The position numbers and the translations under genes are program-made. Under the pieces are notes generated by a model that was given only the letters and a program-made list of their open reading frames with translations, searched no databases and was not told where the DNA came from. Below are positions 1 through 64,000 of a stretch of DNA of 64,000 nt, in pieces; within the stretch, counting starts at the first letter, position 1, and the number at the start of each line of letters is the position of its first letter. The stretch spans positions 186,001-250,000 of the forward strand of contig NZ_LR027851.1 of assembly GCF_900607235.1 (NCBI RefSeq). The letters run 5' to 3'. This DNA comes from Olivibacter jilunii. GTDB lineage: Bacteria > Bacteroidota > Bacteroidia > Sphingobacteriales > Sphingobacteriaceae.

Positions 1-2
1 AT

Positions 3-209
3 GAAAAAGATCTATGGGATGATCAGATGGCTTGGAAGAAAGCGAATCGCCGCTCTGCTACCGTTAGCCGAAGCCTTGCTAAATCACTTGGCCTCTTGGA
101 TGACAAAGGAAGGCCTACCTATGAAGATCCGCATATTAACACTTGGAGAAAAAGAGAAGCGGTGGCTCGCAGAAAACTCGACACCGAAAAAAAAAAGCGA
201 AGTGAATAG
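3..209 (+). CDS. 3' end of an unrecognised gene (partial)
   Basis: An open frame enters from the left edge and ends with TAG at 207-209, giving about 68 residues. It is rich in Lys, Arg, Asp and Glu and contains the segment SLAKSLGLLDDKGRPTYEDP, so it looks like the soluble, basic C-terminus of a larger protein. A second open frame starts at base 1 and ends at 225, but its product has no protein-like pattern, so I prefer this frame. The gene ends 17 bases before the DUF3891 gene on the same strand and may form an operon with it. I do not recognise the family. Confidence 0.5.
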   Translation, partial: EKDLWDDQMAWKKANRRSATVSRSLAKSLGLLDDKGRPTYEDPHINTWRKREAVARRKLDTEKKKRSE

Positions 210-226
210 ACTTATTACCGAATAAA

Positions 227-946
227 ATGATTGTAACTTATACCGATAGGGGATTCGAAATTGTACTCCAAAGGCATCACGGGCGATTAGCAGCGGCCAT
301 TTTAAATCAGCTTAAATGGTTAGAAGCAGATCCTTTCAAACTGGATGTGCTGTTTGCGACGGGAATACACGACGACACCTATAATGAATTCGAGGTTGAA
401 GGGATTATCAACCGGTTTAAAGGGCCAAAAGATTTCAAAATGGAGTCCTTCAACCTTCAGCGTTGTGAGGCTTTATTGAAGAAAGGTCTTACCCGAAGTC
501 TATACGTTGCGCTCTTGTTATCTTTTCATATTCAATTCTTGTATGCAACTGAATCCGATGAATCGGCGCAATATTGTAAAAGTTTACAATCGTTGCAGCA
601 TAAATGGATGGCGGAGCTTGGGATCGATAGGGATACAGTACAAGCCCATTATGCGATTTTGCAATGGTGCGATGCGCTATCACTGATCCTTTGCCAAGAT
701 CAGATTCCCCCCGAAGGGAGAAAGTTGGAAGTCAGTCAGGGGCCGGAAGCCCGCAGTTATTATGTTTTTGACAAAAGCGGTAGTATATTAAGTGTTGATC
801 CCTGGCCTTTTACGGATAACGAATTTGAGCTTACCCTTGAATACAGAATCCTTCCTCGTCTCGAATATCAAAATGATGCTGTCTTTAAAGAGTCACTTTG
901 GGAGAGCACCGTTCACTTTAGAAAGATTAATTTTGCTAAAATCTAA
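227..946 (+). CDS. DUF3891 family protein
   Basis: The 239-residue protein opens with MIVTYTDRGFEIVLQRHHGR, the usual start of the DUF3891 family, in which an early His is followed by an Ala-rich helix (GRLAAAILNQL). Further His, Asp and Glu residues (GIHDDTYNEFE near 46-56, a FHIQF helix near 100) suggest an all-helical fold with a metal-like pocket. The family's function is not established. There is no signal peptide or membrane segment, so it is cytoplasmic. It follows the truncated gene after 17 bases and is probably co-transcribed with it. Length fits the family. The family call is fairly sure; no biochemical role can be given. Confidence 0.7.
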   Translation: MIVTYTDRGFEIVLQRHHGRLAAAILNQLKWLEADPFKLDVLFATGIHDDTYNEFEVEGIINRFKGPKDFKMESFNLQRCEALLKKGLTRSLYVALLLSFHIQFLYATESDESAQYCKSLQSLQHKWMAELGIDRDTVQAHYAILQWCDALSLILCQDQIPPEGRKLEVSQGPEARSYYVFDKSGSILSVDPWPFTDNEFELTLEYRILPRLEYQNDAVFKESLWESTVHFRKINFAKI

Positions 947-1066
947 CGAGCGTATTTTTGTAAAGGAAATGTCTCGTTTAACAAAGCGAGCTTGCGGTAG
1001 CAAGCAGTATTTGAGTATATTTGGCAGTAACGAAAATAATTGAGATCGTTTTTACTATAGTTACTT

Positions 1067-2089
1067 ATGAAAAAAATAGGATTTTTATCCTTCGGGCACT
1101 GGTCTAATCATCCGGCATATAGCACTCGCACAGCTAGTGACACCCTGCTTCAATCCATCGATCTGGCTGTAGCTGCGGAAGAGATTGGCCTGGATGGAGC
1201 CTATTTCCGTGTGCATCATTTTGCTGCTCAATTAGCATCGCCCTTTCCATTGCTATCAGCCATTGGTGCTAAAACAAAAAAAATAGAGATCGGCACCGGT
1301 GTGATCGATATGCGTTACGAAAACCCATCGTATATGGTGGAAGATGCGGGTGCTGCCGACCTTATTTCAGGTGGCCGGTTGCAATTGGGAATCAGTAGGG
1401 GGTCGCCGGAACAAGTAATCGACGGCTGGCGCTATTTCGGTTATGAATTGATAGAAGGAGAAACTGATGCGGATATGGGACGCCGTAAAGCGCTGGAATT
1501 TTTGAAAAGGCTAGACGGTGTCGGTTTTGCACAACCCAATCCATATCCTATGTTTCCGAACCCACCGGGACTGTTACGCTTGGAACCACATGCTAAAGGT
1601 TTACGAGAGCGGATCTGGTGGGGCGCTGCATCCAACAGTACAGCCGTTTGGGCCGCCGAAAATGGTATGAACCTGCAAAGCTCTACCTTGAAATACGACG
1701 AAAGTGGGAAACCCTTTCATGTTCAGCAAGCAGAACAGATTCGGTTGTACAAAGAAGCTTGGAAAAAGGCGGGTCACCAACGCGAACCAAGGGTGTCTGT
1801 TAGCCGATCAATATTTGCCTTAATGAACGATCAAGATCGCTACTACTTCGGACAGGAAGTTAGTCGTGACGATAAAATTGGAATGATTGAAAAAGATAAA
1901 CGTGCAATTTTCGGGCGAAGTTATGCAGCCGAACCTGATAAACTCATCAAGGAATTGGAGCAGGACGAAGCTATCCAAGAAGCGGATACACTTCTTCTAA
2001 CGATACCCAATACCCTGGGAGTGGATTATAATGTACATCTCTTGTCCGCGATATTGGAACATGTAGCGCCGGAATTGGGATGGCGCTAA
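1067..2089 (+). CDS. LLM-class flavin-dependent oxidoreductase (luciferase-like)
   Basis: This 340-residue protein belongs to the bacterial luciferase-like monooxygenases, TIM-barrel enzymes that use reduced flavin (FMN or F420) to oxidise small organic substrates. Family signs are the N-terminal beta strand MKKIGFLSFGHW, the AAEEIGLDGAYFRVHHF segment (usually GYDRFWVAEHH), KIEIGTGVIDMRYENP near 75-90 and GGRLQLGISRGSPEQ near 107-122. The substrate cannot be told. A 120-base gap separates it from the DUF3891 gene, so it probably has its own promoter. Its stop lies one base from the stop of the convergent VOC gene, so the two 3' ends practically touch. Confidence 0.85.
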   Translation: MKKIGFLSFGHWSNHPAYSTRTASDTLLQSIDLAVAAEEIGLDGAYFRVHHFAAQLASPFPLLSAIGAKTKKIEIGTGVIDMRYENPSYMVEDAGAADLISGGRLQLGISRGSPEQVIDGWRYFGYELIEGETDADMGRRKALEFLKRLDGVGFAQPNPYPMFPNPPGLLRLEPHAKGLRERIWWGAASNSTAVWAAENGMNLQSSTLKYDESGKPFHVQQAEQIRLYKEAWKKAGHQREPRVSVSRSIFALMNDQDRYYFGQEVSRDDKIGMIEKDKRAIFGRSYAAEPDKLIKELEQDEAIQEADTLLLTIPNTLGVDYNVHLLSAILEHVAPELGWR

Positions 2090-2090
2090 G

Positions 2091-2549
2091 TCAGATGCCC
2101 AATACCCATCCCACGTCAAAAGCATCGGTTATTTCGATTAATTTTTGATCGTCAGGATCGGGTATAATCCGGTCCTTTTTATTTGCTAACAATTTTTTTA
2201 TCAGCGCTTTTCTTTCATAAACGTTGGTGCAATGTAGAAAAATAGATATATAATTTCCAATGGTCCTTCCTTCGTTGTGTACCAAGTCGGAGCCGTAAAT
2301 AATGATGTTGTCGGAAACGAGCGATCCTACAACTACCGGTATTTCTGTATATCCTTGTAATTCTTTTTCAAAGGTTTCAAATTGTAATCTGCCACCAAAG
2401 CAGGTTTGATAAAAAGTGAGGGCCTTTCTGCAATTACCCGAAAAGGTAATGAAAATGGCCGACACTAATTTGCCAGTAGCAAATTCCTGAAACACCTTCT
2501 CGGGGCTTGCCTTCGTTAGCTTACGTTGCGAAATCATATTACTTGCCAT
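2091..2549 (-). CDS. PhnB-like VOC family protein
   Basis: The 152-residue protein has the glyoxalase/bleomycin-resistance (VOC) fold of the PhnB subgroup. The segment SAIFITFSGNCRKALTFYQTCFGG (residues about 30-53) matches the family's FxGnaeeAlxFYxxvFGG pattern. The end, ITDAFDVGWVLGI, corresponds to the usual D-x-F-G-xxWxl close. The first ~28 residues are an unusual extension. It is the last gene of a minus-strand run (SRPBCC, DoxX, DUF1801, VOC) and overlaps the DUF1801 gene by 11 bases, which points to translational coupling. Substrate unknown; several genes in such runs respond to stress or drugs. Confidence 0.75.
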   Translation of the reverse strand: MASNMISQRKLTKASPEKVFQEFATGKLVSAIFITFSGNCRKALTFYQTCFGGRLQFETFEKELQGYTEIPVVVGSLVSDNIIIYGSDLVHNEGRTIGNYISIFLHCTNVYERKALIKKLLANKKDRIIPDPDDQKLIEITDAFDVGWVLGI

Positions 2550-2928
2550 TTTTATCCTTCACCCTTTCCTCATTCTCTTTTTTTCGGAATGATACGATTT
2601 TTCTAATCAATGCTTCGGGTAGTGGTTTATCCATTGGAATCTGAATGGCCGCTTTACTGGTTTTATACCCTTTGAGATCAGCCTTGAAATGTTCCCAAAA
2701 TACTTCGCTGTAGGGATTCGACAAGGTGATGTGTTTCGGGAAAGCGCAATAGTAGATCAGGTAACCATTATATTTAAAACAAGGTATTTGATAGCTTATA
2801 CTTTCCGCTACATCAGGCACCAATTCGTGAATGATTTTTCTGATGGTTTGCATTCGCACGAGGGTTTCACCGCTAAAATCCTGATGATACTCATCAATAG
2901 TTTGATAATTGGTCTTAGCCATTTGCAT
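2539..2928 (-). CDS. DUF1801 family protein (YdhG-like)
   Basis: A 129-residue cytoplasmic protein of the DUF1801/YdhG family, small alpha-beta proteins sometimes called iron chaperones on thin evidence. The typical pattern is visible: TIDEYHQDFSGETLVRMQTIRKII, then VPDVAESISYQIPCFKYNG (the family's E-x-I-x-Y-x-x-P-x-F motif), then a YYCAFPKHITLSNP strand and a C-terminal LIRKIVSFRKKENEE helix. Translation may start at the first Met or at the MAK two codons later. The start overlaps the DoxX gene by 14 bases and the end overlaps the VOC gene, so the three are probably one transcript. Confidence 0.75.
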   Translation of the reverse strand: MQMAKTNYQTIDEYHQDFSGETLVRMQTIRKIIHELVPDVAESISYQIPCFKYNGYLIYYCAFPKHITLSNPYSEVFWEHFKADLKGYKTSKAAIQIPMDKPLPEALIRKIVSFRKKENEERVKDKNGK

Positions 2929-3289
2929 GGATTTTGTTGTTATAAATGTAAGAAACTGCTAGAATAGCCAGTACCACCAATGGCATTAACATAAAACCAA
3001 TGTTTTTATCTACACATGCGTGGCTAATGAATGCGAAAACCAAATTAAAGGTAAGCCCTGCATAGGCCCATTCCTTTAGCTTGTTCGGTGTTTTGGGGAG
3101 AGAAATCGCCAACACTCCCAGTGCTTTGCAGATAATAAGCGTATAGGCAAAGTAATCGGGATAACCCAACGGTTTTGTACCCGCGTTTACATATTGCGGC
3201 GCAAATAGTAGGGTGCCAAGGGGCATTACACCTTCCCAAAGTATGATGATGGTGGTTGCTACCCAAAAGATTGTTTTATTCTTTTTCAC
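2915..3289 (-). CDS. DoxX family membrane protein
   Basis: A 124-residue integral membrane protein with four hydrophobic segments: TIFWVATTIIILWEGVMPLG near 5-24, YFAYTLIICKALGVLAISL near 46-64, AYAGLTFNLVFAFISHA near 75-91 and FMLMPLVVLAILAVSYIY near 98-115. Length, four-helix layout and the central K-A-L-G segment fit the DoxX/DoxD-like family. Members are often encoded beside SRPBCC and VOC genes in Bacteroidota. Biochemical role is unproven; redox or quinone-linked stress functions have been suggested. It lies 12 bases after the SRPBCC gene and overlaps the DUF1801 gene, so it belongs to the same run. Confidence 0.75.
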   Translation of the reverse strand: MKKNKTIFWVATTIIILWEGVMPLGTLLFAPQYVNAGTKPLGYPDYFAYTLIICKALGVLAISLPKTPNKLKEWAYAGLTFNLVFAFISHACVDKNIGFMLMPLVVLAILAVSYIYNNKIHANG

Positions 3290-3301
3290 TTTGCTAATGA
3301 A

Positions 3302-3724
3302 TTAATGGATCGATTCAACATATTTTACAAAATTGTCCAAGATAGCCTGCCATCCCTGTTTCTGAAATTCGGGATCATTTTCCGTTTCAGGATCAAACAT
3401 AGTTTCAATATTCGTTTTACCATTTTGCTCGGTAAACAGTGTAGTGGCTCTTCTTCCATCAGCCATGGTATAAGTAATTTCCTTGTGTAGTTCCACTTTG
3501 TCATAAACACCCTCGAAGTCAAATCCGAAGCTGCCATCTTTAGCCTCCATTCTATTCTTGAATTTACCACCGGTTCTCAAGTCGTTTTCACTGCTTGGAC
3601 AATGCCAACTTGGATCAGGAGTGTTCCATTGCATAATATCATTTGGTGTATTCCATGCTTTCCAAACTTTTTCCAAGGGAGCATTTGCTGTTGCTTCTAC
3701 CGTAATTTTTGATGCTTGTGTCAT
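3302..3724 (-). CDS. SRPBCC / AHSA1-domain protein
   Basis: The 140-residue protein is a START-like lipid-binding fold of the AHSA1 (activator of Hsp90 ATPase homologue) type. It shows ITVEATANAPLEKVWKAWNTP near 7-27 with the usual W-x-x-W region, a D-R-T-G-G-K-F turn near 50 (the family's L-R-x-G-G-x-F), and the C-terminal helix KQGWQAILDNFVKYVES. It probably binds a small hydrophobic ligand. It is the first gene of the four-gene minus-strand run 3724-2091. The divergent regulator gene begins 145 bases away across a shared intergenic region. Whether that regulator controls the run is inference from position only. Confidence 0.8.
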   Translation of the reverse strand: MTQASKITVEATANAPLEKVWKAWNTPNDIMQWNTPDPSWHCPSSENDLRTGGKFKNRMEAKDGSFGFDFEGVYDKVELHKEITYTMADGRRATTLFTEQNGKTNIETMFDPETENDPEFQKQGWQAILDNFVKYVESIH

Positions 3725-3869
3725 TGTTTTTAATTTTTATTTGTTAAAATCTTATAATCCAAAATTACAACGGCTTAGCGAGTTATGGCTGTTGTGAAAA
3801 TGACAACTTTAGGGGTGAATTGTGACAAACTTTTTTTTATCTTGCGACTTAATAGTAAGGATTTAATTT

Positions 3870-4847
3870 ATGCAAGTTTCTGTTTTTGTACCGGAGTATG
3901 GCGTAATTGAAGCGGTTACACCACCATTTAGAACCTTTAATACTGCTAATGAGTTTTTAAACACTTTTGGTAAAAAGCCGATCTTCGAGGTTGAATATGT
4001 AGGTTTAAAAGAATATGTACCTGCCAATAACGGCGAATACACAATCAAAACCAATAGATTGCTCAAAGATGTGTCGAAAACGGACCTACTTATCATCCCG
4101 CCTGCCTATGGTGACACTGCCAAGGGCGTACAAGCCAACGCAGAAGCAATACCTTATTTTAAAAAATTGCATGAAAAAGGTTCGAGTATTGCCAGCTTAT
4201 GTATCGGTGCATTTCTTTTAGCAGAAACGGGTTTACTCAATGGGAAAAAATGCTCCACACATTGGGCTTATATCAACGAATTTAAAGAAAGATATCCCGA
4301 AGTGGAGGTAGAGGATGGTGCGATAATAACCGAACATGACAACATATACAGTAGCGGCGGAGCAAGCAGCTTGTGGAATTTAATATTATATCTGGTTGAA
4401 AAGTTCGCCGACAGAGAAACAGCCATCATGATTTCAAAATATTTTGCTTTAGATATAGGGAGAGATAGTCAATCTCAGTTTGCAATATTTAAAGGTCAAC
4501 GGAATCATGGTGATGATGATATTAAAAAAGTGCAAGATTATATCGAGAAACATTATCAAAATAAAATAACCATTGAAACGCTGGCAAACCTAATCAATAC
4601 AAGTCGTAGAACTTTTGAAAGAAAATTTAAAGATGCAACCAACAATACCCCTGTTGAGTACATACAACGAGTAAGAATAGAAGCTGCAAAAAAATTCTTC
4701 GAAGCATCACGAAAAAATGTGACAGAAACCATGTTTGATGTAGGCTATACGGATACAAAGGCATTTAGAGACATATTTAAAAAGATTACTGGCCTTACGC
4801 CCATTGAGTATAGAAATAAGTTTGCAAGGGTTACGAACGAGGTGTAA
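3870..4847 (+). CDS. GlxA-type regulator: DJ-1/PfpI domain fused to AraC HTH
   Basis: The 325-residue protein has an N-terminal class-I-glutamine-amidotransferase-like (DJ-1/PfpI) domain, residues about 1-190, with the nucleophile-elbow segment SIASLCIGAFLLAETGLLNG (Cys 111). A C-terminal AraC helix-turn-helix pair follows, with ITIETLANLINTSRRTFERKFK near 235-256 and FDVGYTDTKAFRDIFKKITGLTPIEYR at the end. Such GlxA/FtrA-type proteins sense a small metabolite through the inactive amidotransferase domain and activate nearby genes. It is divergent from the SRPBCC-DoxX-DUF1801-VOC run, which is the obvious target candidate. A hairpin terminator follows at 4905-4941. Confidence 0.88.
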   Translation: MQVSVFVPEYGVIEAVTPPFRTFNTANEFLNTFGKKPIFEVEYVGLKEYVPANNGEYTIKTNRLLKDVSKTDLLIIPPAYGDTAKGVQANAEAIPYFKKLHEKGSSIASLCIGAFLLAETGLLNGKKCSTHWAYINEFKERYPEVEVEDGAIITEHDNIYSSGGASSLWNLILYLVEKFADRETAIMISKYFALDIGRDSQSQFAIFKGQRNHGDDDIKKVQDYIEKHYQNKITIETLANLINTSRRTFERKFKDATNNTPVEYIQRVRIEAAKKFFEASRKNVTETMFDVGYTDTKAFRDIFKKITGLTPIEYRNKFARVTNEV

Positions 4848-4904
4848 CGGTTACAACAAGTAGGAGAAAGCTGTCTCGCAGACATTCATTCGAAAGTTAA
4901 GGGA

Positions 4905-4941
4905 AAAAAGCCCGAAACATACCGAAGTCTGTCGGGCTTTT
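4905..4941 (+). terminator. rho-independent terminator
   Basis: AGCCCGA (4909-4915) pairs with TCGGGCT (4932-4938), preceded by an A-run and followed by TTTT. It lies 60 bases after the GlxA-type gene and 30 bases before the end of the convergent VOC gene, so it can serve both. Confidence 0.75.
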
Positions 4942-4969
4942 CATAAGAGTACTAATTTGGCATGGCCTG

Positions 4970-5356
4970 CTATTTTCTTAAGGGCAAGTCCCCAGACTGG
5001 TAAAATGCGAGCGGATGACCGTCAGGATCCGAGAAATCGGCGCTCCAACCACCCGGAGCTTCCGTTACCGGCGTAACCACTTCTACGCCCTCTTTAGCCA
5101 GATTTTCCACCACCGTTTCAATGTAACCCTCTTCCAGTTCGAACACTACGATCGGCGAACGGCCGATTTCTTCTTTTCCTTCAAAAAAAAGTAGTTCGAC
5201 ACCATTACCTATCGTAGCCAGTAGCCAATCCGGTTCATCGCCTCCAGGTTGGCGTTCCACTTCGATTCCCAAAATTTCTCTGTAAAAACGTTCGGTACGA
5301 CTGATATCGCTCACGTTGAAAAGAACTGCGATACCTTTTTTAAGTTTTACTCCCAT
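4970..5356 (-). CDS. VOC family protein
   Basis: A 128-residue glyoxalase-fold protein. It shows the paired beta-alpha-beta-beta-beta motifs: GIAVLFNVSDISRTERFYREILGIEVE near 8-34, and the C-terminal half ending GGWSADFSDPDGHPLAFYQ near 102-120, whose DPDGHPL is the family hallmark. The first motif lacks an obvious metal His, so this may be a binding protein rather than an enzyme. It begins 37 bases after the sigma-factor-like gene on the same strand, so the two are probably co-transcribed. Substrate unknown. Confidence 0.8.
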   Translation of the reverse strand: MGVKLKKGIAVLFNVSDISRTERFYREILGIEVERQPGGDEPDWLLATIGNGVELLFFEGKEEIGRSPIVVFELEEGYIETVVENLAKEGVEVVTPVTEAPGGWSADFSDPDGHPLAFYQSGDLPLRK

Positions 5357-5393
5357 GTTGATTTTTTTAAAGTTTTAAATATTGTCCAGGATC

Positions 5394-6077
5394 TTAACCC
5401 GATTTATCATGGTCATTGTTGCCGGGAAATTCTTTTTTGTGAGCAGGAGAAGAATATATTCTAAATAAATGTCCATCAGGGTCGTGGCTGCCAATAACTC
5501 GCCCGATTAATTGCTGCTTTATATCGTTGGCATGCTTGAATGTTTGTAAAAGAGATTGGCGCATTAATCCGCTAGGTAGAGTATGCGTTAAAATTTCAGG
5601 TCCTTCCGATTCAAAACCTACGGTGGCATAAGTTTTCCATTCTCTTCGTAAGGCGGTTAATCGCTGGCGCAGGGCGGTATCCGGAATGTCCAGTAGATAT
5701 AAAATTTCCTTTTTGCTCAGGCCGCCGTTGATTAGTCGTGCCAGTATTCGGAGGGATGGGCGGAGCGGAACAATAAAGTTTTCCGGAAGTCTACCTATAT
5801 CAGTATCAGTACGGTTCGGATCATCCCCCTGATACCCTTCTTCCCGCTTTCTACGCCGGCCTTCTGTACGGGCAATGAAAGCGGCATGGTTACGTAAAAA
5901 ACCTCTTCCCCAAGCCATAAAACGAGTGTCCAGGAAATCCTTTCCCGTTCTAACCGCTTCAAGAAGCAGGTCTTGTACCAAATCATCCACTTCTTCCGGC
6001 CGACGAGAGTATTGTTTCGCAATTTGATACATTTCTTCAATCGGGGGTTGGTTCTGATCGCGCGGCCTAAAGGTCAT
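5394..6077 (-). CDS. RNA polymerase sigma-70-like factor
   Basis: The 227-residue protein carries a sigma region-2-like stretch, YQIAKQYSRRPEEVDDLVQDLLLEAVR near 17-43, where E-x-x-D-D-L-V-Q-D resembles the core-binding helix. The segment FMAWGRGFLRNHAAFIART follows. A weak helix-turn-helix near 120-150 (GLSKKEILYLLDIPDTALRQRLTALRRE) stands for region 4. The C-terminal ~70 residues, ending GSHDPDGHLFRIYSS, are an extra domain that I recall from a group of sigma factors in proteobacteria and Bacteroidota. No anti-sigma gene is adjacent; the VOC gene downstream is the only linked partner. The sigma call is moderately sure and the promoter recognised is unknown. Confidence 0.65.
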   Translation of the reverse strand: MTFRPRDQNQPPIEEMYQIAKQYSRRPEEVDDLVQDLLLEAVRTGKDFLDTRFMAWGRGFLRNHAAFIARTEGRRRKREEGYQGDDPNRTDTDIGRLPENFIVPLRPSLRILARLINGGLSKKEILYLLDIPDTALRQRLTALRREWKTYATVGFESEGPEILTHTLPSGLMRQSLLQTFKHANDIKQQLIGRVIGSHDPDGHLFRIYSSPAHKKEFPGNNDHDKSG

Positions 6078-6276
6078 ATATTGTAAGTTTTGATTACGTA
6101 AACGAAAATAACAAACAAAAACCGTCCTTACTAGCGGTGCTTTTGATTTTCTTCTTGTATTGCAGATTTAGAATGAATTTCTAAACCAGCCTCCGATTTT
6201 TCGGTGATTGCCTTTTTTGACTTATCGCTGGTTTTTTTAATTGTTATAAATTATTACCTTGCCCATTCAAATATCA

Positions 6277-6723
6277 ATGATGGTAACTGTATTGAAACAA
6301 TTGTTCTTGCGCGACCTCGGCAAGTTGAAAACAGAAATAACCTTATACCAAAACGAGCAAAGAATATGGCATGTTGAAAAGCAGATCGCTAATACCGCCG
6401 GTAATCTATGCTTGCACCTCATAGGCAATTTAAATACCTACATAGGTGCCGAATTTGCGCAAACGGGCTATGTTCGGAATCGCCCACTTGAGTTTTCCGC
6501 TAAGGATGTGCCAAGATCCGAACTGATCAGGCGCATTGATGAAACCATATCGGTGATAGAAATTGCTTTCAGTAAATTAAGTGATGAGCAACTGACAGCA
6601 GAATATCCACAAGATGTATTGGATCAGAAAGTTACGAATGGTTATTTCTTAACACATCTTGCTATGCATCTTTCATATCACCTCGGGCAAATCAATTATC
6701 ACAGACGTTTGCTGGATAATTGA
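6277..6723 (+). CDS. DinB-like family protein
   Basis: A protein of about 148 residues with the DinB/YfiT four-helix fold: LKQLFLRDLGKLKTEITLY, then the His-bearing LCLHLIGNLNTYIGAEF, then the C-terminal TNGYFLTHLAMHLSYHLGQINYHRRLL. The three conserved His of the family's metal site are most likely His of LCLH, LAMHL and SYHLGQI. DinB proteins include thiol-dependent metalloenzymes and proteins of unknown role. The frame also opens with a TTG at 6259, but ATG at 6277 (or 6280) is the more usual start. It stands alone on the plus strand between minus-strand genes. Confidence 0.75.
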   Translation: MMVTVLKQLFLRDLGKLKTEITLYQNEQRIWHVEKQIANTAGNLCLHLIGNLNTYIGAEFAQTGYVRNRPLEFSAKDVPRSELIRRIDETISVIEIAFSKLSDEQLTAEYPQDVLDQKVTNGYFLTHLAMHLSYHLGQINYHRRLLDN

Positions 6724-6898
6724 TTCACTTAATTATCCGGCAAACAGTTTTTTATAATCATGAATGAAGCCGTGTCTATTTTTACAATCAATAGATTTCC
6801 TCATGTAGGCGCATGGCGAACAAATGGATGATCAATAGCAGGCGACCATTAGGACTGAACCTTTGGATTTTATTTAATTGCCTCATTTTCCTTGTTGC

Positions 6899-7831
6899 TT
6901 AAAAAGAGACAGAAAGGTGAGTCATTAATCTGTTCCCCGCGTGAACGCGCTTATCTGCCAAGTGCTGATCAACCGGTAGCTGATAATTAACACCGAGAGC
7001 GTATCTGCCAATGTTTAACTCAAGCCCTGCAATGGCCGAGGTAAGGTTTCCTCCCGACTGGTTTATATAAAAGCGTCTATAAGATACATCCTGTTCCGCT
7101 TTTTCGTAACGTATTCCTATATTCGGCGCAATTCTAAGCTTTTGATCGATTAAGATTTTGTAGTAAAAAAGCGCATTACAGGTGAATTTATTTCCATAGC
7201 GATATTCGTATTGATTCTCGGTATTGAATTTATATAATAAGTTCAGGTTAAATCCCATGTCCATCAGACGCGCGTCGTAAGTTACGTTGAACGTGAAGTC
7301 TGTGCTGCCTGTTCCCAATTGGAAATTATTGGGCGAATCGGCGGAGACGCTTGCACGTTCGGAGTTATCATATTCGCCACTGGGCACTTTCACGCCTGCG
7401 CCCGCCCATAGGGAGTGGTTGAACAGCTTGAATTTGGTGGTGGTGTTACCCCCTTCAAAGATACGATAATAGGCCATTGCCGCAATATCGCCCAATCCGC
7501 TCTTTTCACCGGACTCTTCCATGGCATTAACCCGACGTTGGTTGAAATTGAACGGTAGAAAAGCCATCACCCTGACCCGATCACCAAAGTTGTAAGCGCC
7601 CCATAGCTCCACTATCTGATATGTTTCATCCGCAGTGAGTGGTGTATGCCGGCCCTCGGGGCCAAGATGCGTTTGCATGGTATTGTATTGATACCGCAAG
7701 CCAATAAAGCGTTTATTAAAGTCAGGCAAAATGCCCAGATAGTAGCTTCCGACACCACAGCCACAGATGTCACAAGCTTTTGCGGAAGCATAACATAAAA
7801 CCATAATACAAATCAAAAGTAGTTCTCTCAT
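6899..7831 (-). CDS. CDICGC-type outer-membrane beta-barrel protein, last gene of the MbnP/MbnH cluster
   Basis: The 310-residue protein has a signal peptide (MRELLLICIMVLCYASAKA). The mature N-terminus is CDICGCGVGSYYLGILPDFN, a compact three-Cys cluster. The rest alternates aromatic and polar residues in beta-barrel style and ends in a terminal Phe (HLSVSF), as outer-membrane proteins do. It starts 6 bases after the di-haem peroxidase gene, so the two are certainly co-transcribed. I know this protein type as an MbnP/MbnH-linked 'transporter' in Bacteroidota. The Cys cluster may bind a metal or anchor the protein; transport is inference. Confidence 0.75.
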   Translation of the reverse strand: MRELLLICIMVLCYASAKACDICGCGVGSYYLGILPDFNKRFIGLRYQYNTMQTHLGPEGRHTPLTADETYQIVELWGAYNFGDRVRVMAFLPFNFNQRRVNAMEESGEKSGLGDIAAMAYYRIFEGGNTTTKFKLFNHSLWAGAGVKVPSGEYDNSERASVSADSPNNFQLGTGSTDFTFNVTYDARLMDMGFNLNLLYKFNTENQYEYRYGNKFTCNALFYYKILIDQKLRIAPNIGIRYEKAEQDVSYRRFYINQSGGNLTSAIAGLELNIGRYALGVNYQLPVDQHLADKRVHAGNRLMTHLSVSF

Positions 7832-7837
7832 TTTTCT

Positions 7838-8905
7838 TTAATTGATAACAAAGCCACCGCCCGGTTCCGATAGCAGTTGTTTTTTTACAAAAGTTTCATC
7901 ATTCAATGTGTTAAGGAAATTCAATAAATCCTCCTTCTCGACATCTGTCATAGCAACCCCTCGTGTTCCGTCCATGTGCCGGAAACCCATGTCCAGATTT
8001 TCCGTATGCTGCATAAATTTCCGGTAATGGTCCAGTACACCGCTCAATGTATAAATACTGCCATCATGCATATAGGGAGCCGACCATTTTAAATTACGCA
8101 AGCTGGGTACCTTGAATTTTAGTTTATCTGTAGGGTTCAAGGTTACGGCATAGCGCCCCTCGTCACCTGCTGGATTTCGTCCCAGTCCATTGTCATGAAA
8201 ATCGCCATCAGTAAACAGCGGTTCGCTATGGCAGCGAGAACAATTGTTCTGGAAAAATAGGTAGCCACGCTGTTCCGACTCAGTAAAAGAGATACCCTTT
8301 TCCCCGCGGATCACCTGATCGTATTTGCTGTTATCACTAACTGCCATTAGCATAAACTGAGACAATGCTTTAGACATTTTCGCCGAAGTGATCTCTCTGC
8401 TTCCAAAGGCCTTTTCAAAAAGTGTAGGATAATCCGGGTGCGTTCTCAGCTTTACTAGTACGTTCGGCACCCTTTCACCCATCTCAACCGGGTTTTCAAT
8501 AGGAACAATGGAAAGGAGGTCGAGATTAAACACCCCACCATCCCAAAAAAACGCTTTGTTCCAAGCGAGATTCATGATAGGCATGGGATTACGGATACCC
8601 AATTGATCGTCAATCCCGTGACTAACATCGTGTCCGTGGTGGGTAAAATTGGCCGATTGAATATGGCAGCTGGCACAGGAAATCGTATTGTTGCGAGATA
8701 GACGTGGTTCATGGAACAGGCGCTTACCTAATTCAAAACCAGCCTCCGTTACTTCGTTTTCGGTGAATTTGTAAACAGGTTCGGGAAAATGTCCCGGTTT
8801 TAAAAAACCGGGAAATAATTCGTCAAGGTCTGGCAAGGTTTCATTCGCTTTTTTACAGGCATATGCAACAATTACCAGCCCGATTAAAACAATCCATTTT
8901 TTCAT
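7838..8905 (-). CDS. Di-haem cytochrome c peroxidase family protein, MbnH-like
   Basis: The 355-residue lipoprotein (lipobox VAYAC, Cys 17) has two haem-binding CXXCH motifs, CASCH at 77-81 and CSRCH at 222-226. A YMHDGS segment at 278-283 could give a distal Met or His ligand. This is the bacterial di-haem peroxidase/MauG superfamily. In the MbnP/MbnH pair of methanotrophs, the di-haem MbnH oxidises a Trp of MbnP to kynurenine and so creates a copper site. I chose the Met 8 codons inside the longer frame because it leaves a normal lipoprotein signal and an 8-base gap after the MbnP gene. The neighbouring genes strongly favour MbnH over ordinary CcpA. Confidence 0.88.
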   Translation of the reverse strand: MKKWIVLIGLVIVAYACKKANETLPDLDELFPGFLKPGHFPEPVYKFTENEVTEAGFELGKRLFHEPRLSRNNTISCASCHIQSANFTHHGHDVSHGIDDQLGIRNPMPIMNLAWNKAFFWDGGVFNLDLLSIVPIENPVEMGERVPNVLVKLRTHPDYPTLFEKAFGSREITSAKMSKALSQFMLMAVSDNSKYDQVIRGEKGISFTESEQRGYLFFQNNCSRCHSEPLFTDGDFHDNGLGRNPAGDEGRYAVTLNPTDKLKFKVPSLRNLKWSAPYMHDGSIYTLSGVLDHYRKFMQHTENLDMGFRHMDGTRGVAMTDVEKEDLLNFLNTLNDETFVKKQLLSEPGGGFVIN

Positions 8906-8912
8906 GGCTTTA

Positions 8913-9791
8913 TTATAATTGATCCTCACTGGTTACACCATTTTCAGTATGATCATGCGTAAACATATCCAGAAAGTTATCGGCGATGTATTGGCTGTAT
9001 TCGCTGAACATAACATTAGGGTGTTCAGCGATGCTGAAAGTATGTGTGCCGTTAAACACTTTCATCAGATCAACAAAAAGATGTACATTGCTGCGGTAGC
9101 CAGCCCTTACCTGCGCAACACCTGCTTTTGTTAAGTCTATCGTAATTGTCTTGATATTATTCAAGGTAGGCGCATTGTATCCGCCGAAGCCACCGATATG
9201 ATACTTAAACTGCTTCCGTCCTGTTGGGTCGCCCTGTTGATCATCTGATATTACCGGCGAATTGCCTTCAAACTTGAAGAAAATATAGCCACTGTTCCAC
9301 CCCCAGTACATGCCCTGCGTTTCGTGGTCACCTGTGGTCGGGTCAAGTACGCCTGTGCGTGCATCAAGCCCCATGGTACTGCGCGCACTATCCACGCCTA
9401 ATACAAAAGAAACCTGAGTATAATCCCCTTCGGGAACTTTCACTTTTGCAAAACGGGAGCCACGATTATCACCATATACCAAAAAATAACTTTCTTCAAC
9501 CGGATCCTGAGGCACGGCATATTCCGATCCATCCGCCTTTTTTACCTTAATATTACTAATATAATATTGTACACGGGATACAGTGAAGGCTTCACCTTTG
9601 GCGTTTATATACGGTTTATTGGTATTGTTGAATTGTAATCCGTAATCGCCCACTAGGTTATCGAACTCGATCGAAAAGTCACCCGTTTTCGTGCTATCGA
9701 TATCCGGAGATTCCACCTTCTTACAACTGACTACAGTTAGCATGAATAAGCCTATCCATGCCATCATTTTCCATTTTATTAAGTTTGTCAT
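8913..9791 (-). CDS. MbnP family copper-binding-type lipoprotein
   Basis: The 292-residue protein has a lipoprotein signal (VVSC, Cys 23) and the features of the MbnP family: FSIEFDNLVGDYGLQFNN near 39-56, FTVSRVQYYISNIKVK near 69-84, and MYWGWNSGYIFFKFEG at 161-176. In characterised MbnP one Trp becomes kynurenine and forms the copper site; Trp 163 and Trp 165 are candidates here. The C-terminal part has several His (AEHPNV, FTHDHTENG). The gene directly precedes the MbnH-like gene, as in other 'metallo-mystery' pairs. Copper binding is inferred from the family and not visible directly. The protein should sit on a periplasmic or outer-membrane face. Confidence 0.85.
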   Translation of the reverse strand: MTNLIKWKMMAWIGLFMLTVVSCKKVESPDIDSTKTGDFSIEFDNLVGDYGLQFNNTNKPYINAKGEAFTVSRVQYYISNIKVKKADGSEYAVPQDPVEESYFLVYGDNRGSRFAKVKVPEGDYTQVSFVLGVDSARSTMGLDARTGVLDPTTGDHETQGMYWGWNSGYIFFKFEGNSPVISDDQQGDPTGRKQFKYHIGGFGGYNAPTLNNIKTITIDLTKAGVAQVRAGYRSNVHLFVDLMKVFNGTHTFSIAEHPNVMFSEYSQYIADNFLDMFTHDHTENGVTSEDQL

Positions 9792-9956
9792 TTTCTATTA
9801 TTAAGTTTTTTGTTAAAAATCGATTCTTTCAATAGCGTATAGGCATAGGAGTTCAATGCCAACGTAAATAGGCATGAATTATCCACGTGCAGGCAATAGG
9901 CTTGTACAACCGGTATAACCTACATAATGCTTTCGAAAAATATAAATTGAGGAATG

Positions 9957-10331
9957 TTAGATTATTTTAGGAGGTAAAAATGGCTTGTTTGTATAGAGAT
10001 ATCTATAGAGGATGCCGTAGGACGGATGGTTCTCCGATAGATGTACCGGAAATGGACTTTGCAAATGGAGCATCTCTGAAACCACCATCGTAACTTCCGC
10101 CTTAGAGGTAGCGGCACTCCGCGAACCTTTTTCAGACTCTTCCAATTTCTTCAGTTTTTTCATCAGGACACACTGTCCGTTACACTGCATCTCAGGTTTA
10201 TCCCGATTTTCACATAGAGCCCGGATAATATAATTTCTGTTAACCTGAAACCAAGTCAATACACCAAGACTTCCAAGACATTGAAATGTCAATGTAAATA
10301 ATAACAGATAGACCAGTGTTTTTCTGACCAT
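9957..10331 (-). CDS. Small Cys-motif membrane/periplasmic protein (CENR family member A)
   Basis: The 124-residue protein starts with one hydrophobic helix (LVYLLLFTLTFQCLGSLGVLTWF, residues about 6-28), followed directly by NRNYIIRALCENRDKPEMQC and NGQCVLMKKLKK. Cys 40, Cys 50 and Cys 54 form a C-x9-C-x3-C pattern. A charged linker and a short hydrophobic tail complete it. The protein is paralogous to the next gene upstream, with the same length and motif. I know similar short hypothetical proteins in Bacteroidota but no assigned function. The position ahead of the MbnP-MbnH-porin genes on the same strand suggests metal binding or export in the same pathway. This is inference. Confidence 0.7.
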   Translation of the reverse strand: MVRKTLVYLLLFTLTFQCLGSLGVLTWFQVNRNYIIRALCENRDKPEMQCNGQCVLMKKLKKLEESEKGSRSAATSKAEVTMVVSEMLHLQSPFPVHLSENHPSYGILYRYLYTNKPFLPPKII

Positions 10332-10458
10332 TTCCAGTGTGTAAAGCGATTTCGATCAGCCGAATTGCAGCTGACGAAAAAATATAAATAAACAAAAAGC
10401 TACGCAGCCATGTAAAGGATGGTTGTCTTTATACATGGACGAATAAAAGAAAAATTGT

Positions 10459-10833
10459 TTAGCTGAGAGGAGGGTGGAAGATGGACCCCAGCACGGGGGG
10501 CTGGTATAGCAGATTTCCCCCATAGATGAAGGTCTCCTTTTTGACGGTGGTGACAGGATGTTTCACTGTTCTGAAATCAATCGGAGCTGCAAGCACCTGA
10601 AAATCCTTTAATTTTAGCTCAGGGTTTTTGTTTTCCCGTTCGCGTTCTTTCTTCAGCTTTTTCATCAAAAGACATGTCCCCGCACAAGACGGAGCCATAG
10701 CGGTGTTTCTATTCTCACACAGATTATTAGCTATATAGGATCGGTTGGCATAAAATGCAGTCATGATGAATAGTCCGGCGCAGCTTTGCAATAGCACAAT
10801 TGGAATTAAAAATATAATGGCCAGACGTTTCAA
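10459..10833 (-). CDS. Small Cys-motif membrane/periplasmic protein (CENR family member B)
   Basis: This paralogue of the preceding protein has a hydrophobic N-terminal helix, then ANRSYIANNLCENRN, SCAGTCLLMKKLKK and a charged linker. Cys 39, Cys 50 and Cys 54 match the other copy. The open frame extends upstream to an ATG at 10923, but those 30 extra codons do not look like a signal sequence. A TTG start at 10833 gives exactly 124 residues, the length of the paralogue, and aligns the two membrane helices. A TATATTCG box (10862-10869, minus strand) would also place the transcript start inside the longer version. First gene of the likely five-gene copper-linked cluster. Confidence 0.7.
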   Translation of the reverse strand: MKRLAIIFLIPIVLLQSCAGLFIMTAFYANRSYIANNLCENRNTAMAPSCAGTCLLMKKLKKERERENKNPELKLKDFQVLAAPIDFRTVKHPVTTVKKETFIYGGNLLYQPPVLGSIFHPPLS

Positions 10834-10983
10834 AATAACAGAGTCTTTTATTTTAAATGCTACGAATATAAGAGTTTGCGGCCATTTGGCATAATCAAAT
10901 ACCAATTTTATCAAATTATGCAATCAATTATTTTTATAGGAGTTAAGTGAAACGTGTATAATGCATAAGGATTTGATTTCGTC

Positions 10984-12006
10984 TTAAGTTTCCTTTACCC
11001 CATATCGCTCTAATGCTTTTACTAGTTGCTGCTTTATCTGTTTTACCAAGATTTTCGGTCCTAATACCTTTATTTTAGCGCCAAAACCCAATAATTCCCG
11101 CTCGAGCTCAAAATTTAAAATTACCTTGATACTAAAGATCTTACCGTTATCTTGGTCGCTTAATAGTTTTTGCGTGTGATGCAAGGGTTTAGTTATAACA
11201 TAAGGTGCATTATCTGCATCGATCCAAAAAACTACTTCGCACTCCCGTTGGTCGGGTGTTTTCGTTACACCAATACAGTTATCATAATAGGTTGCCAGAT
11301 CCAATGTTCTATTTTCCCTATACGGTTCTTCGCGTTCTTCCACGGCTTGTATCCGATCCAGAGCCAAGTTCATAATGTGCGCATTCCGTTTATGCGGCAT
11401 GCCCAATACAAACCAGCGGTTGCGATATTCTTTCAATAGGTACCCACTGAAGCAGAAGCTACTAGCCTCCCGGGCTTTAAAGGATTGATAGGTAATACAG
11501 ATGGTTTTCTTGGCTGCAATCGCTTTACGTATTACCTCTAGCCATTCCAGACCCTTCAGGTCATCGTTCTTTTCAAAATCAATTACAGGCGTACTTTGCG
11601 TTTTTTGCGAATAAATCTTGTCTTCCAATTTACTTACCAGTTCGTTCAGATCGGTAAAATGGTTCAAGCCCTTAAATTGTTTTAATAATCCGGACACTTC
11701 ACTCAACACTTCCATGTCCTGTTGATTCAGCGGGATACTGGTAATACTATAATTCTTGTCGCTGTAGGTGTAATATTTCTTATCAACCACTACAATAGGT
11801 GCTTCGTAACCTAACTTGTTACTGCGCATCATGGCTATATCCGCCTGCACGGTACGACGACTTACGCCCGTATCGATTCCATGGTATTCATAAATGGCAT
11901 CGCTACAAGCTTCAATCAAGTCTTCAAGTGTCCACTTTTTAAAACGATTTTGGAGACATTGGTCGATCGTGCGGTAGCGAATCAGGGCGTTGCGGTTAAT
12001 CGGCAT
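10984..12006 (-). CDS. WYL-domain transcriptional regulator (YafY type)
   Basis: The 340-residue protein has an N-terminal winged-helix region (RYRTIDQCLQNRFKKWTLED through GVSRRTVQADIAMMRS, residues about 8-75). A central WYL-type domain follows (KKTICITYQSFKAREASSF, then YRNRWFVLGMPHKR near 230), in which the W-Y-L triad reads W-F-V. A C-terminal WCX-like domain is near 260-335. I chose the Met at 12006 over the frame's first Met 41 codons upstream, because the extra stretch has no family similarity. The gene is divergent from rtcB across a short intergenic region. This pairing resembles other RNA-repair loci where a ligand-sensing regulator sits beside rtcB. RNA or nucleotide sensing is inference. 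Confidence 0.82.
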   Translation of the reverse strand: MPINRNALIRYRTIDQCLQNRFKKWTLEDLIEACSDAIYEYHGIDTGVSRRTVQADIAMMRSNKLGYEAPIVVVDKKYYTYSDKNYSITSIPLNQQDMEVLSEVSGLLKQFKGLNHFTDLNELVSKLEDKIYSQKTQSTPVIDFEKNDDLKGLEWLEVIRKAIAAKKTICITYQSFKAREASSFCFSGYLLKEYRNRWFVLGMPHKRNAHIMNLALDRIQAVEEREEPYRENRTLDLATYYDNCIGVTKTPDQRECEVVFWIDADNAPYVITKPLHHTQKLLSDQDNGKIFSIKVILNFELERELLGFGAKIKVLGPKILVKQIKQQLVKALERYGVKET

Positions 12007-12184
12007 AGTATCAGCAAATATTTTGAATGAATTTATATAATATTTCTTTACTGCGCAAATAGGTTGCGTACTTGTTATTTCTCTTTGTATTATCAAAAGC
12101 AGAGACATTTGATGAAACTCCGTTTCCAAACCGGAAAAGCGAGATTAGTTTAGAGACTTTAAGCATACAATAAAATTAATAGAT

Positions 12185-13639
12185 ATGGAAAAGGAAAAGA
12201 TAAGCAACAACGAGTTAAAGGCATTAGGGATCAATGCTGTGGAAGTACTAGTCAATTTTAGCCGCGTAGCCAATGGTTTGTTAAAGCATAACGTAATGAA
12301 TAAACCCGAAATACTGGCTAATCTAGAAGCTTTAATTGATGATCCTATGCCATATACATTAAAGAAAGGTGGTAAATTCAAAAACCTGGCAGAAGATGTG
12401 ATTGCTTTGCGAAAAGAGGGTAAGTTTGTTAAACAAGAACGTAGCAACTTTAAACTGAAAGAAGAAATAGTTGACTTCCCGGTATGGGGCTTGGAACAGA
12501 TTGAAGTAGGAGCCTTATCACAAATGCGGACAGCGGTACAATTACCGATTGCGGTCGCCGGTGCCTTAATGCCGGATGCTCATCAAGGTTATGGGCTTCC
12601 CATTGGCGGAGTGTTGGCCACTACGGCCAACACGATTATTCCATTTGCTGTGGGTGTCGATATTGCATGCCGTATGTGTTTAAGTATATTTGACCTACCT
12701 GCTGAGACACTCGATACCGAAACCGATAAATTAAAGAATCTGTTAGTTGATCACACCTATTTTGGTATGGGCTGTACTACCAAATCATATTTTGACAGCT
12801 CCTTATTCGATAGTAAAACCTGGGGAGAGACCAAGATAATCCGCAGTTTAAAGGATAAGGCGTACGCTCAATTAGGAACCAGTGGAACCGGTAACCATTT
12901 TGTAGAATGGGGTGAACTAACCTTAGGCGAAGGTGCCTTGAATGATATACCGGCGGGTAAGTATTTAGCGCTGCTTTCGCACTCCGGCTCTCGGGGCTTT
13001 GGAGGTGCAATTGCAGATCATTACAGTAGGATAGCGATGACTAAAACCAAACTTCCGGGCGAGGCTAAACATTTAGCATGGCTTGATCTGGATAAAGACG
13101 AAGGACAGGAATACTGGATAGCCATGAACTTGGCAGGGGAATATGCCAGTGCCAACCATCATGAAATCCATAACAAAATAGCACGAGCCTTAGGACTTAG
13201 ACCCATCATGATGATCGAGAACCATCACAACTTTGCCTGGAAAGAGCAACTGGCTGATGGTACTGAAGTAATGGTACACCGTAAAGGTGCTACGCCGGCA
13301 GGTGAGGGTGTGTTGGGAATTATTCCAGGTAGTATGAGTGCGCCCGGCTTTTTAGTACGCGGTAAAGGTCATACGCCAAGCATCAACTCGGCCAGTCACG
13401 GCGCGGGCAGGGCCATGAGTCGTAGCGCAGCTTTCAAAACGTTGGATAGAGCGGTCGTTGCTGCTGACTTAGTTGACAAACGCATCACCTTGCTCGGAAG
13501 CGATCTCGACGAAGCACCTATGGCATATAAGAATATCCATGCGGTAATGGCCGCTCAACATGATCTGGTTGACGTGTTGGCTAAATTTGAGCCAAGAATA
13601 GTCAGAATGGCAGATGCACGCGAGAAACCGGAGGATTAA
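12185..13639 (+). CDS. rtcB: RtcB-type RNA-splicing ligase
   Basis: The 484-residue protein is a GTP- and Mn-dependent RNA ligase that joins 2',3'-cyclic phosphate or 3'-phosphate ends to 5'-OH ends. Motifs visible are GVDIACRM at 157-164 (metal Cys 162), GTSGTGNHFVEW at 231-242 (His 238), SHSGSRGFG at 265-273 (His 266), ENHHNF at 345-350 and SASHGAGRAMS at 402-412, whose His 405 corresponds to the guanylated nucleophile. All catalytic residues are present, so the enzyme should be active. No rtcA (RNA cyclase) is adjacent. The divergent WYL regulator at 10984-12006 is the likely controller. Confidence 0.95.
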   Translation: MEKEKISNNELKALGINAVEVLVNFSRVANGLLKHNVMNKPEILANLEALIDDPMPYTLKKGGKFKNLAEDVIALRKEGKFVKQERSNFKLKEEIVDFPVWGLEQIEVGALSQMRTAVQLPIAVAGALMPDAHQGYGLPIGGVLATTANTIIPFAVGVDIACRMCLSIFDLPAETLDTETDKLKNLLVDHTYFGMGCTTKSYFDSSLFDSKTWGETKIIRSLKDKAYAQLGTSGTGNHFVEWGELTLGEGALNDIPAGKYLALLSHSGSRGFGGAIADHYSRIAMTKTKLPGEAKHLAWLDLDKDEGQEYWIAMNLAGEYASANHHEIHNKIARALGLRPIMMIENHHNFAWKEQLADGTEVMVHRKGATPAGEGVLGIIPGSMSAPGFLVRGKGHTPSINSASHGAGRAMSRSAAFKTLDRAVVAADLVDKRITLLGSDLDEAPMAYKNIHAVMAAQHDLVDVLAKFEPRIVRMADAREKPED

Positions 13640-13788
13640 GGAAGTTGTTCTACCAAATGATGATAGTGTGTAGACCAGTTACTAATTTGCTGCTATGAAA
13701 GGGCTGGAAGCCTATATTTTGCAATTTGCTAAACTGAGTCCAACATATCCCTGCCCGCAACCAAGCGGGCAGGAAGATAACGGTTAAA

Positions 13789-14565
13789 TCATATTGCCGA
13801 ACTAACGCCGCCGTCAACCAGGTAATTGGAACCTGTGATATATTGTGCTTCCGGAGACGCAAGGAACCTCACCAAATTAGCAATTTCTTCGGGGGTAGCC
13901 ATTCTGCCCAACGGAATATCCCCAATTTTGCTCATAACGAGTTTAAAGGCTTCATCTACCGTTGTATTTGATGACTTTGCTAAATTTTCAATAAAGTCCT
14001 GCATCAATTGAGTTCTCACTGCTCCGGGTGAAACAGTGTTTACACGTATACCTTTTGAGCCAACTTCGTTCGCCAATGCTTTACTGTATGCATTTAATGC
14101 CGCTTTGGCTACAGAATAAGTCATTGTAATATCCCAAATCGGCTGTTGTGCAACATAAGTGGAAATGTTGATAATTACACCACTTTGCTGTTCAATCATA
14201 GTCGGCAATAATGCTTTGTTAATACGGACGGCGGACATCAAGTTCAATTGTAATTCATTGTTCCAATGCTCGTCCGAAAGTGTGCTGAAACCGCCACCAG
14301 GTCCCAGATTACCTCCAGCATTATTCACGATAATGTCGATTTTTCCATATTTATCCAAAATTTCTTTTGCGACGATGTTTGCACTTTCGGGTTGAGCAAG
14401 ATCGGCAGCAATAAAATAATACCCGTTTGGATTTTCCGTCGGTTCGGTTCTGGCAGTTACAATAATTTGAGCGCCTCCGTCGCCTAATTTGTCCGCAATC
14501 GCTTTTCCGATACCTTTTGTACCGCCTGTTACCAAGGCAATCTGTCCTTCTAAAAAACTGTTCAT
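13789..14565 (-). CDS. SDR family oxidoreductase (TetR-linked)
   Basis: A 258-residue classical short-chain dehydrogenase. Cofactor motif TGGTKGIG at 13-20, NNAG at 81-84, catalytic Ser 135, Tyr 150 and Lys 154 (YSVAK), and the PGAVRT segment after strand 6 are all present. The C-terminal LVDGG is typical. It reduces or oxidises an unknown carbonyl or alcohol with NAD(P). The TetR gene lies just upstream on the same strand, and the 67-base gap between them holds a copy of the operator also found before the TetR gene. It is therefore probably repressed by that protein, with an electrophile or a drug as a likely inducer. Confidence 0.9.
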   Translation of the reverse strand: MNSFLEGQIALVTGGTKGIGKAIADKLGDGGAQIIVTARTEPTENPNGYYFIAADLAQPESANIVAKEILDKYGKIDIIVNNAGGNLGPGGGFSTLSDEHWNNELQLNLMSAVRINKALLPTMIEQQSGVIINISTYVAQQPIWDITMTYSVAKAALNAYSKALANEVGSKGIRVNTVSPGAVRTQLMQDFIENLAKSSNTTVDEAFKLVMSKIGDIPLGRMATPEEIANLVRFLASPEAQYITGSNYLVDGGVSSAI

Positions 14566-14596
14566 AATGAATACTTGAATTGAATGTTTATATTAA

Positions 14597-14619
14597 TTTT
14601 GAAACGTTTGTTTTAAAAT
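14597..14619. promoter_or_regulatory. Probable TetR operator, SDR promoter copy
   Basis: A 23-base element with core GAAACGTTTGTTTTAAAAT lies 32-54 bases before the SDR start. It is the same, apart from two core bases, as the element at 15233-15255 before the TetR gene. The core AAACGTTTGTTT is an imperfect palindrome. Confidence 0.6.
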
Positions 14620-14632
14620 AAGTCAAAAAAAT

Positions 14633-15211
14633 TTAACACCTTAATTGGCGAATGATAAAATCTGCCATATTTAAAATTTTATTTCGATCTTGATGTAAAA
14701 TGAATGAATTGTACCAACCGATAAATGTACTAACAAGATAATCCGCAACAGTATCTGCGTTCTCGTTTTGACCAATCTGATGCTGGCTTTGTGCTTTTTC
14801 TACTAAATCTTTCAAAAACCGGTGTGTAAAATTATCATAGGATGTTATGATCGCCTGTATTTCCGGGTCGTCCCCTTCTATTTCAAAAGTTGCCTTTACG
14901 CACAGGCAGCTGTTCGGTTCAGTCGTAATGATGTCTGCTGCATCTTTAATAAAGCTTTCAAGAGCCTGGATCGGCGAGGCGAAACTTATATAACGCTGCT
15001 CAACCGCATCAATTCGCATTTTTATATAATGCTTGATACACCTAACAAACAAGCGATGTTTATCGCCTATTGTGTTATAAAGACTGCTACTATTAATTTG
15101 CATAGCATCAGTTAAGTCGCGCATAGAAGTAGCCGCATAACCTTTTTTCCAGAAGACTTCCATTGCCTTCTGTATGGCTTGTTCTTCATCAAATTCTATC
15201 AATCTTGCCAT
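14633..15211 (-). CDS. TetR/AcrR family repressor
   Basis: The 192-residue protein begins MARLIEFDEEQAIQKAMEVF with the classic TetR helix-turn-helix KGYAATSMRDLTDAMQINSSSLYNTIGDKHRLF near 22-54. The C-terminal region is a helical ligand/dimer domain with a TEPNSCLCVKATFEI segment, as in TetR_C families. The frame reaches 24 codons further upstream (15283), but the usual N-terminus starts at 15211. The two matching operator-like elements at 14597 and 15233 suggest that it represses itself and the following SDR gene. Confidence 0.88.
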   Translation of the reverse strand: MARLIEFDEEQAIQKAMEVFWKKGYAATSMRDLTDAMQINSSSLYNTIGDKHRLFVRCIKHYIKMRIDAVEQRYISFASPIQALESFIKDAADIITTEPNSCLCVKATFEIEGDDPEIQAIITSYDNFTHRFLKDLVEKAQSQHQIGQNENADTVADYLVSTFIGWYNSFILHQDRNKILNMADFIIRQLRC

Positions 15212-15232
15212 GATGAAACAAAGATAAAATAT

Positions 15233-15255
15233 TTTTGAAACAATTGTTTTAAAAT
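15233..15255. promoter_or_regulatory. Probable TetR operator, autoregulatory copy
   Basis: The element contains the perfect 12-base palindrome AAACAATTGTTT flanked by TTTTG and TAAAAT, and lies 22-44 bases before the TetR start. It repeats the element before the SDR gene over 23 bases. A repressor bound here would block its own promoter. Confidence 0.65.
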
Positions 15256-15480
15256 TTAAAGAATTTCTGCTGGATGCAATCATAACTTCAGGCTATTTTT
15301 TGTGGCTAATGTCATTGGGTTCTCATGGTCTCTTCTATTCGGCCTGAGAGCTATTCGCATGCCATTCAAAATGAGACAATATGTCTGAACTTTGATAAGA
15401 TCTTGTAAGATCCGGTGATCCCTTTTATCTAATTTTAGCAGCTCACTAATGGCCGATATTAGTTTCTATTCCCAAAATCA

Positions 15481-16593
15481 ATGAATAACAATAATCTTTT
15501 CACAAAACCCCATTACCCTATATTAGACGGTTTACGAGGCATTGCAGCCATAATTGTAGTTACTTTTCACTTGAGCGAACCCCTGTCGACCGGAAATCTG
15601 GACAACCTTGTGAACCATGGTTATCTGGCCGTTGATTTTTTCTTTCTGTTATCAGGTTTTGTGATCGGCTATGCTTATGACGATCGTTGGCATAAAATGA
15701 CGCTCGGAAGCTTCTTAAAACGTCGGGTCGAACGACTTCACCCTTTGGTAATTCTGGGAATGACCCTCGGAGCGATCGGATTCTATTTTACCGATTCGGC
15801 AATCTGGCCACTTATCCATACGGTTCCCTTGTGGAAGTTACTTCTGGTCATGCTGATAGGATATACAATATTACCGGTACCATTAGCTCTCGATATTCGA
15901 GGTTGGGAGGAAATGCATCCGCTCAACAGTGTCGGTTGGTCTTTATTTTTTGAATATATTGCTAACATCCTTTATGCCACGATAGTAAGAAAATTCTCAA
16001 ATAAGGCATTAGCGGTTTTTGTTTTCATAGCAGCAGTAGCACTTGCTCATTTTGCTATTACCAGCCCCAAAGGTGATGTAAGCGGCGGCTGGACGTTGAA
16101 TGCCGAACACATGCGCATCGGGATTACCCGAACAATATATCCCTTTTTTGCAGGCTTGTTACTTTCCCGTGTAGCGAAATTAACCCGCATCCGGAACGCC
16201 TTTACATGGTGCAGTATTTTAGTAGCCACGGTACTGTATATGCCACGGATTGGTGGCGCGGAACATCTTTGGCTGAACGGTGTTTATGAATCTGTATGTA
16301 TCATCTTCGTTTTTCCCCTTATTGTATATCTGGGTGCTAGTGGCATTGTTTCTACAAAAACGGAACGTAAGCTATGTAAATTTCTTGGCGACATCTCGTA
16401 TCCACTTTATCTGGTGCATTATCCCTTTGTTTACTTTTATGTTGCTTGGATCAGTAACAATAAGGGGGTAACCATTCTACAGGCCTGGCCATACGCCTTA
16501 CTTATTTTATGCGGCTCCATCGTTTTGGCTTATGTCGCCCTGAAATGGTATGACGAGCCTGTGCGGAAATGGTTGAGAAAAAAACTTGGTTAA
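15481..16593 (+). CDS. Acyltransferase family 3 membrane protein (OafA/YrhL type)
   Basis: A 370-residue, strongly hydrophobic protein of the acyltransferase-3 family. It has the opening PILDGLRGIAAIIVVTFHL near 13-31, whose family motif is L-D-G-x-R-x-x-A-x-x-x-V-x-x-x-H. GYLAVDFFFLLSGFVIGYAY is near 47-66, and LKRRVERLHPLVI near 79-91 carries the conserved Arg. About ten membrane helices follow and the C-terminus is basic (VRKWLRKKLG). Members O-acetylate or acylate polysaccharides, lipids or antibiotics from the cytoplasmic side. The target cannot be read from context, since the neighbours are a regulator module and a permease. Confidence 0.88.
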   Translation: MNNNNLFTKPHYPILDGLRGIAAIIVVTFHLSEPLSTGNLDNLVNHGYLAVDFFFLLSGFVIGYAYDDRWHKMTLGSFLKRRVERLHPLVILGMTLGAIGFYFTDSAIWPLIHTVPLWKLLLVMLIGYTILPVPLALDIRGWEEMHPLNSVGWSLFFEYIANILYATIVRKFSNKALAVFVFIAAVALAHFAITSPKGDVSGGWTLNAEHMRIGITRTIYPFFAGLLLSRVAKLTRIRNAFTWCSILVATVLYMPRIGGAEHLWLNGVYESVCIIFVFPLIVYLGASGIVSTKTERKLCKFLGDISYPLYLVHYPFVYFYVAWISNNKGVTILQAWPYALLILCGSIVLAYVALKWYDEPVRKWLRKKLG

Positions 16594-16621
16594 GTACTAT
16601 AAATGTAGTTATTCTTAAAGT

Positions 16622-19012
16622 TTATTCATTTCTTAAAGCGTGTATCGGATTGGCAAAAGCGGTTTTTAAGCAATGCCAAATAACCGTTGTAAAAGCGATA
16701 ATGAAGGTGATCAGTAATGATATAGCAAATGTCCACCAACTGATTGGACTCTTATAGGCAAAATTTTCAAGCCATTGATGAATAAAATACCAAGTTAGCG
16801 GCCAGGCGATCACATTGCCGATAATAACCATCAATAGTACATCTACCGATAAAAGCGTTACCAAGTTTTGGATGCTTGCACCTATTATTTTGCGAATTCC
16901 AATTTCTTTCGTCCGAATTTCAGCTGTATAACCAATAAGGCCTAATAGCCCCAAACACGAGATTATGATTCCAAGCAATGTAAATGCCAACACAATAGAT
17001 GTCATTGTATTTTCCTTCTTGTAAAGAGAATTCACCTTTTCATCTAAAAAAGTGTAGGAGAATAAGGTGTTGGGAGCTATTTGCCTCACTTTCTTTTGAA
17101 GGAAAGCAAGCGTACTTTCGACGTTTCCTCCCCTTATTTTAATGAGCATGGTACCTGTTTTTTGAGGTGCATATTCCAATACAAGCGGTTCAATTTGATG
17201 GTGTAAGGATTCAAAATTAAAGTCTTTAATAACACCCACAATATTGCCTTGTCTTTCAATTGTGTGATTCGTGAGCGACTGGTTAACCGGGTTTTCGAGT
17301 TCAAGTTTCGCTACGGCTTGTTCGTTGAGAATAAAAGCACTTGAGTCACCAAATGCTTTTGAAAAGTTTCGACCTTCTTTCAACGTAATATTAAGAGCGT
17401 TCAAAAAATTATCATCTACGCGAACGACTTTTAAAGTTCCAAAGTCCTTATTTTCCGGGTTTTTAGTAGGAGCAATAAACTCAACGCTCAGGGGGTCGCC
17501 GATTATGTTTGCTGTTCTGGCGACGGATAGAATATTTGGATTAGCGAGAAACTCAGTTTGTAATAACGAAGAGTTACTTTCTAAGGTCTTTTTAAAATCT
17601 CCGTATAATTTGGCCACAATGACTTGGTCTTTATCAAATCCCAATTCTTTGTTTCTAAAATATTGCATTTGTTGATAAATCAATAAAGTTGAAGTAATCA
17701 ACAAGCCTGCTATGATAAATTGAAATACAACAAGAGACTTCCTGACGTATACTGCCGTTGTATTTGGTGTTTTAATCGATTTCAAAGCTTTTACCGGTAG
17801 GAAAGAAGACGCAAACAAAGAGGGAAATAATCCTGAAATTAAGGTGATTGTAAAAAGGATCGCTAGTATAATTGATAAATTTCCGTGTTGCATGATATCC
17901 GAAAGCGTATTGGATTTGCCCGTTAATTGGTTATAAAATGGAAGGATCAGCCAATATAACACAACAGCTAGCAGGGTAGAAATGAAGGTGAGTAAGAAGG
18001 CCTCTAACAGAAACTGCAGAATGAGCTGTTTTCGGCTAGCGCCTACAATTTTTCTGACGCCGACTTCTTTTAAGCGCTTTAATGCTTGTGTGGTGAATAA
18101 ATTAATGAAATTGACACAGGCCATAAGCAAAACAAGCGCTTCAATAGCAATAAAAATATAGATATAAGTCATGCTACCGTTTGGGCTCAATTCTTGCGCT
18201 AAATTCGATTTAAGATGAATATCAGTGAGTGCTTGTACCCGAGCACTCTGTGCAAATTCCGCTATTTGTTCATCACTAGCCTCTCCTTTTAGGTAGTTTA
18301 CATAAAATTGCGTCAAGTCTCGCTTAATACGTTTAATAGACTCCTTATGGTTAAGCTGCACATAGGTCCACCCAAACATCCATCCCTTGCTTTGCGTCCA
18401 TCCTGGATAAGTTTTTTCAACAAGCGACATAAAAGTGGGCATGGAGACAAGAAAATCAAACTTAAGATGGGTGTTTTCGGGTAAGTCATCTATCACCGCT
18501 TTAACCCGAAAAGCTTCCTCGTCCTGAAAGATCAATTGTTCTCCTAAAGGGTTCTTTTTACCAAACAGCTTTTTAGCAACAGATTTGGTTAGTACGATCG
18601 TGGAAGGTTCTTTCAATGCTTGAAAAGCATTTCCGATAATGCTGTTTAAATCAAACATATGGACTGTGGAACTATCGGTATAGAAACCCTCTATTTCCAT
18701 CTGGTTGTTATCATTTGTGCGCGCGACGTTAGTTCCGGCCTGTGCGAAGCGTGTTGTTCGCTCTATTTCAGGGAAATAATTTTTTAATCCCTCAGCTAAA
18801 GGTGGAGCGGATTTAGACCATTCCGTATATACCATTCTGTAAATACGGTCGTGTTTTGGGAATGATTTGTCATAATTGAGCTCCTCTTTAATATATAATG
18901 TTAAAAATAGCGTACATACGATGCCCAAGGCTAGCCCCAGCAGGTTGAACAGACTGTTAGCTTTATATCGAAATATATTTCGCCAAGCGATTTTGAAATA
19001 ATTTTTCAGCAT
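16622..19012 (-). CDS. FtsX/MacB-type ABC transporter permease
   Basis: The 796-residue protein has two MacB-PCD/FtsX modules. An N-terminal helix (SLFNLLGLALGIVCTLFLTLYI near 19-40) is followed by a periplasmic domain. The first FtsX block (TQALKRLKEVGVRKIVGAS and neighbouring helices, about 285-415) comes next. A second TM, periplasmic domain and FtsX block (AEIRTKEIGIRKIIGASIQN near 705-724) end near 796. Bacteroidota carry many such stand-alone permeases, whose ATPase is often encoded elsewhere; none is seen here. They export antibiotics or peptides or transmit mechanical signals. The gene is convergent with the acyltransferase gene. Confidence 0.88.
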   Translation of the reverse strand: MLKNYFKIAWRNIFRYKANSLFNLLGLALGIVCTLFLTLYIKEELNYDKSFPKHDRIYRMVYTEWSKSAPPLAEGLKNYFPEIERTTRFAQAGTNVARTNDNNQMEIEGFYTDSSTVHMFDLNSIIGNAFQALKEPSTIVLTKSVAKKLFGKKNPLGEQLIFQDEEAFRVKAVIDDLPENTHLKFDFLVSMPTFMSLVEKTYPGWTQSKGWMFGWTYVQLNHKESIKRIKRDLTQFYVNYLKGEASDEQIAEFAQSARVQALTDIHLKSNLAQELSPNGSMTYIYIFIAIEALVLLMACVNFINLFTTQALKRLKEVGVRKIVGASRKQLILQFLLEAFLLTFISTLLAVVLYWLILPFYNQLTGKSNTLSDIMQHGNLSIILAILFTITLISGLFPSLFASSFLPVKALKSIKTPNTTAVYVRKSLVVFQFIIAGLLITSTLLIYQQMQYFRNKELGFDKDQVIVAKLYGDFKKTLESNSSLLQTEFLANPNILSVARTANIIGDPLSVEFIAPTKNPENKDFGTLKVVRVDDNFLNALNITLKEGRNFSKAFGDSSAFILNEQAVAKLELENPVNQSLTNHTIERQGNIVGVIKDFNFESLHHQIEPLVLEYAPQKTGTMLIKIRGGNVESTLAFLQKKVRQIAPNTLFSYTFLDEKVNSLYKKENTMTSIVLAFTLLGIIISCLGLLGLIGYTAEIRTKEIGIRKIIGASIQNLVTLLSVDVLLMVIIGNVIAWPLTWYFIHQWLENFAYKSPISWWTFAISLLITFIIAFTTVIWHCLKTAFANPIHALRNE

Positions 19013-19196
19013 AATCTCTGTATTTAATAACGCTTTAGTTATCTGGATAATAATTGGTATGTTTTAGATCATTAGTCTTATTGTCCAATATATACAGTAT
19101 TGGTTAAATTCAATTATTCAATAAATACCTTACCAAAATACTTCCATAAAACTAAGTGATTGTAAATCATATTTTTATGCTTAAATAAAATAAAAG

Positions 19197-19239
19197 TCCT
19201 GTGCGAAATCGGACGCATACTGTTCGGTTTCGCACAGGA
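19197..19239. other. Large inverted repeat upstream of the FtsX-type permease
   Basis: TCCTGTGCGAAA (19197-19208) pairs perfectly with TTTCGCACAGGA (19228-19239) around a 19-base loop that itself holds TCGGAC and GTTCGG. It lies 185 bases upstream of the permease start (minus strand) and about 140 bases past the end of the VOC gene. It could be a regulator site or part of a transcript hairpin. There is no clean T-run, so a terminator is unlikely. Confidence 0.5.
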
Positions 19240-19381
19240 TTTCCTTAACCCCACAAAGCTGTTCGCTGTTCCATTCCCAATATCGACCGTTTTGCTATCA
19301 ATTATACTGACTCGCATTAGCATTGCTTTCCCGCTCTCAAACTCAAATTATTCATTAGACGGAATAGTTGAGATCTCCTTC

Positions 19382-19834
19382 TTACTTATTATCAAGTTGT
19401 TCGGCCAATCCTATGAGAAGTCCTTCCGGTCCGCGGATATAGCACAGTCTATAGCTGTTTTCATACTGGACTACTTCGCCGACAAGCTCAGCGCCGTGCC
19501 GTCGTAGCCTAATGAGTAATTCATCGATGTCGTCTACGGTAAACATAGCCCGTAAATAACCAAATGCGTTCACAGGAGCGGTCCGATGGTCGGAGATGAC
19601 GGCTGGTCTGAGAAAACGTGAAATTTCAAGGCGGCTATGACCGTCAGGTGTGACCATCACGGCAACCTCTACATGCTGGTTGCCAAGTCCCGTAATGCGG
19701 CCTGCCCATTCCCCTTCAATCGTGGCTCGCCCTTCGAGCTCTAAGCCAAGCTCTTCGAAGAATGAAATGGTCTCATCGAGGGATTCTACCACAATGCCGA
19801 TATTATCCATCCGCAGTAATTTACTTTTTGCCAT
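19382..19834 (-). CDS. VOC family protein
   Basis: A glyoxalase-fold protein of about 150 residues with two clear VOC repeats. The first is RMDNIGIVVESLDETISFFEELGLELEGRATIEG near 8-41. The second runs through LRAMFTVDDIDELLIRLRRHGAELVGEVV and ends YRLCYIRGPEGLLIGLAEQL. The C-terminal E-G-L-L-I-G-L-A pattern, with Glu as possible metal ligand, fits the drug-resistance/dioxygenase type. The frame opens 7 codons further upstream (19855); I chose the MAKSK start. It stands alone between the permease and a small membrane protein, so its substrate cannot be guessed. Confidence 0.85.
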   Translation of the reverse strand: MAKSKLLRMDNIGIVVESLDETISFFEELGLELEGRATIEGEWAGRITGLGNQHVEVAVMVTPDGHSRLEISRFLRPAVISDHRTAPVNAFGYLRAMFTVDDIDELLIRLRRHGAELVGEVVQYENSYRLCYIRGPEGLLIGLAEQLDNK

Positions 19835-20203
19835 AATAATCTTTTTATAAGTCAAATGATGATCGGGTGATTTCGTAGCTTTCTTTCAGAGAAACATCCC
19901 CGGTCGAACAAAAACGAATTTAGATAAAAGAAGCAAAATAGATCTAAGCCAAAAAATCGATAAGGCGTTTCTTGTTATAATTAACAACCTCATTCGGTTT
20001 ATATTTGCTTTTACCCGTTCTTCGGTGCCGATGTCGTCGATTCCCGTAAAACAATTATATAACCGGAGATAGAAACTTCTACATCATTAGAATGATATTT
20101 GGCTGTACCATCAAGTAGCGCATTTTAAGGTTTGCGTCGCAATCGTTCATAGACTAATAAATCCTTTAAGATTTTTCAAATGAACAAGCTGGCTTCGAAC
20201 TAG
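19835..20203. other. Gap without a convincing gene
   Basis: About 370 bases with no usable ORF. The minus strand has one short open stretch (around 19945-20060, reading GKSKYKPNEVVNYNKKRL) that could be the last trace of a lost gene. Nothing else was recognised. Confidence 0.3.
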
Positions 20204-20413
20204 TTACTCCTTAGAAAAAACATCGTAGATCCATAAGCCAACGGCCGCTAAGATTCCATATAATAAAGTGAAAAAGGTTGGCATGACGATTACCACCAAA
20301 AATTCTTTTCGCACAGAAATAGTCCATACAAAAAGCGATATCCAAAGGACAACTCCAATAACGAGAAGAAGACGTCTGATTCCGGGTGGAGGTAGGTTAA
20401 ATTTGGCTTTCAT
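20204..20413 (-). CDS. Small two-helix membrane protein
   Basis: From the Met at 20413 this is a 69-residue protein: a short basic N-terminus MKAKFNLPPPGIRRL, then two hydrophobic helices (LLVIGVVLWISLFVWTIS and VVIVMPTFFTLLYGILAAVGLWIY) and the end DVFSKE. Both termini are probably cytoplasmic. The longer frame to 20581 adds 56 residues without membrane or signal character, so I reject it. I do not recognise a named family; short proteins of this shape with a PPPGIRR-like start are common in Bacteroidota. No operon partner. Confidence 0.5.
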   Translation of the reverse strand: MKAKFNLPPPGIRRLLLVIGVVLWISLFVWTISVRKEFLVVIVMPTFFTLLYGILAAVGLWIYDVFSKE

Positions 20414-20581
20414 AAGGTTTTTATCTAAGATAGCCATAAAACAACCTAAATATGGTATACAATTTAATATGAAAACTTGAGAAATATTATATATTGAAAG
20501 ATGACTAATGCGATTAAAACAAAGTTCACGATAGAACCTGTCAGACAATTTGTAAAGAGTTTTTAATAGAGATAGGTACAA

Positions 20582-20901
20582 TAAGGCTTAATGAACGCGA
20601 TATCATACTATCTGTCCGAGCTGCAGGAGAAGGTTGTGACGTAGTCATGGTCCTTGAGTGACAACAACATGCCTGTTCCAGCACCATAACCAAGGTGTTC
20701 GATAAAGCAACATCCTGAATCACGCAAGATGTTGCTTTTGTTTGTCCTATCATTACATCTGATTAAAGCAAATACGCAACGTGTCGTTTTACTTAAAGAT
20801 GAATTTTTTATCGTATTAAAATCAACACGCGTCCTCTTTGATAGCAGTAGGTTGAGAAATACGAGAAAATCAAGTTGCCGGTTTGCTATAAGCTAATTCG
20901 C
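20582..20901. other. Gap with one hairpin
   Basis: About 320 bases without a gene that I trust. A plus-strand stretch (roughly 20570-20660) reads NERDIILSVRAAGEGCDVV before a stop and might be a remnant. The hairpin at 20704-20738 lies downstream of it. Confidence 0.3.
20704..20738. terminator. Strong hairpin, terminator-like
   Basis: AAAGCAACATC (20704-20714) pairs perfectly with GATGTTGCTTT (20728-20738), followed on the plus strand by TGTTTGT. No intact plus-strand gene precedes it, so it may have belonged to a lost gene. Confidence 0.6.
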
Positions 20902-21414
20902 TTACTTTGTTAAGGTCAATAACAATTCATCCAACTGCTGAAAATCTACGGTCATTCCTTCTTTAAAGCCCATCTCAATTTCCGTTTCGAGATCGGCAAG
21001 TGAATCATAGGTCAGTAACATGTCTACACGGACCTTATCACCCACTTCTATAAAATTGTTCTCCCATAAATTTACGGGAAATGCAGGATTTATCGTGCCG
21101 TTTTCATCACTGAATCCGCCTTTCGACGCAAATGATTTTTCTGTTACAATAGAAATGAAATTCGTTCTAGCGTAATGCCTTTCGCCTTCAGGACTTACCA
21201 TAGCGTAAAGCCAAAAGCCACCTACCCGAAAATCCATCGTCTTCGTTTCGGCCCTCCAAGGTTGTGGTCCCCACCATTGGTCGAGTAATTCCGGGGTTGT
21301 CCACGCTTGCCAGACTAATTTTAAGCTGGCATTAAATTCACGTTTGATTTCGATTGTCATGTTTTCCTTGTTGACGGTGAAGTCAAATAATAAATTGCTG
21401 TTCATGATTTCCAT
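20902..21414 (-). CDS. SRPBCC / AHSA1-domain protein (ArsR-linked)
   Basis: The protein of about 170 residues has the START-like fold of the AHSA1 group. IEIKREFNASLKLVWQAWTTPELLDQWWGPQPW is near 21-53 with the family's W-x-x-P-x-x-x-x-x-W-W motif. FRVGGFWLYAMVSPEGE follows, then a DM-x-x-T-Y strand pattern. The frame opens 11 codons earlier (21447); MEIMNSN is the more natural start. An ArsR-type repressor gene lies just upstream on the same strand (142-base gap). ArsR+SRPBCC pairs of this kind are common, and the repressor presumably controls both. The bound ligand is unknown. Confidence 0.85.
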   Translation of the reverse strand: MEIMNSNLLFDFTVNKENMTIEIKREFNASLKLVWQAWTTPELLDQWWGPQPWRAETKTMDFRVGGFWLYAMVSPEGERHYARTNFISIVTEKSFASKGGFSDENGTINPAFPVNLWENNFIEVGDKVRVDMLLTYDSLADLETEIEMGFKEGMTVDFQQLDELLLTLTK

Positions 21415-21555
21415 TTTTATGTTCAAAATATTTTTTGCGTCGTTCAAAATCTATTAAATCCATCTTTTTTAACTCTTTCACACACTCCGAATGAGGTCAA
21501 TCAGCACTTTTACCGCTCTCGTCATTTGTGCTCAGTTGTTTCTGTTTTCCATCGG

Positions 21556-21870
21556 TTACTTATTTTGCATTTTTGCCAATAATTTATCGAGATTATCAAA
21601 GCGGTTTTCCCAGATTTTTCGGAAGTGTTCCAGCCATTTGTCTATTTCTTTCATTTTATCAATCTCAAGCTGATAATAGATTTCTCTGCCTCTTTGTTCA
21701 TGTTTTATGAGTTCGCATTCTGTCAAGATGCGCAGGTGCTTGGAAACCGACTGGCGAGTTGTGTCGAAATGCTCGGCAATCGCATTAGGTGTCATGGCCT
21801 GTATGGCAATTAACGTTATGATAGCCCTTCTTGTTGGGTCGGCTATAGCTTGGAAAACATCCCTTCTCAT
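21556..21870 (-). CDS. ArsR-type winged-helix repressor
   Basis: A 104-residue protein with the compact ArsR/HTH_20 layout: VFQAIADPTRRAIITLIAIQ near 5-24, AMTPNAIAEHFDTTRQSVSKHLRILTECELI near 25-55 (recognition helix TRQSVSKHLRIL), then the wing HEQRGREIYYQLE. No ELCVCDL metal site is present, so it is not a classical metal sensor. This subgroup usually sits beside SRPBCC genes and senses organic ligands or acts as an autorepressor. It precedes the SRPBCC gene at 20902-21414. Confidence 0.88.
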   Translation of the reverse strand: MRRDVFQAIADPTRRAIITLIAIQAMTPNAIAEHFDTTRQSVSKHLRILTECELIKHEQRGREIYYQLEIDKMKEIDKWLEHFRKIWENRFDNLDKLLAKMQNK

Positions 21871-22227
21871 TTTTTTATTAAATTAAGAAACCAATTGGTT
21901 GCAAATATATGTGCAACTTTTCGGTTTCGCAAATTTTCTTTCAACTTTTTATCCGGTCTTTTTAACAGATATTTTGCAAGCTCCTTTTCTTAAGTAGGTA
22001 GGGTAAGATACAATATACTCCATTCCTGAAACCGAACATAGCAATCGGGGGCCTTTCGGTCTGTTTCGATTTCTCCTGATTATTGTAGTAGTAAACAAAA
22101 GGTAAGCAGACCTTTAAAGGCATCTATCAAGATCAACGCTCAGTATTTCGCTTTAATAAAGCTGAAAGTCATTTCAATACACTATTCAGACACTTCAATT
22201 CATTGCATTTAAAAATTTGTTCAAAAG
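21871..22227. other. Divergent intergenic region
   Basis: About 360 bases between the ArsR gene (minus) and the sensor kinase gene (plus). It must hold both promoters, but I see no clear operator, gene or terminator in it. Confidence 0.3.
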
Positions 22228-22311
22228 ATGCTTGCTTTGCGAAATATATTTCAACAAGACAATCGTTTTATTCAAGAAGTAAATGGTAATTTGGTTTTCT
22301 GTCTTTTAAAA

Positions 22312-23415
22312 ATGATGCGCAATCAAGAAGAAACAGTTCATGTAAAAGGAAAAAGTAAGGCAAAGCGGTTTATTCTGGTTGCGTTTACTTTTATTTGTTC
22401 ATATGTAACTTCGTTCACTATATTTCCCTATGCCTATTGGAAAAGTTATTTCGGCATGCCAATTTTCTCGCTCGTCATTGACGTGTTGATCAATTTAGTA
22501 TTTTGTTTGGTAATCGTAGAGTTAAGTCTCTTTATCGATCACATATTAAATAAGAAAATATCATGGATAACTCATCCTATAAGGCGCTTACTGGTCCAAA
22601 CACTATTACACATCTTAGGCACCCTGTTCCTCATCATATGTTTGGTTTTTCTTTATTATGTGTTTGGTAAACAAAATACTAATCAGTCACCTTATGTAGG
22701 CCTAAGAGAAGGGTTATATACGGTTATCGCGGTCATACTGTGGGCGCTAATGGTCAGCGGTTTAAACACAGGATATTATTTACTTGTCAATTGGAAGACA
22801 GCCACAATGACGGCCGCAGCCTATAAAATAAAAGCTGCAGAGCACAAACAACTAGCAGCTGAGATTGAGCTGCAAGCCTTAAAGTTACAACTTGATCCAC
22901 ATTTTGTATTCAATAACCTGAGCGTGCTTTCAGAATTAATACTAAAAGACCAACAGTTAGGGTACGCCTATACGGAAAATTTTACAAAAGTTTATCGGTA
23001 TCTATTGGTCAACTCGAAAAAGAAGTTAGTTCCTTTGTCCGAAGAACTTAAATTTCTAGATGCCTATCTCTTTCTTATTCACAATCGCATGGGGAGTGGG
23101 AGCGTCTTTCAGATCAATATTGATGAATCGAAGCTTAACATGTTGATTCCACCTATCACACTTCAAATCTTCATCGAAAATGCACTAAAGTATAATCGTA
23201 CAGAGGAGGAAGATCCCTTGGTCGTCCATATTTATTCCAATGACCAGGACGAGTTGGTGGTATCCAATTCCCTATTGCCTTTGATAAAAAAGCCTCATTC
23301 TACAGGCATAGGTTTAAAAAATATCATCAGTCGCTATGCGCTATTGAGCGACAGAGTGCCCTCTGTGGAGCAAAGCGATAAAACTTTTACGGTAAAAGTA
23401 CCCCTTATCACATGA
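22312..23415 (+). CDS. LytS/YehU-type sensor histidine kinase
   Basis: The protein has an N-terminal membrane domain with four helices (FILVAFTFICSYVTSF, VIDVLINLVFCLVIVELSLFI, LLHILGTLFLIICLVFLYYV, YTVIAVILWALMVSG). A His_kinase (PF06580) domain follows with LKLQLDPHFVFNNLSVLSEL; the phospho-acceptor His is codon 197 from this start. The ATP-binding part has the N-box (FIENALKYN) and G-box (STGIGLKNI). The frame opens at 22228, but the Met at 22312 (or 22315) gives a more usual N-terminus. The response regulator gene overlaps the stop codon (ATGA), so the pair is co-translated. Confidence 0.9.
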   Translation: MMRNQEETVHVKGKSKAKRFILVAFTFICSYVTSFTIFPYAYWKSYFGMPIFSLVIDVLINLVFCLVIVELSLFIDHILNKKISWITHPIRRLLVQTLLHILGTLFLIICLVFLYYVFGKQNTNQSPYVGLREGLYTVIAVILWALMVSGLNTGYYLLVNWKTATMTAAAYKIKAAEHKQLAAEIELQALKLQLDPHFVFNNLSVLSELILKDQQLGYAYTENFTKVYRYLLVNSKKKLVPLSEELKFLDAYLFLIHNRMGSGSVFQINIDESKLNMLIPPITLQIFIENALKYNRTEEEDPLVVHIYSNDQDELVVSNSLLPLIKKPHSTGIGLKNIISRYALLSDRVPSVEQSDKTFTVKVPLIT

Positions 23416-24179
23416 AGCATACAATAAGAAAAATATTGATCCTCGAGGATGAAAAGCTAAATGCCGAACGAATCCAACGGTTAATGCGCAAAATAAGACC
23501 ACAAATCGAGATTGTCAATGTCTTGCCCAGCGTTAAAAAGACCGTGGATTGGCTTGCCGACAACGATAATCCTGATTTGATTATCATGGATATTCAACTG
23601 GCAGATGGCCTAAGTTTTGAGATTTTTAACCTAACAGACGTGAAATGCCCGGTCATATTTACAACAGCGTACGACGAATATGCAGTTAAGGCATTCAAAT
23701 ATAATAGTGTGGATTATCTGCTCAAACCTATAGAAAAGGATGAGTTGGAAGCTGCCATTCTAAAATTTGAAAACACCGTACAGCAGCCATACCAGCAGTA
23801 TGCATTAATCGAAGGGTTACTTAACCATATCCAGCCGAAAGTATACCGCGCACGTTTTCTTCTTCCATATCGTGATGGTTATAGGAAGATTCAAGTCGAG
23901 GACATTGCTTTTTTTTATGCGCATATGAACGTCAGTTTTGCCAATCTAATGAACGGAGAAAGAGTGGTAGTTCCGCAGACCCTGGAAACATTGGAGCAGG
24001 AACTGGATCCGAGGTTTTTTTTTAGGGCGAACCGCCAATACATCATTCACGTCAACTCCATTGAAAAGGTCTATAATTTTTTCAATGGCAAATTAAAGCT
24101 TCACATAAAAGACAGTACAGACGAGGTTATCGTAAGTAGAACCAAAGCTCCTTTATTTAAATCGTGGTTAGATTATTAA
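23412..24179 (+). CDS. LytTR-family response regulator
   Basis: The 255-residue protein has a CheY-like receiver at 1-120 with acidic ED at 12-13, phospho-acceptor Asp 60 (IIMDIQLADG), the TTAYDEYAV segment and the Lys of LLKPIEKDE. A LytTR DNA-binding domain follows at about 145-255 (RDGYRKIQVEDIAFFYAHM, RFFFRANRQYIIHVNSIE). It works with the kinase whose stop codon it overlaps by four bases. LytTR proteins bind paired direct repeats. No target gene stands out nearby; the secreted protein gene 24356-24757 is the closest candidate. Confidence 0.93.
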   Translation: MKHTIRKILILEDEKLNAERIQRLMRKIRPQIEIVNVLPSVKKTVDWLADNDNPDLIIMDIQLADGLSFEIFNLTDVKCPVIFTTAYDEYAVKAFKYNSVDYLLKPIEKDELEAAILKFENTVQQPYQQYALIEGLLNHIQPKVYRARFLLPYRDGYRKIQVEDIAFFYAHMNVSFANLMNGERVVVPQTLETLEQELDPRFFFRANRQYIIHVNSIEKVYNFFNGKLKLHIKDSTDEVIVSRTKAPLFKSWLDY

Positions 24180-24355
24180 CTAACGATTTCTCCATCGGCT
24201 AAGTTACTCCTCGAGGTATCGTTGCGCTTTTACAGTTTGCTGTGTCAATCCGCCACTCTATGCTAAACTTTAATCACTTCACCAAAAAAGTAACCGTTCT
24301 CGATGGAGAGGAGGTTTACTTTTGTGCCTTAAGATTAACACAAAATTTAAGAAAA

Positions 24356-24757
24356 ATGAAAAAAGCAATTTTAAGCGTCTTTTTGGGATTCTTCTTTTTT
24401 AACATGTCGTATGCACAAAAGTATTTCGGAAAAACCTACACGGCTACAAAAAATGTCGATGAGTTTTATGATCCTGCCGATGTTGAAAAGGAATACACGG
24501 TTATGGGGAAAACTGAGCTTGCAAAAGGTTTTCGCTCATTGGAAAAAACACAGCAGAAAATTATCGACTTGGCAAAAGAAAAAGGAGCTGATGGTATCAT
24601 TTTTTCGATTGAAGAAGAGGTTCTTGGAACCTCCAGTTCAACTGGTGGTAGCGTAAATGAAAAAAAGAAGAACAAAACAACCGTTGTTGGAAGTAGTACC
24701 ACTATGGATTTAAAAGAAAAGAAAATCAGGGCAACCTTTATAAAATACAAAGAATGA
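24356..24757 (+). CDS. Secreted protein of unknown function
   Basis: From the Met at 24356 this is a 133-residue protein with a clear signal peptide (MKKAILSVFLGFFFFNMSYA, then QKYFGKTY). The mature part has YTATKNVDEFYDPADVEKEY and an A-D-G-I-I-F-S strand, then a Lys/Ser-rich loop and a final strand IRATFIKYKE. I do not recognise a named family, though the YxGKTYxxTxxVDxF start is shared by secreted Bacteroidota proteins that I recall as hypotheticals. The longer frame to 24242 adds a poor N-terminus. A perfect hairpin terminator follows at once. Confidence 0.7.
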   Translation: MKKAILSVFLGFFFFNMSYAQKYFGKTYTATKNVDEFYDPADVEKEYTVMGKTELAKGFRSLEKTQQKIIDLAKEKGADGIIFSIEEEVLGTSSSTGGSVNEKKKNKTTVVGSSTTMDLKEKKIRATFIKYKE

Positions 24758-24764
24758 TTTGCTG

Positions 24765-24795
24765 CAACAAAGCCGTTTAGAAAACGGCTTTGTTG
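24765..24795 (+). terminator. Rho-independent terminator
   Basis: CAACAAAGCCGTTT (24765-24778) pairs perfectly with AAACGGCTTTGTTG (24782-24795) around a 3-base loop and is followed by TTC. It closes the secreted-protein transcript. Confidence 0.85.
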
Positions 24796-24985
24796 TTCTC
24801 CGATATAAGGTCGATGAACAGTATGTTGTTTAAGTTGCGAACAATAGGCTTTAGTGGTTCTACCGGAACGGTAGTTACAATAGAAAATGAAATGATGATT
24901 ATAAGGAAGTGGAAGCCGGTGAGACTTATGATTTTCGTCGAAAAAAGTATTTTTACACCAACATTAGCATATTACTAAAATTAAG

Positions 24986-25483
24986 ATGAGCATGAATTCG
25001 ACACAAGCAGATTACTGGATAAATCATTTAAGATTAAAACCACACCCAGAAGGAGGATATTACAATGAAGTCTTCCGCTCGGAGCAGCAAGTAACAAGGA
25101 AGGGAGAAAGTCAACTAAAAAATTCGTGCACTTCCATCCATTACCTGCTACAAAATGCTGATTTTTCCAGTTTTCATAAACTTCAATCAGACGAAATATG
25201 GTACTTTCATGTGGGTTCCCCACTTCACATTCATATCCTCAGACCAGATGGCCAATATGAAAGGAAGGAACTCTCCATTAATGAGACAGGGTCATTATCT
25301 GTAATCATCGAAGCTGGGGCATGGTTTGCTGCGGAAATTCCCACCCGCCGCGGTTTTTCTCTTTCAAGCTGCGTGGTTGCTCCAGGTTTTGAATTCTCAG
25401 AATTCGAGCTTGGAGAAAAAGATAAGTTAATTGACAGGTATCCTGCTCATACAGAAATTATTGATAGACTTTGTCTAAAATGA
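24986..25483 (+). CDS. Cupin superfamily protein (DUF985 / Cupin_5)
   Basis: A 165-residue protein of the DUF985 cupin group. It begins with YWINHLRLKPHPEGGYYNEVFRS near 9-31, the family's L-x-P-H-P-E-G-G-x-Y-x-E motif. SSFHKLQSDEIWYFHVGSPL is near 61-80 and supplies the cupin His/Glu positions. WFAAEIPTRRGFSLSSCVVAPGFEFSEFEL is near 112-141. The usual role is unknown; metal-dependent isomerase or sugar-related activity is possible for cupins. The first ~19 codons also occur as a decayed copy at 41297-41356. Confidence 0.88.
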   Translation: MSMNSTQADYWINHLRLKPHPEGGYYNEVFRSEQQVTRKGESQLKNSCTSIHYLLQNADFSSFHKLQSDEIWYFHVGSPLHIHILRPDGQYERKELSINETGSLSVIIEAGAWFAAEIPTRRGFSLSSCVVAPGFEFSEFELGEKDKLIDRYPAHTEIIDRLCLK

Positions 25484-25494
25484 TTTTCATAAAG

Positions 25495-26043
25495 TTAATT
25501 ACCATTGTAAGGAGCCGAAAACTTTCCATCAGTTACGGTTATGTATTCATCACCGCCGGATAGCCTTAATTTTCCCGAAAAGGTTCCTTTTACGCCCCAA
25601 TCTGTCAAGCTTGTGATGTTAAGTGTAAATTCGGTACCCGTGCTTCTGCCGCCACTATATACAGTGGTCCAAGTCTTTCCATCCTTAGCATGCTGTATAT
25701 AGTACTGACCATCCAGCTCTGGAGTGCTTCCACCAGCTACCGAATAGGTCTTTTCTTCTGCGCCCTCCGGTAAAACCAAATCAATACCAAAACCGGGAGA
25801 TGTCGCTGTATTCTCTTCTTCCCAGCCGCTAATTACCACAAAATGTATGGTTTCTTCAGCGGGTTTATCATTGGCATTTGCATGATAGTTAAAACGATGT
25901 TCTTTACCATTTAGCTTACAAATCAAGTATTTCTCTGCAGAATCACCAATATCGCCATCGCTTTTATTACAGGCGGACAGTCCAGCAAGTATAAATAGTG
26001 TGCATATTATAATGGAGAAGTTCGTTATTTTGTTTGTTTTCAT
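25495..26043 (-). CDS. Lipoprotein of unknown function
   Basis: From the Met at 26043, which fits a type-II signal (MKTNKITNFSIIICTLFILA, lipobox LSAC), the protein has about 182 residues. The mature chain is Gly/Ser/Thr rich with beta strands (YLICKLNGKEHRFNYHANAN, TVYSGGRSTGTEFTLNITSL, GTFSGKLRLSGGDEYITVTDG) and ends in N. It resembles small beta-sandwich surface or periplasmic lipoproteins found in Bacteroidota. The frame reaches back 43 codons to 26172, but that extension is not a signal. The gene ends 11 bases from the stop of the convergent cupin gene. Function unknown. Confidence 0.65.
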   Translation of the reverse strand: MKTNKITNFSIIICTLFILAGLSACNKSDGDIGDSAEKYLICKLNGKEHRFNYHANANDKPAEETIHFVVISGWEEENTATSPGFGIDLVLPEGAEEKTYSVAGGSTPELDGQYYIQHAKDGKTWTTVYSGGRSTGTEFTLNITSLTDWGVKGTFSGKLRLSGGDEYITVTDGKFSAPYNGN

Positions 26044-26172
26044 GAAAATACAATTTGGATCCTTTGACTTAGCCCAAAAATAGTTTCTAATAAAAGTAGA
26101 CGCAATCAATAAAAGCCAGCCTAAGATGAGCCTCGTACATAGATTAATATAAAGCGCAAATCTAAAGCGCAA

Positions 26173-26461
26173 ATCTAAAGAGACATTCTTATTAGATACA
26201 ATACCCGTAAATAAGTATTTTTAACTAACTATAAATAAGTACTAGATTGATTATAAGTTGATCCATAACAGATATAAAGGCCATGGTAAAACTCACGATT
26301 GCCAAAAAGGCAAAAGCAAAATGTTGCTACCAACATAAAAATTTACTTACTAACAGAACAACAGCTATTAAATGAGGTGAACAAAGAATTAGCAATTTTT
26401 GAAGGTAGTGATTAAATAAAAGCCTCGATTTTTTTCGGAGCTGTTGTTTGTTATTCTCTAA
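26173..26461. other. Gap without a gene
   Basis: About 290 bases. On the plus strand a short stretch reading NIKIYLLTEQQLLNEVNKELAI ends at about 26415 and may be a remnant; it has no start codon. Confidence 0.25.
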
Positions 26462-26583
26462 CCTTTCCAACGTCTCGTCGTTGAGCTAATCGGTTCACCT
26501 GTTTCAAGTAACGATCGTTACAACTATAACGAACTAACGGAAAAATTAACCAACGGAAGTTCCATACCAAAAGTTTTGCCTAA
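26462..26583 (+). pseudogene. Short open remnant of unknown origin
   Basis: An open plus-strand stretch without a start codon reads LIGSPVSSNDRYNYNELTEK then LTNGSSIPKVLP (26486-26581). The residue pattern is very protein-like. It continues in frame into the antisense of the kinase gene, so only the first ~40 codons can be real. I read it as the fragment of a lost gene. The family was not recognised. Confidence 0.35.
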
Positions 26584-27122
26584 TTTACGGTATTGGAGAT
26601 TATTTCAAATTGGTTCTCTTGGTCAGGCATTTGAAAGGTGCTCAGATATTTATTTAGGATTGACGTTGTAATTGGAAACGCTGCATTGGCCTCAAATCTT
26701 TTATTTCTACTTTTCAGTCTAGCCTTTATCGTTGAAATAGGAGTATTCATGTAAATAAGAAACCATTTTCCGTTGTTATTTTCTACTATTTGTTTAAAGC
26801 TATCACGCTTTGCTTTTTGCCAGAAGCTAAAGTCGACAACTACGTTTCGCTTGGATTTCAAGAGTTCTAAAAATTTGACAAACAATGCTTTGTCAGCTGA
26901 ATCTTGCAGTTTTTCATATTCTTCTTCGGCATAATCTATTCCAAATTTCCCATAGTTATTCCAAATCTCTTCGTCAATGGATAACCTATGAAAATTATAA
27001 CCCTCTAGCTTCTTTGCGAATGTCGTTTTTCCCGAGCCTGACAGTCCGCACATTAAAACAACTTTTGGCTCATGTTTACAGTTTAGAATGATATTGATTA
27101 CTTCACTTTCTGTAACTATCAT
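26580..27122 (-). CDS. P-loop kinase / AAA-type NTPase (zeta-toxin-like fold)
   Basis: A 180-residue protein with a Walker A motif, GLSGSGKTT at 26-34, preceded by a VVLMC strand. VVVDFSFWQKAKRD near 94-107 resembles the Walker B region of small P-loop kinases. TIKARLKSRNKRFEAN near 138-153 acts as the Arg-rich lid. This type phosphorylates small molecules, nucleotides or tRNA ends, and includes zeta-toxin-like and chloramphenicol-phosphotransferase-like proteins. No antitoxin is adjacent, so a stand-alone toxin is unlikely. Substrate unknown. Confidence 0.78.
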   Translation of the reverse strand: MIVTESEVINIILNCKHEPKVVLMCGLSGSGKTTFAKKLEGYNFHRLSIDEEIWNNYGKFGIDYAEEEYEKLQDSADKALFVKFLELLKSKRNVVVDFSFWQKAKRDSFKQIVENNNGKWFLIYMNTPISTIKARLKSRNKRFEANAAFPITTSILNKYLSTFQMPDQENQFEIISNTVN

Positions 27123-27176
27123 CTTTAACTCCTATTCGATACAATATTCATTATAATGGACACATTTTAATATGTT

Positions 27177-27201
27177 GCCGGCTCCTCACAAATAAGCCGG
27201 C
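27177..27201. terminator. GC-rich hairpin (weak terminator candidate)
   Basis: GCCGGC at 27177-27182 and again at 27196-27201 are self-complementary and can pair around a 13-base loop; GTCTTTCTT follows on the plus strand. It lies upstream of the minus-strand kinase gene, so its role is unclear. Confidence 0.35.
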
Positions 27202-27319
27202 GTCTTTCTTATAAAATTCTAGTCAAAATTAACCAAATCTAACAGAAGATCAGCTTAAATAACTGTTGAGGTTGAGCGGATATCACGCTTTGACTGCCGT
27301 TTTTTAAAATAGCCCTCCA

Positions 27320-27583
27320 TTAAAACCAATACCTATTCATCTCGTTTAAGAATCTATTGTCTTCAATAGGATATTTAGAACTCAAAACAGCATCTATCCC
27401 ACATTTCGGACAGATCGCGGTTTCGCCGTTAATATCATTGATCCATTCGAAAATCTCAGATGGAGGGTATGTCTTTTTACAATAAAAACAGCCACATAAT
27501 TTGCTGCTTAATATTTCTTGTCTATGCGAAGAACTGCCTTTGTGCGCAATTTTTAAATAACTGATATGATAAGTCTCTTTCAT
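27320..27583 (-). CDS. Small zinc-ribbon-like cytoplasmic protein
   Basis: The 87-residue protein has two Cys clusters, LCGCFYCKKTYPPSE (Cys 30, 32, 35) and AICPKCGIDAV (Cys 58, 61), the pattern of a treble-clef or zinc-ribbon knuckle. The ends are short helices (EILSSKLC, IEDNRFLNEMNRYWF). This matches a group annotated simply as 'cytoplasmic protein' in many bacteria, with the invariant CGCFYC and CPxCGxDxVL motifs. Function unknown. It starts 16 bases after the macro-domain remnant on the same strand, so the two form an operon remnant. Confidence 0.75.
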   Translation of the reverse strand: MKETYHISYLKIAHKGSSSHRQEILSSKLCGCFYCKKTYPPSEIFEWINDINGETAICPKCGIDAVLSSKYPIEDNRFLNEMNRYWF

Positions 27584-27599
27584 TGATTTCTTTGGAAAG

Positions 27600-28106
27600 T
27601 TATATCAGCTCCTCATAAATCCAATAATTCTCCTCATCATAACATACAAACGTTACTTTAATCTCTGCGCTACTGAAGTTGAGAAATTCCTTGACGGTAT
27701 CAATTGCGATTTCGGCAGCCCGATCTTTGGGAAATCGATAGACACCTGTACTAATATTCGGAAAAGCGATCGACTGGAGCTGATGTTCAACCGCTAATGC
27801 CAAACTGCTTCTGTAAGCTGAGGCGAGCAGCGCTTCTTCATTGTTTTTGCCCCCATTCCAAGTTGGACCTACTGTATGAATCACAAATTTCGCCGGGAGA
27901 TTACCACCCGTAGTGATAACGGCTTCGCCCACCATACAGCCTCCTTATTTTGCACGGATGCGCTGGCATTCTTCCAATATCGCTGGGCCACCCGCACGAT
28001 GGATAGCTCCGTCAACGCCACCACCACCGAGCAAGGATGAATTAGCCGCGTTTACAATGGCATCCACCTCAAGTTTTGTAATATCTCCTTTTAAAAGCTC
28101 TATCAT
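27600..28106 (-). pseudogene. Macro-domain (O-acetyl-ADP-ribose deacetylase type) gene split by a nonsense codon
   Basis: Read through, the frame gives a 168-residue single macro domain: [38 protein letters not shown] at 19-36, [17 protein letters not shown] and [14 protein letters not shown]. This is the full ADP-ribose-binding and deacetylase signature. Codon 54 is TAA (27945-27947) where the family has Gln (usually Q-G-G-C), a single C-to-T change. The second half restarts at the ATG at 27935. Just before it lies TAAGGAGG, which contains the stop codon and forms a perfect ribosome-binding site. The second piece of 111 residues could still be made. Either a pseudogene, a split protein, or a sequencing error. 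Confidence 0.8.
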
Positions 28107-28203
28107 ATATATACAAAGGTGCTATTATTTTGTATACTTAATTATTTATTAAAGAAGTCCTTTTTGTAGTAAACCATTTTCTTTTTAAAAAGTTGATATA
28201 TTT

Positions 28204-28312
28204 CTATGAAGAAGCCTTCATCAACTCTTCATAAGTAATCTCTCCTAAGGTAGATCTTTGCAGCGCTACCGCTAAAGTATTTACCCTGTTATGGCGCTCT
28301 CGGCAATAGTGC
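28204..28312 (-). pseudogene. Decayed 3' tail of an SGNH/sialate esterase gene
   Basis: The minus strand reads HNRVNTLA, then STLGEITYEELMKASS and a stop. This matches the C-terminus of the intact esterase at 51165-52001 (HNRVNTLA...TLGAITYEELMKTFS) with a three-codon gap. DNA similarity continues just past the stop. It is a duplicated fragment, not a gene. Upstream of it the frame carries on into antisense of the nuclease remnant. Confidence 0.75.
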
Positions 28313-28510
28313 AAATATGCAAAGCAAGCTCGAAAGATGGATATGAAATATGACTTTGACGAAAGCCGAATCCGTATTGAATATGCTAGTTCGATCGGAA
28401 AACTCGAACAAGAGGCCAGATTAAATAGGGTAGGACTATGGCATGACCATAATCCCATTGCACCGTGGAAATGGCGTAAGCCGAAAACAGTAGTTGGTAA
28501 TCCTAATTAA
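28310..28510 (+). pseudogene. 3' remnant of a thermonuclease (SNase-like) gene
   Basis: An open plus-strand stretch begins after a TAG at 28307-28309, has an ATG at 28337, and ends with TAA at 28508-28510. It encodes about 66 residues including KLEQEARLNRVGLWHDHNPI and APWKWRKPK. The A-R-x-x-x-x-G-L-W-x-D-x-N-P-x-x-P-W-x-W-R pattern is the hallmark of the C-terminus of SNase-family nucleases. The catalytic N-terminal half is missing: the sequence breaks where the esterase tail begins. It cannot encode an active nuclease. Confidence 0.7.
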
Positions 28511-28527
28511 ACAAAGCGACATGGATC

Positions 28528-29883
28528 TTATTCTTTTACACCCCACTCTTTTGGTGCTACAAATCCCTTTCTGCCCTGCCCATAGGGAGGAACTTGTTTC
28601 GAACTTTTGATCGAATTATACATTTCTAATTTTGTTTTTAAATCTTTATAAATAGCGGTTTCTGTATCTTTTAAATCTTTTATTTCCCCTATATCTCGGG
28701 ATATATTAAATAAAACATCCTTTTGTAATTTCATTCTTGAGTTGTTACCAGCTTCTATTAATTTCCAATTACTGTTTACCAGCGCTCCCTCCCCAAGGTA
28801 AAAATCTCGCTGTATGCCTGATTTGCTTCCATTTAATACCGGGTATATGCTTATTCCGTCCAGCGGGTTCTCGGGTGCTTCTGTAATTCCGGCTATATCC
28901 AGCAAGGTTGGTAAAACGTCTACATACCCGGTTACGTGCTCCATAGTCTTTCCTCCTTTTAACTTTGCAGGCCATTTTATAATGGCCGGTGCCCTTACGC
29001 CGCCTTCCCATTCGGTAAATTTAGACCCTTTCAGTTCTCCGGATGACCCGGGAGAATCCGGGGCATACCCGTTGTCACTAAAGAAAAGAACGATGGTGTT
29101 ATCTTCTATGTTCAATGTTTTCAATATTTCTAAGACCTTCCCAATGTTCCCATCTAAACTCCTGACCATGGCTGCATAAGTTTGCTTTTTAAGATCGTCT
29201 TCTCCGCGAGGTTTTAATAGGCCTTCTTCTTTTGCTTGAAACGGCCCATGAGGCGCATTAAAAGCCAAGTACATAAAGAATGGGTTTTCCTCCTGACTGT
29301 ACTGCCTAATCCTTTTTACCGCCTCATCCGCAAGTAAGTCTGTCGCGTAACCTTCATCATAGCTTGAATTAAAATCATTATGCCAATCTAATTCGCCCTC
29401 TCGTTTATGCGTAAAATAATCGATCGCTCCATTTAAATGACCATAGAAATGGGTGAAGCCCCTATGTAAGGGATGATATTTTAAGGAGGCATGTCCCAGA
29501 TGCCATTTTCCGATAATTGCCCTGTTCTTATAACCTGCTTTAGCCAGATATTCGGGCAAAAAGGTCTCGTCAGTGTTCACGCCAAATTTAGACCAGGGTG
29601 GAATAACGGTTTCTCTTAAACCAAACCTGTCCGGATAACGACCGGTCATCAGTCCGGCACGGGTAGGAGAGCAGACTGCCGCCGTATAGAATCGGTTTAA
29701 GCGAATTCCGTCTTTTGCTAACTGATCGATTACAGGGGTTTTGATGGTGCCGCCCAGATATCCTAAATCTCCCCATCCCAGATCATCTGCCAGAATAATT
29801 AGAATATTAGGTTTTTTCGATTGCGCCATAAGCAGGATGACGTGCATGCATAGCAATACGATTAGTAATGTTATTCTTTTCAT
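28528..29883 (-). CDS. Type I sulfatase (formylglycine-dependent)
   Basis: The protein of about 451 residues has a signal peptide (MKRITLLIVLLCMHVILLMA). ILADDLGWGDLGYLGG is near 30-45, where the two Asp (33, 34) bind calcium. CSPTRAGLMTGR at 71-82 is the C-x-P-x-R sulfatase signature whose Cys is converted to formylglycine. IIGKWHLG and FFSDNGYAPDSPGSSG complete the active site. It hydrolyses sulfate esters, probably from a glycan or small molecule. No sulfatase-maturing enzyme or glycosidase is in the window, so the substrate is unknown. I chose the Met at 29883 over 29901 because it gives the better signal peptide. Confidence 0.9.
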   Translation of the reverse strand: MKRITLLIVLLCMHVILLMAQSKKPNILIILADDLGWGDLGYLGGTIKTPVIDQLAKDGIRLNRFYTAAVCSPTRAGLMTGRYPDRFGLRETVIPPWSKFGVNTDETFLPEYLAKAGYKNRAIIGKWHLGHASLKYHPLHRGFTHFYGHLNGAIDYFTHKREGELDWHNDFNSSYDEGYATDLLADEAVKRIRQYSQEENPFFMYLAFNAPHGPFQAKEEGLLKPRGEDDLKKQTYAAMVRSLDGNIGKVLEILKTLNIEDNTIVLFFSDNGYAPDSPGSSGELKGSKFTEWEGGVRAPAIIKWPAKLKGGKTMEHVTGYVDVLPTLLDIAGITEAPENPLDGISIYPVLNGSKSGIQRDFYLGEGALVNSNWKLIEAGNNSRMKLQKDVLFNISRDIGEIKDLKDTETAIYKDLKTKLEMYNSIKSSKQVPPYGQGRKGFVAPKEWGVKE

Positions 29884-29975
29884 ATGATCTGACTTAAGCA
29901 AATACTATTTCAGTTTTCCTTCTTTATCTACTTTAAAAGTAGAGAAAAGTGGAATGAATTGCTAATTTTAAATAA

Positions 29976-30064
29976 GAGGAAAAACCGATGAGGAGGCTGC
30001 AGAAATCGAGGAGGTATCCGTTGACTTCATTCAAGTCCGTGCAGATTTAGCAAAGAAGAACTGA
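29976..30064 (+). pseudogene. Decayed C-terminal tail, repeat of the one at 61.7 kb
   Basis: The plus strand reads TDEEAAEIEEVSVDFIQVRA then DLAKKN and a stop at 30062-30064. The tail at 61681-61856 has SDEKAAEIAKVSIDFVQKVR then ADLAKKKH. Similarity continues after the stop (ATTCCATTAATAGAT). Both are ends of the same gene family, probably an Rpn-type PD-(D/E)XK nuclease/transposase-like protein, judging from the EGKAEG-type linker seen in the other copy. Confidence 0.5.
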
Positions 30065-30279
30065 ACAAAATTCCATTAATAGATAAAAAGCCATCTCCTT
30101 TACTATCTGCAAGTCGTTTTCGATGGCCTGTATCAACAATAATCGATATTAAAATGTAAAAAAAGAAAACAGATTTGTTGCTTTTATAAGGCAATTAAAT
30201 TAAATTCGTGTCAACTAACCGATAAAAACCCCGTTAAACTGACTAAAAGATATGTTTTTAAAAGAAATATTCCATTTTT

Positions 30280-30867
30280 ATGTCAGTAAACAAGAAAATG
30301 TCGGACATCGATATCTTCCTAAAACTAAAATCGGGCAATACTAAAGCTTTCGAGCTGATTTATCATAAATATTGGTCCGCACTTTTTGATCAAGCCTATA
30401 AAAGATTTGCTGACGAAGAAATTGTTAAAGAATTCATACAGGAATTGTTTACAGAATTGTGGCAGAATAGAGAGGTAATACAAATTCATACCTCCCTTTC
30501 GTCATATTTACACCAGGCCTTAAAATTTAAAATATACAACTACTACAAATCACAGCAGGTACAAGACCGTTATAGACAATTCATCTATAAGCATCATGGG
30601 CCCCATTCAACAAACAATTTAACAGAAGAGCGGATAAATTACATCGACCTACATCAAGCCTTAAAAAAAAGTATTGAAAAATTACCTAATCAAACCAGGC
30701 GTGCCTATAAATTAAAGCAGGAAGGCGGGTTAACCTATCCTGAAATTGCTGCTGTTCTAAAAATATCAACCAGTACTGTAGAAAAACATATTATCAAAGC
30801 ACTTAAAGTAATCAGGAAGGAGCTTAAACACTTCATTTGGCTATTATTTACCATCTTGTTAAAATAA
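30280..30867 (+). CDS. ECF RNA polymerase sigma factor (Bacteroidota SusCD type)
   Basis: A 195-residue sigma-70 ECF factor. Region 2 is FLKLKSGNTKAFELIYHKYW near 13-32 with VKEFIQELFTELWQNRE near 51-67. Region 4 is LPNQTRRAYKLKQEGGLTYPEIAAVLKISTSTVEKHIIKALKVI near 133-176, with the helix-turn-helix TYPEIAAVLKISTSTVEKHI. It starts the sigma-FecR-SusC-SusD locus. The FecR anti-sigma gene begins 62 bases after its end. Activity should be switched on when the SusC/TonB receptor binds its ligand and signals through FecR. Confidence 0.93.
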   Translation: MSVNKKMSDIDIFLKLKSGNTKAFELIYHKYWSALFDQAYKRFADEEIVKEFIQELFTELWQNREVIQIHTSLSSYLHQALKFKIYNYYKSQQVQDRYRQFIYKHHGPHSTNNLTEERINYIDLHQALKKSIEKLPNQTRRAYKLKQEGGLTYPEIAAVLKISTSTVEKHIIKALKVIRKELKHFIWLLFTILLK

Positions 30868-30929
30868 TCGAAAAAAAAGTAGAGGTACTATGCCTGTTAA
30901 ATTTACTATTAATTGTATTTACATCCCGA

Positions 30930-31868
30930 ATGGATCAAAATAACATACATAGAGCAGAAGAAAACCAGATGTCCCGGCGTTTTGAAGCTTGGTATAATGC
31001 AGCAGATCACTGTAAAGCATATACCGAAACACTTTCTGCACAAACAAAGCAAGCGCTTGGCAATGATATGTTATTCCAGATCAAAACACGCGCAAATATA
31101 TCGTCGCCGAAGAAGTATAAACCTTCGAATCAAATGCTTTGGTGTGCCGCTACTGTTATTTTATTATTTGCGGTCTTTGTATTCTTACAAAAAGGTCCTA
31201 CCATAACATATACAACAGGCTATGGCGAGATCAAAATGATTCATTTACCCGACGGATCGCAAGTAAAATTAAATGGCCATTCCCGTTTATATTATCGTAA
31301 AAGAAATTTTAACGCCCACCGGGAAGTTTGGTTAAATGGTGAGGCAAGCTTTGTTGTTGTACATAAGCAAAACAATCAACGGTTTAGCGTACATGTATCC
31401 GACAGCACCTCTATTGAGGTCCTAGGCACAGAATTCAATGTGCAAAATAGAAACCAAACTTTGATAGCATTACGCGAAGGTAAAATCAATTTTCGATGTA
31501 TTAGTAAACAAGACAGTTATAAAATCGAGATGCAACCGGGGCAGCATTTTATGCTGGCTAAAAACAGTCGTGATTATCAGCTGAAAAACGATGTTGCCAT
31601 CGATGTGTTTTTTCTTTGGCAAAAGCACAAGCTATTACTTAGCAACAGCACACTTAACGAAGTGATTTCCGTATTAAAAGCAACTCAAGGTGTAGAAATC
31701 GTCCTAAAAGATGACAGGTTACTAAAGAGAGATGCTTCAGGATCTATGCCCTTAAATGTGGATATTGAAGAGATGATTTCTAACATTGCATTATTATACG
31801 ATCTGGATATTAAGAGAAAGAATAATCGATTCTTATTTCAGTCTAAGCAACACATTACACACCAATAG
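30930..31868 (+). CDS. FecR-type anti-sigma factor
   Basis: From the Met at 30930 (MDQNNIHRAEENQMSRRFEAW) the protein has about 312 residues. A cytoplasmic N-terminal region is followed by one transmembrane helix (MLWCAATVILLFAVFVFLQK, about residues 70-89) and a periplasmic FecR domain with ITYTTGYGEIKMIHLPDGSQVKLNGHSRLYY. A C-terminal STN-interacting region (LLLSNSTLNEVISVLKATQGVEIVL) follows. It holds the sigma factor until the TonB-dependent receptor signals. The frame opens at 30837, but the upstream part has no family similarity. Confidence 0.93.
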   Translation: MDQNNIHRAEENQMSRRFEAWYNAADHCKAYTETLSAQTKQALGNDMLFQIKTRANISSPKKYKPSNQMLWCAATVILLFAVFVFLQKGPTITYTTGYGEIKMIHLPDGSQVKLNGHSRLYYRKRNFNAHREVWLNGEASFVVVHKQNNQRFSVHVSDSTSIEVLGTEFNVQNRNQTLIALREGKINFRCISKQDSYKIEMQPGQHFMLAKNSRDYQLKNDVAIDVFFLWQKHKLLLSNSTLNEVISVLKATQGVEIVLKDDRLLKRDASGSMPLNVDIEEMISNIALLYDLDIKRKNNRFLFQSKQHITHQ

Positions 31869-32079
31869 GAGTCGATAAAAGCCATCATTATTGCAAAAAG
31901 CTACACGCATTTTTGTGCGTAACGGCTCTTTATTGTCTTTTTTTAACATTCAAACCCACAAACATGAGATCATTACTAATCAACATCATTATGCGCTGCT
32001 AAGCCAATCGTCTACTTAGCAACAGAACAGGTAAGATTGACCTTGTACTACCCAAATCAGTAATATCTATTTCTGGTTA
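31869..32079. other. Intergenic region before susC
   Basis: About 210 bases. A weak hairpin (ACGCA/TGCGT near 31907-31921) and a T-rich tract lie after fecR. A 12-codon leader-like ORF (MRSLLINIIMRC, 31964-32002) follows. No strong promoter could be fixed; the sigma-dependent start is probably here. Confidence 0.35.
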
Positions 32080-35000
32080 ATGAAACCGTTTTGCCTTTTA
32101 ACAAACAATCCTAAAACAATTATTATGGCTCGTAAAATTCTAAAAATCATATGTCTAACAATGGTATTGAGTGTGTTTATGCCTCCAAAGCTCATAAAAT
32201 TGATGGCAGCTAGTTCTGAATCCTTCAGCCCTTCTTTTCAAACGGTGAGTCTCGAGGAGGCTTTAAAAAAGCTGGAAGAAAAGTTCCATGTCTCCATTGC
32301 ATATCGTAGCGGATTATTAAAAAATAATCAGATCGATATGTCCGTACTTCAGCATGCATCCACTATCGAAGCAGCCTTATCGAGCGCATTAGCAGACCGA
32401 AAGCTAAGCTTCAAGAAGAACAATGATCGGTTTTTCGTCATTATCGAAAAAAATATACCGAGCGAGATAGCTGCCGCACAATCAAAGCCGGTAAATGTAC
32501 AACAGCGAAGCGTACGTGGTGTAGTGACAGACGAGCAGGGGCAACCCATTCCATTTGCAGCAGTGAAAATAAAGGGCACTACCTTGGTAACGAGTACAAA
32601 CGAAAAAGGCCAATTTGTTATTAATAATTTACCCCCTGATGCAATTTTAATCATTACCTATATGGGATACAGACCAACGGAAGTGCCTGTGTCCGGTAAA
32701 GCCGAGGTAAACCTACAAATGGAACCGGTAGCTGCGGAGTTAAATGAGGTAGTGGTAGTAGGTTACGGTGTACAGCGAAAAGAAGAATTTACAGGTTCTG
32801 CAACCCGCATAGGAGGAGAAAAACTGGCCGATCAACCCGTTCAAAGTTTCGACCAGGCATTGGCCGGCAGGGCATCGGGTGTCAATATAGCGCAACCTAA
32901 TGGTGTATTAAACAATGCTCCCGTTATCCGTATCAGAGGTGTTAACTCCATTTCTCAAAGTTCTTATCCACTTATTGTGGTGGATGGAATTCCGATCAAT
33001 GCAGGAGAAAGTGTCTCATCGAATGCCAATGTTACTAATAACCCTTTAGGAGATATCAATCCGGCGGATATCGAATCGGTTAATATATTAAAAGATGCGG
33101 CCTCCACTTCCATTTATGGTTCCAGAGGTGCCGCAGGTGTCATGATCATTACCACTAAAAGAGGTAAAACCGGCAAGGCACGCGTAAATTATGAGGGATG
33201 GACGGGCATATCCAACCCGGTAAGACTGCCAACAATGCTTAATGCTGCTCAATTTATGGAGATAAAAAACGAAGCTGTACTGAATTCAAAGATTTTAAGT
33301 GGGAACGCTGATAACGACAATGTCGCGAGTGCGTATTTCTTCCCCACTTATAAGGAGGATGGATCATTAGTGGACACACGCTGGTATGATGAAACTTATC
33401 GCACCGGTTTTTCCCATAATCATAGTCTTAATGTGACCGGGGGTTCAGAGGATACCAAATATTTCTTTTCTACCAATTACTCAGATCAAAAAGGCTTTAT
33501 CCGAAATAACGAATTTGACAGAATTGGCGTGCGTTTCAATGTAGATCATAATTTAACGAACTGGTTAAAACTAACAGGAGGAGCTAATTATACGCGCAGT
33601 AATAATCAATCTCCCAACACGGGATCACTCCGGGGAAACGCTTTCTTACTCACCGGTATTGCTCGTTTAGCTTGGCTAACGGCTCCCAATGTTAGTCCGT
33701 ATAATCCCGATGGCACTTACAATATAGCTAGCAGTACCAATTCGATGGGGATGGGAAACAATACAGTAGTTAGTAATTTCTATAATCCTACCGCCTTATT
33801 GGGTTTGAACCGATACGATGCACAGAATGATCATATTATTGGAAATGTGGGAGCTACGGTAACCTTGTTGAAAGGCTTAGATTTCAAAACAAGTTATGCA
33901 TTGGATTGGACTAAAGTGGAAAACAAAACATTCGAAAGTGCCCTACACGGACCAGGTTTTACCCCTCAAGGTAATGCTGTCAACACAATTAACAATATCA
34001 ACACCTGGAATTGGAGCAATACGATGTCCTTCAGGAGAGCTTTTGGTCAGCACAACCTTTCCTTATTAGGTGGCTATGAAGTGCAGCATTTTTATTTCAA
34101 TCGATGGGGTGCTACCCGTACACAGGTATCCGATGAGTATTATGAAAATTTTGAGGGAAGCTATGGACGTATTATACCCTTTGGAAGTATGCTAGATGCC
34201 GAATCTTCGTTGATCTCTTATATTTCGAGGATAAACTATGATTTCGACAAGCGTTATTTTTTAACGATCAACTTCCGAAGAGATGGTAATTCCATACTCG
34301 GAGAAAAAACAAAATTCGGAAATTTCGGCGGGGCTTCCATTGGCTGGACACTTTCAGAGGAGAATTTCTATAAAGGGTCTTCTCTAGCGGAAACCTTAAA
34401 CAGTATAAAATTGCGTGGTAGTTGGGGGCGGGTAGGAAATGCCAATAATCCAAACAAGTTTGCCTCGCTCAATCTTTATGAATCGGCCCTGTATGGAGAT
34501 GCGCCTATGTTGAACTACTATCAAGCCGGAAATAGCGGTTTGGAGTGGGAAACCAGTGATCAGACCAATATTGGGGCGGACTTAGGTTTTTTCAACGACC
34601 GTTTGCAAGTAGAAATGACTTATTTCTATAATAACGTAAATGGATTAATTCTCAATGCTCCGCAAACGCCGTCGAAAGGAATACCCAATAACGGCATTAT
34701 GTTAAATGTTGGCTCTATGTACAATCGCGGATTTGAATTCACCTTCAATGCCCGTGTTTTAGAACAAAACGGTTTTACCTGGAATTCATCGTTTAACTTT
34801 ACAACGATTAAAAACCGCGTTACAGCCCTAGCAGAAGGTAATGCCGACATCGTTGGCTCTACCAGTACGGCGGCAGAAGCCACTAATATTACCCGGGTTG
34901 GCTATTCCGTTGGAAGTTTATATGGAGCCAAAACGGATGGTGTAAATCCCGAAACAGGACAGCGTATTTTCATCAACCGCGCCGGCGAGCGGGTGCAATA

Positions 35001-35607
35001 TAGTCATGCGGTGGCTGCGGGCGAAAGCAGATGGACCTATCTGGACGGTTCACCTGCTCAGGCAATTTCGGGCGCCGACTATTACCTGCTGGGAAATGCC
35101 CTTCCAACCTGGTATGGTGGGTTTGACAACACACTTCAGTATAAAAACTTTGACCTCAACTTAAGTTTTGTATATTCCGGTGGTAATTATATCCAAAATG
35201 GCACCAAAGCTACCCTTCGCGATCAGCGCTTCTGGAATAATTACACCGAAATCTATGATCGGTGGACAAGCCCGGGCCAGCAGACAGATATCCCGCGCCT
35301 CGTGTATGGCGATGTTATTTCAAACGGCTCATCTTATCCCATATCAGAAAATGTGGAAAAAGCAGATTTTCTCAGGTTGCAAACCGCGTCATTGGGCTAT
35401 CGGCTTCCGACAAAACTGCTGGGCAAATCCGGCATTAGTTCGGTGCGTTTTTATGGTCAGGTGTTCAACGCATTCATCATTACAGGCTACAGTGGTTCAG
35501 ACCCGGCACTTTCTTCCAATGGTAACGACAATTTAACGCCGGGCGTTGATAAAAATTCTGTACCACAGGCACGCACTTTCACACTGGGTGTCAATGTAGG
35601 CTTCTAG
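32080..35607 (+). CDS. SusC/RagA-type TonB-linked outer-membrane receptor with STN domain
   Basis: A 1175-residue outer-membrane transporter. Order: signal sequence; STN domain (SLEEALKKLEEKFHVSIAYR, about 57-110), which passes the signal to FecR; carboxypeptidase-D-like domain (RGVVTDEQGQPIPFAAVKIK near 147-166); TonB box/plug (EVVVVGYGVQRKEEFTGSAT near 222-241, then IRGVNSISQ and SIYGSRGAAGVMIITTKRG); and a beta barrel ending in VNVGF. Start choice: 32080, or Met at 32125 (MARKILKIICLTMVLS), which gives the cleaner signal. It pairs with the next gene (SusD) to import its ligand in TonB-dependent fashion. Confidence 0.95.
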   Translation: MKPFCLLTNNPKTIIMARKILKIICLTMVLSVFMPPKLIKLMAASSESFSPSFQTVSLEEALKKLEEKFHVSIAYRSGLLKNNQIDMSVLQHASTIEAALSSALADRKLSFKKNNDRFFVIIEKNIPSEIAAAQSKPVNVQQRSVRGVVTDEQGQPIPFAAVKIKGTTLVTSTNEKGQFVINNLPPDAILIITYMGYRPTEVPVSGKAEVNLQMEPVAAELNEVVVVGYGVQRKEEFTGSATRIGGEKLADQPVQSFDQALAGRASGVNIAQPNGVLNNAPVIRIRGVNSISQSSYPLIVVDGIPINAGESVSSNANVTNNPLGDINPADIESVNILKDAASTSIYGSRGAAGVMIITTKRGKTGKARVNYEGWTGISNPVRLPTMLNAAQFMEIKNEAVLNSKILSGNADNDNVASAYFFPTYKEDGSLVDTRWYDETYRTGFSHNHSLNVTGGSEDTKYFFSTNYSDQKGFIRNNEFDRIGVRFNVDHNLTNWLKLTGGANYTRSNNQSPNTGSLRGNAFLLTGIARLAWLTAPNVSPYNPDGTYNIASSTNSMGMGNNTVVSNFYNPTALLGLNRYDAQNDHIIGNVGATVTLLKGLDFKTSYALDWTKVENKTFESALHGPGFTPQGNAVNTINNINTWNWSNTMSFRRAFGQHNLSLLGGYEVQHFYFNRWGATRTQVSDEYYENFEGSYGRIIPFGSMLDAESSLISYISRINYDFDKRYFLTINFRRDGNSILGEKTKFGNFGGASIGWTLSEENFYKGSSLAETLNSIKLRGSWGRVGNANNPNKFASLNLYESALYGDAPMLNYYQAGNSGLEWETSDQTNIGADLGFFNDRLQVEMTYFYNNVNGLILNAPQTPSKGIPNNGIMLNVGSMYNRGFEFTFNARVLEQNGFTWNSSFNFTTIKNRVTALAEGNADIVGSTSTAAEATNITRVGYSVGSLYGAKTDGVNPETGQRIFINRAGERVQYSHAVAAGESRWTYLDGSPAQAISGADYYLLGNALPTWYGGFDNTLQYKNFDLNLSFVYSGGNYIQNGTKATLRDQRFWNNYTEIYDRWTSPGQQTDIPRLVYGDVISNGSSYPISENVEKADFLRLQTASLGYRLPTKLLGKSGISSVRFYGQVFNAFIITGYSGSDPALSSNGNDNLTPGVDKNSVPQARTFTLGVNVGF

Positions 35608-35645
35608 CAAGACTCATTTTAAAAAAAGCGATAAAATTATAGGTT

Positions 35646-37094
35646 ATGAACAATAAAAAATATAAGACTTTAAAACAGGGTATTCAATCAATCATGATTA
35701 CCGTGCTATGCTTTGTTTCTTGCAGCGAGAAGGAATACCTGCATCCGGATCCCACTACTTATATTCCGCAAGAACAAACATTTGACACCCCTGAACGTGT
35801 TCTGGCTTTGGTAAATGGATTATATCGGGGTATGAAAGACCAGCAATTTTATGGCGGTCGTTATTACATTTACTGCGAAGTACGAGGTGAAGAATATATT
35901 AATAGAACCGCCAATCTTTTTACGGCTTTTGATTCCTGGAATCATACCTTAAATGCCGGTTCCAACGAAGTGCAAAACCTCTGGGCTGCAGCATATCGTA
36001 CCATTAATTTATGCAATGTTTTTTTACAGGGATTAGTTGACAATGCAGATAAAGTAGATCCCGAAGCAGCTACTGCATACGCTGCCGAAGCTAAATTTGT
36101 GCGGGCAGTTTCTTATTTCGCCCTGGTAACCCTATACGCAAGACCTTATATCGAGAACAATGGCAATGCGCCGGGTTTACCCTTACGTCTACTGGCCGAA
36201 ACTTCCTCGGCCAACAATTCATTAGCCCGCAGTACAGTAGCCGAAGTATATGCACAAATACTAAAAGATCTCGATGAAGCCGAAACGGGCCTGCCGTTAT
36301 CCTATGGTACGCCTCTACTCAATACCACGCGCGCTCACCGCAACACGGCCATTGCTTTCAAAACGCGTGTTTACCTTACGATGGGAAATTACAGTATGGT
36401 GATACAAGAAGCGCAGAAAATCGTTTCGGCCAATGCACCGTACCGAGCCGAAACAGGTGTTGCCCATGCGCTACAAGACGACGCTACTATTCCTTTTTTA
36501 TCAAATAATTATACCACAACAGAGTCTATCTTTAGTATGCCCATGACTGATTTAGATTCTACCACCGGTCAATCGTCCATAGGATACAATCTCAATACCT
36601 CGCCAGGAAATTCGGAGTATAATTTAAACCCACTGGGCATCATTGCTGACACGGAGTGGCGCGAAAACGATCAATGCCGACTGTTCATTACCGGTGGAGC
36701 TACCAAGTATCTCAAAAAATACAGCAAGCCTTCTCCATTTTTAGATTATATTCCTGTGATCCGATACGCCGAAGTGTTACTTAATTATGCCGAGGCGGCA
36801 GCGCATGTGGAAGATCTTGATAAAGCACGCGATCTGCTGACATATGTTAGAAACCGAGCTGATGCATCTTATCAGTTCCCAACAAGTGCCATCAATAATG
36901 TAGACGCTCTGATCCAAACGATTTTACATGAACGCCGAATTGAGTTTTTAGGCGAAGGATTGCGTTCTAATGATCTGTTGCGTACTTTGCAGACTATTCC
37001 TGCAAAGGGCACTGCTCCAGCTGTTTCACCAACAGAAGAAGCCTATATTTTTCCCTTGCCCAATTCAGAACTATTAACTAACAAAGATTTATAA
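35646..37094 (+). CDS. SusD/RagB-type nutrient-binding lipoprotein
   Basis: The 482-residue lipoprotein has a signal with Cys 26 (LCFVSCSEKEYLHPD). It shows the SusD helical scaffold: NGLYRGMKDQQFYGGRYY near 58-75, RTINLCNVFLQGLV near 118-131, and AKFVRAVSYFALVTLYARPY near 149-168. The C-terminal half has VIRYAEVLLNYAEAAAHVED and EGLRSNDLLRT, matching PF07980/PF14322 patterns. It is the surface lid partner of SusC. It lacks the glycan-binding clues of a polysaccharide locus and is followed by peptidase genes, so its ligand is probably a peptide. Confidence 0.93.
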   Translation: MNNKKYKTLKQGIQSIMITVLCFVSCSEKEYLHPDPTTYIPQEQTFDTPERVLALVNGLYRGMKDQQFYGGRYYIYCEVRGEEYINRTANLFTAFDSWNHTLNAGSNEVQNLWAAAYRTINLCNVFLQGLVDNADKVDPEAATAYAAEAKFVRAVSYFALVTLYARPYIENNGNAPGLPLRLLAETSSANNSLARSTVAEVYAQILKDLDEAETGLPLSYGTPLLNTTRAHRNTAIAFKTRVYLTMGNYSMVIQEAQKIVSANAPYRAETGVAHALQDDATIPFLSNNYTTTESIFSMPMTDLDSTTGQSSIGYNLNTSPGNSEYNLNPLGIIADTEWRENDQCRLFITGGATKYLKKYSKPSPFLDYIPVIRYAEVLLNYAEAAAHVEDLDKARDLLTYVRNRADASYQFPTSAINNVDALIQTILHERRIEFLGEGLRSNDLLRTLQTIPAKGTAPAVSPTEEAYIFPLPNSELLTNKDL

Positions 37095-37105
37095 ACAAGA
37101 AGAAC

Positions 37106-39649
37106 ATGATGTGTCTAAAAAAAACGATTACAAGGTGTTTCCTGATAACGTTGTCCCTTATCGGTGGATTGCTACCCTACCAAACCCTTCGGGCACAGAA
37201 ATCGATAGCTACTCCCGTTGTAACAGGAAGTATCTTCGATTTCATCAAAAATCTAAAAGCGTACCCCGGTTATTTTAATTTCTATTATGATGAAAAAAAT
37301 GATAAGATTTATCTGGAAATAGACAAGCTAGGGACTGAATTTTTGTATTACACCTCGCTTACCGATGGGGTAGGTTCCGGCGGGCCGGAAAGGGGACAGG
37401 CAACAGCAGTTATTGCTAAATTTATCCAAGTAGGTCAGAAGATCTTGCTGGTAGAGCCCAACTATGCTTACCGGGCGATAACTGATAATAAAGACGAGCA
37501 AAAAGCCGTAGAAAACGCCTTTGCTCAGTCCGTTATCTGGTCATTCAAAGTGTTGGCGGTAGGGCAGGGGAAAGTACTCATTGACCTGAGCCCGTTCTTG
37601 GTACGAGATAGTCAGAAGATAGCTTCCAGTATTGGGCGTAACAACCTTCCCGGTCTCCATATTGGTGCTTCACAACAGATGGGCCCGGCTTATAATTTTG
37701 ATGAAAGCAGATCGGCCATCTATTTAGACAATACTAAAAACTTTCCAAAAAACACAGAATTCGAAGCCATCATCACTTTTACAGGAGGCAGCATCCAGGG
37801 CAGAGGTTGGGGGATGGGCCCCGGTATCGCGCCGGACCCCAATGCAGTTACCGTGAAGATGCATCAATCATTCGTGGAGCTGCCCGAAGCTGGCTATAAG
37901 CCCCGTAAATTTGATCCGCGCTCCGGTTTTAATATGTATAGCTACATGGATTTTTCCGCTTCCATGAAAGAACCCATCGTTAAACGTTTTACTCGTAGGC
38001 AACGCCTGGAAAAAAAAGATCCTACGGCTGCGCTCAGTGAACCGGTAAAACCGATCGTTTACTATGTTGACCGTGGTGCGCCCGCACTGATCAAGAAAGC
38101 GCTCATCGAAGGCGGTTCCTGGTGGAATCAAGCTTTCGAGGCGGCCGGATATAAGAATGCCTTTCAGATCAAAGAGCTACCGGAAGGTGCTGATCCCATG
38201 GATATTCGATATAACATCGTCAATTGGATTAACCGTACCGGAAACCCCAGGGCTTTTTCAACCGGTATGTCCCATATAGACCCCCGTACCGGTGAAATTA
38301 TTAAAGGCGTAGTGACATTGGGGGCAGACAGGCACCGGCAAGATTACCTGATTGTGGAGGGGCTTTTGCAGCAATATGAAGATGGAAAAGAAGTAAATGA
38401 TGATATGCAGAACTTTGCGCTCGCGCGTATTCGTCAACTTTCCGCTCATGAGATTGGTCACACCCTTGGCTTATATCATAATTTTACTTCCAGCACGAAA
38501 AACAGGGCTTCGGTAATGGATTATCCCTTCCCTCGCTTTAGCATGGACAACCAAGGTAAAATAAATGTAGTAGATGCCTATGCCGTAGGTATAGGTGAGT
38601 GGGATAAGCGTGCCATTATCTGGGGATACCAAGACTTCCCCGAAGGAACCGATGAAAACAAGGCCCTCGATGATATTATGAAAGAAACCCTCGCTCAAGG
38701 GCATATCTTCATTCCCGATATCGGCGGTTATGTCCATCCCATCGCCAATCAATGGGATGAAGGTACCAATGCACCTAACGAGTTAAAACGCCTGTTGCAA
38801 ATCAGGAATCGACTATTACAAAATTTTTCAGAGAAAGCCATTCCCGAAGATGCACCCATGGCCACCTTGGAAGAAGTATTGGTGCCTATCTATCTCCTGC
38901 ACCGTTATCAGATAGAAGCCGCAGCCAAGTCTTTAGGTGGTTTGTATTTTACCCATGCCCTAAAGAATGACGGACAGGTTATTACCAAACTCATTGAACC
39001 CCAAGAACAATGGAAGGCCTTTGATGCCTTAATCAGCACAATCCAGGCAGACGCACTCTCACTGCCAGAGCAGCTAATACAGAAAATCCCGCCCCGGCCT
39101 TCGGGATATCCACAGACCCGTGAAGTCTTTAACCGTTATACAGGCCCCACTTTTGATCCTATCGCCGCGGCAGAGACAGTGGCCAGCACAACGCTTGGTC
39201 ATCTATTAGATCCTGCGCGGGCAGCCAGGTTAATTGAGTACCAAGGCAGAGACGATAAACAACCCGGTTTTATTCCCATGGTCGAAAAACTTTTAGAGCT
39301 CACTTGGAAGAAACCCCTCGTTGGCGGCTATAAGGGAGCATTACAAGCCATGGTAAATAATGTTACGTTGCAGTATTTGCTACAGTTAGCAGCCGGTAAG
39401 GAGACGTCCACCGTGGTGAAAGGGCAAGCTATTTATTTGATCGAGAACCTAGCCACCTGGATGCAAGATCATCTCGGCAATGCATCACCGGCTTACGCCT
39501 CTAATTTACACTTTGGTTTAACTCAAATTAAATCTTTCCGGGAAAATCCTTCAAAATTTGAAATCGAAGCCCCTATGCAAATGCCTCCCGGTGCTCCCAT
39601 AGGAACTCCGTCGCTTCATTTTATAGACCAAATGTGTTCATTCAATTAA
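37106..39649 (+). CDS. Zinc-dependent metalloprotease (metzincin, DUF5117/DUF4953 type)
   Basis: An 847-residue secreted protein with signal peptide (FLITLSLIGGLLPYQTLRA). It contains HEIGHTLGLYHNF at 448-460, the metzincin zinc site HExxHxxGxxH with His 448, Glu 449, His 452 and His 458, followed by a Met-turn-like SVMDYPFPRF. The N-terminal region (GYFNFYYDEKNDKIYLEI and DLSPFLVRDSQKI) matches the DUF5117 domain, and the C-terminal half the DUF4953-type repeats. It probably cleaves peptides or proteins on the cell surface or in the periplasm. It follows susD by 12 bases and precedes the M20 gene by 10, so it is one operon. Confidence 0.92.
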   Translation: MMCLKKTITRCFLITLSLIGGLLPYQTLRAQKSIATPVVTGSIFDFIKNLKAYPGYFNFYYDEKNDKIYLEIDKLGTEFLYYTSLTDGVGSGGPERGQATAVIAKFIQVGQKILLVEPNYAYRAITDNKDEQKAVENAFAQSVIWSFKVLAVGQGKVLIDLSPFLVRDSQKIASSIGRNNLPGLHIGASQQMGPAYNFDESRSAIYLDNTKNFPKNTEFEAIITFTGGSIQGRGWGMGPGIAPDPNAVTVKMHQSFVELPEAGYKPRKFDPRSGFNMYSYMDFSASMKEPIVKRFTRRQRLEKKDPTAALSEPVKPIVYYVDRGAPALIKKALIEGGSWWNQAFEAAGYKNAFQIKELPEGADPMDIRYNIVNWINRTGNPRAFSTGMSHIDPRTGEIIKGVVTLGADRHRQDYLIVEGLLQQYEDGKEVNDDMQNFALARIRQLSAHEIGHTLGLYHNFTSSTKNRASVMDYPFPRFSMDNQGKINVVDAYAVGIGEWDKRAIIWGYQDFPEGTDENKALDDIMKETLAQGHIFIPDIGGYVHPIANQWDEGTNAPNELKRLLQIRNRLLQNFSEKAIPEDAPMATLEEVLVPIYLLHRYQIEAAAKSLGGLYFTHALKNDGQVITKLIEPQEQWKAFDALISTIQADALSLPEQLIQKIPPRPSGYPQTREVFNRYTGPTFDPIAAAETVASTTLGHLLDPARAARLIEYQGRDDKQPGFIPMVEKLLELTWKKPLVGGYKGALQAMVNNVTLQYLLQLAAGKETSTVVKGQAIYLIENLATWMQDHLGNASPAYASNLHFGLTQIKSFRENPSKFEIEAPMQMPPGAPIGTPSLHFIDQMCSFN

Positions 39650-39658
39650 ACGCTCAAC

Positions 39659-41266
39659 ATGAAGAAACATCAAATTAGCAACCTTCTATTCATCAGTGTA
39701 GTATTCTATATAATACAAGTTGCATGTGTGCCTCCACTTTTCGCTCAAAAAATCAATGCCAAGAAATTAGCTACTTTAAAAAAAGAGCTTATTCTTGAAA
39801 TTGATAAAGAACAGAAAAAGAGCCAGGAAATGGTAGATATGGTTTTTAGTTTCGGCGAATTGGGTTTTCAGGAAGAAGAAACATCCCGCTATCTAACCAG
39901 GATTCTAAAGGAAAACGGTTTTTCCATCGAGCAGGGCATTTCCGGTGTTCCAACAGCCTGGTTAGCGAGATGGGGAAACGGTAAGCCCGTTATCGCTATT
40001 GGCAGTGACATTGATTGCATACCCAAAGCCTCGCAAAAGCCGGGAGTAGCCTTTCATGCTCCCCTAGTGGAGGGGGCGCCCGGGCATGGCGAAGGTCATA
40101 ATTCGGGTGTTCCTTTAAATATTACTGCTGCACTGGCCCTAAAAAAGATAATGGAACGCGAACACATCAGCGGTACCTTGGTCTTATGGCCAGGTGTTGC
40201 AGAAGAGCAATTGGGTACAAAAGCTTATTATGTACGTGACGGTTATTTTAAAGATATTGACGCTTGTATCTTCACCCATGTAGCAAACAACTTGGGGGTA
40301 TCCTATGGCGACAGCGGCGGGAACGGCATGATTTCCGTTAAGTTCAATTTCGAGGGCGAAGCAGCCCATTCCGGTGGTGCCCCTTGGCGTGGAAAAAGTG
40401 CTTTAGACGCCGTAGAACTCATGAATGCAGGTTGGAATTACCACCGCGAACATATGGAGCCCACACAGCGTTCTCATTACGTGATAACCGATGGCGGCGA
40501 TCAGCCAAATGTAGTTCCATCTAAAGCATCGGTATGGTATTATTTTAGGGAGAAGACCTATCCAAAGATCATGCAAATGTATGAAGATGGCATTCGGATC
40601 GCTGAGGGTGCCGCTAAAATGACCAATACTAAGATGACTTATGAAGTGTTAGGAAGCGCCTGGCCCGGACATTTCAATCAAGCAATTGCCGAAACCATGT
40701 ACAAGAACATTCAGGCAGTGGGTTTACCTACATGGAGCGCCCAGGATCAACAACTCGCCAAAGCGATACAAAAGGAACTTCATGTTAAAGACGAAGGAAT
40801 GAACGTAGAATTAAGTAAACTCGGTATTCCCAATGCCAATCCATCCCTCATGGGCGGTGGGTCTGATGATATTGCTGATATTGCCTGGAACGTGCCAACC
40901 GTAGTGTTACGTTATCCCTCCAACATTCCTGGTTTACCAGGCCATCATTGGGCTAATGCCATTGCCATGGCAACACCTATTGCACATAAAGGTGTTATCG
41001 CCGGGGCAAAAGTGGAAGCGCTTACGTTACTGGATATGCTAGTAGATCCACAAATTATTAAAGACGCTTGGACTTATTTTAATGAGGTACAAACCAAGGA
41101 AATAAAATATACGCCCTTGGTTTCAGAAAAAGATAAACCCGCTACTTTTCTGAATAAAAAAATAATGGAAGAATTCCGTCCGCTCATGAAAAAATACTAT
41201 TATGACCCCAGCAAATACGGCACTTATCTTGAGCAATTAGGAATTAGCTACCCGACGGTAAGGTAA
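39659..41266 (+). CDS. M20-family amidohydrolase (AbgB-like)
   Basis: A 535-residue M20/peptidase T-like hydrolase with signal peptide (MKKHQISNLLFISVVFYIIQ...LFA). Typical motifs are SFGELGFQEEETSRYL near 63-78, VIAIGSDIDCIPKAS near 110-124 with the metal Asp, GEGHNSGVPLNI near 144-155, and a later DDIADIAWNVPTV that supplies the second metal region. It resembles aminobenzoyl-glutamate utilisation protein B and other amidases that remove N-acyl or amide groups. Together with SusCD and the metzincin it suggests breakdown of peptides or N-acyl amino acids. Exact substrate unknown. Confidence 0.9.
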   Translation: MKKHQISNLLFISVVFYIIQVACVPPLFAQKINAKKLATLKKELILEIDKEQKKSQEMVDMVFSFGELGFQEEETSRYLTRILKENGFSIEQGISGVPTAWLARWGNGKPVIAIGSDIDCIPKASQKPGVAFHAPLVEGAPGHGEGHNSGVPLNITAALALKKIMEREHISGTLVLWPGVAEEQLGTKAYYVRDGYFKDIDACIFTHVANNLGVSYGDSGGNGMISVKFNFEGEAAHSGGAPWRGKSALDAVELMNAGWNYHREHMEPTQRSHYVITDGGDQPNVVPSKASVWYYFREKTYPKIMQMYEDGIRIAEGAAKMTNTKMTYEVLGSAWPGHFNQAIAETMYKNIQAVGLPTWSAQDQQLAKAIQKELHVKDEGMNVELSKLGIPNANPSLMGGGSDDIADIAWNVPTVVLRYPSNIPGLPGHHWANAIAMATPIAHKGVIAGAKVEALTLLDMLVDPQIIKDAWTYFNEVQTKEIKYTPLVSEKDKPATFLNKKIMEEFRPLMKKYYYDPSKYGTYLEQLGISYPTVR

Positions 41267-41296
41267 GATATTTATAAAAGGTGCTTCAGCCAGCAA

Positions 41297-41356
41297 GACG
41301 AGTATAATTCAACGCATGCAGATTCCGGGATAAATCATTTAATGTTAAAATTACCT
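41297..41356 (+). pseudogene. Decayed 5' end copy of the cupin gene
   Basis: The plus strand reads DEYNSTHADSGINHLMLKLP, close to the start of the cupin at 24986-25483 (MSMNSTQADYWINHLRLKPH). It then stops matching. It is a duplicated head fragment without a start codon, and it sits just after the M20 gene. Confidence 0.65.
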
Positions 41357-41373
41357 TTTTTCACAGCCTGCAG

Positions 41374-41400
41374 CAACCTGTTCCAAGATGGAACAGGTTG
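41374..41400 (+). terminator. Terminator of the SusCD-peptidase operon
   Basis: CAACCTGTTCC (41374-41384) pairs perfectly with GGAACAGGTTG (41390-41400) around AAGAT, followed by ATTTTAT. It closes the operon that ends at 41266 and could also serve the convergent AraC gene. Confidence 0.8.
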
Positions 41401-41459
41401 ATTTTATCTTTAATTCATCAGATTTATAATATTATACCAGCGCTGCAGATAAGTATAGA

Positions 41460-42383
41460 TCAGTTGAATGAACGACGAAACTCAAGGGGGGATAGATCGG
41501 TTTTCTTTTTGAACAGTTTGTTAAAAGACTGAGGATACTCAAAGCCCAATTGATAAGCTATTTCGGCTACTGAAAGTGTAGTGGTACTCAGGTACTCTTT
41601 CGCTTTCTCCATCATTTTGTTGTGGATATGTTGTTGTGCGCCCTGTCCGGTTAGCGATCGAAGCATATCACTCAGATAATGTGAGGAAAGAGCAAGTTGC
41701 TCAGCCAAATACTCCACCGTAGGCGGCCCGTTCTTTAAAGCTGCTGAATCTGATAAGTAAGTGGTCAACAAATTATCCATTTTGCTTAACAAATCGTGGT
41801 TCACAGCCTTCCGGGTGATGAATTGTCGTTCGTAGAAGCGTTTGCTGTAGTTAAGCAGCAGATCGATCTGTGACAGTACAATCTCCTGCGTATGACGGTC
41901 AATATATTTTATCTCTTGGTCGATCTTGTCAAAGATATCGACCACATTTTGTTCTTCCTGCTCTGAAAGATGCAGCGCTTCATAAACCGCGTAAGAGAAA
42001 AAACCATAGTTTTTGATCGCTACAGCAAGCGGATGCCCGTATAGTAGATCCGGATGAAACAACAGCGCATGGCCTGTGCCAACACTACCTTTGGATAAGT
42101 CGTCATCAGGTATTTCCAGAGTTTGTACCTGACCGGCAGCAATAAAGGTCATTAAGCCTTTGTCAAAATCATAGTATTGTTGTCCGTATTTTACTTTGCT
42201 GGTGATTTCTTTCTTTAACGATACGCAATAAAAATTAAGCGAATATTGCTTCCACATGGGATCATTGATAAAACGAAGATCCTCCACGCGGAACAAGCTG
42301 ATCAGTGGGTGAACAGGATCAGACAGGCCATGCCTACGATGAAACTCGGTAATGGAGCTAATTGTTACCATACTGTTATACAA
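41460..42383 (-). CDS. AraC-family regulator (paralogue of the one at 52207)
   Basis: A 307-residue AraC regulator with an N-terminal ligand domain (ITEFHRRHGLSDPVHPLISL near 10-29 and the cupin-like strand VKYGQQYYDFDKGLMTFIAAG). The C-terminal double HTH has VEYLAEQLALSSHYLSDMLRSLTG near 224-247 and VAEIAYQLGFEYPQSFNKLFKKKTDLSPLEFR near 275-306. It is obviously paralogous to the AraC gene at 52207-53100, with the same order of motifs. The SDR gene lies directly upstream on the same strand, 43 bases away, so regulator and enzyme form one unit. The inducer is probably a small aldehyde or ketone. Confidence 0.9.
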   Translation of the reverse strand: MYNSMVTISSITEFHRRHGLSDPVHPLISLFRVEDLRFINDPMWKQYSLNFYCVSLKKEITSKVKYGQQYYDFDKGLMTFIAAGQVQTLEIPDDDLSKGSVGTGHALLFHPDLLYGHPLAVAIKNYGFFSYAVYEALHLSEQEEQNVVDIFDKIDQEIKYIDRHTQEIVLSQIDLLLNYSKRFYERQFITRKAVNHDLLSKMDNLLTTYLSDSAALKNGPPTVEYLAEQLALSSHYLSDMLRSLTGQGAQQHIHNKMMEKAKEYLSTTTLSVAEIAYQLGFEYPQSFNKLFKKKTDLSPLEFRRSFN

Positions 42384-42426
42384 ATGTAGTAATAGGCTCG
42401 CAGTTTTAACCGTTTGCCTGTTTATT

Positions 42427-43233
42427 TCATTTACTTAAAAATTGCTGTCTGATCTCTATACGAAAAGCTTCCTTGCCGATCTCCAGTTGTTTTTGATATA
42501 GTGCATTGGCGTCATTACCGGCCACATAGCGTATTTGATCTTTACCGTCAGTGGCCGCCTCATAAACTATTGCTGCTATCTGCTCAGGCGTTGACGCAGC
42601 CTTCATCATCATGTCAATATTGGTAAAGAGTTTATCCTCTAATTCTTTATAAGCAGGATGAAAGCTTCTGTCAAGCGAACGGCCAAGAAATTCAGTAGAG
42701 ATACCGCCCGGTGCGATGGTTTTGATACCGATATTATACAGTGCTAATTCAAAAGACATGCTCTCAGACCAACCCTCTATGCCAAATTTGGTTGCATGGT
42801 AAATAGAATGCAACGGAAAGCCCAAAAAGCCGCCCATTGAAGTAGTACTGATAAATAAACCCTGCTTTCTTTCGCGGAAATGCGGCGTAAAAGCTTGCGT
42901 AACTCTGATCACACCTAAAAGATTGGTGTTAATCTCCCTTAATATCTGCTCATCGGATAATGCTTCTAAGGATCCCATAAGCCCATAACCGGCATTATTA
43001 AAAACAACATCAATATCGTTGGAAGCGATAGCGGTAGATACCGCTGCATTGATATTGTCAAGATCGGTCACATCAAGCTGTTGTACGGTGACGTTTTTGA
43101 GATTAGCCAAGTCACCGGCTTTATCAGGGTTGCGCATGGTGGCTATTACTTTCCAGCCTTTTTGCTGAAATAGTTTGGCAGTGGCTCTGCCTAAGCCTGT
43201 TGAAGCGCCCGTTATAAAAATTGTTTTTTGCAT
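42427..43233 (-). CDS. SDR family oxidoreductase (AraC-linked)
   Basis: A 268-residue short-chain dehydrogenase with cofactor motif TGASTGLG at 8-15, NNAG at 79-82, Ser 132, Tyr 145 and Lys 149 (YHATK), and GGIST for the post-strand-6 loop. Preferred cofactor is probably NADPH (Arg at the end of strand 2: ATMRNPDK). It sits upstream of the AraC gene in the same transcript. Possible AraC half-sites lie at 43288-43320 in its promoter. Substrate unknown, probably a reactive carbonyl. Confidence 0.9.
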   Translation of the reverse strand: MQKTIFITGASTGLGRATAKLFQQKGWKVIATMRNPDKAGDLANLKNVTVQQLDVTDLDNINAAVSTAIASNDIDVVFNNAGYGLMGSLEALSDEQILREINTNLLGVIRVTQAFTPHFRERKQGLFISTTSMGGFLGFPLHSIYHATKFGIEGWSESMSFELALYNIGIKTIAPGGISTEFLGRSLDRSFHPAYKELEDKLFTNIDMMMKAASTPEQIAAIVYEAATDGKDQIRYVAGNDANALYQKQLEIGKEAFRIEIRQQFLSK

Positions 43234-43578
43234 ATTGATATTTTAGTAAGTTTAGGCAAAAGTAAGCATAGCAGAAACTGCAAATGTTTCCAAACCGGAC
43301 AAGCTTGTGTTCAAAATACCGTTTTCAACATTTTCGCAGTTGGATATAAAATCCAGTCTGTTATCGCATCCTATCTATTCTTTATGGTAGTGCTTTTCAT
43401 TGGTGTTCTAATAACCCCACACGCCGCTGTCCGGGACAATAGTGTTTAGCAAAAGCATAGGACTCTACCTATCTGACTTTAGCACAGCCTCAATAGATGG
43501 ATATAACACATTTTCATCAAAGCTGAAGTTTAGGCTGAACGCTGCAAATACTAGACCCTAAAAAATACGTATTAATTA
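43234..43578. other. Divergent intergenic region
   Basis: About 345 bases between the AraC-linked SDR (minus) and the ArsR gene (plus). It contains the half-site pair described separately and no convincing gene. Confidence 0.4.
43288..43320. promoter_or_regulatory. Possible AraC half-sites in the SDR promoter
   Basis: TTCCAAA (43288-43294) and TTCAAAA (43310-43316) are spaced 22 bases, each followed by a CCG-containing stretch, with AAGCTTGT between them. The AAGCTTGT-NN-x-CAAA core recurs in the aldo/keto reductase promoter near 54156-54172, which belongs to the paralogous AraC. This would suit two helical turns of AraC binding. Confidence 0.4.
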
Positions 43579-43610
43579 TTTGTAGGTATTTAGGAAATTT
43601 CCTAAATTTG
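43579..43610 (+). promoter_or_regulatory. ArsR-type promoter and palindromic operator
   Basis: TTTG (43579-43582), a 20-base spacer and TAAATTTG (43603-43610) match the Bacteroidota TTTG/TAnnTTTG promoter. The perfect 18-base palindrome TTTAGGAAATTTCCTAAA (43589-43606) covers the spacer and the -7 box. The ATG at 43615 lies only four bases after the box, so the transcript would be nearly leaderless. A repressor bound here would shut its own gene off. Confidence 0.7.
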
Positions 43611-43614
43611 TAGA

Positions 43615-43920
43615 ATGGAATTATTGGAAGTCATCAAGTCGCTATCGAACGAGACACGTTTAAACATTCTTAAATGGTTGAAAGACCCTTATGCACATTT
43701 TCCTGAAGAGGAGCTTAGTGAAAAAACATCCGAAGTAGGCGTATGTGTATCCGATATCGCCAAAAAAGCGGGAATGTCGGTGCCTACCGTTTCTGAATAT
43801 TTAAAAACCATGTCGGCTGCTAATGTTTTGATTGCTACAAGAAATGGACAATGGACATATTATAAAAGGAACGAGCAATTAATCCAGGATTTAGCAATGC
43901 ATATAAAAGATAGACTCTAA
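43615..43920 (+). CDS. ArsR-type winged-helix repressor
   Basis: A 101-residue regulator: LLEVIKSLSNETRLNILKWLKDP near 3-25, an extra loop FPEEELSEKTSEVG, then VCVSDIAKKAGMSVPTVSEYLKTMSAANVLIATRNGQWTYYKR near 43-85 with the recognition helix VPTVSEYLKTM. It lacks the CxC metal site of SmtB/ArsR, so it probably senses an organic inducer or its redox state. A matching palindrome stands in front of its own gene and in front of the quinone reductase gene downstream, so both are likely controlled together. Confidence 0.88.
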   Translation: MELLEVIKSLSNETRLNILKWLKDPYAHFPEEELSEKTSEVGVCVSDIAKKAGMSVPTVSEYLKTMSAANVLIATRNGQWTYYKRNEQLIQDLAMHIKDRL

Positions 43921-43938
43921 AAATTTTTAATATATAAT

Positions 43939-43954
43939 TTAGGTATTTACCTAA
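43939..43954. promoter_or_regulatory. Second ArsR operator, before the reductase gene
   Basis: TTAGGTATTTACCTAA, 7-base arms around two bases, matches the TTAGGAA-AT-TTCCTAA core of the autoregulatory operator. It ends 15 bases before the ATG of the oxidoreductase gene at 43970. Confidence 0.65.
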
Positions 43955-43969
43955 TTAACTAAATACAAT

Positions 43970-44935
43970 ATGAAAGCAGCAATATTAAAGGAGTTCGGAC
44001 CCGTCGAAAATTTTGAAATTGTAGAAATGCCGGTGCCAAAACCGGGGTTCAGGGAAGTGTTGGTCAGGGTACTTGCAACTTCTGTCAATCCTTTAGATTA
44101 TCAAGTACGGCGTGGGGATTATAAAAATGAATTGGACTTACCCGTCATCACAGGCCATGATATCTCCGGTGAAATAGTGGAACTCGGTGCGGGAGTAGAA
44201 AATTTTAAAATCGGTGATGAAGTTTATTATACCCCCGAAATTTTTAAGGGGCAGGGAAGTTATGCGCAGTATCACTGTGCTCACGAGTCTATCATTGGGC
44301 GAAAACCAAAAAACATTAGCCATCTGGAAGCTGCAACACTTCCTTTAGCAGCGGGCACAGCTTGGGAGATGCTGGTTACAAGAGCACAACTAAAAATCAA
44401 CCAGTCTATTTTGATTCACGGGGGTGCCGGTGGTGTAGGAATACCAACTATTCAAATTGCAAAAGCTATGGGAGGAACTGTCTTTACTACCGCACGAAAA
44501 GTCCATCATAAATTTCTTATTGAACTGGGAGCTGACTATGTGATTGACTATGAAAATGAAAATTACATCCATGCTATTCAACAATTGACAGGTAATAAAG
44601 GAGTTGATGTAATTATTGATACCATTGGAGGAAATACGCTCGCTGACAGCGGGAAGATTCTTAGTCAAATGGGGCAGGTAGTTACATTGGTTGATATCGA
44701 AAAACCTCAGAACCTTATTGACGCATGGGGGAAAAACGCCACTTACCATTTTGTCTTTACCCGACAGAATAGAAATAAACTCGATGAGTTAACCCGATTG
44801 GTTGAAAATAAAAAGCTGAAGCCAATTTTAAATAAGGTCTTTTCACTGTCGGAAATAGGTAAGGCTCATCGTTTATTGGAAACCAAAGCCGGTGATGAAA
44901 ATTTTTATGGTAAAATTGGAATAGATATGGAATAA
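43970..44935 (+). CDS. NADP-dependent medium-chain oxidoreductase (quinone reductase type)
   Basis: A 321-residue MDR/zeta-crystallin-like enzyme: GroES-like N-terminal part (MKAAILKEFGPVENFEIVEM, VNPLDYQVRRGDY, PVITGHDISGEIVELG), then the Rossmann domain with HGGAGGVGIPTIQIAK at 150-165 and the VDVIIDTIGGNT segment. The catalytic zinc Cys is absent, so this is the quinone oxidoreductase subgroup that uses NADPH. It is co-regulated with the ArsR gene 49 bases upstream, which makes a quinone, enone or electrophile response likely. No partner gene follows. Confidence 0.9.
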   Translation: MKAAILKEFGPVENFEIVEMPVPKPGFREVLVRVLATSVNPLDYQVRRGDYKNELDLPVITGHDISGEIVELGAGVENFKIGDEVYYTPEIFKGQGSYAQYHCAHESIIGRKPKNISHLEAATLPLAAGTAWEMLVTRAQLKINQSILIHGGAGGVGIPTIQIAKAMGGTVFTTARKVHHKFLIELGADYVIDYENENYIHAIQQLTGNKGVDVIIDTIGGNTLADSGKILSQMGQVVTLVDIEKPQNLIDAWGKNATYHFVFTRQNRNKLDELTRLVENKKLKPILNKVFSLSEIGKAHRLLETKAGDENFYGKIGIDME

Positions 44936-45091
44936 ATGCCATTACTGAAAATTTTGTTTCACCACATTCTATTTATAAAAATGGCGGAGGGCAAACGGTC
45001 GGTCCATTTAAGGACTCTCATGTTTTGCCTTCCCCCGGTGATTGTTATAGGGATCATGAATCACAGGCAGCGGATTTTCATACATTGCTGA

Positions 45092-46462
45092 TCAAAATTT
45101 AAAACCTAAGAGTGAACTAATAAAAACCCCATCTTTATGTTGCGGTATTACGTCGTTAATAAAATCCCCGGTGTTAAAATATTGTAGGCCGGCATTGTAG
45201 TTTAGAAATTTGCTGATCTGCCAGGATACTGTAGTAATGTAAGCCGTGCCAATATAATGGCTGTCTGAATTTGAGGAAGCCAGCCTGAGTGTACCATCAG
45301 GGAGGTAAATACCGTCATGCAGGGATTGCCGCCACGAGAAGACCGTTTCAAAGGAAAGCAGTACATGCCCGACGGGGCTCCAGCTCAAATTGGGGTGAAT
45401 AGAAAGCAGGTTTGCCGGACCGGCCTGTGGATTCATGCCGAAATAACCGCCGTTCGGATATAAAGCGTTAAATGTGCCCAGTTTGCCATCGTCTTTGGTG
45501 TCGTCGCCTGAAATAAAATCGCTGCGGAGCTTTATTGTCGGAACCCCGTTCAGATTAGTGAAACGATAAGTGATATCCATCGAGCCGCCCCAGGCGCGGA
45601 TATCTGCCGCGCCAAATTTGCCCAATTGATAACCGATCTCAAAGTTGTAGAGCAGTTCATTTCCGTTCGCCCACAATCGGGTGCCGACGGTATGGCGGGA
45701 TTCAGTGGCAACACCATCATCAAACCGGGCTTCATCCCGGTGAATACCCATATAGTAAAGGTCGATATTGAGCATTTTATCTGCAGTATGTGTGCTATAA
45801 ACGCCCCATAGACTCGATTTTCGGCTAATAGTGGCATTATCAAACACACCTGTTTTTACACGGCCGGCCGCCATGACAAAAGCATCAACATTCCATTTTG
45901 GAGCAGCATATGCCACTTTGGCTCCGTCGAAATACAAACGAAGATTGGGACCCTCGCGAACATCAAGCAGTCGGCCGCTACCATACTGCAGTTCCTGTCG
46001 TCCTAATCGGATGGTCATTTTGCCATCCATTCCCTTGTAAGGGATTAGATCTATGAAAAGATTCTGAACGTTCAGCTGATCCTCATCAATAGGCCGCGGT
46101 CCGTTCTTTCGTCCGTTCTCCAAACCGCTTCGCAACTGCCCGAAGATCCTGATCCTGTCGTTTAGGTGCAGATCGGCATGCAGTTGGTACCGCTGTAGCA
46201 AGAAAATATTTCTGCCGATATTACTTGTGCCCCAGTCTTCGTGCTGCGCCCGGTCCAGTTCGGCCCGCAGCTCGCCACCGAAAGAAACATAGGTTTTTCC
46301 GCTTTCCGAAAGCGGCAGGTATTTCAAGCTGTTGTAAAAGGTCCGGGTACTATCCTTTAAAGCTGAATAATCTTCATTAAAACGTAACAGCTTAAAGTTT
46401 TGGGCATAGGAAAATTTGACCAATATAAAGAAACCCATTAGCAATACAGTTTTTAGTTTCAT
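45092..46462 (-). CDS. Alginate-export-like outer-membrane porin
   Basis: The 456-residue protein has a signal peptide (MKLKTVLLMGFFILVKFSYA). Its repetitive beta strands end in Phe (SLLGFKF), as for a porin, and match the alginate export (Alginate_exp) family: VSFGGELRAELDRAQHEDWG near 59-78, RYQLHADLHLNDRIRIFGQLRSGLENG near 91-117, and TIRLGRQELQYGSGRLLDVREGPN near 151-174, with FDGAKVAY following. In Bacteroidota this family is broadly a diffusion channel or an efflux-type porin, not proof of alginate synthesis. It stands alone, and no polysaccharide genes are near. Confidence 0.82.
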   Translation of the reverse strand: MKLKTVLLMGFFILVKFSYAQNFKLLRFNEDYSALKDSTRTFYNSLKYLPLSESGKTYVSFGGELRAELDRAQHEDWGTSNIGRNIFLLQRYQLHADLHLNDRIRIFGQLRSGLENGRKNGPRPIDEDQLNVQNLFIDLIPYKGMDGKMTIRLGRQELQYGSGRLLDVREGPNLRLYFDGAKVAYAAPKWNVDAFVMAAGRVKTGVFDNATISRKSSLWGVYSTHTADKMLNIDLYYMGIHRDEARFDDGVATESRHTVGTRLWANGNELLYNFEIGYQLGKFGAADIRAWGGSMDITYRFTNLNGVPTIKLRSDFISGDDTKDDGKLGTFNALYPNGGYFGMNPQAGPANLLSIHPNLSWSPVGHVLLSFETVFSWRQSLHDGIYLPDGTLRLASSNSDSHYIGTAYITTVSWQISKFLNYNAGLQYFNTGDFINDVIPQHKDGVFISSLLGFKF

Positions 46463-46968
46463 CAGCTGCGCATATTATTGATTGATCTATCGATCCGTTT
46501 TAGTTGAGGTCGTTTTCCTTTCATCATGTATCCGTGTACTGCATGAACATCGTTATAAGATGCCATACAAATCTCAGCACCAGAATGCAACGGAACGAAG
46601 ATGTTTGTAGGAAAAGTAAGTAGACAAAAGTCTACTTTTTTAATTTTGATCACTTATCTACAAAATATGAAAAAGCGCGGGGACGATTTGGGCTTTTTTG
46701 TATACGCTTCGCTGTTTTCCGGTATCTCCTACCTAAAAATAGAACCGATTAAGTTTGTTTCCGGCATGTTGACGAAGGTAATTGCACGATAGCTATTTAC
46801 ATTGCCAAAGATTGAGAAACGGTGGATGGCATAATTGCATTTTGTTAGTTCCTGTGCAATTCTGTGAAAAGATTTTAAATACGTAAATTTGTGCATTTAT
46901 TGAAAAAGTAAATTGGCTTTTTATCGCCTCGAAGGAATGTTGGAAGAGCTCAGAAATACAGACGAACA
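46463..46968. other. Gap with a hairpin, otherwise empty
   Basis: About 500 bases between the porin (minus) and the TPR gene (plus). A hairpin at 46618-46637 is present. No gene is convincing; both divergent promoters must be here. Confidence 0.35.
46618..46641 (+). terminator. Hairpin with T-run
   Basis: AAGTAGAC (46618-46625) pairs with GTCTACTT (46630-46637) around AAAA and is followed by TTTT. No intact plus-strand gene precedes it, so the function is uncertain. Confidence 0.5.
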
Positions 46969-49506
46969 ATGATATCAAAAGAAAGGATCGGTTATAACTA
47001 CCTGAAATCCCTGCTTACCGCAGCCTTTTCAGCCTTGCTAGTTATGGGGTATGCGCAGGAGGAAAAAGAACAGCAGGAAGAGAAGCAGCAAGCCACTGAA
47101 AAGCTAGACGAAGGGCAATCTACGCCTATGGGGTCCATCGATGTCGTACGTGATTACCGGCCGATGCTGGCCGATGCCGTAAAGATCCGTCGGAGTCCGG
47201 ATATGAATATCAAACGCGAAGCGCTTGAAATCGAGCTGCGCCGTATCGCTGCCGCCACGTATTTTGCACAGAACAAATTCAAACAAGCTTACTACGTTAA
47301 ATTAATTGAACGGTATCCGGATGCTTCACGCAGCAATATCGATAATTTCCGGATCGGCTCTATCGCCTATTTAGCAGGCGAATACGAAAGAGCAAACTCT
47401 ATTCTGGAGAAAGTGGCAGATCCGGATGCCTTTTATCAGGGCTCATTGATTACTTTGGGCCATATTGCCGTAGAAACCGGCGATAAGCAACGTGCACGGG
47501 ATGTGTTCGTGAAAGCGTCCAGGCTGGATTTCGATCAGGCATTGAAATTAGATGGGCTGTTTAATTATGCTAAAATCTTATATGAATTAGACTCCACCCA
47601 GGTTGCTCAGGAGGTCCTTCAGAAATATATCGCTCAGAAATATGCGGATCGTAAACCTGATGCTGAAAATACAGAGAATGTGGAAACCCTGTTGGCCGAG
47701 GTCTTGTCGGGTACGAGCAATTTCCATGCAGGGGTAGCTATGCTGGAATCGTTCAAAAGCAGGGGGCGGGAAGCCGATATGGTCTACCAAAAGGTAACGT
47801 ATTACCGCGGACTGGAGTTTTATAATGAGCGCGCTTTCGAAAACAGCATATCCCTGTTCATGCGATCGGAAAAATTCCCAATCGATGCGGAAATGGCGGC
47901 GTTGGCCACGTACTGGAAAGCGGAGGCGATGTATGAAGTGCGTAAGTACAGAGAGGCGGTAGAAAACTTTTCCCGGTTCCTTCGGTTGCCCGCCGCCCGA
48001 AACACAAATGTATACAATTATGCAAATTATGGCTTGGCTTATGCGGCTTTTCGCAACGACAGCTTTAGCATAGCGGCCGATTATTTTGAACGCTTTTTGG
48101 CTGTCGAAGGAAGTTCGCTGGAGGAAAATATGCGTCATGACGTAATTGCCCGTTTGGGTGATTCGTATCTGTCCCTGCGTAATTACGACCGAGCCAACGA
48201 ATACTACGACCAGCTGATCAACAGCAAAGCTCCTAATCAGGACTACGCGTTGTTCCAGCGTGGTATTATTCAGGGATTGCAGGGCGACAATGAAGCAAAA
48301 CTCAGCACCCTAAGGTCCGTTATCGAACAATTCCCCGGTTCGAACTATGCAGACGACGTGGCTTTTGAGGTTCCATACACGTATTTCATTACCGAAGATT
48401 ACGATGCCGCCATCGAAGGGTTGCAACAGATGATCGAACAATACCCCCGCAGCAGCTATGTCCCCCGGGCATTGATGACCATCGGGCTTGTTCAGTACAA
48501 TAAAGATGAAACTGAAGCCGCGAAGGCCACCTTTCAGCGGGTGGTAGAGAAATATCCCACAACCGAAGAGGCAAAGCAGGCGCTGCGTTCCATTGAAAAC
48601 ATCTATCTGGATCAAGGGGATGCCTCGAGTTATATTCAATACGCAACCGGTGCCAATATCGGTGATCTGAGTACTGCGGAGCAGGATAACCTAGCTTTTC
48701 AGGTGGCCAATTCCTTGTTTACCAGGGGAGAGTACGGACCGGCTGTGGAAGCGATTAATGCATATTTTGATAAATTCCCAAAACCCATACAGGAAAAACA
48801 TGCCCGTTATATCCGCGGGGTGAGTTTGTACCATACCGGGCACCCGAAGGAAGCCCTGCACGACCTAAACATTATCTTGAACGACTGGACGAGCCAGTAT
48901 ACGGAGAAGACCTTGCTAACGGTTGCTGCCTTATACCTGAGCTTGAAGGAATACAACGAGGCCATCGTGCACCTCAAAAAACTGGAGCTCGTTTCAGAAT
49001 ATAGAAAAAACTATGGCTATGCGGTAACTAACCTAATGATTTGTTATTTCGAAATCGGCGACTTCGAGCAGGTGGCCAAGTATGCGAAGTTGATTAAGAA
49101 TTACGATCGGTCGTCTGAAGAGGACATTGCCAAGGCACACTTATACAGCGCACGGGCCATGCTGCAGGAAGGGAAAGTGGAGCCTGCCATGGATGAACTG
49201 AATCAGGCGGCGTTGAAGAGCCGAACGGCAGTCGGTGCAGAGGCAAGGTACCGCATAGGGCAACTGCAGTATCAAGACAAAGAATACGACAAAGCACAGG
49301 AAACAGCCTTTGATGTGATCAACAACCTGGCGTCATACGACTATTGGGTGGCAAAAAGCTTCATACTACTTGCGGATGCCTATGCGGGCAAGGGCGATAA
49401 GCTCCAAGCGAGGAAGACGTTGGAAAGTGTGATTAAAAACTATGAAGAAGATGATGACGTCATTCCTTCAGCAAAAGAACGTTTACAGAAATTGAAGAAT
49501 AAGTAA
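46969..49506 (+). CDS. Large secreted TPR-repeat protein, possible chimera
   Basis: The 845-residue protein has a signal peptide (SLLTAAFSALLVMGYA) and then many tetratricopeptide-like helices from about residue 85 to the end. Examples are YPDASRSNIDNFRIGSIAYL, ALFQRGIIQGLQGDNEAKLS, and GLQQMIEQYPRSSYVPRALMTIG. This part matches a known type of ~1000-residue Bacteroidota TPR proteins that work with an outer-membrane barrel partner. The region 50-75 (SIDVVRDYRPMLADAVKIRR) instead resembles the N-terminus of that partner barrel family, as if a deletion had fused the two genes. Codons also look richer in G and C than in neighbouring genes. Role: protein-protein scaffold, target unknown. Confidence 0.7.
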   Translation: MISKERIGYNYLKSLLTAAFSALLVMGYAQEEKEQQEEKQQATEKLDEGQSTPMGSIDVVRDYRPMLADAVKIRRSPDMNIKREALEIELRRIAAATYFAQNKFKQAYYVKLIERYPDASRSNIDNFRIGSIAYLAGEYERANSILEKVADPDAFYQGSLITLGHIAVETGDKQRARDVFVKASRLDFDQALKLDGLFNYAKILYELDSTQVAQEVLQKYIAQKYADRKPDAENTENVETLLAEVLSGTSNFHAGVAMLESFKSRGREADMVYQKVTYYRGLEFYNERAFENSISLFMRSEKFPIDAEMAALATYWKAEAMYEVRKYREAVENFSRFLRLPAARNTNVYNYANYGLAYAAFRNDSFSIAADYFERFLAVEGSSLEENMRHDVIARLGDSYLSLRNYDRANEYYDQLINSKAPNQDYALFQRGIIQGLQGDNEAKLSTLRSVIEQFPGSNYADDVAFEVPYTYFITEDYDAAIEGLQQMIEQYPRSSYVPRALMTIGLVQYNKDETEAAKATFQRVVEKYPTTEEAKQALRSIENIYLDQGDASSYIQYATGANIGDLSTAEQDNLAFQVANSLFTRGEYGPAVEAINAYFDKFPKPIQEKHARYIRGVSLYHTGHPKEALHDLNIILNDWTSQYTEKTLLTVAALYLSLKEYNEAIVHLKKLELVSEYRKNYGYAVTNLMICYFEIGDFEQVAKYAKLIKNYDRSSEEDIAKAHLYSARAMLQEGKVEPAMDELNQAALKSRTAVGAEARYRIGQLQYQDKEYDKAQETAFDVINNLASYDYWVAKSFILLADAYAGKGDKLQARKTLESVIKNYEEDDDVIPSAKERLQKLKNK

Positions 49507-49588
49507 CAGAAATATTCCGTTAATAAATATTTTCATTGGCCGGATCTTATAAAGCATTCGGTCGAACCCAAGGTCGTTTGAATAACAA

Positions 49589-49623
49589 ATTGGCGAAGTA
49601 GCAGATTCGGTCACTTCGCCAAT
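49589..49623. terminator. Bidirectional-type terminator
   Basis: ATTGGCGAAGT (49589-49599) pairs perfectly with ACTTCGCCAAT (49613-49623). GCATTTT follows on the plus strand and AAAT-type A/T tracts lie on the other side. It separates the TPR gene from the convergent VOC gene. Confidence 0.7.
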
Positions 49624-49644
49624 GCATTTTAACATATAACCGTT

Positions 49645-50070
49645 TTAAACTTCCTCCAAAGTCTTAATGTCAAACTTTTTCATTTTTAAATAAGCGTCCA
49701 GTACTTTCTGCGATTTTTCAGGATCACTCAACAGTTTCGGTAAAACTGTAGGAACTACCTGCCATGACATTCCATATTTATCCTTCAGCCAACCACAATT
49801 TCCTTCTTGCCCACCCCCGGATGTCAATTTTTCCCAATAATGGTCAATTTCCTCTTGTGTATCACAGTCAATAACAAAGGATACGGCTTCATTGAATGTA
49901 AAATTTGGTCCGCCATTTAAACCCATAAACTTTTTTCCGTCCAATTCAAACGTTACCACCATCTGATTGTCAGCGGTGATTTTTGAATTTGGAAAAATTG
50001 AGCAATAAAACTTAGCTGCCTCTTGTGCTTGCCCGTCAAACCACAAACACGGATAAATCGGATTTTTCAT
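49645..50070 (-). CDS. PhnB-type VOC protein
   Basis: The 141-residue protein starts at the Met at 50070 (MKNPIYPCLWFDGQAQEAAK). It has the family motif FYCSIFPNSKI, then LDGKKFMGLNGGPNFTFNEAVSFVIDCDTQEEIDHYWEKL and GWLKDKYGMSWQVVP, the usual PhnB/3-demethylubiquinone methyltransferase-like end. It is non-catalytic or of unknown activity in most relatives. The frame's first Met is 19 codons upstream, in an unlikely stretch. It ends the pair with the AraC gene just upstream (83-base gap). Confidence 0.85.
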   Translation of the reverse strand: MKNPIYPCLWFDGQAQEAAKFYCSIFPNSKITADNQMVVTFELDGKKFMGLNGGPNFTFNEAVSFVIDCDTQEEIDHYWEKLTSGGGQEGNCGWLKDKYGMSWQVVPTVLPKLLSDPEKSQKVLDAYLKMKKFDIKTLEEV

Positions 50071-50152
50071 TTCAAATAAATTTTTAAAGTTTTGATATTG
50101 CAAATGTAGGATGCCGCAATACCTCAAAATAGAATGATCCCGACAAAATATC

Positions 50153-50920
50153 TTATTGCTTACCTAAGTTCAGATACGCTTTAGGTGTTAAATTTGTAAA
50201 CTCCTTGAATGTTCTTATAAAGTGGCTTTGGTCAGCGTAACCATTATTAAATACGATATCAGTCAGCTGCTTAAACAGTCCGGTATTTAGTTGCTGAAAG
50301 GCAGAATTGAACTGGGCTATTCTTCGATATTGATCTGGTGAAATCCCTACCTCCTTTTTAAACATTCTCTGAAAAGTCCGTTCTGTTACAAAAATCTCGT
50401 TTTGAGCTTTTGTTAAAATCTGTTTTGAAGGATTTTCAGCAATTAGCTTCGTAGCATAATCAATAAGTTTATTGGAAATTTGTATTTTATTAATAAGATC
50501 GAAAATGAAACCATCCAAAATGGTCAACATTGCCTGAATGGATAGGGCATTTAGTAATTTTTCCTGTAGCTCATTCGCTACTTTGTAGTCTACTAAATTT
50601 AAGTTAATAGGATTGTCTGTAAATTCTTGGGCAGAAAAGCCAAAAAGAGCCTTTAAAGAAAACGGCTTAAAAAAGTAGGCAATAAGTGTAAAGTTGTCAG
50701 AGAATGTGATTTTTTCAGGAAGGACCGTCTGTCCAAAAAGAGTTAAATAATTTTTGGTGTTGTTAATCGTGCCTAACGTATTTTGAAAAAGTAGCGTCGG
50801 TTTGCCATTTGCAAAAAGAGGCAGCGAGAAATTGTCTTTAACATCATAATTTTCAATGATGAGAATTTCGTCAACATATTCGGCAATTTTTTGAGCCGGT
50901 TTTAATCTACTTCCTTTCAA
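50153..50920 (-). CDS. AraC-family regulator (DUF6597-type N-terminus)
   Basis: A 255-residue AraC regulator: N-terminal DUF6597-like sensor region (PAQKIAEYVDEILIIENYD near 8-26 and ITFSDNFTLIAYFFKPFSL near 71-89). The C-terminal HTH pair has ITERTFQRMFKKEVGISPDQYR-type sequence (here VTERTFQRMFKKEVGISPDQ near 179-198) and TDIVFNNGYADQSHFIRTFKEFTNLTPKAY near 218-247. It is upstream of the VOC gene on the same strand and probably co-transcribed. The inducer is unknown. Confidence 0.88.
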   Translation of the reverse strand: MKGSRLKPAQKIAEYVDEILIIENYDVKDNFSLPLFANGKPTLLFQNTLGTINNTKNYLTLFGQTVLPEKITFSDNFTLIAYFFKPFSLKALFGFSAQEFTDNPINLNLVDYKVANELQEKLLNALSIQAMLTILDGFIFDLINKIQISNKLIDYATKLIAENPSKQILTKAQNEIFVTERTFQRMFKKEVGISPDQYRRIAQFNSAFQQLNTGLFKQLTDIVFNNGYADQSHFIRTFKEFTNLTPKAYLNLGKQ

Positions 50921-51164
50921 TTTTCAAACTTTGTTAATGCTTACAATTACGACATTTTATAAAACAGCTTGATATGTAACCTATGTGTGCTGTGGCCCCA
51001 TGTGACAGAGAAGTACAGTCGACATCATCATGTATCTCAAAGATAAGAAATATGCAAGACCGTCAAAATAAGACGCTTAAAAAATATCTCACCGTTGAGA
51101 AATCTGCTAGGAGTGAAGTTACATCCGTCCTCATAAATCCGGTAATAAAACGTTGATATATTCC

Positions 51165-52001
51165 CTACGAAAAAGTCTTCATCAACTCTTCATAAGTAAT
51201 CGCTCCTAAGGTGAACTTTTCCAGTGCCATATACCTTTTTTCCGCTAAAGTATTCACCCTATTATGACACCTTTCCACTAGTTCTTTTTCATTTGGTAAC
51301 GGTTCATATATATGTTTGTTTTTAAGATACGCTTCATAGTACCTTATACCAAATATACGTTGTGACATCGCATCATGATGGATACCGTCCGGGTTGGCTG
51401 TAAGTCCTTCAGCAGTTACGTAATAGCAGTTTTTGTTATCCATTGCATATTTTTGCAGTTCTTCATTAATGAGTTTGTATTCTATACACCCTGCTCCAAA
51501 TGCTACCTTACCCAAGTAATCGCCCAATGCGCCTATAATAAATGGAATATTAGGCGCTGATAACGCTCTTCTTATTTCATCAAATATCCGCGATATTTTC
51601 TCACGGTACACCCTGTGTTTTCCATCGTGACTATCACTTTCTCCCTGGTGCCATAATACGCCCGCTAATTCGCTATCTTCCATTGCGAATTTGGCTTCAT
51701 TGATTGCATGGCGAAATAATGTCCCATCTATCGACCACTCATCAATCGAGCTGCCTCCCTCTGCACATGGAATGAGACCAATTTTTTCTCCTTCATGATC
51801 GCTACACCATGCCTCTGCAAATGATGCCGACAAGCCCACGCCGGCAATTGGTCTGTCAAAATGAATAGGTTCAGTCATCATTTGCCATCTGCCATTTCGC
51901 AACATCATAATTCGCTCATTGTAAATCGAAGGTACTTCATGTGTAAATCCACGGCCTGCCATATTCGATTGGCCGATTAGTAAAAATGACTTCATTTCCA
52001 T
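51165..52001 (-). CDS. Sialate O-acetylesterase-like SGNH hydrolase
   Basis: A 278-residue protein: SFLLIGQSNMAGRG at 5-18 with catalytic Ser 12, ECF-like CAEGGSSIDEWS near 79-90, GVLWHQGESD near 114-123 (block III), and the C-terminal catalytic dyad TANPDGIHHD near 199-208. No signal peptide is obvious (MEMKSFLL), so it may be cytoplasmic. The family removes O-acetyl groups from sialic acid or other acetylated sugars. It is followed by no glycan gene here. Its last ~35 codons also occur as a decayed copy at 28204-28312. Confidence 0.88.
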   Translation of the reverse strand: MEMKSFLLIGQSNMAGRGFTHEVPSIYNERIMMLRNGRWQMMTEPIHFDRPIAGVGLSASFAEAWCSDHEGEKIGLIPCAEGGSSIDEWSIDGTLFRHAINEAKFAMEDSELAGVLWHQGESDSHDGKHRVYREKISRIFDEIRRALSAPNIPFIIGALGDYLGKVAFGAGCIEYKLINEELQKYAMDNKNCYYVTAEGLTANPDGIHHDAMSQRIFGIRYYEAYLKNKHIYEPLPNEKELVERCHNRVNTLAEKRYMALEKFTLGAITYEELMKTFS

Positions 52002-52206
52002 CTATTGTATAATATATAAATGCTAAGCGTATTGGGCTTCGCATTAAAAGCATAAATTGCTTTAGATTGTAGAAACCTAACCTGTCTTTATTTTTTTTTC
52101 TGTGCTTCAATCCAAATTCAAGTAAAGCATTAATTACGGGCAGCGTCTGTAGGGCACGCTATCAACTTTCGATACTAGATCATTAAATGTATGTAAAATC
52201 CGGTAA

Positions 52207-53100
52207 TCAGTTAAAAGTCTGCCGAAATGCCTGCGGCGATAAATTCGTCTTCTTCTTAAAAAGCGTGCTAAAGGATTGCGCATGCTCAAAGCCCAATGCA
52301 TAGGCGATTTCGCTAACAGAAAGATTGGTCGTGGAGAGTTTTTCTTTAGCTTTCGCGATCAATTTTTCATGAATATGCTGCTGTGTGTTCTGTCCGGTAT
52401 GGACCCGAAGCAGGTCGCTCAGGTAGTTTGGCGACAGGTTCATCTGTGCAGCGATATATTGTACCGTAAGCAAACCCTGTACCCCGTTGTTATAATAATC
52501 ATCGATCAACTGCTCGAACCGGGTCAGCAGCGCTGAATTATTATTTTTGCGGGTCAAAAACTGCCGTTCATAAAAACGGTTGGAATATTTTAGTAGGCTC
52601 TCGATATGCGTCAGAATGATCTCCTGCGTATGCTTATCGATATGACGGCACTCCCTCTCAATTTTATGGAAGATCGTGATCAGGTCGTCTTCTTCCTCGG
52701 CCGACAGGTGCAGCGCTTCATTAACCGCATAATCAAAAAAACCGTAGTGATGAATGCTGTTCGCCAGCGTATGCCGTAGCAGGAAGTCCGGGTGAAAGAT
52801 CAGGAGATAACCGGACCCGCATTCCATATTTTGCAGGTCCAGCTGTTGCACCTGGTTAGGTGCGGTAAAACTCAATACGCCTTTATCGTAATCATAATGC
52901 TGCTGCCCGTACCTGATCTTGCCTTTGGCGTCGCGTTTGAGCGCCACGCAATAAAAGCGGTTAACGAAACCTTTCCAGATATCGTCTTCCAAAAAAACAC
53001 TTTCCGCCAGATTGACCACACTCACCAGCGGGTGGCGAGGTTCGGGCAATGACAGGAGTCGGTGAAATTCTGATATGGAGTTAATAGCGTTCATACACAA
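52207..53100 (-). CDS. AraC-family regulator (paralogue of the one at 41460)
   Basis: A 297-residue regulator with the same N-terminal domain as the AraC protein at 41460: ISEFHRLLSLPEPRHPLVSV near 8-27, IRYGQQHYDYDKGVLSFTAPNQ near 62-83. The C-terminal HTH pair has VQYIAAQMNLSPNYLSDLLRVHTGQ near 214-238 and VSEIAYALGFEHAQSFSTLFKKKTNLSPQAFR near 264-295. It follows the aldo/keto reductase by two bases and is co-transcribed with it. It probably activates that promoter. The two paralogues would have arisen by duplication with different enzymes attached. Confidence 0.9.
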   Translation of the reverse strand: MCMNAINSISEFHRLLSLPEPRHPLVSVVNLAESVFLEDDIWKGFVNRFYCVALKRDAKGKIRYGQQHYDYDKGVLSFTAPNQVQQLDLQNMECGSGYLLIFHPDFLLRHTLANSIHHYGFFDYAVNEALHLSAEEEDDLITIFHKIERECRHIDKHTQEIILTHIESLLKYSNRFYERQFLTRKNNNSALLTRFEQLIDDYYNNGVQGLLTVQYIAAQMNLSPNYLSDLLRVHTGQNTQQHIHEKLIAKAKEKLSTTNLSVSEIAYALGFEHAQSFSTLFKKKTNLSPQAFRQTFN

Positions 53101-53102
53101 AA

Positions 53103-54107
53103 TTAATCAATTAAACCCATACTGAACTCATCGTAAGGTGCACCCGTATCCGTACCCAAAGGTACAATGCTTTCCAGATGTGAAATATCCGCTTCAGTCA
53201 ACTCAATGGTAGTCGCTGCGAGGTTTTGCTCCAGGTACTTTCTGCGTTTTGTTCCCGGGATCGGTAAAATTCCCTTGCTCATGATCCAGGCCAAAGCCAG
53301 CTGCGAAGAAGTTACGTTCTTTTCTTCAGCCATGGCTTCAATTGCCTTGACCAATTCAAGATTTTTATTAAACATCTCGCCTTGGAAACGCGGAATCGCT
53401 CTGCGGAAATCGTTCTCCGGCAGGTCATCGATGCTTTTGATCTGTCCCGATAAAAAGCCACGGCCCAATGGTGAGTAAGCTACAAACCCGATACCCAGTT
53501 CCTTTAATGTCGCTAACACTCCGCGTTCTTCCACCGTTCGTTCAAATAAAGAATACTCGCTTTGTACTGCGGTGATAGGGTGTACGGCATGCGCACGCTT
53601 AACCGTTTCAGACGATACTTCCGACAGACCGATATAACCTACTTTACCTTCTTTAACCAGCTCGGCCATGGCTTCCACCGTTTCCTCGATCGGCGTATTT
53701 TTATCCAGACGGTGTAGGTAATACAAATCGATGTAATCCGTATCGAGATTCTTCAGCGAACGCTCTAAAGATTTCTTTACATAATCCCTTTTACCATTGA
53801 TGGCCCAAGTCACTTTATTGTTGTCATCGATCTCCCAGCCAAACTTGGTGGCCAGAATATACTGATCGCGTTTACCGCTGATTGCCTTCGCAATGAGCTG
53901 CTCGTTTTTCAGCGGCCCATACAGATCGGCAGTATCCAAGAAATTGCCGCCCAACTCGAGCGAACGGTGAATCGTCGCGATCGCTTCCTGCTCATCCGCA
54001 GGCCCGTACATATGGCCTTCTTCAAAACCCGTCATACCCATACAGCCCAGGCCGACCATCGGCACAACCAAACCTTGGCTGCCCAATGCAATTTGTTTAA
54101 TTTCCAT
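53103..54107 (-). CDS. Aldo/keto reductase
   Basis: A 334-residue TIM-barrel aldo/keto reductase. The catalytic tetrad is readable: Asp 58 ([10 protein letters not shown]), Tyr 63, Lys 88 (ATKFG) and His 132 (LYYLHRLDK). The [12 protein letters not shown] and [17 protein letters not shown] segments are typical of the AKR group with KSxGIPGT-type phosphate binding for NADPH. It reduces aldehydes or ketones. The upstream region holds tandem GCAAATC sites 21 bases apart. The AraC gene follows directly. Confidence 0.92.
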
Positions 54108-54144
54108 GATCCAAAGGTCGGTAAACCAACTTGCGTGCGTGTAT

Positions 54145-54172
54145 GCAAATCCCTGAAGCTTGTAAGCAAATC
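54145..54172. promoter_or_regulatory. Tandem half-sites, aldo/keto reductase promoter
   Basis: GCAAATC occurs at 54145-54151 and 54166-54172, exactly 21 bases apart, between 38 and 65 bases before the reductase start. AAGCTTGT lies between them, as in the promoter of the paralogous SDR system. This period suits an AraC activator bound on one face of DNA. Confidence 0.5.
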
Positions 54173-54366
54173 AAGGGATGATTTAGTGAATTCTTTGGAG
54201 AACCTGACCGCGAAAATCCATCATCATCTGCATACCAGATTGCCTTGTCCAACGACATGCCATTTAACTCAACCATCAATGGGATACTTTTTGAGAGCAT
54301 CGCTTTCAGACCTAATTACATCCGACGAGGAATTTTTACTTAAATTTACGGTGGTCTTTTTAGTTT
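54173..54366. other. Intergenic region without a gene
   Basis: About 190 bases between the half-sites and the divergent AraC gene. Nothing recognisable was seen. Confidence 0.3.
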
Positions 54367-55314
54367 ATGCCAAATACCAAAGTCTATATTCCCTGGCTCG
54401 ATAAAATCAGCGACTTCTACGATACTTTTCGGATCGGGAAGGCTGAGAATAATTTTTTTACGATTATGCGGATGGAAGACCAATCAAAAGATAAGTTATT
54501 GTTCATGCCGCTCTTTCGTGGAAATTTTTTTCGGCTTGTCATTTGCAAAACACCGGGGCTCCGATTCCTGTTGCCCGACGAAACCGTAAGTACATCCTCA
54601 AACTCTATCTATTTTGCGTATCCGGGCAAGATAGAAAGCTGGCAACGTGTGGAAACCATATATGGCTACCTCATTTGTTTTACGCCGGAATTTGCGGAAA
54701 CCGACCCGCTAGGGCCGAGGTTTGAAAAAGACTTTCCCTTCTTCATGAACGGAGCCAATTCAATTTTAAGGGTATCGCAGGAAGATATGGATGCCGTAGG
54801 ACATATAGCCGAAACGTTGCTCAGCGAGATGAAATCCGGTAATGCGGATAATTTTGAAATGATACAACCGCTGTTAAGGGTGCTGCTTATTAGTGTCCGT
54901 CGCCTGTACTATAAAGACAAAGAGGCAAAAACAGATTTTCAGTTAAAACAGGCATCCCTTATGATCAGGTTCAGGAAAGTGTTGGATAGTTATTCTATCG
55001 ATGCACCAAGCAAAAGAAAAGAGCACAAACCAACCGTAAAAAATATTGCAGATGAACTACACCTCACACCCAGTCATTTGAACTTTCTTGTCAAGAAGTA
55101 TACTGGGCACACCGCGTTGCACCATATCCATGAACAGATATTGCTGGAGGCAAAAAGCCTGTTGACACATACGGATCTTCAGGTATCGGAAATAGCTGAC
55201 CTGCTACAATTCAATGAAGCACCTTATTTCAACCGGTTTTTTAAGAAAATGACGGGTATCACACCCACGGCTTACCGTGATGATGCCCTTCAACTCATGC
55301 GGCGCCCACTCTAA
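54367..55314 (+). CDS. AraC-family regulator (MFS-linked)
   Basis: A 315-residue AraC protein: N-terminal sensor (YIPWLDKISDFYDTFRIG near 7-24, LPDETVSTSSNSIYFAYPGK near 69-88) and C-terminal HTH pair, VKNIADELHLTPSHLNFLVKKYTGHT near 226-251 and VSEIADLLQFNEAPYFNRFFKKMTGITPTAYR near 278-309. The MFS transporter gene begins 97 bases after its stop on the same strand, so both are probably regulated together. It is divergent from the aldo/keto reductase gene. The inducer is unknown. Confidence 0.88.
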   Translation: MPNTKVYIPWLDKISDFYDTFRIGKAENNFFTIMRMEDQSKDKLLFMPLFRGNFFRLVICKTPGLRFLLPDETVSTSSNSIYFAYPGKIESWQRVETIYGYLICFTPEFAETDPLGPRFEKDFPFFMNGANSILRVSQEDMDAVGHIAETLLSEMKSGNADNFEMIQPLLRVLLISVRRLYYKDKEAKTDFQLKQASLMIRFRKVLDSYSIDAPSKRKEHKPTVKNIADELHLTPSHLNFLVKKYTGHTALHHIHEQILLEAKSLLTHTDLQVSEIADLLQFNEAPYFNRFFKKMTGITPTAYRDDALQLMRRPL

Positions 55315-55411
55315 AGCCAAAATCGATAAAAAGTCCAATCATCACCTGAATTGGTATAAGCGATATTCTTTTCATCCTCCCGAAATTTGGGCGATTACAA
55401 TAAAGAAAAGA

Positions 55412-56605
55412 ATGAGCAAATTAAATAAAAGCGGCGAAACAGCCGTACAGGCGTCTATGCTACCAGTCTATATCGTATCACTGGCTACTTTTATTATCAT
55501 TTTTCAAGGCTTTATGGTCGCACCGCTACTGCCCATGCTTTCCGAGCAGTTCGGTACTACTGTCCGTCACGTCAGTTTTATCGAACCTGCCTACTTACTC
55601 GGGTATGGACTGTTCACATTGGTATATGCATCACTTAGCGACCGCTTCGGTAGGTTCCGGGTTATCGTATTTAGCCTTTTTATGTTTTGCTTATTTACCT
55701 TGTCGACTGCTTTTGTAAACGGAGTCAACCAGATGATTTTCCTAAGGTTATTGACAGGAATTGGTGCTGCCGGTGTTGCTCCTACAACCATTAGTTGGAT
55801 CGGTGATTCCTATCCTTACGAAAAGCGGGGTCACGCCCTCGGCATTTTTTTCGGCGCCATGGCAGGTGGTACGGCATTTGGAGCCACCACAGGGGCATTA
55901 ATTACTTCCCTGATAGGTTGGCAATGGCTTTTTGCGGAAGTTGCAGCAATCGGATTGGCTATTTTGGTTCTGATATTGATGCAGCAAAAGAACATCTTCG
56001 GAAAAACCAAAGCTGCGGTAAAAAAAAGGGATAATACTATACTGTCTATTCAGAGTATTTTGTCGACCGGAAGGGCCAAGCGGACCTATCTTTATGTCAT
56101 GTTCAACGGTATGTTCCATAGTGGTATTTTTGCTTGGTTGGGTTATTTCTTCTATAAGAATTATGGGTTGAACGAATTTCAGATCGGTCTTGCCTTATTA
56201 GGTTATGGTATTCCAGGACTGTTGTTGGGTCCATTGTTGGGCAGGTTAGCTGACCGCTACGGAAGAAATAAGATAATACCTGTGGGCTTAGCGCTAAGCG
56301 GTATAACCGTGCTACTACTAAGCCAGAATTTCAGCCTTGCCGCATCTCATGTTTTAGTAGCATTGCTATCTTTAGGATTTGACTTATCCCATCCTTTGTT
56401 TGCTGCCATTGTCACTACATTTAGTTCCAAAAAAGGTATTGCTACGGGACTTTTCGCTTTTTCCCTTTTCACAGGTTACGGTTTGGGAAGTCTCGTATTG
56501 AGCCTGATCGTCAATATCGGTCTGGATAGCGCATTTCAGCTATTTGGCGCTAGTATTTTGATAGCAGCAGTTTGTTCGATATTTGTTTTTAGAAATGAGA
56601 AGTAA
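55412..56605 (+). CDS. MFS transporter (drug or metabolite efflux type)
   Basis: From the Met at 55412 (MSKLNKSGETAVQASMLPVY) the protein has about 397 residues and 12 membrane helices. Motif A is visible as YASLSDRFGRFRVIVFSLFM near 71-90, and the matching second half is LLGRLADRYGRNKIIPVGLA near 277-296. This is the DHA1-like drug/H+ antiporter group. The frame opens inside the end of the AraC gene (55277), but the extra 45 residues are basic and not membrane-like. The paired AraC gene upstream makes an inducible efflux function likely. Confidence 0.88.
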   Translation: MSKLNKSGETAVQASMLPVYIVSLATFIIIFQGFMVAPLLPMLSEQFGTTVRHVSFIEPAYLLGYGLFTLVYASLSDRFGRFRVIVFSLFMFCLFTLSTAFVNGVNQMIFLRLLTGIGAAGVAPTTISWIGDSYPYEKRGHALGIFFGAMAGGTAFGATTGALITSLIGWQWLFAEVAAIGLAILVLILMQQKNIFGKTKAAVKKRDNTILSIQSILSTGRAKRTYLYVMFNGMFHSGIFAWLGYFFYKNYGLNEFQIGLALLGYGIPGLLLGPLLGRLADRYGRNKIIPVGLALSGITVLLLSQNFSLAASHVLVALLSLGFDLSHPLFAAIVTTFSSKKGIATGLFAFSLFTGYGLGSLVLSLIVNIGLDSAFQLFGASILIAAVCSIFVFRNEK

Positions 56606-56742
56606 TAATAACTTTCTTCTCCATTTAAAATCTTGCTTAATGCCCCTAAAAAGCTGAAATGGATAGGAGTTGGAACGTATCTTGAATGATTCCGATTTAA
56701 ACTATTTGGTAATAATAAGTAAAGAGATAAAAACTGATAATA

Positions 56743-57090
56743 TTATAACTCCTTTCTGATTTTCTCTTTATGCTTTTTACCCCAAACTTCCATTGGCCTT
56801 ATAATATCGTGAAGCGAAAATGTATAGTCTACAACGGAATATTCGATTTTAACCGGGTATTCGTTCACGAGGGTTCTTTTAATCAAAAAATTATCCTCCA
56901 AATGTTTCAACTCTTTCGACAAAACGCGATTTGTAATTTTCGGAATAGAATTAGCTATGTCATTAAAACGCTTGTTACCCTTATAAATAGATAGGATGAT
57001 TGGTAATTTCCATTTACCACCAATTACATACATTGTATCTTGTACCGCCCTGATATTCTCTTGAAACAGGTTTTCTTCTTCATTTGTCAT
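56743..57090 (-). CDS. HxlR-type winged-helix regulator
   Basis: A 115-residue HxlR regulator with the layout: QDTMYVIGGKWKLPIILSIY near 17-36, GNKRFNDIANSIPKITNRVLSKELKHLEDNFLIKRTL near 38-74, YPVKIEYSVVDYTFSL for the wing and the C-terminal helix MEVWGKKHKEKIRKEL. Such proteins sense electrophiles or redox state, often through Cys; none is seen in the DNA-binding part here. It is divergent from the NTF2-like gene, and palindromic GTATAC sites lie between the two. Confidence 0.88.
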   Translation of the reverse strand: MTNEEENLFQENIRAVQDTMYVIGGKWKLPIILSIYKGNKRFNDIANSIPKITNRVLSKELKHLEDNFLIKRTLVNEYPVKIEYSVVDYTFSLHDIIRPMEVWGKKHKEKIRKEL

Positions 57091-57107
57091 AAATTAAGTA
57101 TCCTTTT

Positions 57108-57149
57108 GTATACAGGTATCAAATGTATACTTTCTTGCTAATATATTTG
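57108..57149. promoter_or_regulatory. HxlR operator region and TAnnTTTG box
   Basis: GTATAC occurs at 57108-57113 and 57125-57130, 17 bases apart, in the region shared by the divergent HxlR and NTF2-like genes. TATATTTG at 57142-57149 fits a -7 box for the plus-strand gene starting at 57176. The palindromes would suit a dimeric repressor. Confidence 0.5.
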
Positions 57150-57175
57150 CACTATTAACTAAAAGATAATTGATA

Positions 57176-57592
57176 ATGATTAGAAAAGATGATAAAGAAA
57201 TTCTTGTTTCCATGGTGGAAGCAATGACAAAATCTACATCAGGATTAGAAAGCACAAAAAATTGGGCAACAAATGCCTTATGGTACGATATCCCACCTTT
57301 TGCTTCGCGCGGTATTCAACCTGCTATAAAAAAATTAGATACTACTTTTAGCAACTTTAAGTCGTGTAAAATTTCTATTCTTCACACGGACACATTTCTA
57401 AGCAAGGATATTGGCATTGTATGCACCATTCAAAAAGCAGAAATTGTACTCGTAAATGATGTTAAGAAGACCTTATTATTCCGAGAAACAGACTGTTTCA
57501 AAAAAGACGAAAAGAATGAATGGCTTTTAATTCACCAACACACTTCTGTTCCGAATGGAGGAGATTGGGACGGGAGTATCGTTACAGAATAA
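57176..57592 (+). CDS. NTF2-like/SnoaL-type protein
   Basis: A protein of 138 residues with the cone-shaped NTF2-like fold. LVSMVEAMTKSTSGLESTKNW near 10-30 is the first helix, WYDIPPFASRGIQPAIKKLDTTF near 36-58 has the small cavity region, and later strands are SCKISILHTDTFLS and IVLVNDVKKTLLFRETDCFKKDEKNEWLLIHQHTS. It resembles a SnoaL-like or DUF4440 protein, probably a binding protein. It is divergent from the HxlR gene. The frame also has a TTG two codons upstream; ATG at 57176 is preferred. Confidence 0.72.
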   Translation: MIRKDDKEILVSMVEAMTKSTSGLESTKNWATNALWYDIPPFASRGIQPAIKKLDTTFSNFKSCKISILHTDTFLSKDIGIVCTIQKAEIVLVNDVKKTLLFRETDCFKKDEKNEWLLIHQHTSVPNGGDWDGSIVTE

Positions 57593-57680
57593 AAGTTAAT
57601 TGAATAATGGTTCCAACCTCACTTATAATGAAATATAAAGATTAATTGGTAAATTCGCTTAAAGGTGATCGTTAGAAACT

Positions 57681-58535
57681 ATGCCCCTAAATACTTTTCC
57701 TGAAAATCTGAGCCAGAACAAAGAGCTCTCTATACGTATCGTTTCTCCGGAGTTCGGCCATATATCATCAGAGATGGCGGTTCAATACGGTTCTGCTCAA
57801 CGGTTACCTTATTATTTCTTTCTTTTCGTGCTGCGCGGGAACAGCCAAGAGGTCATAGACGGGAAAACGATCGAAGTAGGCGAACATGAGCTTTTTTTTG
57901 CGTTACCCCACCAACTTAGGCAACTGCCTACAACCGGCCATAGCGCAGACTATTATAAATTGGGGTTTGACGATGAGTGCCTCTCGCGATTGCCGAAAAA
58001 GTTCCCTTTTTTGCTCAACCCTCTGAACCGGCAAAAAATCAGTTTTCCACCCGATGCTGCACTTAGACTTCGGAATACGTTTAAGATTTTGAACGAACTG
58101 CTACGTACTGCCGACAATGATCCGGAGCTGATTCTGGCTTACCTGAACAGCCTGCTTACAGAAATAAACGCCGCTTATTATGCATTACATAAGAAGCACA
58201 CGGCAGCGGGTCTTGATAAGTTTTTAGGGTTCAAACTATTTGTAGAAGATAATCTTACTGATCAACCTGCCATCACGGAGATCGCCGATAAGCTGGCCTT
58301 AAGCACAGATTGTTTGTATAGAATCGTAAAACAGCATTCCGGCGTTTCACCTAAGGAATTCATCACAGACCGTTTGATCATGGAGGCCAGACGCAGAATG
58401 TATAATAACCAAAATACATCGGTAAAGGAACTGGCATTTGAGCTCGGCTTTAATGACCCGAGTTATTTTTCGCGTCTGTTCAAAAAGGTAACCGGTAAAA
58501 CGATAGCCGCTTTTTACCGGGATTTGTCCTTGTAA
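57681..58535 (+). CDS. AraC-family regulator (epimerase-linked)
   Basis: A 284-residue AraC protein: N-terminal cupin-like sensor (LRGNSQEVIDGKTIEVGEHE near 52-71). C-terminal HTH pair with ITEIADKLALSTDCLYRIVKQHSGVSPKEF near 198-227 and VKELAFELGFNDPSYFSRLFKKVTGKTIAAFYR near 248-280. The NAD-dependent epimerase gene begins 63 bases after its stop, with repeated TTTTGTCC in the gap. It probably controls that gene. Confidence 0.9.
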   Translation: MPLNTFPENLSQNKELSIRIVSPEFGHISSEMAVQYGSAQRLPYYFFLFVLRGNSQEVIDGKTIEVGEHELFFALPHQLRQLPTTGHSADYYKLGFDDECLSRLPKKFPFLLNPLNRQKISFPPDAALRLRNTFKILNELLRTADNDPELILAYLNSLLTEINAAYYALHKKHTAAGLDKFLGFKLFVEDNLTDQPAITEIADKLALSTDCLYRIVKQHSGVSPKEFITDRLIMEARRRMYNNQNTSVKELAFELGFNDPSYFSRLFKKVTGKTIAAFYRDLSL

Positions 58536-58537
58536 AA

Positions 58538-58584
58538 GCGGTTTTTGTCCGAATCTTACTAGTACATTAGCCGCACTTTTGTCC
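58538..58584. promoter_or_regulatory. Repeated TTTTGTCC sites before the epimerase gene
   Basis: GCGGTTTTTGTCC (58538-58550) and CCGCACTTTTGTCC (58571-58584) are direct repeats; a third TTTGTCC lies at 58523-58529 inside the end of the AraC gene. The 34-base and 21-base spacings suit AraC binding. Confidence 0.45.
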
Positions 58585-58598
58585 AAAACGATTTAATT

Positions 58599-59426
58599 AT
58601 GGACAAACAATTTGGTAAAATATTACTAACCGGTGCAACCGGGTTAGTTGGGTCAAGGCTTTTGCCTCGCCTTGTTAAAGCGGGATATGATTGTTTTGCA
58701 CTGGTACGTGGCAAAGAAGTCGCGACCGGAGTAACGGCTGTGCAAGGCGACTTGTTTGATCCGGAGACACTTCAAGAAGCTGTAAAAGACGCCGTAGCTG
58801 TTATTCACCTGGCAGCCGTGTTCCGGTCAACGGATATGGACCTGATCTGGAAAAGTAATCTGGAGGGTACGCGCAATCTCATTGATGCCGTAAAGAGCAA
58901 CGCCCCTGATGCCCGTTTCATATTTGCAAGTACCAGCCATGTTTATGATATAAATAGCCCGCACCCCGGTCGGGAGGATGATGCGCTTAACCCGCAACAT
59001 GCCTATCCGGCTAGTAAAGTTGCTGCGGAAAATGAGTTGAGTGAAAGCGGACTGAACTGGTCTGTTCTGCGCTTCCCATTTGTTTATGGTGATGGTGACG
59101 GCCACCTGGAAGAATTGCCTAAACACGTGGTTGCTGCAAAATTTCATCCGGCTATGCGGATGAGCACCATCCACCATCGCGATATATACACGGCTGTCAT
59201 CATGGCTTTGCAAGGGATCATGGACAGGCGAGTGGTCAATATCGCAGATGAGGCCCCAACGACATTATACGAGCTCTTGCAGCTTGTTGGCGAAACGATG
59301 ACTTCATCAGCAGAGCCGTTGATAAACCCTTGGTATCTTCATGCCGATGCCTCGCTCGCCCGTAGCTTGGGCTTTCAACCTTCGATAAGAACCGTTTATC
59401 AGGCGGCACAAGAAAACCTGCTCTGA
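58599..59426 (+). CDS. NAD-dependent epimerase/dehydratase (extended SDR)
   Basis: A 275-residue extended SDR: TGATGLVG at 11-18 (Rossmann), HLAAVF near 70-75, Ser/Tyr/Lys catalysis with FASTSHVYD near 109-117, Tyr 136 and Lys 140 (YPASK). The shape resembles dihydroflavonol reductase-like and sugar epimerases, but the length is short for sugar enzymes. The AraC gene upstream suggests an inducible, detoxifying ketone reductase rather than a biosynthetic role. Cofactor is likely NADP, as Arg follows strand 2 (LVRGKE). Confidence 0.88.
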   Translation: MDKQFGKILLTGATGLVGSRLLPRLVKAGYDCFALVRGKEVATGVTAVQGDLFDPETLQEAVKDAVAVIHLAAVFRSTDMDLIWKSNLEGTRNLIDAVKSNAPDARFIFASTSHVYDINSPHPGREDDALNPQHAYPASKVAAENELSESGLNWSVLRFPFVYGDGDGHLEELPKHVVAAKFHPAMRMSTIHHRDIYTAVIMALQGIMDRRVVNIADEAPTTLYELLQLVGETMTSSAEPLINPWYLHADASLARSLGFQPSIRTVYQAAQENLL

Positions 59427-59582
59427 CAAATACTTGATCTTCTTTTGGTCGCGCCGGAATTACATCCGTGTTTCACCGGCGCGTAACCTGAGCTATTTCT
59501 GCACATAACTATCCTACCAGATTTGACTACCTGCATATGAGCCGCTATGGCAAACCCTTGTCTCTTTGCATTATTTTAAGTT

Positions 59583-60431
59583 TCAATGTTCGGGCGTGGA
59601 TTTAAAGTTTGCGGCGGGCTTGGCAGGTTGGTTCAGCAATTCAGTTGGGGCATAGCCAAAATGTTTCTTAAATGCGTATGAAAAGTGCGACAGGTTTTCA
59701 AAGCCTGTTTCGTAACAGACGTCAATCGGGCGCTTCTGTTTTTCCGTAAACTGGTAATGTGCCAATTCCAGCCGCTTTTGCGTGAGCCACCGTTGTGGGG
59801 TAGTATGAAACACTTTGCTGAAGTCTCTTTTAAAGGTAGTGAGGCTTCTCCCAGTCAGGTAAGCGAATTTTTCCAGGGGAAGGTTAAACATAAAGTTCTT
59901 TTCCATATAGTCGGTCAGATCAATTTTTCCCGGTTCTTCAAAATTGGTCAGTATGTTGTCTATGCTTTTGTCAATCGCCCTCAGGATACTAATGGCCTCT
60001 GTAATTTTTAATGACGCGATATGCTCCGGAAGCTCGTTCATTTCAAAATACGGGACCAGGGAAGATAAACAACTTTCCAGCAGCGGATGATTGTTGAAAT
60101 GATAGATTTTCGGCGGTTCCAAGATTTTGGCAACTCCATTCTGATTGGCATAAAAATCCCTTAATCTCGCTGTGGAAAGATGCATCACGACTGTCTGATG
60201 CGGTTTGCCGTCTTTGGGATAATTAATGATGGTTGCGAGCTGGTTTCTTGGAATCAGGAAAATATCACCCTCTCTAAAAATATAAGTCGCATCTGCCAGA
60301 ACAATTTTTGTTTCGCCTGAAATGAACCAGATCAGCATATGGTGCTCAAACAGAATGTCTGATTTGAAAAACTTATCCTCGTAACAGGAAAGTTTGATAT
60401 CATCCGTTATGTATTTGGCTTCGTATTGCAT
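59583..60431 (-). CDS. AraC-family regulator (SDR-linked)
   Basis: A 282-residue AraC protein: N-terminal cupin (FFKSDILFEHHMLIWFISGETKI near 21-43 and GDIFLIPRNQLATII near 55-69). C-terminal HTH pair has FAYLTGRSLTTFKRDFSKVFHTTPQRW near 190-216 and VCYETGFENLSHFSYAFKKHFGYAPTELL near 237-265. The SDR gene lies upstream on the same strand (148-base gap). A motif shared by both promoters is described at 60497 and 61634, so it probably regulates itself and the SDR gene. Confidence 0.88.
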   Translation of the reverse strand: MQYEAKYITDDIKLSCYEDKFFKSDILFEHHMLIWFISGETKIVLADATYIFREGDIFLIPRNQLATIINYPKDGKPHQTVVMHLSTARLRDFYANQNGVAKILEPPKIYHFNNHPLLESCLSSLVPYFEMNELPEHIASLKITEAISILRAIDKSIDNILTNFEEPGKIDLTDYMEKNFMFNLPLEKFAYLTGRSLTTFKRDFSKVFHTTPQRWLTQKRLELAHYQFTEKQKRPIDVCYETGFENLSHFSYAFKKHFGYAPTELLNQPAKPAANFKSTPEH

Positions 60432-60496
60432 AGCTGTTTCTTATTGTAATCCCGTACGGAAAAATTACTGTAAAAGTAAAGAATATCAGTTAATCT

Positions 60497-60528
60497 ACTT
60501 TGTTTAAAAGTCCTGTTAAACTTTCGAA
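60497..60528. promoter_or_regulatory. Repeat-family site upstream of the SDR-linked AraC gene
   Basis: ACTTTGTTTAAAAGTCC (60497-60513) is followed by TGTTAAACTTTCGAAG (60514-60529), a close relative of the TGTTCAAACGTCCGAAG element at 61639-61655. Thus both half types found before the SDR gene recur here in the reverse order, 66 bases before the AraC start. Confidence 0.5.
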
Positions 60529-60579
60529 GAAAGGCAGACAGATTTATCTTTCAACGTTTTTATTCCCTTTAGTTTGATA

Positions 60580-61575
60580 TTAACTCATTGGAAAAGAGAT
60601 GCCGCTGGTTTCTTCGCTCCATTTCCACAGGCGTTTGGCATCAGCCTCGTCCAACGAATAGCGTTTTACGCCCCGAGACGGCCCGCTGTCGGATGCTAAC
60701 GGTGCAACATCTGCATCCTCACAGTACACACCACCCATATTATCAAGCAAAGGCGTAGTGGCACACCATACCGTTGTGGCAGCACCCTGCGGTATCGTTT
60801 TGAGTGAAGCCAAGACTTCGGGCAACATATTACCCTGTTCGTCCACAAAACCCATTTTTACAAATAATTCCAAGGGTGCTTCCCTTCCAAGTTCAGTTCC
60901 CGCAATGGAACCCGGATGCAGGCTGTATGCCCGTATATTGAAGGCTTTGGCCCGATTGTCCAGTTCAAGCGCGAACAAATTACTGGCCGTTTTGGATTGA
61001 CCATACGCCTGTAATGTTTCGTATGTACGATGCTGAAAGTTGGGGTCATCAAAATCGAAGGTTCCGAACTGGTGACCTTGGGAAGATACATTGATGACCC
61101 TGGCACCATTCGCTTGTTTGAGAGCAGGCCATAGCTTTGCTGTTAACCGGAATTGTGCCAGGTAATTGGTCGCCAGTTGTGATTCAATACCATGGCTGTT
61201 GTGGCGAAGCGGTACCCACATAATGCCGGCATTGTTGATGAGCAGATGCAGAGGCCTGCCAGAGTCCAGAAACTTTTGTGCAAAGGCATCAATAGAAGCC
61301 GGATTCATCAGGTCCATCGGCTCTATTTCGACATTGGCGATTCCATCCAGGTTACGTTTTGCTTTTTCTACATTTCTTGCCGGTACGATGACAGTTGCCC
61401 CGGCCTGCGCCAATGTTTTGGTGGTTTCCTGACCGATACCTGTGTTACCACCTGTTATAACGGCGATTTTTCCTGAAAGGTCAATACCTTTGATGATGTC
61501 TGCTGCTGTTGATTCCGCGTTGAAGCCCGAGCCTATTGGCTGTTGCAATGCTCCCTGATAATTGTTCTTTTCCAT
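60580..61575 (-). CDS. SDR family oxidoreductase (AraC-linked, NADP type)
   Basis: A 331-residue SDR of the retinol-dehydrogenase-like group: TGGNTGIG at 41-48, Arg 67 after strand 2 (NADP preference), NNAG at 114-117, Tyr 191 and Lys 195 (YGQSK) with Ser-Ser-Gln (NVSSQG) before it. The ~30-residue N-terminal extension is typical of that group. It lies upstream of the AraC gene in the same direction. Its promoter carries the tandem GCTTTGTT sites and a TACCTTTG -7 box (61607-61614). Confidence 0.9.
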   Translation of the reverse strand: MEKNNYQGALQQPIGSGFNAESTAADIIKGIDLSGKIAVITGGNTGIGQETTKTLAQAGATVIVPARNVEKAKRNLDGIANVEIEPMDLMNPASIDAFAQKFLDSGRPLHLLINNAGIMWVPLRHNSHGIESQLATNYLAQFRLTAKLWPALKQANGARVINVSSQGHQFGTFDFDDPNFQHRTYETLQAYGQSKTASNLFALELDNRAKAFNIRAYSLHPGSIAGTELGREAPLELFVKMGFVDEQGNMLPEVLASLKTIPQGAATTVWCATTPLLDNMGGVYCEDADVAPLASDSGPSRGVKRYSLDEADAKRLWKWSEETSGISFPMS

Positions 61576-61606
61576 CTTTTAGAAATTTTATTCGTTATTG
61601 ATGAAA

Positions 61607-61673
61607 CAAAGGTAAACAGGCAATCAAAGTCTGGCTTTGTTCAAACGTCCGAAGTTGCTTTGTTTAAAAGTCC
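61607..61673 (-). promoter_or_regulatory. SDR promoter with tandem AraC-like half-sites
   Basis: On the plus strand GCTTTGTTCAAACGTCC (61634-61650) and GCTTTGTTTAAAAGTCC (61657-61673) are direct repeats 23 bases apart. On the minus strand a TACCTTTG -7 box (61607-61614) lies 32 bases before the SDR start, with the half-sites just upstream of it. This is the layout of an AraC-activated promoter. Confidence 0.55.
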
Positions 61674-61680
61674 ATTGTTG

Positions 61681-61856
61681 TTTCGGAGAGGCGAAGCAAG
61701 AGGAAAAGCCGAAGGGGAGGTGAAAAAAGCCCTGACGTAGTAGAAAACCTTGTCTTAAAGCTCAGTTTGTCTGATGAAAAAGCTGCGGAAATTGCCAAAG
61801 TTTCGATAGACTTTGTCCAAAAAGTTCGTGCCGATTTGGCCAAGAAAAAGCACTAA
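61681..61856 (+). pseudogene. Frameshifted 3' tail of a nuclease/transposase-like gene
   Basis: The plus strand reads EARGKAEGEVKKALT, then shifts one base near 61735 to VVENLVLKLSLSDEKAAEIA, KVSIDFVQKVR and ADLAKKKH with TAA at 61854-61856. The EGKAEG-type linker resembles the C-terminal tail of Rpn-family (PD-(D/E)XK) proteins. A second, unlinked copy lies at 29976-30064. A hairpin terminator follows at 61881-61907. This call is inference, as no catalytic part is left. Confidence 0.5.
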
Positions 61857-61880
61857 AGGATATTCCATTAATAGATATTT

Positions 61881-61907
61881 AAGCCATTTCTTTCAAAGAG
61901 ATGGCTT
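61881..61907 (+). terminator. Terminator after the tail remnant
   Basis: AAGCCAT (61881-61887) pairs with ATGGCTT (61901-61907), and the arms extend imperfectly inward; TTTC follows. It was probably the terminator of the lost gene. Confidence 0.6.
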
Positions 61908-62159
61908 TTCTGTTTTATATGCTAAGGCGCAACTGTCGGTTCCTACCTCTGTCCGGCTGTCACAACTTAAAGTGTTGATTCTTGTTCTGCTGCGATACCT
62001 TTCTTCATAAAAGTAATAACAGCATAATGTTTAAGTAATAATTGAACAGTTTCTTTGGTAAATCAACTACCCTATATGACGGCTAATTGTCCTGTAAGAC
62101 CATTTGTGAAAGGGGGGATATTAAGTGAGATTGCCCGGATCGGATAAAGTTCTTTTTAC
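61908..62159. other. Gap without a gene
   Basis: About 250 bases between the remnant terminator and the membrane protein gene. It presumably holds that gene's promoter; nothing else was recognised. Confidence 0.3.
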
Positions 62160-62642
62160 ATGACTTTAAGAAAAATAACATTAAATCTGCTTTTGGCTTT
62201 ATTGTCACCCATCGTATTGCATGTGGGCGCTTTACAAGGTATTTTCAAAGCGCTGATATCGGGTAAATATGAAACGAACGGACAACGGTTCGCATCATTT
62301 TATGAATACTTAAATTCTATTTATGACTATGGGGTCTTTTTTCTGCTTTATTTTGTTTGCTTGATTTTCCTTTTATTGCCTTTCCAATTGATCAAAGATT
62401 ACGAGCGGAAAGCGGGTAGAAACTATACCTTTTACAGGAAATTTCTTACGCTGTTCGTATTGTTTATGTTCTACATTGTTATGCTGGGTTGCTTTGTAAT
62501 GAATCTATTTGTGACAGATTCCTGGTATGTCAATTTGCTCTATCCCGGTTTGGCAGCTTTATTTAGTCTTGTATTTACGTCACTTACTTACTTTTTCATC
62601 GATCGGCATGAACAAGACTATAGGATTTCAAAAGAAGCTTAA
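62160..62642 (+). CDS. Membrane protein of unknown function (four helices)
   Basis: A 160-residue protein with four hydrophobic stretches: ITLNLLLALLSPIVLHVGAL near 6-25, VFFLLYFVCLIFLLLPFQL near 58-77, FLTLFVLFMFYIVMLGCFVMNLF near 95-117 and LYPGLAALFSLVFTSLTYFFI near 126-147. Charged loops (KDYERKAGRNYTFYRK) suggest cytoplasmic faces. No family was recognised, and it has no operon partner. Confidence 0.6.
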   Translation: MTLRKITLNLLLALLSPIVLHVGALQGIFKALISGKYETNGQRFASFYEYLNSIYDYGVFFLLYFVCLIFLLLPFQLIKDYERKAGRNYTFYRKFLTLFVLFMFYIVMLGCFVMNLFVTDSWYVNLLYPGLAALFSLVFTSLTYFFIDRHEQDYRISKEA

Positions 62643-62751
62643 CTATGAATCAAGGTACCGCGTTAGGATTAACGCGGCAGCCAACTGAAATGATAACGTC
62701 TAAATTATAATGTATCCTATCCCTCTCCACCTTTCGATTTCCCTCTACTTG

Positions 62752-62776
62752 AACTGTTCGGAATTTCCGAACAGTT
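62752..62776. repeat. Perfect 25-base inverted repeat
   Basis: AACTGTTCGGAA (62752-62763) pairs with TTCCGAACAGTT (62765-62776) around one base. ACTGTTCC follows at 62779. No gene start is adjacent, so either an operator for a lost gene or a structured element. Confidence 0.6.
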
Positions 62777-62929
62777 GACTGTTCCTCCAGCTCTTGATTC
62801 GTGGGAAATCGGTCTCTGTACAGTCTTTAAAAAAAGTAGGCGTAGCCAATCATGTCATTGCCGAAAGTCTAAAACTGCCCCCTAGCGGTAGTAGAGAAGT
62901 TGTAGGTTTTACAACTGATATAATCCAGC

Positions 62930-62946
62930 TTTGTTCGAACGTCCGA
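62930..62946. repeat. Copy of the GCTTTGTTCAAACGTCC repeat
   Basis: GCTTTGTTCGAACGTCC differs from the motif at 61634 by one base and is followed by GAAGTTCTTTTAGTTTA, a weak second half. It lies between two convergent genes, so it does not sit before a promoter as the others do. Confidence 0.55.
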
Positions 62947-63003
62947 AGTTCTTTTAGTTTATATTTCTGACAATCGTTTTGTAAACAGAAAGCAGATAAC
63001 TTT

Positions 63004-63375
63004 TCAGTCTTCCTTCACCCAGACTACAAATCCTGCCAATAGTAATACGAATACATTAATGCCAATATCCGAAATTTCTCCACGGGAAATATGGAACACC
63101 GCTGCTGATATCATAAGCGATACTATACCAATCGCTGAATAAGTGGCCCATTGAGGTTTGATTTTTAATAAAGACGGTAATATGATACCTATTCCCAGCA
63201 AAATATCAGCGATTCCAGCTACAATTACCAAAGACGGATATTCGGCAGTCCACGGCCACATTTCAGCCAATTTGTCTCTGGCGGTAAACAATTTAGTATA
63301 TCCTGCCCATACCAATGTAATGGCAAGTAAACCTTGCATAATCCAACAAATTACGTTTAATGTTTTTCTCATCAT
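63004..63375 (-). CDS. DoxX family membrane protein (HxlR-linked)
   Basis: From the Met at 63375 the protein has about 123 residues and four hydrophobic segments: LNVICWIMQGLLAITLVWAGYTKLF, LVIVAGIADILLGIGIILPSLL, ATYSAIGIVSLMISAAVFHI, and IGINVFVLLLAGFVVWVKED. The W-x-G-Y-x-K-L-F start and the central G-I-x-E/D-L-L-G-I-G motif fit DoxX proteins. It is divergent from the HxlR gene across an inverted-repeat region and is the probable target of that regulator. The frame opens at 63399; the internal Met is preferred. Confidence 0.82.
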   Translation of the reverse strand: MMRKTLNVICWIMQGLLAITLVWAGYTKLFTARDKLAEMWPWTAEYPSLVIVAGIADILLGIGIILPSLLKIKPQWATYSAIGIVSLMISAAVFHISRGEISDIGINVFVLLLAGFVVWVKED

Positions 63376-63429
63376 CAATTCAAAATTATATGTGGGCAAA
63401 ATTATTTACATTAGCTATCTGATTGATAT

Positions 63430-63467
63430 TACTTCCCATTCGGAAAGCACTATCCAAACGGGAAGTA
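63430..63467. promoter_or_regulatory. HxlR operator between DoxX and HxlR
   Basis: TACTTCCC (63430-63437) and GGGAAGTA (63460-63467) form an inverted repeat with a 22-base centre, in the region shared by two divergent genes. HxlR proteins often bind TACTT/AAGTA-type palindromes. Confidence 0.65.
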
Positions 63468-63485
63468 TCGTTAAAAAATTAGCAT

Positions 63486-63824
63486 ATGTTAGAAGAAGGA
63501 GGCTGCCCTAAAACTATGTTGTCCATCAGTGACGCACTGGAAGCCCTGGAAGGAAGATGGAAATTGTTGATCTTATTTGCACTATCAGATGGGCCGTTAC
63601 GGTTCAAACAAATATCCCGTGAGGTTTCAGGCATTACGGATAAAACACTGTCTAAAGAATTAAAGTCTTTGGAGGCCAATCTGCTCATCAATCGTTACGT
63701 GTATGATACCTTTCCGCCCACAGTTGAATATTCCATTACAGAACACGGTATGTCGTTGGAAAATGTATTGAAGGAACTGCATTACTGGGGGCTGCGTCAT
63801 CGGCAAACCGTACTTGGCAAATAA
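63486..63824 (+). CDS. HxlR-type winged-helix regulator
   Basis: A 112-residue HxlR protein: EEGGCPKTMLSISDALEALEGRWKLLILFAL near 3-33, with Cys 7 as the typical N-terminal redox Cys. FKQISREVSGITDKTLSKELKSLEANLLINRYVYDTFPPTVEYSITEHGMSL near 40-91 and a C-terminal helix follow. HxlR proteins with this Cys sense quinones, aldehydes or disulfide stress. The divergent DoxX gene shares its operator region. Confidence 0.9.
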   Translation: MLEEGGCPKTMLSISDALEALEGRWKLLILFALSDGPLRFKQISREVSGITDKTLSKELKSLEANLLINRYVYDTFPPTVEYSITEHGMSLENVLKELHYWGLRHRQTVLGK

Positions 63825-64000
63825 GATTTTGTAAACTCTTTCCTGTAGGCAATCAAAGTCAGGCTTTGTTCAAACGTCCGAAGTTGCTTTGTTTACTGAA
63901 ACCTTATCAAAGTGAAGATACCTCCCGGGGATTTATAGATAGCATACTTTATGCAGGCAAAGTGAGCCGATCGGATTTAATTACAATTAATTTTTGCGAT
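63825..64000. other. Right edge, repeat copy, promoter of an outside gene
   Basis: The region after the HxlR gene holds the 49-base repeat copy at 63847-63895 and otherwise no gene before the window ends. Confidence 0.4.
63847..63895. repeat. 49-base copy of the SDR-promoter repeat
   Basis: Bases 63847-63895 equal 61618-61666 with a single mismatch (63861 against 61632). They include the GCTTTGTTCAAACGTCC half-site (63863-63879) and the start of the second one. The copy lies just right of the HxlR gene and may control a gene outside the window. Confidence 0.7.

Follow-up and report, generated by a model that had tools for sequence, protein, structure and literature searches.

What do two short cysteine-containing proteins encoded ahead of an MbnP gene contribute in Olivibacter jilunii? 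The window, a 64,000-nucleotide stretch of this genome, carries such a pair, here termed CENR1 and CENR2 after their C-E-N-R motif, and the preliminary description had proposed that they deliver, bind or export the metal handled by MbnP. We consider it probable, at roughly 0.7, that CENR genes are instead cis-acting, copper-sensing leader open reading frames (ORFs) with an arrest motif of their own and not copper carriers.

Organization of the gene cluster

Five minus-strand ORFs were confirmed between positions 6899 and 10833, as had been described, and the last three are tightly packed, with gaps of 7 and 6 bp for the chosen starts. The features are as follows.

10459..10833, minus strand: CENR1, putative first leader ORF, 124 aa, TTG start; found again in the own-genome and phylum searches
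10672..10719, minus strand: C-E-N-R-x7-C-A-G-T-C, the Cys motif of CENR1 and a putative sensor of copper; its Cys, Asn, and Gly positions do not vary in the alignment
10468..10482, minus strand: I-F-H-P-P of CENR1 (P121-P122), a putative motif for ribosome arrest, with two residues between it and the stop
10332..10458, minus strand: gap of 127 bp between CENR1 and CENR2
9957..10331, minus strand: CENR2, putative second leader ORF, 124 aa, ATG start; alignment and structure model
10170..10214, minus strand: C-E-N-R-x6-C-N-G-Q-C, the Cys motif of CENR2 and a putative sensor of copper; alignment
9969..9980, minus strand: F-L-P-P of CENR2 (P120-P121), a putative motif for ribosome arrest, with three residues between it and the stop
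9792..9956, minus strand: gap of 165 bp between CENR2 and MbnP, proposed attenuation site
8913..9791, minus strand: MbnP lipoprotein with W163-G-W165; PF20243, 7l6g fold
7838..8905, minus strand: MbnH/MauG-like di-heme protein with two CxxCH motifs, ATG start; PF03150
6899..7831, minus strand: outer-membrane barrel, mature part probably beginning CDICGC; PF13557

The TTG start of CENR1 was chosen because it fits the N terminus of the family, and for the MbnH-like gene an alternative upstream GTG start is possible at 8929. CENR1 and CENR2 are 27% identical, and each has one N-terminal hydrophobic helix, the Cys motif, and a C terminus with a Pro-Pro pair (I-F-H-P-P-L-S in CENR1 and F-L-P-P-K-I-I in CENR2). 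This pair is a second conserved element of CENR proteins, which the preliminary description did not include. The matching Cys patterns noted there were borne out, with C, N, C, G, and C invariant in a 30-member alignment; the motif itself is real, and the spacing of five or six residues given for it had to be corrected, since 6 (CENR2) or 7 (CENR1) residues separate the Arg from the next Cys.

The gene behind CENR2 was assigned to MbnP by Pfam (PF20243, 172 bits against a cut-off of 27) and by fold (7l6g; E value, 8e-12; TM-score, 0.52 to 0.55; 14 to 15% identity), with its WxW aligned to that of 7l6g, while TIGR04052 scored 40.6 bits, under the NCBIfam cut-off of 140. The next product matches PF03150 (174.3 bits) and the fold of 6e1c (E value, 1.8e-41), and its best family in NCBIfam is TIGR04039, at 214.1 bits under a cut-off of 362.85; judged from its sequence by this curated limit, the di-heme protein is only MbnH-like, so that the MbnP half of the MbnP/MbnH pair proposed earlier stands and the other half is to be read in this weaker form. 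The barrel scored 33.3 bits with PF13557 (cut-off, 22), and its residues C20, D21, C23, G24, and C25 show little or no variation among 16 sequences. It may pass the metal across the outer membrane, as the preliminary description suggested. MbnH oxidizes a Trp of MbnP to produce a kynurenine-dependent copper site. The window shares with the MbnP/MbnH of Methylosinus (7l6g) the MbnP domain, the WxW motif, the fold and a di-heme gene directly behind, but at the low MbnP identity given above; the kynurenine/copper site is putative here, with the Trp residues present.

Distribution and conserved elements of the CENR family

The CENR family has neither a Pfam nor an NCBIfam model, and at least 119 of 296 sampled Bacteroidota genomes carry members; the phylum search listed 150 matches, and the figures taken from these are lower bounds. 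Six copies in the own genome, together with the spread over the phylum, place the pattern beyond chance. CENR1 and CENR2 received no family name from Pfam or NCBIfam, and comparison of the 30 alignment members with family profiles gave no convincing match among 27 weakly scoring families (best E value, 0.012). The gamma subunit of quinohemoprotein amine dehydrogenase matched weakly in 5 of the 30 members (best E value, 0.0019), and the window protein had no match to it. Within the literature searched, the supplementary lists of PMC9973294 excepted, we recognized no publication naming the family.

The Pro-Pro pair is as constant as the Cys motif. Both are invariant in the alignment, for which 30 CENR ORFs were picked by hand from a search whose pattern demanded the Cys region only; in the search set behind it, all 44 of 44 distinct ORF tails end in Pro-Pro. 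A larger set of loci included the 80 best by tblastn with a full-length protein. Here the pair lay within the last 15 residues of 101/101 CENR ORFs from 88 of 89 loci (one locus on a cut contig, L161, yielded no CENR ORF), against 14/1,050 other ORFs in the same loci and 3/227 of those of at most 160 aa. One of these three short control ORFs is itself a diverged CENR. The Cys motif reads C-x-N-x(7-8)-C-x-G-x-C, the spacer being x7 in 99 of the 101 ORFs and x8 in the other 2. After reduction to 48 representatives of less than 50% identity, the pair was still found in the last 15 residues of all 48 (consensus, I-F-H-P-P), while in 1,000 tail shuffles this count averaged 3.1 and never exceeded 9; the residues before it included F in 38 and H, R, K, or Q in 43 representatives.

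The Cys motif and the Pro-Pro pair are held at 62 to 70 residues from each other (standard deviation, 1.8; 48 representatives). Mean identity is 21% in the linker between them and 41% in the part comprising the N terminus and the Cys motif (261 sampled pairs), and in the structure model, residues 1 to 70, including a single helix at residues 2 to 30, have high confidence and residues 71 to 124 have low confidence. A well-conserved, confidently modeled Cys motif with an adjoining helix would also be expected of a stable copper-binding membrane protein.

Genes downstream of CENR

In the phylum sample, at least 41 of 101 MbnP matches had a CENR gene within 10 kb, in all 41 cases upstream and on the same strand, which upholds the proposed connection with MbnP. 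From the side of the CENR family, 29 of 71 matches lay within 10 kb of MbnP, and among the CENR matches listed the two were apart in 12 of the 52 genomes holding both. The earlier reading was to be abandoned if CENR genes occurred mostly without MbnP/MbnH or metal genes; they do stand mostly without MbnP, and they do have neighbors of copper type. In 16 loci where MbnP lacks a CENR gene, no ORF of at least 60 aa ending in Pro-Pro was found within the preceding 900 bp, and in one Bacteroidota genome a DUF2946-type ORF ending in RGPP directly precedes MbnP.

The next gene was on the same strand in 100/100 cases, behind a gap of 21 to 811 bp (median, 136 bp). The first downstream gene other than CENR (n = 95; gene clusters named from one representative apiece) was a TonB receptor in 55 cases, MbnP in 17, a small lipoprotein in 10, YtkA-like in 7, a barrel in 4, and another gene in 2, and PepSY_TM, SCO1, and MbnH-like genes come further downstream. 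On the other side, the preceding gene was on the same strand in 81/101 cases (at a distance below 50 bp in 18) and on the opposite strand in 20/101; only these 20 CENR genes, because of that opposite-strand neighbor, clearly come first in their transcript. The 89 loci also contained six one-strand strings of the form CENR-gene(s)-CENR and five tandem pairs; two further pairs, one separated by more than 6 kb and the other on opposite strands, were left out of the count. Such repetition within strings of genes is expected for a cis element rather than for a carrier.

CENR proteins might, alternatively, be stable and anchored in the membrane, acting as copper chaperones for MbnP, TonB receptors, or SCO1 or helping to assemble their metal sites, with the Pro-Pro pair binding a partner. 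The conserved three-Cys motif with its adjoining, confidently modeled helix and the recurring copper-type neighbors suit this explanation. It is nevertheless unlikely, since the tail is unconserved and lacks a confident fold and yet has a fixed length, several copies per genome precede different genes, a sizeable gap follows CENR, and a DUF2946 ORF ending in RGPP is able to occupy the same slot. The role as metal deliverer, binder, or exporter put forward in the preliminary description is likewise not favored, given the many other downstream genes, the repeats within one string, and the fixed terminal Pro-Pro.

Proposed mechanism of copper sensing

As a leader ORF, CENR would act while being translated. 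Its N-terminal helix would guide the growing polypeptide into the inner membrane, and a ribosome at the conserved (I)-F-x-P-P before the stop would hold about 65 residues between the peptidyl-transfer center and the last Cys; with this reach, C-x-N-x(7-8)-C-x-G-x-C should just emerge periplasmically. At low copper the ribosome would stall at Pro-Pro, and the downstream genes would stay expressed (MbnP-MbnH-barrel here, a TonB receptor with PepSY_TM or a YtkA-like gene with SCO1 elsewhere). Copper bound at the Cys site would fold or pull the chain, the arrest would end, and expression would stop within the long gap, most simply by Rho-dependent termination as in CruR. The own genome has a Rho gene. 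We assume that IFHPP arrests the Bacteroidota ribosome, and we infer copper as the signal from the neighboring genes only.

The signal might also be zinc, iron, heme, redox state, or, as for SecM, export itself. TonB receptors are the commonest neighbors, and two that were scanned favored heme over copper models (119.9 versus 57.6 bits and 135.7 versus 125.3 bits, all below the cut-off). The presence of MbnP, MbnH-like, SCO1, and PepSY_TM genes speaks for copper, however, and CruR, whose neighbors overlap those of CENR, is described as copper responsive. SecM-type sensors precede sec genes. A signal other than copper appears quite unlikely.

At the RNA level, the gaps behind CENR were no more structured than others (mean z score, -2.16 for 88 gaps versus -2.22 for 120 controls; Mann-Whitney P = 0.72), as judged by folding the first 200 bases of 60- to 300-bp gaps against dinucleotide shuffles, with random other same-strand gaps as controls. 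Sites resembling intrinsic terminators occurred in 2/88 CENR gaps and 11/120 controls. Since the gaps are not excessively structured, these RNA data do not support an intrinsic attenuator or a CutF-like hairpin. A Rho mechanism requires no RNA structure.

Comparison with CruR and CutF

In Bordetella pertussis, CruR (bp2923, DUF2946) is described as an upstream ORF that responds to copper and halts the ribosome through its RAPP ending (Roy et al. 2022, PMC9426467); the same account gives a 162-bp gap behind cruR in Bordetella, and the genes following it overlap those downstream of CENR. Like CruR as presented there, CENR has a fixed distance from metal motif to Pro-Pro (62 to 70 residues, against 45 in CruR) and directly precedes copper-type genes across a long gap. 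It differs in its motif (C-x-N-x(7-8)-C-x-G-x-C rather than CXXC), in its ending (IFHPP type rather than RAPP), and in its occurrence in Bacteroidota, CruR being reported mainly from Proteobacteria. No literal RAPP/RGPP arrest code occurs in CENR. The DUF2946 profile matched neither CENR1 nor CENR2 in Pfam, was not among 25 of the 27 families weakly matched by the 30 members, and found nothing in the own genome.

For CutF, copper is reported to raise the downstream product through an RNA stem-loop (Ozturk et al. 2023, PMC9973294), and list D of CutF-like proteins in that study holds many Bacteroidota proteins. CutF-like proteins are characterized there as having fewer than 150 aa, Pro-Pro within 15 C-terminal residues, a same-strand downstream gene within 1,000 nucleotides, and an N-terminal signal peptide. 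The length of the window CENRs, the terminal Pro-Pro of all 101 ORFs, and the downstream gene and gap of all 100 cases agree with this description, and at the N terminus the CENR model shows the single helix. The proposed CENR action would lower downstream expression with copper, whereas CutF is reported to raise it. Should CENR work in the CutF direction, copper would prolong the stall and turn the downstream genes on for detoxification. We regard this as quite unlikely, because the TonB receptor, PepSY_TM, SCO1, and MbnP genes are of the uptake or assembly kind, like those that CruR shuts off with copper, and because the gaps are of CruR size without excess structure.

Other reported or putative arrest-type leader ORFs

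DUF6660 (PF20365) resembles CENR in being Cys rich, in occurring in Bacteroidota before metal-type genes, and in its Pro-Pro ending, which is W-Q-P-P in 29 of 30 loci and W-L-P-P in one. Its motif is of the CSPFCxCxCC type, with a spacing of 40 to 45 residues. These values come from 20 of the 30 loci, the other 10 falling outside the strict Cys pattern; 17 of the 20 parsed loci precede a CusA/CzcA-like gene (named by eye). RAPP/RGPP arrest peptides are presented as small localized proteins encoded upstream of other genes, with CruR arrest shown in vitro (EMBO J 2025, PMC12992588); as given there, they share Pro-Pro near the C terminus with CENR and differ from it in the preceding Arg-Ala/Gly. 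The same source, in the part available, reports that Bacteroidota lack such leaders of copper-related genes, and CENR could fill this gap. Bacteroidota leader ORFs before secDF and secA are reported to end in N-A-P or N-S-P (Nat Commun 2024, PMC10987492); in contrast to CENR, they have a single Pro at the stop and sec genes downstream, and the portion of that article covered here mentions no Cys motif.

Tentatively, and at somewhat less than even odds, Bacteroidota may have an arrest ending of their own, (I/V)-(F/W)-(H/R/Q)-P-P shortly ahead of the stop, in at least two unrelated metal-sensing leader families, CENR and DUF6660; nascent-chain sensing would then be a main form of copper control in the phylum in place of RAPP-type leaders. 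CENR, with its reach of 62 to 70 residues, would be set for periplasmic sensing and precede genes for the uptake and assembly of copper, whereas DUF6660, with its reach of 40 to 45, would stand before efflux genes.

If the leader-ORF reading is true, a widespread, unnamed family that looks metal binding would be a class of translation-coupled copper switches, and its ending would differ from the arrest motifs described in the parts consulted of PMC9426467, PMC9973294, PMC12992588, and PMC10987492. It would give Bacteroidota a route for controlling TonB receptors, SCO1, and MbnP/MbnH and would offer a handle for finding their copper regulons by sequence alone.

The gene cluster of the window

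Five minus-strand ORFs, encoding CENR1, CENR2, MbnP, an MbnH-like di-heme protein and an outer-membrane barrel, are present at positions 6899 to 10833 of the window, as the preliminary description had reported, and its assignment of MbnP also held. The identity of MbnP is secure: the protein scores 172 bits with PF20243 (Pfam), whose cut-off is 27, and the six matches of its predicted model (mean pLDDT, 86.7) below an E value of 0.001 are all chains of the Methylosinus MbnP 7l6g (TM-score, 0.52 to 0.55), to which the WxW motif of the window protein aligns. With 40.6 bits, it missed the 140-bit cut-off of the NCBIfam MbnP model. The di-heme gene 3' of MbnP matches PF03150 (Pfam) and scores 214.1 bits with the NCBIfam model TIGR04039, under that model's limit of 362.85 bits; judged by sequence, its product is a MauG/MbnH-type protein. 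The barrel has a CDICGC start, probably that of its mature part, in which C20, D21, C23, G24, and C25 show little or no variation across 16 sequences. CENR1 and CENR2 are without any Pfam or NCBIfam family. A WYL/WCX-domain regulator gene (window 10984-12129, minus strand) lies directly upstream of CENR1 on the same strand, 150 bp away, and may have a role in this operon.

A conserved proline ending at a fixed distance from the Cys motif

A protein search found relatives of CENR2 in 52 of the 61 genomes sampled from the same family, and the genome of the window itself holds six CENR copies. In the phylum sample, an alignment-based search placed CENR in 119 of 296 Bacteroidota genomes and 58 of 140 genera. 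A scan of named genomes with Cys-region patterns confirmed at least 562 relatives among at least 594 candidate stretches; the best 80, ranked with a full-length protein, were retained and include Mucilaginibacter, Pedobacter, Rufibacter, Pontibacter, Flavobacterium, Spirosoma, and Chitinophaga.

The invariant columns of a 30-member alignment are C40, N42, C50, G52, C54, P120, and P121. Pro-Pro (PP) occurs within the last 15 residues of all 101 CENR ORFs, found in 88 of 89 loci, versus 14 of 1,050 other ORFs of the same loci. It is likewise present in 48/48 representatives sharing less than 50% identity (from 160 sequences), with the consensus I-F-H-P-P followed by 2 to 12 residues; shuffled tails contained PP in a mean of 3.1 and a maximum of 9 of 48. 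Two genera supply many of the loci, which the 48 representatives and the phylum-wide set offset only partly. PP is also found in 30/30 of the phylum-wide sample, for which the profile itself contained PP; the remaining sets were not selected by PP, having been collected with Cys-region patterns or through family-sample matches of which 52 of 71 stop short of query residue 100. A diverged CENR-type ORF (L035:8882-9313, minus strand), paired in tandem with a typical copy, has another residue in place of the Asn of C-x-N but keeps CxGxC and the PP ending.

The last Cys precedes PP by 62 to 70 residues (standard deviation, 1.8), although mean identity over 261 sampled pairs is 21% in the linker, compared with 41% in the N-terminal and Cys part. 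In the model, confidence is low for residues 71 to 124, where a single helix (106 to 115) is uncertain. Constant length without constant sequence is as expected if function depends on how far a nascent chain extends.

Genes behind CENR

The next gene, defined as an ORF of at least 90 amino acids or another CENR, lies on the strand of CENR in 100/100 cases; the gap before it has a median of 136 bp, the middle half ranging from 100 to 180. Because a same-strand gene precedes CENR in 81 of 101 cases (less than 50 bp away in 18 of the 81), only some CENR genes can be placed first in their operon with certainty. The first non-CENR gene behind (n = 95) belongs to the TonB-receptor cluster in 55 cases, the rest being MbnP (17), a small lipoprotein (10), YtkA-like (7), barrel (4), and others (2), with each cluster named from one representative. 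These counts are approximate, since ORF calling relied on a simple rule and not on a trained gene finder. PepSY_TM, SCO1, and MbnH-like genes occur further behind. Elsewhere in the genome of the window, one CENR pair (C2) precedes YtkA-like, SCO1, cytochrome c, and superoxide dismutase genes, another copy (C5) precedes a TonB receptor and PepSY_TM, and a third (C6) has a P-type ATPase gene upstream and a YtkA-like gene and TonB receptor downstream. The small lipoprotein (L118:8557-8985 and 22 relatives) has conserved His/Met stretches (HDxVM and W-M-H); the one member scanned had no Pfam or NCBIfam match, and it is perhaps a copper-binding protein.

The preliminary description had tied the CENR proteins to MbnP as handlers of the same metal. 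The association stood in part: CENR lies within 10 kb of 25 of 45 MbnP hits in the family sample (25/25 upstream on the same strand) and of at least 41 of 101 in the phylum sample (all upstream on the same strand, at least 36 of these pairs within 450 bp). Conversely, the family sample has no MbnP inside 10 kb of 42 of its 71 CENR hits, so that CENR precedes several copper-type gene kinds and is no subunit of MbnP. Tandem CENR pairs occur at five loci, the window included, and CENR-gene(s)-CENR strings on one strand occur six times; a diffusible carrier would not need one copy before each gene. Among the 16 CENR-less MbnP genes inspected, two directly follow ORFs (L221:2252-2656 and L228:2177-2626, both minus strand) that we take to resemble a peptide-release (ArfB-like) protein.

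Comparison with CruR and other leader ORFs

According to PMC9426467, the upstream ORF CruR of Bordetella pertussis belongs to DUF2946 and carries CXXC, 45 residues, RAPP, and then three residues; copper frees its arrest, leading to Rho-dependent termination ahead of a TonB receptor gene, and its relatives precede genes for TonB receptors, PepSY_TM, Sco, and MbnPH-like proteins. PMC12992588 describes in vitro arrest of CruR with Pro codons in the P and A sites and reports Bacteroidota to be without RAPP/RGPP leaders of copper-related genes. Other proline endings are already known in the phylum, since leader ORFs before secDF and secA end in N-A-P or N-S-P (PMC10987492).

CENR shares the plan of CruR in other letters. 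Membership in DUF2946 was ruled out, as the profile match, CXXC, and RAPP are all absent from CENR, yet by analogy CENR probably works like CruR. DUF2946 was found in 8 of 296 phylum-sample genomes, 5 above the cut-off. In one genome, a DUF2946-type ORF ending in RGPPGLLA (L238:1387-1863, plus strand) lies directly before MbnP, in the slot held elsewhere by CENR, with an MbnH-like ORF, judged by eye, behind that MbnP. This replacement, a single case, is the strongest comparative hint that CENR and DUF2946 have equal functions. CENR also passes most of the filters behind the CutF-like list of PMC9973294, where Bacteroidota make up 19% of entries (40% normalized), and may already be in it without a name.

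Proposed mechanism and ligand

With the ribosome at PP, about 65 residues would separate the peptidyl-transfer center from the last Cys. This is about the length needed to span the ribosome tunnel and the translocon, and the Cys site would therefore be expected just to arrive in the periplasm when PP is reached. The 45-residue spacing of CruR, unlike that of CENR, suits the cytoplasmic sensing proposed by its authors (PMC9426467). As in CruR, low copper would cause a stall and turn the genes on, and copper would cause release and turn them off; this direction is the more likely one for CENR because it precedes uptake- and assembly-type genes. RNA folding did not support a special RNA structure in the gaps behind CENR, which leaves Rho, present in the genome of the window, or a translational step. 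Copper as the putative ligand rests on the neighboring genes and the parallel with CruR. Speaking against copper, heme models outscore copper models for both TonB receptors scanned, all scores being below cut-off.

DUF6660, a second candidate family

DUF6660 (PF20365) occurs in 32 of the 61 family genomes. Of 30 loci (L069 to L098), 29 have the ending W-Q-P-P and one has W-L-P-P; the 20 of these 30 that fit a strict Cys pattern have a Cys cluster-PP spacing of 40 to 45. At these 20 loci, judged by eye, a CusA/CzcA-like gene follows in 17 cases and a TonB-receptor-like gene in 3. DUF6660 and CENR are both Cys rich and, without visible similarity to each other, have nearly identical endings within one phylum, which suggests a putative arrest ending common to both. 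By its sequence features, DUF6660 is probably a second family of metal-sensing leader ORFs of the Bacteroidota.
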